Source: Chloroflexota bacterium (GTDB taxonomy: Bacteria > Chloroflexota > Dehalococcoidia > SHYM01). Taken from it: a stretch of DNA of 11,396 nucleotides. Of this stretch, positions 1 to 11,396 are shown one piece after another (position 1 is the stretch's first letter; each line of letters starts with the position of its first letter). Both the position numbers and the translations under genes were made by a program. The stretch covers positions 1 through 11,396 of the forward strand of contig JACQGV010000229.1 of assembly GCA_016199375.1 (NCBI GenBank), in the 5' to 3' direction. The notes below the pieces were generated by a model. The model did no database searches. It saw only the letters and a list, made by a program, of their open reading frames with translations, and was not told where the DNA came from.

Positions 1-35
1 GGCTGGGACGGTAAGAAGACAGGAGGTGCGGTGCC

Positions 36-1016
36 ATGGCGGTGCGCGCGGGCCAGTTGGCTTATGAGGTCATCCAGGGGTGGGACCGGCTCCCCGAGGG
101 GTGGAGCTACGTGGAGGTCGGCGGCGTCGCCACCGACTCCCGCGACCGGGTCTACGTGTTCAACCGGGGCCAGCATCCGGTCATCGTCTTCGACCGCGAC
201 GGCAGGTTCCTCACGGCCTGGGGCGAGGGCGTCTTCACCAACCCCCACGGCATCACCATCGGCCCCGACGACGCCGTCTACTGCGTGGACAACTTCGACC
301 ACACCGTCCGCAAGTTCACCACCGAGGGCGTGCCGCTGCTGACCCTGGGCACCAAGGATAGGCCCTCCGACACCGGCTACACCAGGGAGTCCCCCAAGGT
401 GCTGCGGGCGGCGGGCCCCTTCAACCGGCCCACGAACCTGGCCCTGTCGCCGGCGGGCGAGATGTACGTGGCCGACGGCTACGGCAACGCGCGGGTGCAC
501 AAGTTCAGCGCCGCGGGCAAGCACCTGTTTTCCTGGGGCGAGCCGGGCAGCGGCCCGGGGCAGCTGAACCTGCCCCACGGGATCGTCATAGACCGGCGCG
601 GGACCGTCTACGTGGCCGACCGGGAGAACAGCCGCATACAGCTCTTCACGCCCGACGGGGAGTACCTGGCCGAGTGGCGAGACGTGAACCGCCCCTGCGA
701 CCTCTACATAGACCGCGACGAGCACATGTATGTGGCGGAGCTGGGCTTCCGCGCCGGCATCGCCGCCGGCGCCCCCGTCCCCGAGGGGCACACGCCCCTG
801 GCCCGGGTGAGCGTGTTCACCCTGGATGGCAGGCTGCGGGCGCGCTGGGGCGGCGCGGAGAGCTGCGCGCCGGGGAACTTCTTCGCCCCTCACGGCATCT
901 GGGCCGACTCCCACGGAGACATCTACGTGGGCGAGGTCATCGCCAGCGCGGGGGGCCGGCGCGGCCTCGTGCCCCTGGACTGCCACGCCCTGCAGAAGTT
1001 CGCCCGCAAGCGCTAG
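36..1016 (+). CDS. NHL-repeat six-bladed beta-propeller protein
   Basis: A 326-residue protein built almost entirely of NHL-type propeller repeats. Six similar strands are visible, each ending in a Tyr-Val-type pattern: about residues 28-44, 69-86, 131-148, 179-196, 219-236 and 285-301. Several begin with PHGI, as in NHL and peptidyl-alpha-hydroxyglycine lyase-like proteins. No signal peptide or membrane segment is seen, so it is probably cytoplasmic. The start is supported by AGGAGGT eight bases upstream of the ATG. Such propellers bind ligands or act as lyases or hydrolases; the substrate cannot be read from sequence. It converges on an amidohydrolase remnant, which hints at a catabolic neighbourhood, but no shared pathway is proven. 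Fold assignment is firm, function is not. Confidence 0.9.
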   Translation: MAVRAGQLAYEVIQGWDRLPEGWSYVEVGGVATDSRDRVYVFNRGQHPVIVFDRDGRFLTAWGEGVFTNPHGITIGPDDAVYCVDNFDHTVRKFTTEGVPLLTLGTKDRPSDTGYTRESPKVLRAAGPFNRPTNLALSPAGEMYVADGYGNARVHKFSAAGKHLFSWGEPGSGPGQLNLPHGIVIDRRGTVYVADRENSRIQLFTPDGEYLAEWRDVNRPCDLYIDRDEHMYVAELGFRAGIAAGAPVPEGHTPLARVSVFTLDGRLRARWGGAESCAPGNFFAPHGIWADSHGDIYVGEVIASAGGRRGLVPLDCHALQKFARKR

Positions 1017-1076
1017 CGGCGGGCGCCGCAAGCCCGCTCACCCGGAGCCCTTCGGAGCGCAGACTGGGCGGAGCGG

Positions 1077-1576
1077 CTAGTCGGGTGCGGCCAGCTTGAA
1101 GACGCGCCGGGCGTTCTCCCGCAGGAAAAGGCGCCAGACGTGGTCGCGCAGGGGCAGGGCCTCCACCTCCTGCTGGATGCGCCGGTAGTCCAGGCCCGGA
1201 TAGTAGCCGGCGTAGAGCACCCGGTCGGCCCCGCGGGTGTTCATGTAGTGGATGATGGCCTGGGGCAGGTGCCGGGGCGCAAAGGCCGAGGTGGAGTAGT
1301 ATAGGTGGGGCCACTTCAGCATCATTTTGACGCACAGGGACTCCCAGGGCTCGCCCCCGTGGCGGAGCACCACCCTGAGGTCGGGGAATGACCAGAGGAC
1401 CTCGTCCAGGTGGATGGGGTCCTGCGCCGCCCCGGGGACGCGCGGGCCGGGGAGGCCCACGTAGGCGGTGAGGGGCAGGTCCAGCTCCACGCACCTGGCG
1501 TACAGGGGCCAGTATATCTTGTCGTCGTAGGCCATCTTCGTCTTGCCTTGATCTTCGGTGAACAGATGCGGCCTAA
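1077..1576 (-). pseudogene. Amidohydrolase (amidohydrolase_2 type), C-terminal half only
   Basis: The frame encodes about 165 residues matching the C-terminal half of TIM-barrel metal-dependent hydrolases of the amidohydrolase_2 type, which usually run to roughly 280-370 residues. Recognisable parts are YWPLYARCVELDLPLTAYVG, the strand ending in LRHGGEPWE (putative active-site His), and a C-terminal FLRENARRVFKL helix. The N-terminal half, with the first metal ligands, is missing. The homologous reading starts right at the edge of an attC-like site (1571-1642), so the gene appears cut by the patatin cassette. The frame stays open into the attC and a GTG at 1589 or ATG at 1535 could start a short product, but half a barrel is unlikely to be active. 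The usual Asp near the end of the barrel is replaced in LYAGYYPGLD, possibly a subfamily trait. Pseudogene status is inferred. Confidence 0.75.
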
Positions 1577-1642
1577 CGACCAAGCTCACCTGCCGCTATG
1601 GAGCGCAGCGGAATAGGGGTCAAGTGCAGCGCCTTGTTAGCC
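1571..1642 (-). repeat. attC-like integron recombination site at the 3' end of the patatin cassette
   Basis: Read on the minus strand, this 72-base stretch opens with GGCTAACAAGG and closes with GAGCTTGGTCGTTAGGC. The R' core GTTAGGC (1571-1577) fits the GTTRRRY consensus exactly; the R'' core GGCTAAC departs from RYYYAAC at one base. The interior is an imperfect palindrome with CAAG/CTTG and CAC/GTG arms and a central CCGCT/AGCGG hairpin (1593-1611). It begins 14 bases after the patatin stop codon, as expected of a gene cassette. Length is in the normal attC range (about 57-141 bases). Identification is by pattern; no integrase gene is in the window. Confidence 0.72.
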
Positions 1643-1656
1643 GGCCACGCAGCGTA

Positions 1657-2649
1657 CTACTCATCGCTAGAGAGCAATTCCAACAGCTGCAATAGATCCT
1701 GTCGGCGATCACGAACCAGGCGTTCCGCGGCCAAACGAAGCGCTTTGACATTCTCGCTATCGGCATTATCCATTTGTCTATATTCCTTCTCGAGGTTCAC
1801 TTGAAAACGAAAATAGCGTCGACGACTCTGAGTCCGCGGCCCAACAAGCGTTGGCAACAGATACAGAGCCTGCGAATGAACAGCTTCGCTCCCGCTGTCA
1901 AGTACAACGTCGAGGATTCGCGTGGACCAACCAAGAAGTCCCCAGTTCTTCACGCGATCGTAGAACATTGGTCTCGCGTGTTGTCCCGTGCCAATGGAGA
2001 CGAAAACGAACTGTTCCTCGGCTGCGTTGGGCCAGAGCCGCTTCGCCTCGCCATAAGCGCAAAGTGTGGGATTATTGGCGAAGATGCCACCATCGATCAG
2101 GGCCAAGTACTTGCCATTCAGATCTCGCCGGGCCGCGGGGAAGTACGTGGGGGCCGAGGCAGTAGCTCTCGCCACTTCCTTCATTGGGTGGTCGAATCCG
2201 GGCCGATTCTTCGCGAAGTACGTCGTAAAAAAGATCGGATTCCGTTGCTCTACATCGTAGCTTGGGATTACCAGCTCAGTGAGAGCGTCAGAGAGTCGCG
2301 TATCACCGAAGTATTCTTCCAGTACCCCGTCCAAGTTATCTGAGCTGTATCGCGGTCGTAGGAGACCCCCAAGGCCCACAACTGTGCGATAAAACGTCCT
2401 GCGAAAGATCTCAGGCCCCCTGCGCTCGTACAGTTGGACGAGATCGGACGCGGCGAAAGAGGGTCTTCCATCGAGGCCGGGCTTAGCAAGGCCGAGAGCG
2501 AGGATGCCACCCGTGGAGGTGCCCGCAATCAAATCGAAGAGCTTGGATGCGGGATGCCCCGTCTGTTCTTCGATCGCAGCGATGATGACCGCCGGAATAA
2601 CCCCACGGATTCCTCCGCCATCAATGGCCAGCACTCGAATGCGCTTCAC
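1657..2649 (-). CDS. Patatin-like phospholipase (CapV/COG3621-like)
   Basis: A 330-residue patatin-fold lipid acyl hydrolase. From the N-terminus it shows the oxyanion-hole loop DGGGIRG (residues 10-16), the nucleophile elbow GTSTG with Ser45, a conserved SAPTYFPA segment (165-172) and the DGG motif with catalytic Asp186 followed by NNP. The Ser-Asp dyad is intact, so an active phospholipase A-type enzyme is expected. GTG at 2649 is chosen because GGGAGG lies nine bases upstream and the protein then begins MKRIRVLAIDGGG, typical of the family. An upstream ATG (2682) lacks a ribosome binding site and runs into the attC region. Base composition is clearly lower in GC than the neighbours, and the gene is framed by attC-like sites, so it looks acquired. 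Family relatives include CBASS effectors, but no cyclase or other defence partner is present here. Confidence 0.9.
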   Translation of the reverse strand: MKRIRVLAIDGGGIRGVIPAVIIAAIEEQTGHPASKLFDLIAGTSTGGILALGLAKPGLDGRPSFAASDLVQLYERRGPEIFRRTFYRTVVGLGGLLRPRYSSDNLDGVLEEYFGDTRLSDALTELVIPSYDVEQRNPIFFTTYFAKNRPGFDHPMKEVARATASAPTYFPAARRDLNGKYLALIDGGIFANNPTLCAYGEAKRLWPNAAEEQFVFVSIGTGQHARPMFYDRVKNWGLLGWSTRILDVVLDSGSEAVHSQALYLLPTLVGPRTQSRRRYFRFQVNLEKEYRQMDNADSENVKALRLAAERLVRDRRQDLLQLLELLSSDE

Positions 2650-2692
2650 TACTTTGAACCTCCCGATCTGGTCGGCTAACATTGGAATATAG

Positions 2693-2778
2693 GGTTTCCG
2701 CCTAACACCCCGACCCTCAACGCTGGTCGGCATAACGCCAGGGAAACCGGTTGTTAGATGGTTTCCGCATAACACCCC
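2693..2778. repeat. Two 19-base near-identical direct repeats around attC-like core sites
   Basis: The + strand word GGTTTCCGCCTAACACCCC (2693-2711) recurs as GGTTTCCGCATAACACCCC (2760-2778), 18 of 19 bases matching. Each copy contains a GTTRRRY-like core on the minus strand: GTTAGGC in one and GTTATGC in the other. The second copy overlaps the broken end of the acyl-CoA dehydrogenase fragment. This fits a duplicated recombination junction, for example a minimal cassette or a secondary insertion site, but other explanations for a short tandem repeat remain possible. Confidence 0.65.
2700..2759 (-). repeat. attC-like site upstream of the patatin gene
   Basis: On the minus strand this 60-base segment begins with ATCTAAC, a perfect RYYYAAC core, and ends with GTTAGGC, a perfect GTTRRRY core. 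The outer arms pair as CTAACA/TGTTAG, continue with CC/GG across an unpaired A, and then CCCT/AGGG, giving the imperfect palindrome expected of attC. It lies 51 bases before the chosen patatin start. This would be the attC of a preceding cassette, placing the patatin cassette at roughly 1577-2706. The site is short and its middle is asymmetric, so confidence is moderate. Confidence 0.6.
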
Positions 2779-2789
2779 CACCAGGCCCG

Positions 2790-2912
2790 CTACAAGACGT
2801 CGCGCTCCTCGAAGTCGGTGGCGAACTCGTACTTCTCCGGCAGCTCCCGCGCCAGGAAGTCGCGCACCTCGCGCCGCCAGGCCTCTTGCTCCGGGGTGAA
2901 ACGCAGGTCCAT
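2790..2912 (-). pseudogene. Acyl-CoA dehydrogenase, N-terminal fragment (40 codons)
   Basis: The frame reads MDLRFTPEQEAWRREVRDFL and continues to FEERDVL before a TAG. This matches the N-terminal helix of acyl-CoA dehydrogenases, which are normally about 380-400 residues. GAGGAG lies five bases before the ATG and a good promoter lies about 120 bases upstream, so the 5' end is that of a real gene. Shifting one base near the TAG lets the frame run on as CSGPGGGVMRK, plausible further dehydrogenase sequence, up to the GTTATGC repeat at 2767-2773. The remaining ~340 residues are absent. The gene seems cut off where the integron-like sequence begins. It probably once headed the operon that included the amidohydrolase; that is inference. 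Confidence 0.7.
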
Positions 2913-3026
2913 GGCTTCTCCTCAGGCCGGTAGATACCCTCAGCGGGGGCGGCGTCCGCCGCTAGCGTGGCGACGGCGGCTGGCGCCGCCCGCTCCGCGC
3001 CATCAGCGCGCGCGACCACGCGACCA

Positions 3027-3054
3027 AGTGTAGTCCGGCGCCAGGTCTTGTCAA
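3027..3054 (-). promoter_or_regulatory. Sigma70-type promoter for the truncated acyl-CoA dehydrogenase operon
   Basis: On the minus strand a perfect TTGACA (3049-3054) is followed after 16 bases by TACACT (3027-3032). Transcription would start near 3020 and run into the acyl-CoA dehydrogenase fragment, and possibly through the patatin gene and amidohydrolase remnant. A perfect -35 box in such GC-rich DNA is unlikely by chance. Confidence 0.6.
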
Positions 3055-3157
3055 CCGCCGGAGCACGGCTGGGCCAGGGGCCGCGCCGACGTAAGCAGGG
3101 GCGCCGCGCGGGGGTCGAAAATCCTCGCTGCCCCGCAGGGAGTGTGGCCTGCGCGCC

Positions 3158-3184
3158 TTGCCCGCTGGCGCTCGCGCCTATATC
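3158..3184 (+). promoter_or_regulatory. Candidate promoter for the nitroreductase gene
   Basis: TTGCCC (3158-3163), a 15-base spacer and TATATC (3179-3184) lie about 40 bases before the nitroreductase ATG. The -10 box is good but the spacer is short and the -35 box weak, so this is a tentative call. Confidence 0.35.
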
Positions 3185-3224
3185 ATGGGGCGTAATCCTG
3201 CTAGCAAAGGACGGGCGTGAGCCT

Positions 3225-3866
3225 ATGGAACTCTACGATGTGATGACTACCGCGGAGACCACCCGGCGATTCCAGACTACGCCGGTGCCCAGGGGCGTCC
3301 TCCACCGGGTGCTCGATAAGGCCAGGTTCGCGCCCAACGGGGGCAACCGGCAGGGGTGGCACGTTATCGTTGTCACCAGTCCCGAGACGCGCCGGGCGCT
3401 GCGAGACCTCTACCGCGGCCCCTGGCAGGAGTATCTGGCGCGTTGGCATGGCAGTGCGGACCCCGCGCGCTCGCGCCGGCTCGCGGCCGCCGATCAGTTC
3501 GCGGAGACCCTCCACGACATCCCCGTCCACGTGATCGTGTGCACCGATATAAACACGCTGGCAATCACCGACGCCGCTCTCGGCCGGCCCTCGATTGTGG
3601 GAGGGGGCTCGGTCTACCCCTTCGTCCAGAATATCTTGCTCGGCTGCCACAACGAGGGGCTGGGCGCGGCCCTCACGACCCTGGTGATCAGCCGTGAGCC
3701 CGAGCTGCGGAAGCTGCTGCGGATACCGGAGCGGTACGCCGTCGCCGCCCATCTGCTGGTGGGCTACCCGGTGCGCAGGGGAGGGAAGCTGTCGCGACGC
3801 CCGGTGGAGGAGTTTGCAACCTACGAGCGGTTCGACGGCAACCCAGTGAGATCGGAAGGACCCTGA
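3225..3866 (+). CDS. Nitroreductase family protein (FMN-dependent)
   Basis: A 213-residue nitroreductase-fold oxidoreductase, expected to bind FMN and use NAD(P)H. The N-terminal ETTRRF (residues 11-16) is the usual phosphate-contacting Arg pair. FAPNGGNRQGWHVIVV (about 35-50) is the flavin-contacting region. GGGSVYPFVQNILLGCHNEGLGAALTTL is the core helix, and the C-terminal half holds the GYP-type strand typical of the family. The length is normal. The frame is open much further upstream, but homology begins at MELYDVMTTAETTRRF, so ATG 3225 is chosen. Its ribosome binding site is weak (AAAGGA lies 13-14 bases away). The substrate is unknown; family members reduce nitro groups, quinones or flavins. 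It converges with trpD and is probably not part of the trp system. Confidence 0.88.
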   Translation: MELYDVMTTAETTRRFQTTPVPRGVLHRVLDKARFAPNGGNRQGWHVIVVTSPETRRALRDLYRGPWQEYLARWHGSADPARSRRLAAADQFAETLHDIPVHVIVCTDINTLAITDAALGRPSIVGGGSVYPFVQNILLGCHNEGLGAALTTLVISREPELRKLLRIPERYAVAAHLLVGYPVRRGGKLSRRPVEEFATYERFDGNPVRSEGP

Positions 3867-3907
3867 CCGTTTTGGAGGGTTGCCCTTAGCGGCACGCTGC
3901 CGGGCGC

Positions 3908-4924
3908 TTACTCAAGGGCCTGGCTGAGCTTGGTGAGGCCCTCCAGCTTCTGACGCGCCCAGCCGCTGTCCAGGGACTGGGCGGCGAGGTGGGCGCCCTC
4001 CCGCAGGTCGCGGGCGCGGTCGGCGGCCACCAGGGCGGCGGCGGCGTTCAGCAGCACCACCTCGCGGCGGGGGCCGCGCTCGCCCGACAGCACCCCCCGC
4101 AGGATGGCGGCGTTCTCCTGGGCGCTCCCACCCGCCAGGGCCGCGCGGGGCGCCCGCGTCAGCCCGGCGTCCTCCGGCGTGACCGTGTACTCCCGCACCC
4201 TGCCGTCCCGCAGCTCCCAGACGGCGGAGGGGCCGCTCAGGGAGAGCTCGTCCAGCCCGTCCTGTCCGTGGACCAGCAGCACGTGGCGCGCTCCCAGGAG
4301 CTGCAAGGCGGCCGCCATCTTGGGCGCCAGGGCGGTGTCGGCTACGCCGATGACCTGGTGCTGCGCCCCCGCCGGGTTGGTCAGGGGCCCCAGGATATTG
4401 AAGACGGTGCGGATGCCGATCTCCCGCCGCGCCCCGGCCACGTGGCGCATGGCGGGGTGGAAGGCCTGGGCGAACATGAAGCCCACCCCCACCTCGTCCA
4501 GGCAACGCCGGACCCCTTCCGGGCCCAGGCTGATCTTCACCCCCAGGGCCTCCAGCACGTCGGCCGAGCCGCAGCCGCTAGACATGGCCCGGTTGCCGTG
4601 CTTGGCGACCTTGACTCCGAGGCCGGCGACGACGAAGGCGGCGGCGGTGGAGATGTTGAAGGTGCCGGCGCTGTCGCCCCCGGTCCCACAGGTGTCCACC
4701 ACCGCATCGGAGATGTGGACGCGATGGGCCTTCTCCCGCATGGTGCGGGCGAGGCCGGCGATCTCCTCCACGGTCTCGCCCTTGAGTCGCAGGGCGACCA
4801 GGAAAGCGCCGATCTGGGCCGGCGTCGCCTGGCCCTCCATCATCTCGCCCATGACGGCGGCGGCCTCGTCCTGGGAGAGGGAGGCGCCCTCAACGACCTT
4901 CTGAATCGCCTCGCGGATGGCCAT
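3908..4924 (-). CDS. trpD: Anthranilate phosphoribosyltransferase
   Basis: This 338-residue enzyme transfers phosphoribose from PRPP to anthranilate, the second committed step of tryptophan synthesis. Motifs are intact: CGTGGD at residues 79-84 (PRPP/Mg binding), KHGNR at 108-112, the GSADVLEALG helix, NILGPLTNP and GLDELS. Length is standard. The ATG at 4924 is chosen from homology (MAIREAIQKVVEG); its Shine-Dalgarno is poor (GGTGGTG almost touching the ATG), so translation may depend on readthrough from the genes before it. It is the last gene of the minus-strand run and lies 31 bases after the hicB-like stop. trpC, trpF and trpA do not follow, since the next gene is the convergent nitroreductase. 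Confidence 0.97.
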   Translation of the reverse strand: MAIREAIQKVVEGASLSQDEAAAVMGEMMEGQATPAQIGAFLVALRLKGETVEEIAGLARTMREKAHRVHISDAVVDTCGTGGDSAGTFNISTAAAFVVAGLGVKVAKHGNRAMSSGCGSADVLEALGVKISLGPEGVRRCLDEVGVGFMFAQAFHPAMRHVAGARREIGIRTVFNILGPLTNPAGAQHQVIGVADTALAPKMAAALQLLGARHVLLVHGQDGLDELSLSGPSAVWELRDGRVREYTVTPEDAGLTRAPRAALAGGSAQENAAILRGVLSGERGPRREVVLLNAAAALVAADRARDLREGAHLAAQSLDSGWARQKLEGLTKLSQALE

Positions 4925-4955
4925 GGCACCACCACGAAGGTGAAATGCGGTCCCC

Positions 4956-5210
4956 TTACTTTCTCCGGGTGCTAGTCAGGGGACGCTGATTCTGGATGGT
5001 CACTGTGGGGTTGGAGCTTGGCCGCGGGACTGGGAGGCCGCGCTCTTTAAGGAGAGCCAGGTGTTCCTCCATCCCCCACTTAGCTTGGTACAAGCAGTCC
5101 TCTACGGAGTGCCCGATTCCCGAAAAACCCTCAAGCTCAGGAGAGTAGAACCCGAAAAATGTCGGGTCAGCCGTCGCTTCAACAACGAGCGAGTATCTAA
5201 GGTCAATCAC
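4956..5210 (-). CDS. hicB: HicB-like antitoxin
   Basis: An 84-residue protein with the HicB-type partial RNase H fold: YSLVVEATADPTFFGFYSPE (strands 1-2), ELEGFSGIGHSVEDCLYQAKWGMEEHLALL (strand 3 and the long helix) and the conserved GLPVPRPSSNPTVTI. HicB antitoxins bind and neutralise the HicA RNase. The start is a GTG at 5210 that overlaps the hicA-like stop by eight bases, the tight coupling usual for this pair. The C-terminus (QNQRPLTSTRRK) shows no HTH or ribbon-helix-helix domain, so self-repression by DNA binding is not evident. The pair is AT-richer than the trp genes around it. Family call is good; antitoxin activity is inferred. Confidence 0.78.
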   Translation of the reverse strand: MIDLRYSLVVEATADPTFFGFYSPELEGFSGIGHSVEDCLYQAKWGMEEHLALLKERGLPVPRPSSNPTVTIQNQRPLTSTRRK

Positions 5211-5406
5211 CGCTGTCTCTCTTCGTTATTCCCGCCGCCTTCAGAATCGCATCACACGTACCTGTCGGCACCTCACGTGCGCCGTGGTAGTCTACTCTGA
5301 TGAGCCGCTCCCACCCCGGTTTCGCGTAGTACCGAATAGACCCCTTCTGATGAACAAGGCGAAACCCGCCCCGCTCCAAGCGACGGGCCAGCTCACTGAA
5401 GGTCAC
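5203..5406 (-). CDS. hicA: HicA-like toxin (YcfA/HicA mRNA interferase family)
   Basis: A 67-residue protein with the HicA double-stranded-RNA-binding-like layout: an N-terminal helix (FSELARRLERGGFRLV), a GS-containing strand (QKGSIRYYAKP, residues 20-30), a strand with a His (VDYHGAREVPTGT) and a final helix CDAILKAAGI. HicA toxins cut mRNA. In classical HicA the strand reads GSH and that His is catalytic; here it is GSI (Ile24), so activity is uncertain, although His41 is retained. The start is a GTG with AGGGA about seven bases upstream. It lies 34 bases after the DUF1059 gene and overlaps the hicB-like gene by eight bases. Finding a toxin-antitoxin pair inside a trp operon is unusual. 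Confidence 0.75.
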   Translation of the reverse strand: MTFSELARRLERGGFRLVHQKGSIRYYAKPGWERLIRVDYHGAREVPTGTCDAILKAAGITKRDSGD

Positions 5407-5440
5407 CCGCTTTCCCTACCTCCCCAAAAACGTCGGGATG

Positions 5441-5656
5441 TTAGGGCGCGAAGCGACCCCAGCGGTCGTCCTTGATCGCCCGCTTGATCAGGCGCTCGGT
5501 GGTCGGGACTACCGTCATTCCGTCGTGGGCCTCACGCAGGTGGCGGCGCATCTGCTCCAGCAGCCCCGCCGCGGACTCGCCCCGCGCCTGGAAGAGGCAC
5601 TTGAGCCCGATGTCTAGGCAGCGCACGGTCTTGGCCCTAGGCTTTGCGGTGCTCAC
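5441..5656 (-). CDS. DUF1059 family small protein (predicted metal binding)
   Basis: A 71-residue protein matching the DUF1059 pattern: VRCLDIGLKCLFQARGES followed by LLEQMRRHLREAHDGM. Cys13, Cys20, His39 and His44 could form a metal site. No biochemical role is established for this family to my knowledge. The C-terminal tail (about 25 residues) extends past the core. The start is GTG at 5656 with GGGGGAGGT nine bases upstream, a strong site, and it sits 23 bases after trpG, so co-transcription with trpG is likely. Nothing links it to tryptophan synthesis beyond position. Confidence 0.8.
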   Translation of the reverse strand: MSTAKPRAKTVRCLDIGLKCLFQARGESAAGLLEQMRRHLREAHDGMTVVPTTERLIKRAIKDDRWGRFAP

Positions 5657-5679
5657 GTAGGATTTACCTCCCCCGGCGC

Positions 5680-6285
5680 CTAGCGCGCGGCCACGGGCGC
5701 CGGAGTCGCCGGCCGGGGCGCCGGGGTGTTCAGAAAATTGCGCAGGATATCCTTGCCCACCGTAGTCATGATGGACTCGGGGTGGAACTGGACGCCCTCC
5801 ACCGGGTGCTGCTTGTGGCGCAGGCCCATGATGAGCCCCTTGTCGGTCCAGGCGGTGACCTCGAGGCAGGCCGGCAGCCCCTCGCGCCGCACGATCAGGG
5901 AATGGTAGCGGATGGCCTCAAAGGGGTTGGGCAGCCCGCGCAGCACCCCCGCCCCGGTGTGATGAATGCGGCTGGTCTTGCCGTGGACGATCTCGCCGGC
6001 GCCCGCTACGGTGCCGCCGTAGGCCTCTCCCAGGCACTGGTGGCCGAGACAGACCCCCAGGATGGGGAGGCGCGGCCCGAAGCGCAGGATGACGCCGTTG
6101 GAGATGCCTGCTTCCTTGGGGGTGCAGGGGCCCGGCGAGATCACGATGCGCTCGGGGGCCAGCCGCTCGATCTCGTCCAGGCCAATGCGGTCGTTGCGCG
6201 CCACCTCCACCTGGGCGCCCAGCTCCGACAGGTACTGGTACAGGTTGTAGGTGAAGCTGTCGTAGTTGTCTATGAGCAGCAACAT
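5680..6285 (-). CDS. trpG: Anthranilate synthase component II (glutamine amidotransferase)
   Basis: A 201-residue class I glutamine amidotransferase that supplies ammonia to TrpE for anthranilate formation. It begins with the diagnostic MLLLIDNYDSFTYNL. The oxyanion-strand SPGPCTP lies at about 50-56, the nucleophile Cys79 is in GVCLGHQ, and the triad is completed by His168 and Glu170 in FHPES. A YHSL segment (127-130) is as in TrpG/PabA proteins. The last 15 or so residues are a Pro/Ala-rich tail beyond the domain. The ATG comes one base after the stop of the RAM-domain gene and has no clear Shine-Dalgarno, which suggests translational coupling. Being next to trpE favours TrpG over PabA, though such subunits can serve both enzymes. 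Confidence 0.96.
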   Translation of the reverse strand: MLLLIDNYDSFTYNLYQYLSELGAQVEVARNDRIGLDEIERLAPERIVISPGPCTPKEAGISNGVILRFGPRLPILGVCLGHQCLGEAYGGTVAGAGEIVHGKTSRIHHTGAGVLRGLPNPFEAIRYHSLIVRREGLPACLEVTAWTDKGLIMGLRHKQHPVEGVQFHPESIMTTVGKDILRNFLNTPAPRPATPAPVAAR

Positions 6286-6286
6286 C

Positions 6287-6523
6287 TCAAGTGTGCATGA
6301 CCACGCAGGTCAGGGTATTGCGGATGCCGTCAATGGGCCGGACGTTGTTGCGCAGTATCTCGGTCACGTGGTCGAACTCGTCGGCCACCAGCTCCACCAC
6401 GATGTCGTAGGGCCCCATGACCTCGTTGACCTCTTCGGTGCCCTTCACCTTCTGGAGTTTCTTGACTACCTCCTTGGTCTTGGCGGTGTCTGCGGTGATC
6501 AGCACATATGCTTTTACAGCCAT
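6287..6523 (-). CDS. Stand-alone Lrp/AsnC ligand-binding (RAM) domain protein
   Basis: A 78-residue protein comprising only the alpha/beta RAM domain of Lrp/AsnC regulators, with no helix-turn-helix. Features are AYVLITADTAKTKEVVKKLQ (strand 1 and helix), VMGPYDIVVELVADEFDHV (the Gly-rich turn and strand typical of the family) and GIRNTLTCVVM (last strand). Such domains form dimers to decamers and bind amino acids at subunit interfaces. ATG 6523 is chosen over upstream in-frame codons because AAGGAGG lies seven bases before it. It follows the zinc-ribbon stop directly and abuts trpG. A tryptophan- or anthranilate-sensing role is suggested by position only. Without a DNA-binding domain it would have to act on proteins, possibly anthranilate synthase. 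Confidence 0.88.
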   Translation of the reverse strand: MAVKAYVLITADTAKTKEVVKKLQKVKGTEEVNEVMGPYDIVVELVADEFDHVTEILRNNVRPIDGIRNTLTCVVMHT

Positions 6524-6537
6524 GTCGCAACCTCCTT

Positions 6538-6792
6538 CTAGCCGGGGCCGCCCCGGTCGCTCAGCTCGCCCCGGCACTCGCTGCAGTACAGGTCGAGGTT
6601 CGTATCCTGATGGATAAACTCCTCGACCCGCATGGCGGTCTTGGAGCCGCAGTGAGGACAGCGGTAGCTGACCGTGTCATTGCTAACGCGCACATCCAGG
6701 TCGGCGTACCACAGTAATATCTGGCCCGGCTGCCATTTGGCCAGGACGGCGCTCATCCCCCGGTGGTCGCTGGCCAGCTCCCGGAGATCCAT
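6538..6792 (-). CDS. Small zinc-ribbon protein of unknown function
   Basis: An 84-residue protein with two CxxC knuckles, CPHC (45-48) and CSEC (70-73), spaced like a zinc ribbon. The N-terminal 40 residues (helix, then WQPGQILLWYADLDVRV) do not match a family I recognise. GGGAGG lies four bases before the ATG. It sits between trpE (45 bases upstream) and the RAM-domain gene, whose Shine-Dalgarno directly follows its TAG, so it is part of the trp transcript. It lacks the CxxCxGxG repeats of anti-TRAP, the zinc protein controlled by a Trp T-box in Bacillus, so homology to that is not claimed. Confidence 0.75.
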   Translation of the reverse strand: MDLRELASDHRGMSAVLAKWQPGQILLWYADLDVRVSNDTVSYRCPHCGSKTAMRVEEFIHQDTNLDLYCSECRGELSDRGGPG

Positions 6793-6837
6793 GTTGCCTC
6801 CCTCCGACGGCTGCGAGGCTCTAGGCGCCCGCGCGGT

Positions 6838-8313
6838 CTAGTGTAGCACGGCCTGTCCGGCGGCGGCGGCCGCCTGCTCGGCATGCTCGATGGCCCGCAG
6901 CGGCGCCAGGGCCTTGTTCAGGCTCTCCTGGTACTCCAGCTCCGGCACGGAGTCGAATACGATGCCCCCGCCGGCCTGCACGTGGGCCACCCCGTCCTTG
7001 AGGACGAGGGTGCGGATGGTGATGGCGGTGTCCATGTTGCCGTCGAAGCCGAAGTAGCCCACGGCGCCGCTGTAGGGCCCGCGTTTGACGGGCTCCACCG
7101 CGGCGATGATCTCCATGGCCCGGATCTTGGGGGCGCCGGAGAGGGTGCCGGCGGGGAGGCAGGCCCGCAGGGCATCGAAGCAGCTCTTATCGCGCCGCAG
7201 GGCCCCGTGCACCTCGGACTCCAGGTGCATCACATGGGAGTAGCGGACGACCCGCATGAGGTCGGTGACCTGCACCGAGCCGGGCTCGCTCACCCGCCCC
7301 ACGTCGTTGCGGCCCAGGTCCACCAGCATGATGTGCTCCGCCCGCTCCTTCTCGTCGGCGCGCAGCTCCGCGGCCAGGGCCGCGTCCTCCTCGGGCGTGG
7401 CGCCCCGCCGCCGCGTGCCCGCCAGGGGGAAGTTGTAGATGGTGCCGTCCTCCACCCGCACCAGCAGCTCGGGGGAGGCGCCGATGATGTGAAAGTCGTC
7501 CAGGTGCAAGAAGTACATGTAGGGCGAGGGGTTGATGGCCCGCAGGGCGCGGTAGATGTCGAAGGGGTTAGCCTGGGTGGGCCGGGCCAAGCGCTGGGAG
7601 GGCACGACCTGGATGATGTCGCCGGCCACGATGTAGTCCCTGCAGCGCTCCACCATGGCCAGATAGGCGTCCCGGGTGAAGTTGGAGGTCACGGCCGCGG
7701 CCGCCGACGGTGGGGCGGGCGAGCGCTTCAGCCGCAGGGGTTTCTGCAGCCGCCGCGCCAGCCGCTCGATGCGCCCCGCGGCCTGGGCGTAGGCCGCCTC
7801 CACGTCTCCGTCCAGGCGGACGTGGCTGATGACCTTGATGACGTGCTTCAGGTGGTCGAAGACCAGCAGGGTGTCCGTGAAAAGGAAGACGGACTCCGGC
7901 AGGCCCAGGGGGTCGGCCGCGGGCGCGGGGATGCGGGGCTCGTAGTAGCGGGTGACCTCGTAGGCCAGGAAGCCCACGGCGCCGCCCAGGAAACGGGGGA
8001 GGCCAGGGACCGGCACCGGGCGGTAGCGGCGCAGCTCCCTCTCGATCAGAAGGAGCGGGTCCACGGCGCCCTGGCGCTGGCCGGGGCCGGTCTTGATGAT
8101 CTTGTAGGGTTGGGTGCCGATGAAGCTGTAGCGGGCCAGCCGCTCGCCGCCTTCCACGCTTTCCAGGAGGAAGGAGTGCTTGCCCCGGGCCACCTTGAGG
8201 AAGGCCGAGACCGGCGTCTCCAGGTCGGCCGCCAGCTCGCGGTAGATGGGCACCAGGTTGCCCCGCGCCGCCAGCTCTCTGACCTGGTCCAGACTTGGTG
8301 TATACACGTTCAC
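6838..8313 (-). CDS. trpE: Anthranilate synthase component I
   Basis: A 491-residue chorismate-utilising enzyme that, with TrpG, converts chorismate and glutamine to anthranilate. The N-terminal domain carries LLES (residues 49-52), and the catalytic domain has NPSPYMYF; both belong to the Trp feedback site, so end-product inhibition is likely. Further family motifs are GTRRRG, HIMLVDLGRND, the chorismate-binding AGTLSGAPKIRAMEII, GPYSGAVGYFGFDG and the C-terminal QAGGGIVFDSVPELEYQESLNKA. Length is typical. The GTG at 8313 overlaps the STAS-like stop as GTGA and has GAGGT six bases upstream inside that gene, so it is translationally coupled to it. Transcription should depend on the T-box leader about 1.3 kb upstream unless a hidden internal promoter exists. 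Confidence 0.98.
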   Translation of the reverse strand: MNVYTPSLDQVRELAARGNLVPIYRELAADLETPVSAFLKVARGKHSFLLESVEGGERLARYSFIGTQPYKIIKTGPGQRQGAVDPLLLIERELRRYRPVPVPGLPRFLGGAVGFLAYEVTRYYEPRIPAPAADPLGLPESVFLFTDTLLVFDHLKHVIKVISHVRLDGDVEAAYAQAAGRIERLARRLQKPLRLKRSPAPPSAAAAVTSNFTRDAYLAMVERCRDYIVAGDIIQVVPSQRLARPTQANPFDIYRALRAINPSPYMYFLHLDDFHIIGASPELLVRVEDGTIYNFPLAGTRRRGATPEEDAALAAELRADEKERAEHIMLVDLGRNDVGRVSEPGSVQVTDLMRVVRYSHVMHLESEVHGALRRDKSCFDALRACLPAGTLSGAPKIRAMEIIAAVEPVKRGPYSGAVGYFGFDGNMDTAITIRTLVLKDGVAHVQAGGGIVFDSVPELEYQESLNKALAPLRAIEHAEQAAAAAGQAVLH

Positions 8314-8666
8314 GCGCCGACCTCGTTTTCACTGGCGCCTTTGACGAGGAGCCAGTTGCCGTTGTCCAGCTCGCGTATCAATACACCATGAGCCCGCCCC
8401 ACGGCCTGGAACTTGAGCGATAGGCGCGTCGGTGGGTTGAGCAGGATCACGCGCATTCGCACGGCCTCCCCCAGGAGCGCCTCGATGATTGCGACTACCT
8501 CGTCGAGAAACGACGGCGTGACACCGTCCACACCGCTAAAGTCGAGGGCGACCTCCTGCTGGTCCTCGGACAACGCTTGTCTTAACGCAGGCCCAATAGC
8601 CTTGGCGGACTCGCGTGTGACCAATACGCGTCTGCCAAGCAAGTCGTAAACTTTCACCGCACTCAT
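8310..8666 (-). CDS. STAS-like protein (DUF4325 type)
   Basis: A 118-residue protein whose middle, VALDFSGVDGVTPSFLDEVV (residues 39-58), is the hallmark of the STAS-like DUF4325 family: a hydrophobic strand, a short loop ending near Ser/Thr, and the following helix. STAS domains act as anti-anti-sigma factors or partner-switch components. ATG 8666 is chosen over an upstream in-frame ATG because GAGGAG lies six bases before it, overlapping the stop of the HATPase gene. The gene ends in a four-base GTGA overlap with trpE. GC is noticeably lower than in trpE. Pairing with an adjacent HATPase protein suggests a signalling module. What it senses is unknown. Confidence 0.78.
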   Translation of the reverse strand: MSAVKVYDLLGRRVLVTRESAKAIGPALRQALSEDQQEVALDFSGVDGVTPSFLDEVVAIIEALLGEAVRMRVILLNPPTRLSLKFQAVGRAHGVLIRELDNGNWLLVKGASENEVGA

Positions 8667-8676
8667 TGGGCTCTCC

Positions 8677-9534
8677 TCAAGTTGGGATCGAGGCATACGC
8701 TAGCGTGCCGGGGAACAGCGTCACCCTCTTGGCCTCGCTTTCAATCTCTTCACTGATCTGCAACGCGCCCGAGCCCGAATGGATTATGAGCTGGCGCCCA
8801 TCTCTTCTCATGTCCTCGGAGACCCCGTAGAGACCGATGCCGCGCGTCGGATCGCCGGTGCCGCTGATGCGTTCTCTGACAGCGAGCTCGATGGCTACCC
8901 AGTCGTAGGGCACGCGGTCCCGGAGCGCCGGGTTGCGCTCGAGAGACCGCCTAATTCCGATGCCGCCATCGGCCACGCCACAGACGAAACGCCTGCCTGC
9001 TTCGAATTGATAGAACTGGATGAATCCATAGGCGCCGATGGGAGAGTCCGCGTGCTGAACTGCGTTTAGGGCCAGCTCCGCGAATAGCTCAGATACGAGA
9101 GGGTGGAGGTTGACAGCACCCAGGCCAGATGAAGTAAGCGCCTCCAGCGCGTTGTTGGCCAATTCCTCGACCTGAGGTTCGGTGTGGAACCCTGTCAACG
9201 ACATGACAATCTGAGGGTCCCGTCTCGTCGGGATCCCTCGGTCATCTACCGTAACGCCGCTGCTTTGCAGGGCTTGGAATAGGCCCAGAGACTTGAGGTA
9301 CGTGCAGACGCCGACATTGCCGGGCACCAAGAGTTCGCAGGCGCTCCCTCTTAGGCGGGCTAGCAGCGGGTATATCACACACCACAGCACAGCAGAGGGC
9401 CGTATAAATTCACATTGTCGCAGATCGATCTGGACATCGCGCTCCGAAAAGGTGGAAAGTCGCGGGTCATGGCTGGCAAACCTCGACGACAACTCCGAGG
9501 CATTCCTGAAATTTCCTGGAGCTTCGATGCGCAT
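8677..9534 (-). CDS. STAS-like plus GHKL-ATPase (HATPase_c) protein
   Basis: A 285-residue protein. Residues about 30-95 (VQIDLRQCEFIRPSAVLWCV) look like a STAS-type or related alpha/beta domain. Residues about 145-240 form a GHKL ATP-binding domain with an N-box ELFAELALNAVQHA (Glu153, Asn157), a G1 box VADGGIGI (Asp189) and a G2 box TRGIGLYGV (231-238). This resembles anti-sigma-factor kinases or signalling ATPases rather than a sensor kinase: there is no phosphorylatable-His dimerisation domain and no membrane segment. ATG 9534 is preferred because GGAAGG lies six bases upstream; a TTG at 9558 sits too close to its candidate ribosome site. It is the first gene after the Trp T-box terminator and is lower in GC than the trp genes. 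Phosphorylation of the neighbouring STAS-like protein is a guess. Confidence 0.8.
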   Translation of the reverse strand: MRIEAPGNFRNASELSSRFASHDPRLSTFSERDVQIDLRQCEFIRPSAVLWCVIYPLLARLRGSACELLVPGNVGVCTYLKSLGLFQALQSSGVTVDDRGIPTRRDPQIVMSLTGFHTEPQVEELANNALEALTSSGLGAVNLHPLVSELFAELALNAVQHADSPIGAYGFIQFYQFEAGRRFVCGVADGGIGIRRSLERNPALRDRVPYDWVAIELAVRERISGTGDPTRGIGLYGVSEDMRRDGRQLIIHSGSGALQISEEIESEAKRVTLFPGTLAYASIPT

Positions 9535-9565
9535 CGAATGCCTTCCGAGATAGACCAAGTCCCCT

Positions 9566-9594
9566 AATAAATAACCCCGCCACTAGGGGCGGGG
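9566..9594 (-). terminator. Intrinsic terminator of the T-box leader
   Basis: On the minus strand CCCCGCC and GGCGGGG (9575-9594) form a 7-base-pair stem with a six-base loop, extendable by A-U and G-U pairs, followed by TTATTTATT (9566-9574). The 5' arm of C residues can instead pair with AGGG of the T-box, giving the mutually exclusive antiterminator. It ends 31 bases before the chosen start of the HATPase gene. Confidence 0.9.
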
Positions 9595-9838
9595 CTACCG
9601 CGGTGCCACCCTGCTTCAGTTCGCCGGAGGCGAACCCTCTTTTCAGGCGCCCCGCCCAGGCGGGATGCCCTGGACCTGTAACGGTGTCCCTCCGGCAGGG
9701 CCTACTCGTCCCGCGCGCGGGACTTTTGGGCTGCGGCTCCGGGGTCCATTCGGCCGTTCGCGCGGGCACCGGGTCGCACCGTCCCCCGGCTCTCTGGGCC
9801 CCGCTTGCGGCCTACTAGTCCCCTTCAGCGCCGTTGCT
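9566..9838 (-). promoter_or_regulatory. T-box riboswitch, tRNA-Trp specific
   Basis: On the minus strand a full T-box leader can be read. Stem I has a GCTGA/GGAGC kink-turn-like base, an AGTAG in the specifier loop (9812-9816), the AGAGAG motif (9790-9795) and the GGTGCGA segment near the apex. The 3' side of the specifier loop reads GAATGGACCCC, placing UGG (9746-9748), the tryptophan codon. Then come a GTCCCGCG/CGCGGGAC hairpin, a GTTCGCC/GGCGAAC hairpin, and the T-box AGGGTGGCACCGCGG (9598-9612). Its UGGC bulge (9605-9608) would pair with the tRNA 3' end and fits a G discriminator base, usual in tRNA-Trp. An intrinsic terminator follows. Uncharged tRNA-Trp should permit readthrough into the downstream genes. 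Confidence 0.94.
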
Positions 9839-9847
9839 TATGCCAAG

Positions 9848-9876
9848 AGCTTACCAGGGGGCCCCAGCCTTGTCAA
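9848..9876 (-). promoter_or_regulatory. Sigma70-type promoter driving the T-box trp transcript
   Basis: Minus strand: perfect TTGACA (9871-9876), a 17-base spacer, and TAAGCT (9848-9853). Transcription would begin near 9841, only a few bases before T-box stem I. It lies 13 bases after the trpB2 stop codon, so the T-box operon has its own promoter distinct from whatever drives trpB2. Confidence 0.8.
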
Positions 9877-9889
9877 AGGCCGGGCGCAC

Positions 9890-11254
9890 CTACACCGCCA
9901 CCTTGGGCAGCGCCTTGAGCGCCTCCTCCACCTTCTCCTTGGGGTAGGCGTAGTCCTCCAGCTTGCCCGACAGGTAGGCGTCGTAGGCGCCCAGGTCGAA
10001 GTGGCCGTGCCCGCTCAGGTTGAACAGGATGGTCTTGCGCTGGCCCGCCTGCTTGGCCCGCAGCGCCTCGTCAATGACCGTGCGGATGGCGTGGGCCGAT
10101 TCCGGCGCCGGGATTATCCCCTCGGTGCGGGCGAACTGGACGGCGGCCTCGAAGACGGGGCGCTGGTGGACGGCGACGCACTCGATGACCTTGTGGGCGT
10201 ACAGGTGGCTGATGAGGGGCGCCATGCCATGGTAGCGCAGGCCGCCGGCGTGGATGGCCGCGGGGACGAAGGTGTGGCCCAGGGTGTACATCTTCACCAG
10301 CGGCGTCAGGCCCACGGTGTCGCCGAAGTCGTAGGCGTAGACCCCGCGGGTGAGGCTGGGGGCGGCCTCGGGCTCCACGGCCACCAGGCGCAGCTCCTTG
10401 CGCCCGCCCTTCAGCTTGTCCTGGGCGAAGGGAAGCATGAGGCCGGAGAAGTTGGAGCCGCCGCCAATGCAGCCCACCACCAGATCGGGGTACTCGCCGG
10501 CCTTCTCTATCTGGAGCCTGGCCTCCTGGCCGATGATGGTCTGGTGCATGAGCACGTGGTTCAGGACGCTGCCCAGGCTGTACTTGGTGTCGTCGCGGGT
10601 GGCGGCGTCCTCCACGGCCTCGGAGATGGCGATGCCCAGGGAGCCGGGCGAGCTGGGGTCCTGGGCCAGCACCTTGCGGCCGGCCTGGGTGTCCTGGCTG
10701 GGGCTGGCCACCACCTTGGCGCCCCACGTCTCCATGAGGATGCGGCGGTAGGGCTTCTGCTGGTAGCTGACCTTCACCATGTAGACTTTGCACTCCAGCC
10801 CGAAGAACTGGCAGGCCAGGGCCAGGGCGCTGCCCCACTGGCCGGCGCCGGTCTCCGTGGCCAGCCTCTTGACCCCTTCCTGCTTGTTGTAGTAGGCCTG
10901 GGCGACGGCGGTGTTGGGCTTGTGGCTGCCCGCCGGGCTGACGCCCTCGTACTTGTAGTAGATGTGGGCCGGGGTGTCCAGTGCCCGCTCCAGCCGGCGC
11001 GCCCGGTAGACGGGCGTGGGCCGCCACAGCCGGTAGATCGCCTGGACCTCCTCCGGGATATCCAGGTAGCGCTCCTGGCTGACCTCTTGCTTGATGAGCT
11101 CCATGGGGAAGAGTGGCGCCAGGTCCTGGGGGCCGATGGGCTTGCCGGTGCCCGGGTGCAGCACCGGCGGCAGGGGCGCCGGCAGGTCGGGGGCGATGTT
11201 GTACCAGCGGCCCGGCATCTCCCTTTCGCTGAGGGTGATCTTGGTCTCTTCCAT
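9890..11254 (-). CDS. trpB2: Tryptophan synthase beta chain, TrpB2 type
   Basis: A 454-residue fold-type II PLP enzyme of the TrpB2 group, which makes tryptophan from serine and indole. The PLP lysine is Lys112 in GSHKPN, with the TrpB2-style N-terminal extension before it (classical TrpB is about 400 residues). The catalytic Glu134 lies in ETGAGQWG, where TrpB1 usually has QHG. The phosphate-binding GGGSN loop and [12 protein letters not shown] (indole/serine side) are present, and SGHGHFD near residue 415 completes the PLP site. The ATG at 11254 has an AG-rich site, GGGAGAAGGG, just upstream. No trpA is next to it, common for TrpB2, which binds TrpA poorly. It is transcribed ahead of, but apparently separately from, the T-box trp operon. 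Confidence 0.95.
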
Positions 11255-11269
11255 AGGCCCTTCTCCCCC

Positions 11270-11290
11270 GGCGGTGCCCAGGACACCGCC
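11270..11290 (-). repeat. Hairpin just upstream of the trpB2 ribosome binding site
   Basis: GGCGGTG and CACCGCC form a 7-base-pair perfect stem around a seven-base loop, ending a single base before the purine-rich ribosome binding site of trpB2. There is no U-run, so it is not a terminator. It could affect translation or mRNA stability, or be chance in GC-rich DNA. No T-box motif was found in the 140 bases upstream of trpB2. Confidence 0.4.
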
Positions 11291-11346
11291 CTGCTTCCGT
11301 GCCTAGAAACGACTGAGCCGCCTATCCGAACCCTCACCCCCTGTGT

Positions 11347-11373
11347 CCCCGCTCCCTTGCCAAGGGAGCGGGG
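11347..11373. repeat. 12-base-pair perfect inverted repeat (REP-like or bidirectional hairpin)
   Basis: CCCCGCTCCCTT and AAGGGAGCGGGG form a perfect 12-base-pair stem around a three-base loop. Neither side has a clear T-run, although the + strand continues into an A-rich GAGAAACAAAAC, which on the minus strand is a T-rich stretch before the hairpin. The adjoining CCCTCACCCCC resembles the flank of widespread intergenic palindromic repeats, so a REP-like dispersed repeat is the favoured reading over a terminator. Confidence 0.55.
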
Positions 11374-11396
11374 GAGGAGAAACAAAACTGTGGGAC

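What the first reader, a model, noticed from the sequence alone, without database searches (positions are those of the whole stretch)
8310..9838. A Trp T-box leader opens onto a STAS/HATPase signalling pair rather than a trp gene
A complete tRNA-Trp T-box and terminator is followed not by trpE but by a GHKL-ATPase protein with a STAS-like N-terminus and a DUF4325-type STAS protein. trpE comes only after these. The pair is lower in GC than trpE yet is fully integrated: the two genes nearly abut, and the second overlaps trpE by GTGA while carrying the trpE Shine-Dalgarno. So a partner-switch-like module appears to be made when charged tRNA-Trp is scarce. It may be a hitchhiking insertion, or a device that reports Trp starvation to other regulators. 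I know of no described case.
Basis: partly seen in the sequence, partly recalled or inferred. Interest (0 to 1): 0.75.

Follow-up and report, generated by a model that had tools for sequence, protein, structure and literature searches.

The report
Signalling gene pair inside tryptophan operon
A small portable kinase-and-partner gene pair, built like a recently described bacterial immune switch, has landed between the tRNA-sensing leader and the first gene of a tryptophan operon, so it is probably made when tryptophan runs short; it looks like an insertion that hitched a ride rather than a designed starvation alarm.

Summary
Observation confirmed: a Trp T-box (9582-9837, minus strand, specifier TGG, intact terminator) is followed by a 285-aa STAS+GHKL protein, a 118-aa DUF4325 STAS protein and then trpE, which overlaps the STAS stop by GTGA. 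The 'hitchhiking insertion' reading is supported; the 'reporting device' reading is not. In the sister genus both trpE copies follow the same T-box directly. The pair is foreign by GC3 (69-74%, against 92-96% in four trp genes) and recurs in unrelated operons. At one other junction, within one genus, the site is empty in two genomes, filled in two by pairs only about 50% identical (flanking gene 87%), and holds STAS alone in a fifth; a neighbouring genus carries HicBA there. The window's trp operon holds a second insert, HicAB. The kinase domain best matches SpoIIAB/UsfX/RsbW, and the layout is that of VapK-VapS (EMBO J 2026), without VapC and without CapS's DNA-binding domain. Best reading: an orphan VapK/VapS-like cassette riding a Trp T-box operon; T-box control is inferred, not shown. 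Anti-TRAP is a known Trp-T-box-controlled regulator.

The parts
9848..9876 (-). candidate promoter TTGACA-17-TAAGCT upstream of the T-box
   Evidence: read by eye; the same two hexamers and spacing stand in sister-genus copy L036. The consensus scan does not list it; its -10 has only 3 of 6 matches.
9582..9837 (-). Trp T-box leader RNA (specifier TGG at 9746-9748; T-box sequence 9598-9612)
   Evidence: RF00230 72.3 bits, E 9.4e-16, below gathering 93; the only RF00230 match in G000, a 63%-complete bin
9570..9599 (-). terminator hairpin followed by TTATTTATT (its first bases pair in the fold)
   Evidence: MFE -20.8 kcal/mol, z -2.41; same stem core in both sister-genus copies
8677..9534 (-). 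VapK/CapK-like kinase: N-terminal STAS-like domain (about 1-99) + SpoIIAB-type GHKL kinase domain (about 106-285), 285 aa
8310..8666 (-). VapS-like STAS protein (DUF4325), 118 aa, invariant Ser52
   Evidence: PF14213 E 1.4e-7; S52 in 24 of 24 aligned homologues
8310..8313 (-). GTGA overlap of STAS stop with trpE start; Shine-Dalgarno-like GAGG within STAS
6838..8313 (-). trpE, the native gene of this T-box
   Evidence: PF00425 2e-92, PF04715 6e-32; T-box directly upstream of trpE in the sister genus
9890..11254 (-). trpB-like gene upstream of the T-box (native neighbour; 3' part kept in sister-genus copy L036)
   Evidence: NF009057 E 3.9e-228
4956..5406 (-). second insert in the same operon: HicA (5203-5406) + HicB-like (4956-5210) between DUF1059 and trpD
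   Evidence: HicA PF07927 2.3e-12; HicB PF15919 0.015, below cut-off; absent in sister genus

Best explanation
The two genes are an orphan kinase/STAS switch cassette, built like VapK-VapS, that inserted between the terminator of a pre-existing Trp T-box and trpE. SHOWN by sequence comparison: T-box-trpE without the pair is the state in the sister genus; the pair is a two-gene unit found in unrelated operons; it differs in composition from the trp genes; the kinase has a predicted SpoIIAB-like domain with intact nucleotide-binding motifs; the STAS partner has an invariant serine. INFERRED: the kinase phosphorylates Ser52 of the STAS protein and so releases an unknown client; the input may be single-stranded DNA or another stress signal, as in CapK; transcription is by read-through of the T-box, hence raised when tRNA-Trp is uncharged; trpE is translated by coupling to STAS. 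The Trp link is most likely a by-product of where the cassette landed.
Against: No direct experiment. No VapC, winged helix or sigma factor adjoins the pair, so client and output are unknown. The bin is 63% complete, so a client could be missing. Three of 12 pair loci (L041, L067, L071) are frame-broken. One weak promoter-like site lies inside the HATPase gene (8811-8783; 1 found in the scanned region against 0.5 expected). Two transfers are not dated, and no tree was built.
Confidence: 0.8

Rival explanations
1. A selected Trp-starvation signalling device: the T-box makes the pair when tRNA-Trp is uncharged, and the pair reports this to other regulators or to the trp enzymes.
For: T-box and terminator intact, pair intact with its motifs, no promoter-like site listed between terminator and pair; anti-TRAP shows that a Trp T-box can drive a regulator.
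Against: Arrangement in 1 of 30 trpE loci and absent in the sister genus; the 11 other pair loci show no trpE among the neighbours listed; a second unrelated insert, HicAB, sits in the same operon.
Confidence: 0.1
2. CapKS-like control of the downstream gene: the pair regulates trpE itself, as CapK-CapS control the operon that follows them.
For: The kinase-STAS pair sits directly upstream of the gene, as capK-capS do with immune operons.
Against: CapS acts through a C-terminal winged helix; this STAS protein is 118 aa and its model shows one domain. Downstream genes of the relatives differ.
Confidence: 0.05
3. Assembly artefact: the pair was joined to a trp contig by mis-assembly of the metagenome.
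For: Single contig of a fragmented bin of 251 contigs; composition differs from neighbours. Read coverage could not be checked.
Against: Both flanks (trpB-like-T-box, and trpE onward to trpD) are syntenic with the sister genus, so two clean breakpoints would be needed, one forming a GTGA overlap; similarly stitched pairs stand in other genomes.
Confidence: 0.05

Closest known systems
VapK-VapS of VapKSC (Chambers et al., EMBO J 2026, PMC13373217)
   Same: STAS-GHKL kinase without HTH, followed by a short STAS protein with a conserved serine
   Different: no VapC PIN toxin adjacent; similarity to the solved VapS not significant (E 0.44); sits in a Trp T-box operon
CapK-CapS (same paper)
   Same: kinase then STAS partner, upstream of another gene; STAS+GHKL architecture in the kinase
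   Different: no HTH on the kinase, no winged helix on the STAS protein, downstream gene is metabolic
SpoIIAB-SpoIIAA / RsbW-RsbV partner switch
   Different: extra N-terminal STAS-like domain on the kinase; no sigma factor beside it
Trp T-box controlled anti-TRAP (rtpA/yczA) of Bacillus subtilis (PMC11255114 abstract, PMC2494555 passages)
   Same: a Trp T-box whose read-through makes a regulatory protein
   Different: anti-TRAP acts on trp operon control itself; here the pair looks inserted and no trp-related target is known
MNT-HEPN module in the lysine operon of Thermus thermophilus HB8 but not HB27 (Makarova et al. 2009, PMC2701414, passage)
   Same: a mobile two-gene module present or absent inside a biosynthetic operon of close relatives
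   Different: unrelated proteins; no T-box mentioned in the passage

Membership tests
T-box leader (RF00230), Trp specificity | covariance-model match over the gathering score | tested here: not met
   72.3 bits against 93, though E 9.4e-16 and full length; sister-genus T-box 90.6. Kept as a T-box because the two features below are met.
T-box leader (RF00230), Trp specificity | specifier triplet UGG and T-box sequence in the right places of the model | tested here: met
   conserved in three leaders
T-box leader (RF00230), Trp specificity | intrinsic terminator that competes with the antiterminator | tested here: met
   hairpin 9599-9570, -20.8 kcal/mol; competition itself not tested
VapKSC (VapK-VapS-VapC) | kinase with STAS + GHKL domains and no HTH | tested here: met
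VapKSC (VapK-VapS-VapC) | short STAS protein directly downstream with conserved Ser/Thr | tested here: met
   10-nt gap; S52 in 24 of 24
VapKSC (VapK-VapS-VapC) | VapC PIN toxin gene as third gene | tested here: not met
   next gene is trpE
VapKSC (VapK-VapS-VapC) | sequence homology to solved VapS | tested here: inconclusive
   9z7o_A E 0.44 with the STAS profile
VapKSC / CapKS | conserved aromatic in the kinase STAS domain at the ssDNA site (VapK F54, CapK W68) | tested here: inconclusive
   W51 invariant in 27 of 27 close homologues but absent from the six most divergent of 11; no CapK or VapK sequence to align
CapK-CapS | CapS winged-helix DNA-binding domain | tested here: not met
   118 aa; model shows one STAS-like domain
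CapK-CapS | followed by an immune operon | tested here: not met
   followed by trpE. In the paper 348 of 443 pairs were followed by one.
Anti-sigma-factor-type kinase (SpoIIAB/RsbW) | GHKL fold closest to the SpoIIAB family | tested here: met
Partner switch | Ser phosphorylation of the STAS protein by the kinase | not testable with these tools
   needs a kinase assay
STAS (DUF4325) | Pfam model over cut-off | tested here: met
   31.6 bits against 23
STAS (DUF4325) | STAS fold by structure comparison | tested here: inconclusive

The most novel reading that the evidence does not exclude
The Trp T-box has become the switch of a conflict module: uncharged tRNA-Trp, from starvation or from an attack on translation, raises read-through and so makes the kinase/STAS switch, trpE and, further down the same operon, HicAB together, tying tRNA-Trp charging to a stress or defence response. 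More broadly, kinase/STAS cassettes in Chloroflexota may specialise in stitching themselves into housekeeping operons, at junctions that they share with HicAB-type modules, borrowing whatever regulation is there.
Probability: 0.12. Interest if true: 0.8.

Novelty: new variant of a known kind. Interest (0 to 1): 0.5.

Why it matters
It shows a VapK/VapS-like switch without its known outputs (no VapC, no DNA-binding STAS, no immune operon) as a portable two-gene unit in Chloroflexota, and documents presence, absence and divergent versions of it at a defined operon junction, one where HicBA sits in a neighbouring genus. That makes the question of what orphan kinase/STAS pairs do, and whether borrowed control such as a T-box matters, directly testable. 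It also warns that a gene behind a T-box need not be an amino-acid gene.

Tried and rejected
Rejected: a sigma-factor partner switch in cis (no sigma gene among the window's genes that I identified). Rejected: CapKS-type repression of trpE (no winged helix). Rejected: a family confined to this genome: kinase-like matches at E 1e-3 in 23 of 393 class genomes, own genome included and most of them divergent, in 3 of 60 relatives (own included), and with the profile at E 1e-20 in 8 of 400 phylum genomes (own included). Considered and not shown: a preference for co-directional insertion. In one search the called upstream neighbour is co-directional at 9 of 12 loci (not at L035, L038, L067; L035's is a doubtful 64-aa ORF), and ordinary genes are often co-directional too. 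No match: plasmids; viral contigs (21 stretches matched a pattern, none confirmed). In NCBIfam the pair matched nothing at E 0.01; in PADLOC the kinase matched nothing and STAS only DrmA at E 0.052, taken as chance. The PDB sequence searches found no significant relative of the kinase; for STAS the best rows (MCM3 at E 0.0035, others 0.03-0.5) are taken as chance. dN/dS could not be estimated: synonymous sites are saturated; pN for the window kinase against four relatives is 0.22-0.26, pS 0.77-0.88. Partner search in G000: STAS_2 none (8 genomes), HATPase_c_2 four sub-cut-off hits elsewhere, DUF4325 only the window's copy.
The suf junction is weak evidence. In G073 a broken pair lies between sufD and sufS. 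Of the 10 other genomes with a sufS match, the sufD and sufS matches end 65-150 nt apart in 3 (G103, same family, with sufD only 29% identical; G055; G006), 334-1153 nt apart in 5, and no sufD was found in the stretch in 2.

Literature: searches. DUF4325 appears in 2 papers of the library, both seen in the listing only. None of the listings showed a T-box with a kinase/STAS pair by title or abstract start; I claim absence no further than that. PMC13373217: outline, abstract, passages, and sections 7 and 10-14. PMC2494555, PMC3766115, PMC2701414: passages only. PMC11255114: outline and abstract only.
Full report
1. Observation. The window is one whole contig (G000:C210) of a 1.44-Mb, 63%-complete genome bin of 251 contigs. 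Named records with close relatives of the kinase are Chloroflexi, SAR202 and Dehalococcoidia, so the host is probably a Dehalococcoidia-like Chloroflexota (inferred). On the minus strand the order is: trpB-like gene, Trp T-box, HATPase, STAS, trpE, Zn-ribbon, Lrp-like, trpG, DUF1059, HicA, HicB-like, trpD. The T-box scores 72.3 bits (E 9.4e-16, full length), below Rfam's gathering score. Its specifier is TGG and its terminator hairpin is intact. It is the only T-box match in the bin.

2. The empty site. The only other genome of the same family among those searched, G001, has two trpE loci with high identity, 83% and (a copy cut by its contig end) 86%. In both, the same Trp T-box stands directly before trpE; L005's T-box was scored by Rfam (90.6 bits), L036's only by alignment to the others. 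The trpE start aligns again from GTGTATACACC / ATGTATACACC. L036 keeps a 3' part of the trpB-like gene upstream, as in the window; L005 has lon there. So T-box-trpE is the likely ancestral order in this family, and the pair entered between terminator and start codon.

I then looked at 30 trpE loci, the best-scoring of 56 genomes with a match among 60 searched. A T-box motif (one strict pattern) lies within the upstream stretch held, at most 1.5 kb, in 14 of 30: within 69-206 nt of the trpE match in 9, with a TrpS-like gene between (recognised by eye) in 4, and with the pair between in the window. Sixteen lack the motif; L013 held only 39 nt upstream. At Rfam's gathering score only 1 of 10 loci scanned (L005-L014) had a T-box, so that threshold misses some in this group.

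4. The closest described system. In PMC13373217 (abstract, passages, sections 7 and 10-14) CapK (HTH-STAS-GHKL) phosphorylates CapS (STAS-winged helix) when ssDNA is present and so de-represses the next operon; VapK (STAS-GHKL) with VapS (short STAS) is proposed to control a VapC toxin in the same way. The window pair has the VapK-VapS layout, without the CapS DNA-binding domain and without VapC. Profile similarity to the solved VapS is not significant (E 0.44). I therefore say that it most likely works like VapK-VapS, and do not file it as VapKSC or CapKS.

5. A portable cassette. Tandem kinase-then-STAS was found at 12 non-redundant loci (11 junctions) by tblastn at E 1e-3, the window included. 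laid out the window and 11 others: of those 12 loci all but L070, plus L086, whose STAS is more divergent. Neighbours differ: coaBC, a HAD gene and nucleotidyltransferase genes (Pfam), gyrA, sufD and sufS (Pfam), fumC-like and queA-like genes (by eye). Three copies are frame-broken (L041, L067, L071), and L042's STAS frame holds a stop (part of that locus is masked). Five kinase genes compared (L035, L037, L038, L040, L066) are all lower in GC than their loci. Divergent relatives lie near integrases: a kinase/DUF4325 pair directly behind a tyrosine integrase in L069, and phage Phishy gp32 with the integrase three genes on; its neighbours gp31 and gp33 have no Pfam match, gp34 was not scanned. 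The kinase matches PHROG phrog_3364, function unknown, E 2.8e-18.

6. A second junction, seen in several states. Six genomes of genus g135 were searched with the DUF255 protein; five had a match at E 1e-100, G739 had none. An unassigned gene (no Pfam match) and the DUF255 gene are adjacent in G220 and G336 (empty); G178 and G281 carry the pair between them; G263 carries a STAS-like gene alone. DUF255 proteins of G178 and G281 are 87.2% identical, but their kinases only 52.2% and their STAS proteins 49.1% (BLAST gave 48.6% and 50.0%). So the cassette was replaced, gained separately or evolved much faster than its neighbours. In another genus of the same family, G740, the same junction holds HicB-like (PF15919 1.6e-8) and HicA (PF07927 1.4e-14) genes. 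STAS stop and next start overlap or nearly touch at trpE (GTGA), DUF255 (ATGCCTAA, two genomes) and sufS (1 nt apart). The suf junction has only weak empty-site evidence (see Tried and rejected).

7. HicAB in the same trp operon. Between DUF1059 and trpD the window has HicA (PF07927 2.3e-12) and a HicB-like gene (PF15919 0.015, below cut-off), while G001 has six bases there. The window's trp operon thus differs from its relative's by two unrelated stress-type modules. This weakens the idea that the pair was recruited for Trp sensing and fits a general habit of such modules. A parallel in print is the MNT-HEPN module in the lysine operon of one Thermus strain (PMC2701414, passage).

8. Control. 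The terminator stem ends at 9570 and the kinase ATG is at 9534. The consensus scan listed no promoter-like site there; one weak site lies inside the kinase gene. A TTGACA-17-TAAGCT sequence precedes the T-box and recurs in L036, though the scan does not list it. T-box control of the pair is the simplest reading, but it is inference. Anti-TRAP of B. subtilis is a described Trp-T-box-controlled regulator.

9. Verdict. Observation confirmed. Interpretation partly supported: a hitchhiking insertion of a VapK/VapS-like cassette, not a dedicated starvation reporter, though T-box-driven expression probably follows from its position.

Noticed in passing
window 4956-5406 (-): HicA toxin and HicB-like antitoxin genes between DUF1059 and trpD; the sister genus lacks them.
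   Followed up: yes
L120 3598-4289 (-), genome G740: HicBA at the same junction where two genomes of another genus of the family carry the kinase/STAS pair and two carry nothing.
   Followed up: partly
L119 3540-3860 (-), genome G263: A STAS-like gene alone at the junction, without its kinase; Pfam's DUF4325 does not match it at E 0.01, but tblastn with the G178 STAS does, 45% identity.
   Followed up: partly
L034/L005 and L036, genome G001: Two lon-T-box-trpE regions in one bin, one with a trpB-like remnant; a duplication or two strains in the bin.
   Followed up: no
L086 4126-4989 (-): STAS partner in a 287-aa frame with a long C-terminal extension, possibly a fused output part; PIN-like and antitoxin-like genes lie nearby (by eye).
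   Followed up: no
window 1657-2781 (-): Patatin-like phospholipase with GC3 of 60%, far below the trp genes; another likely foreign gene.
   Followed up: no
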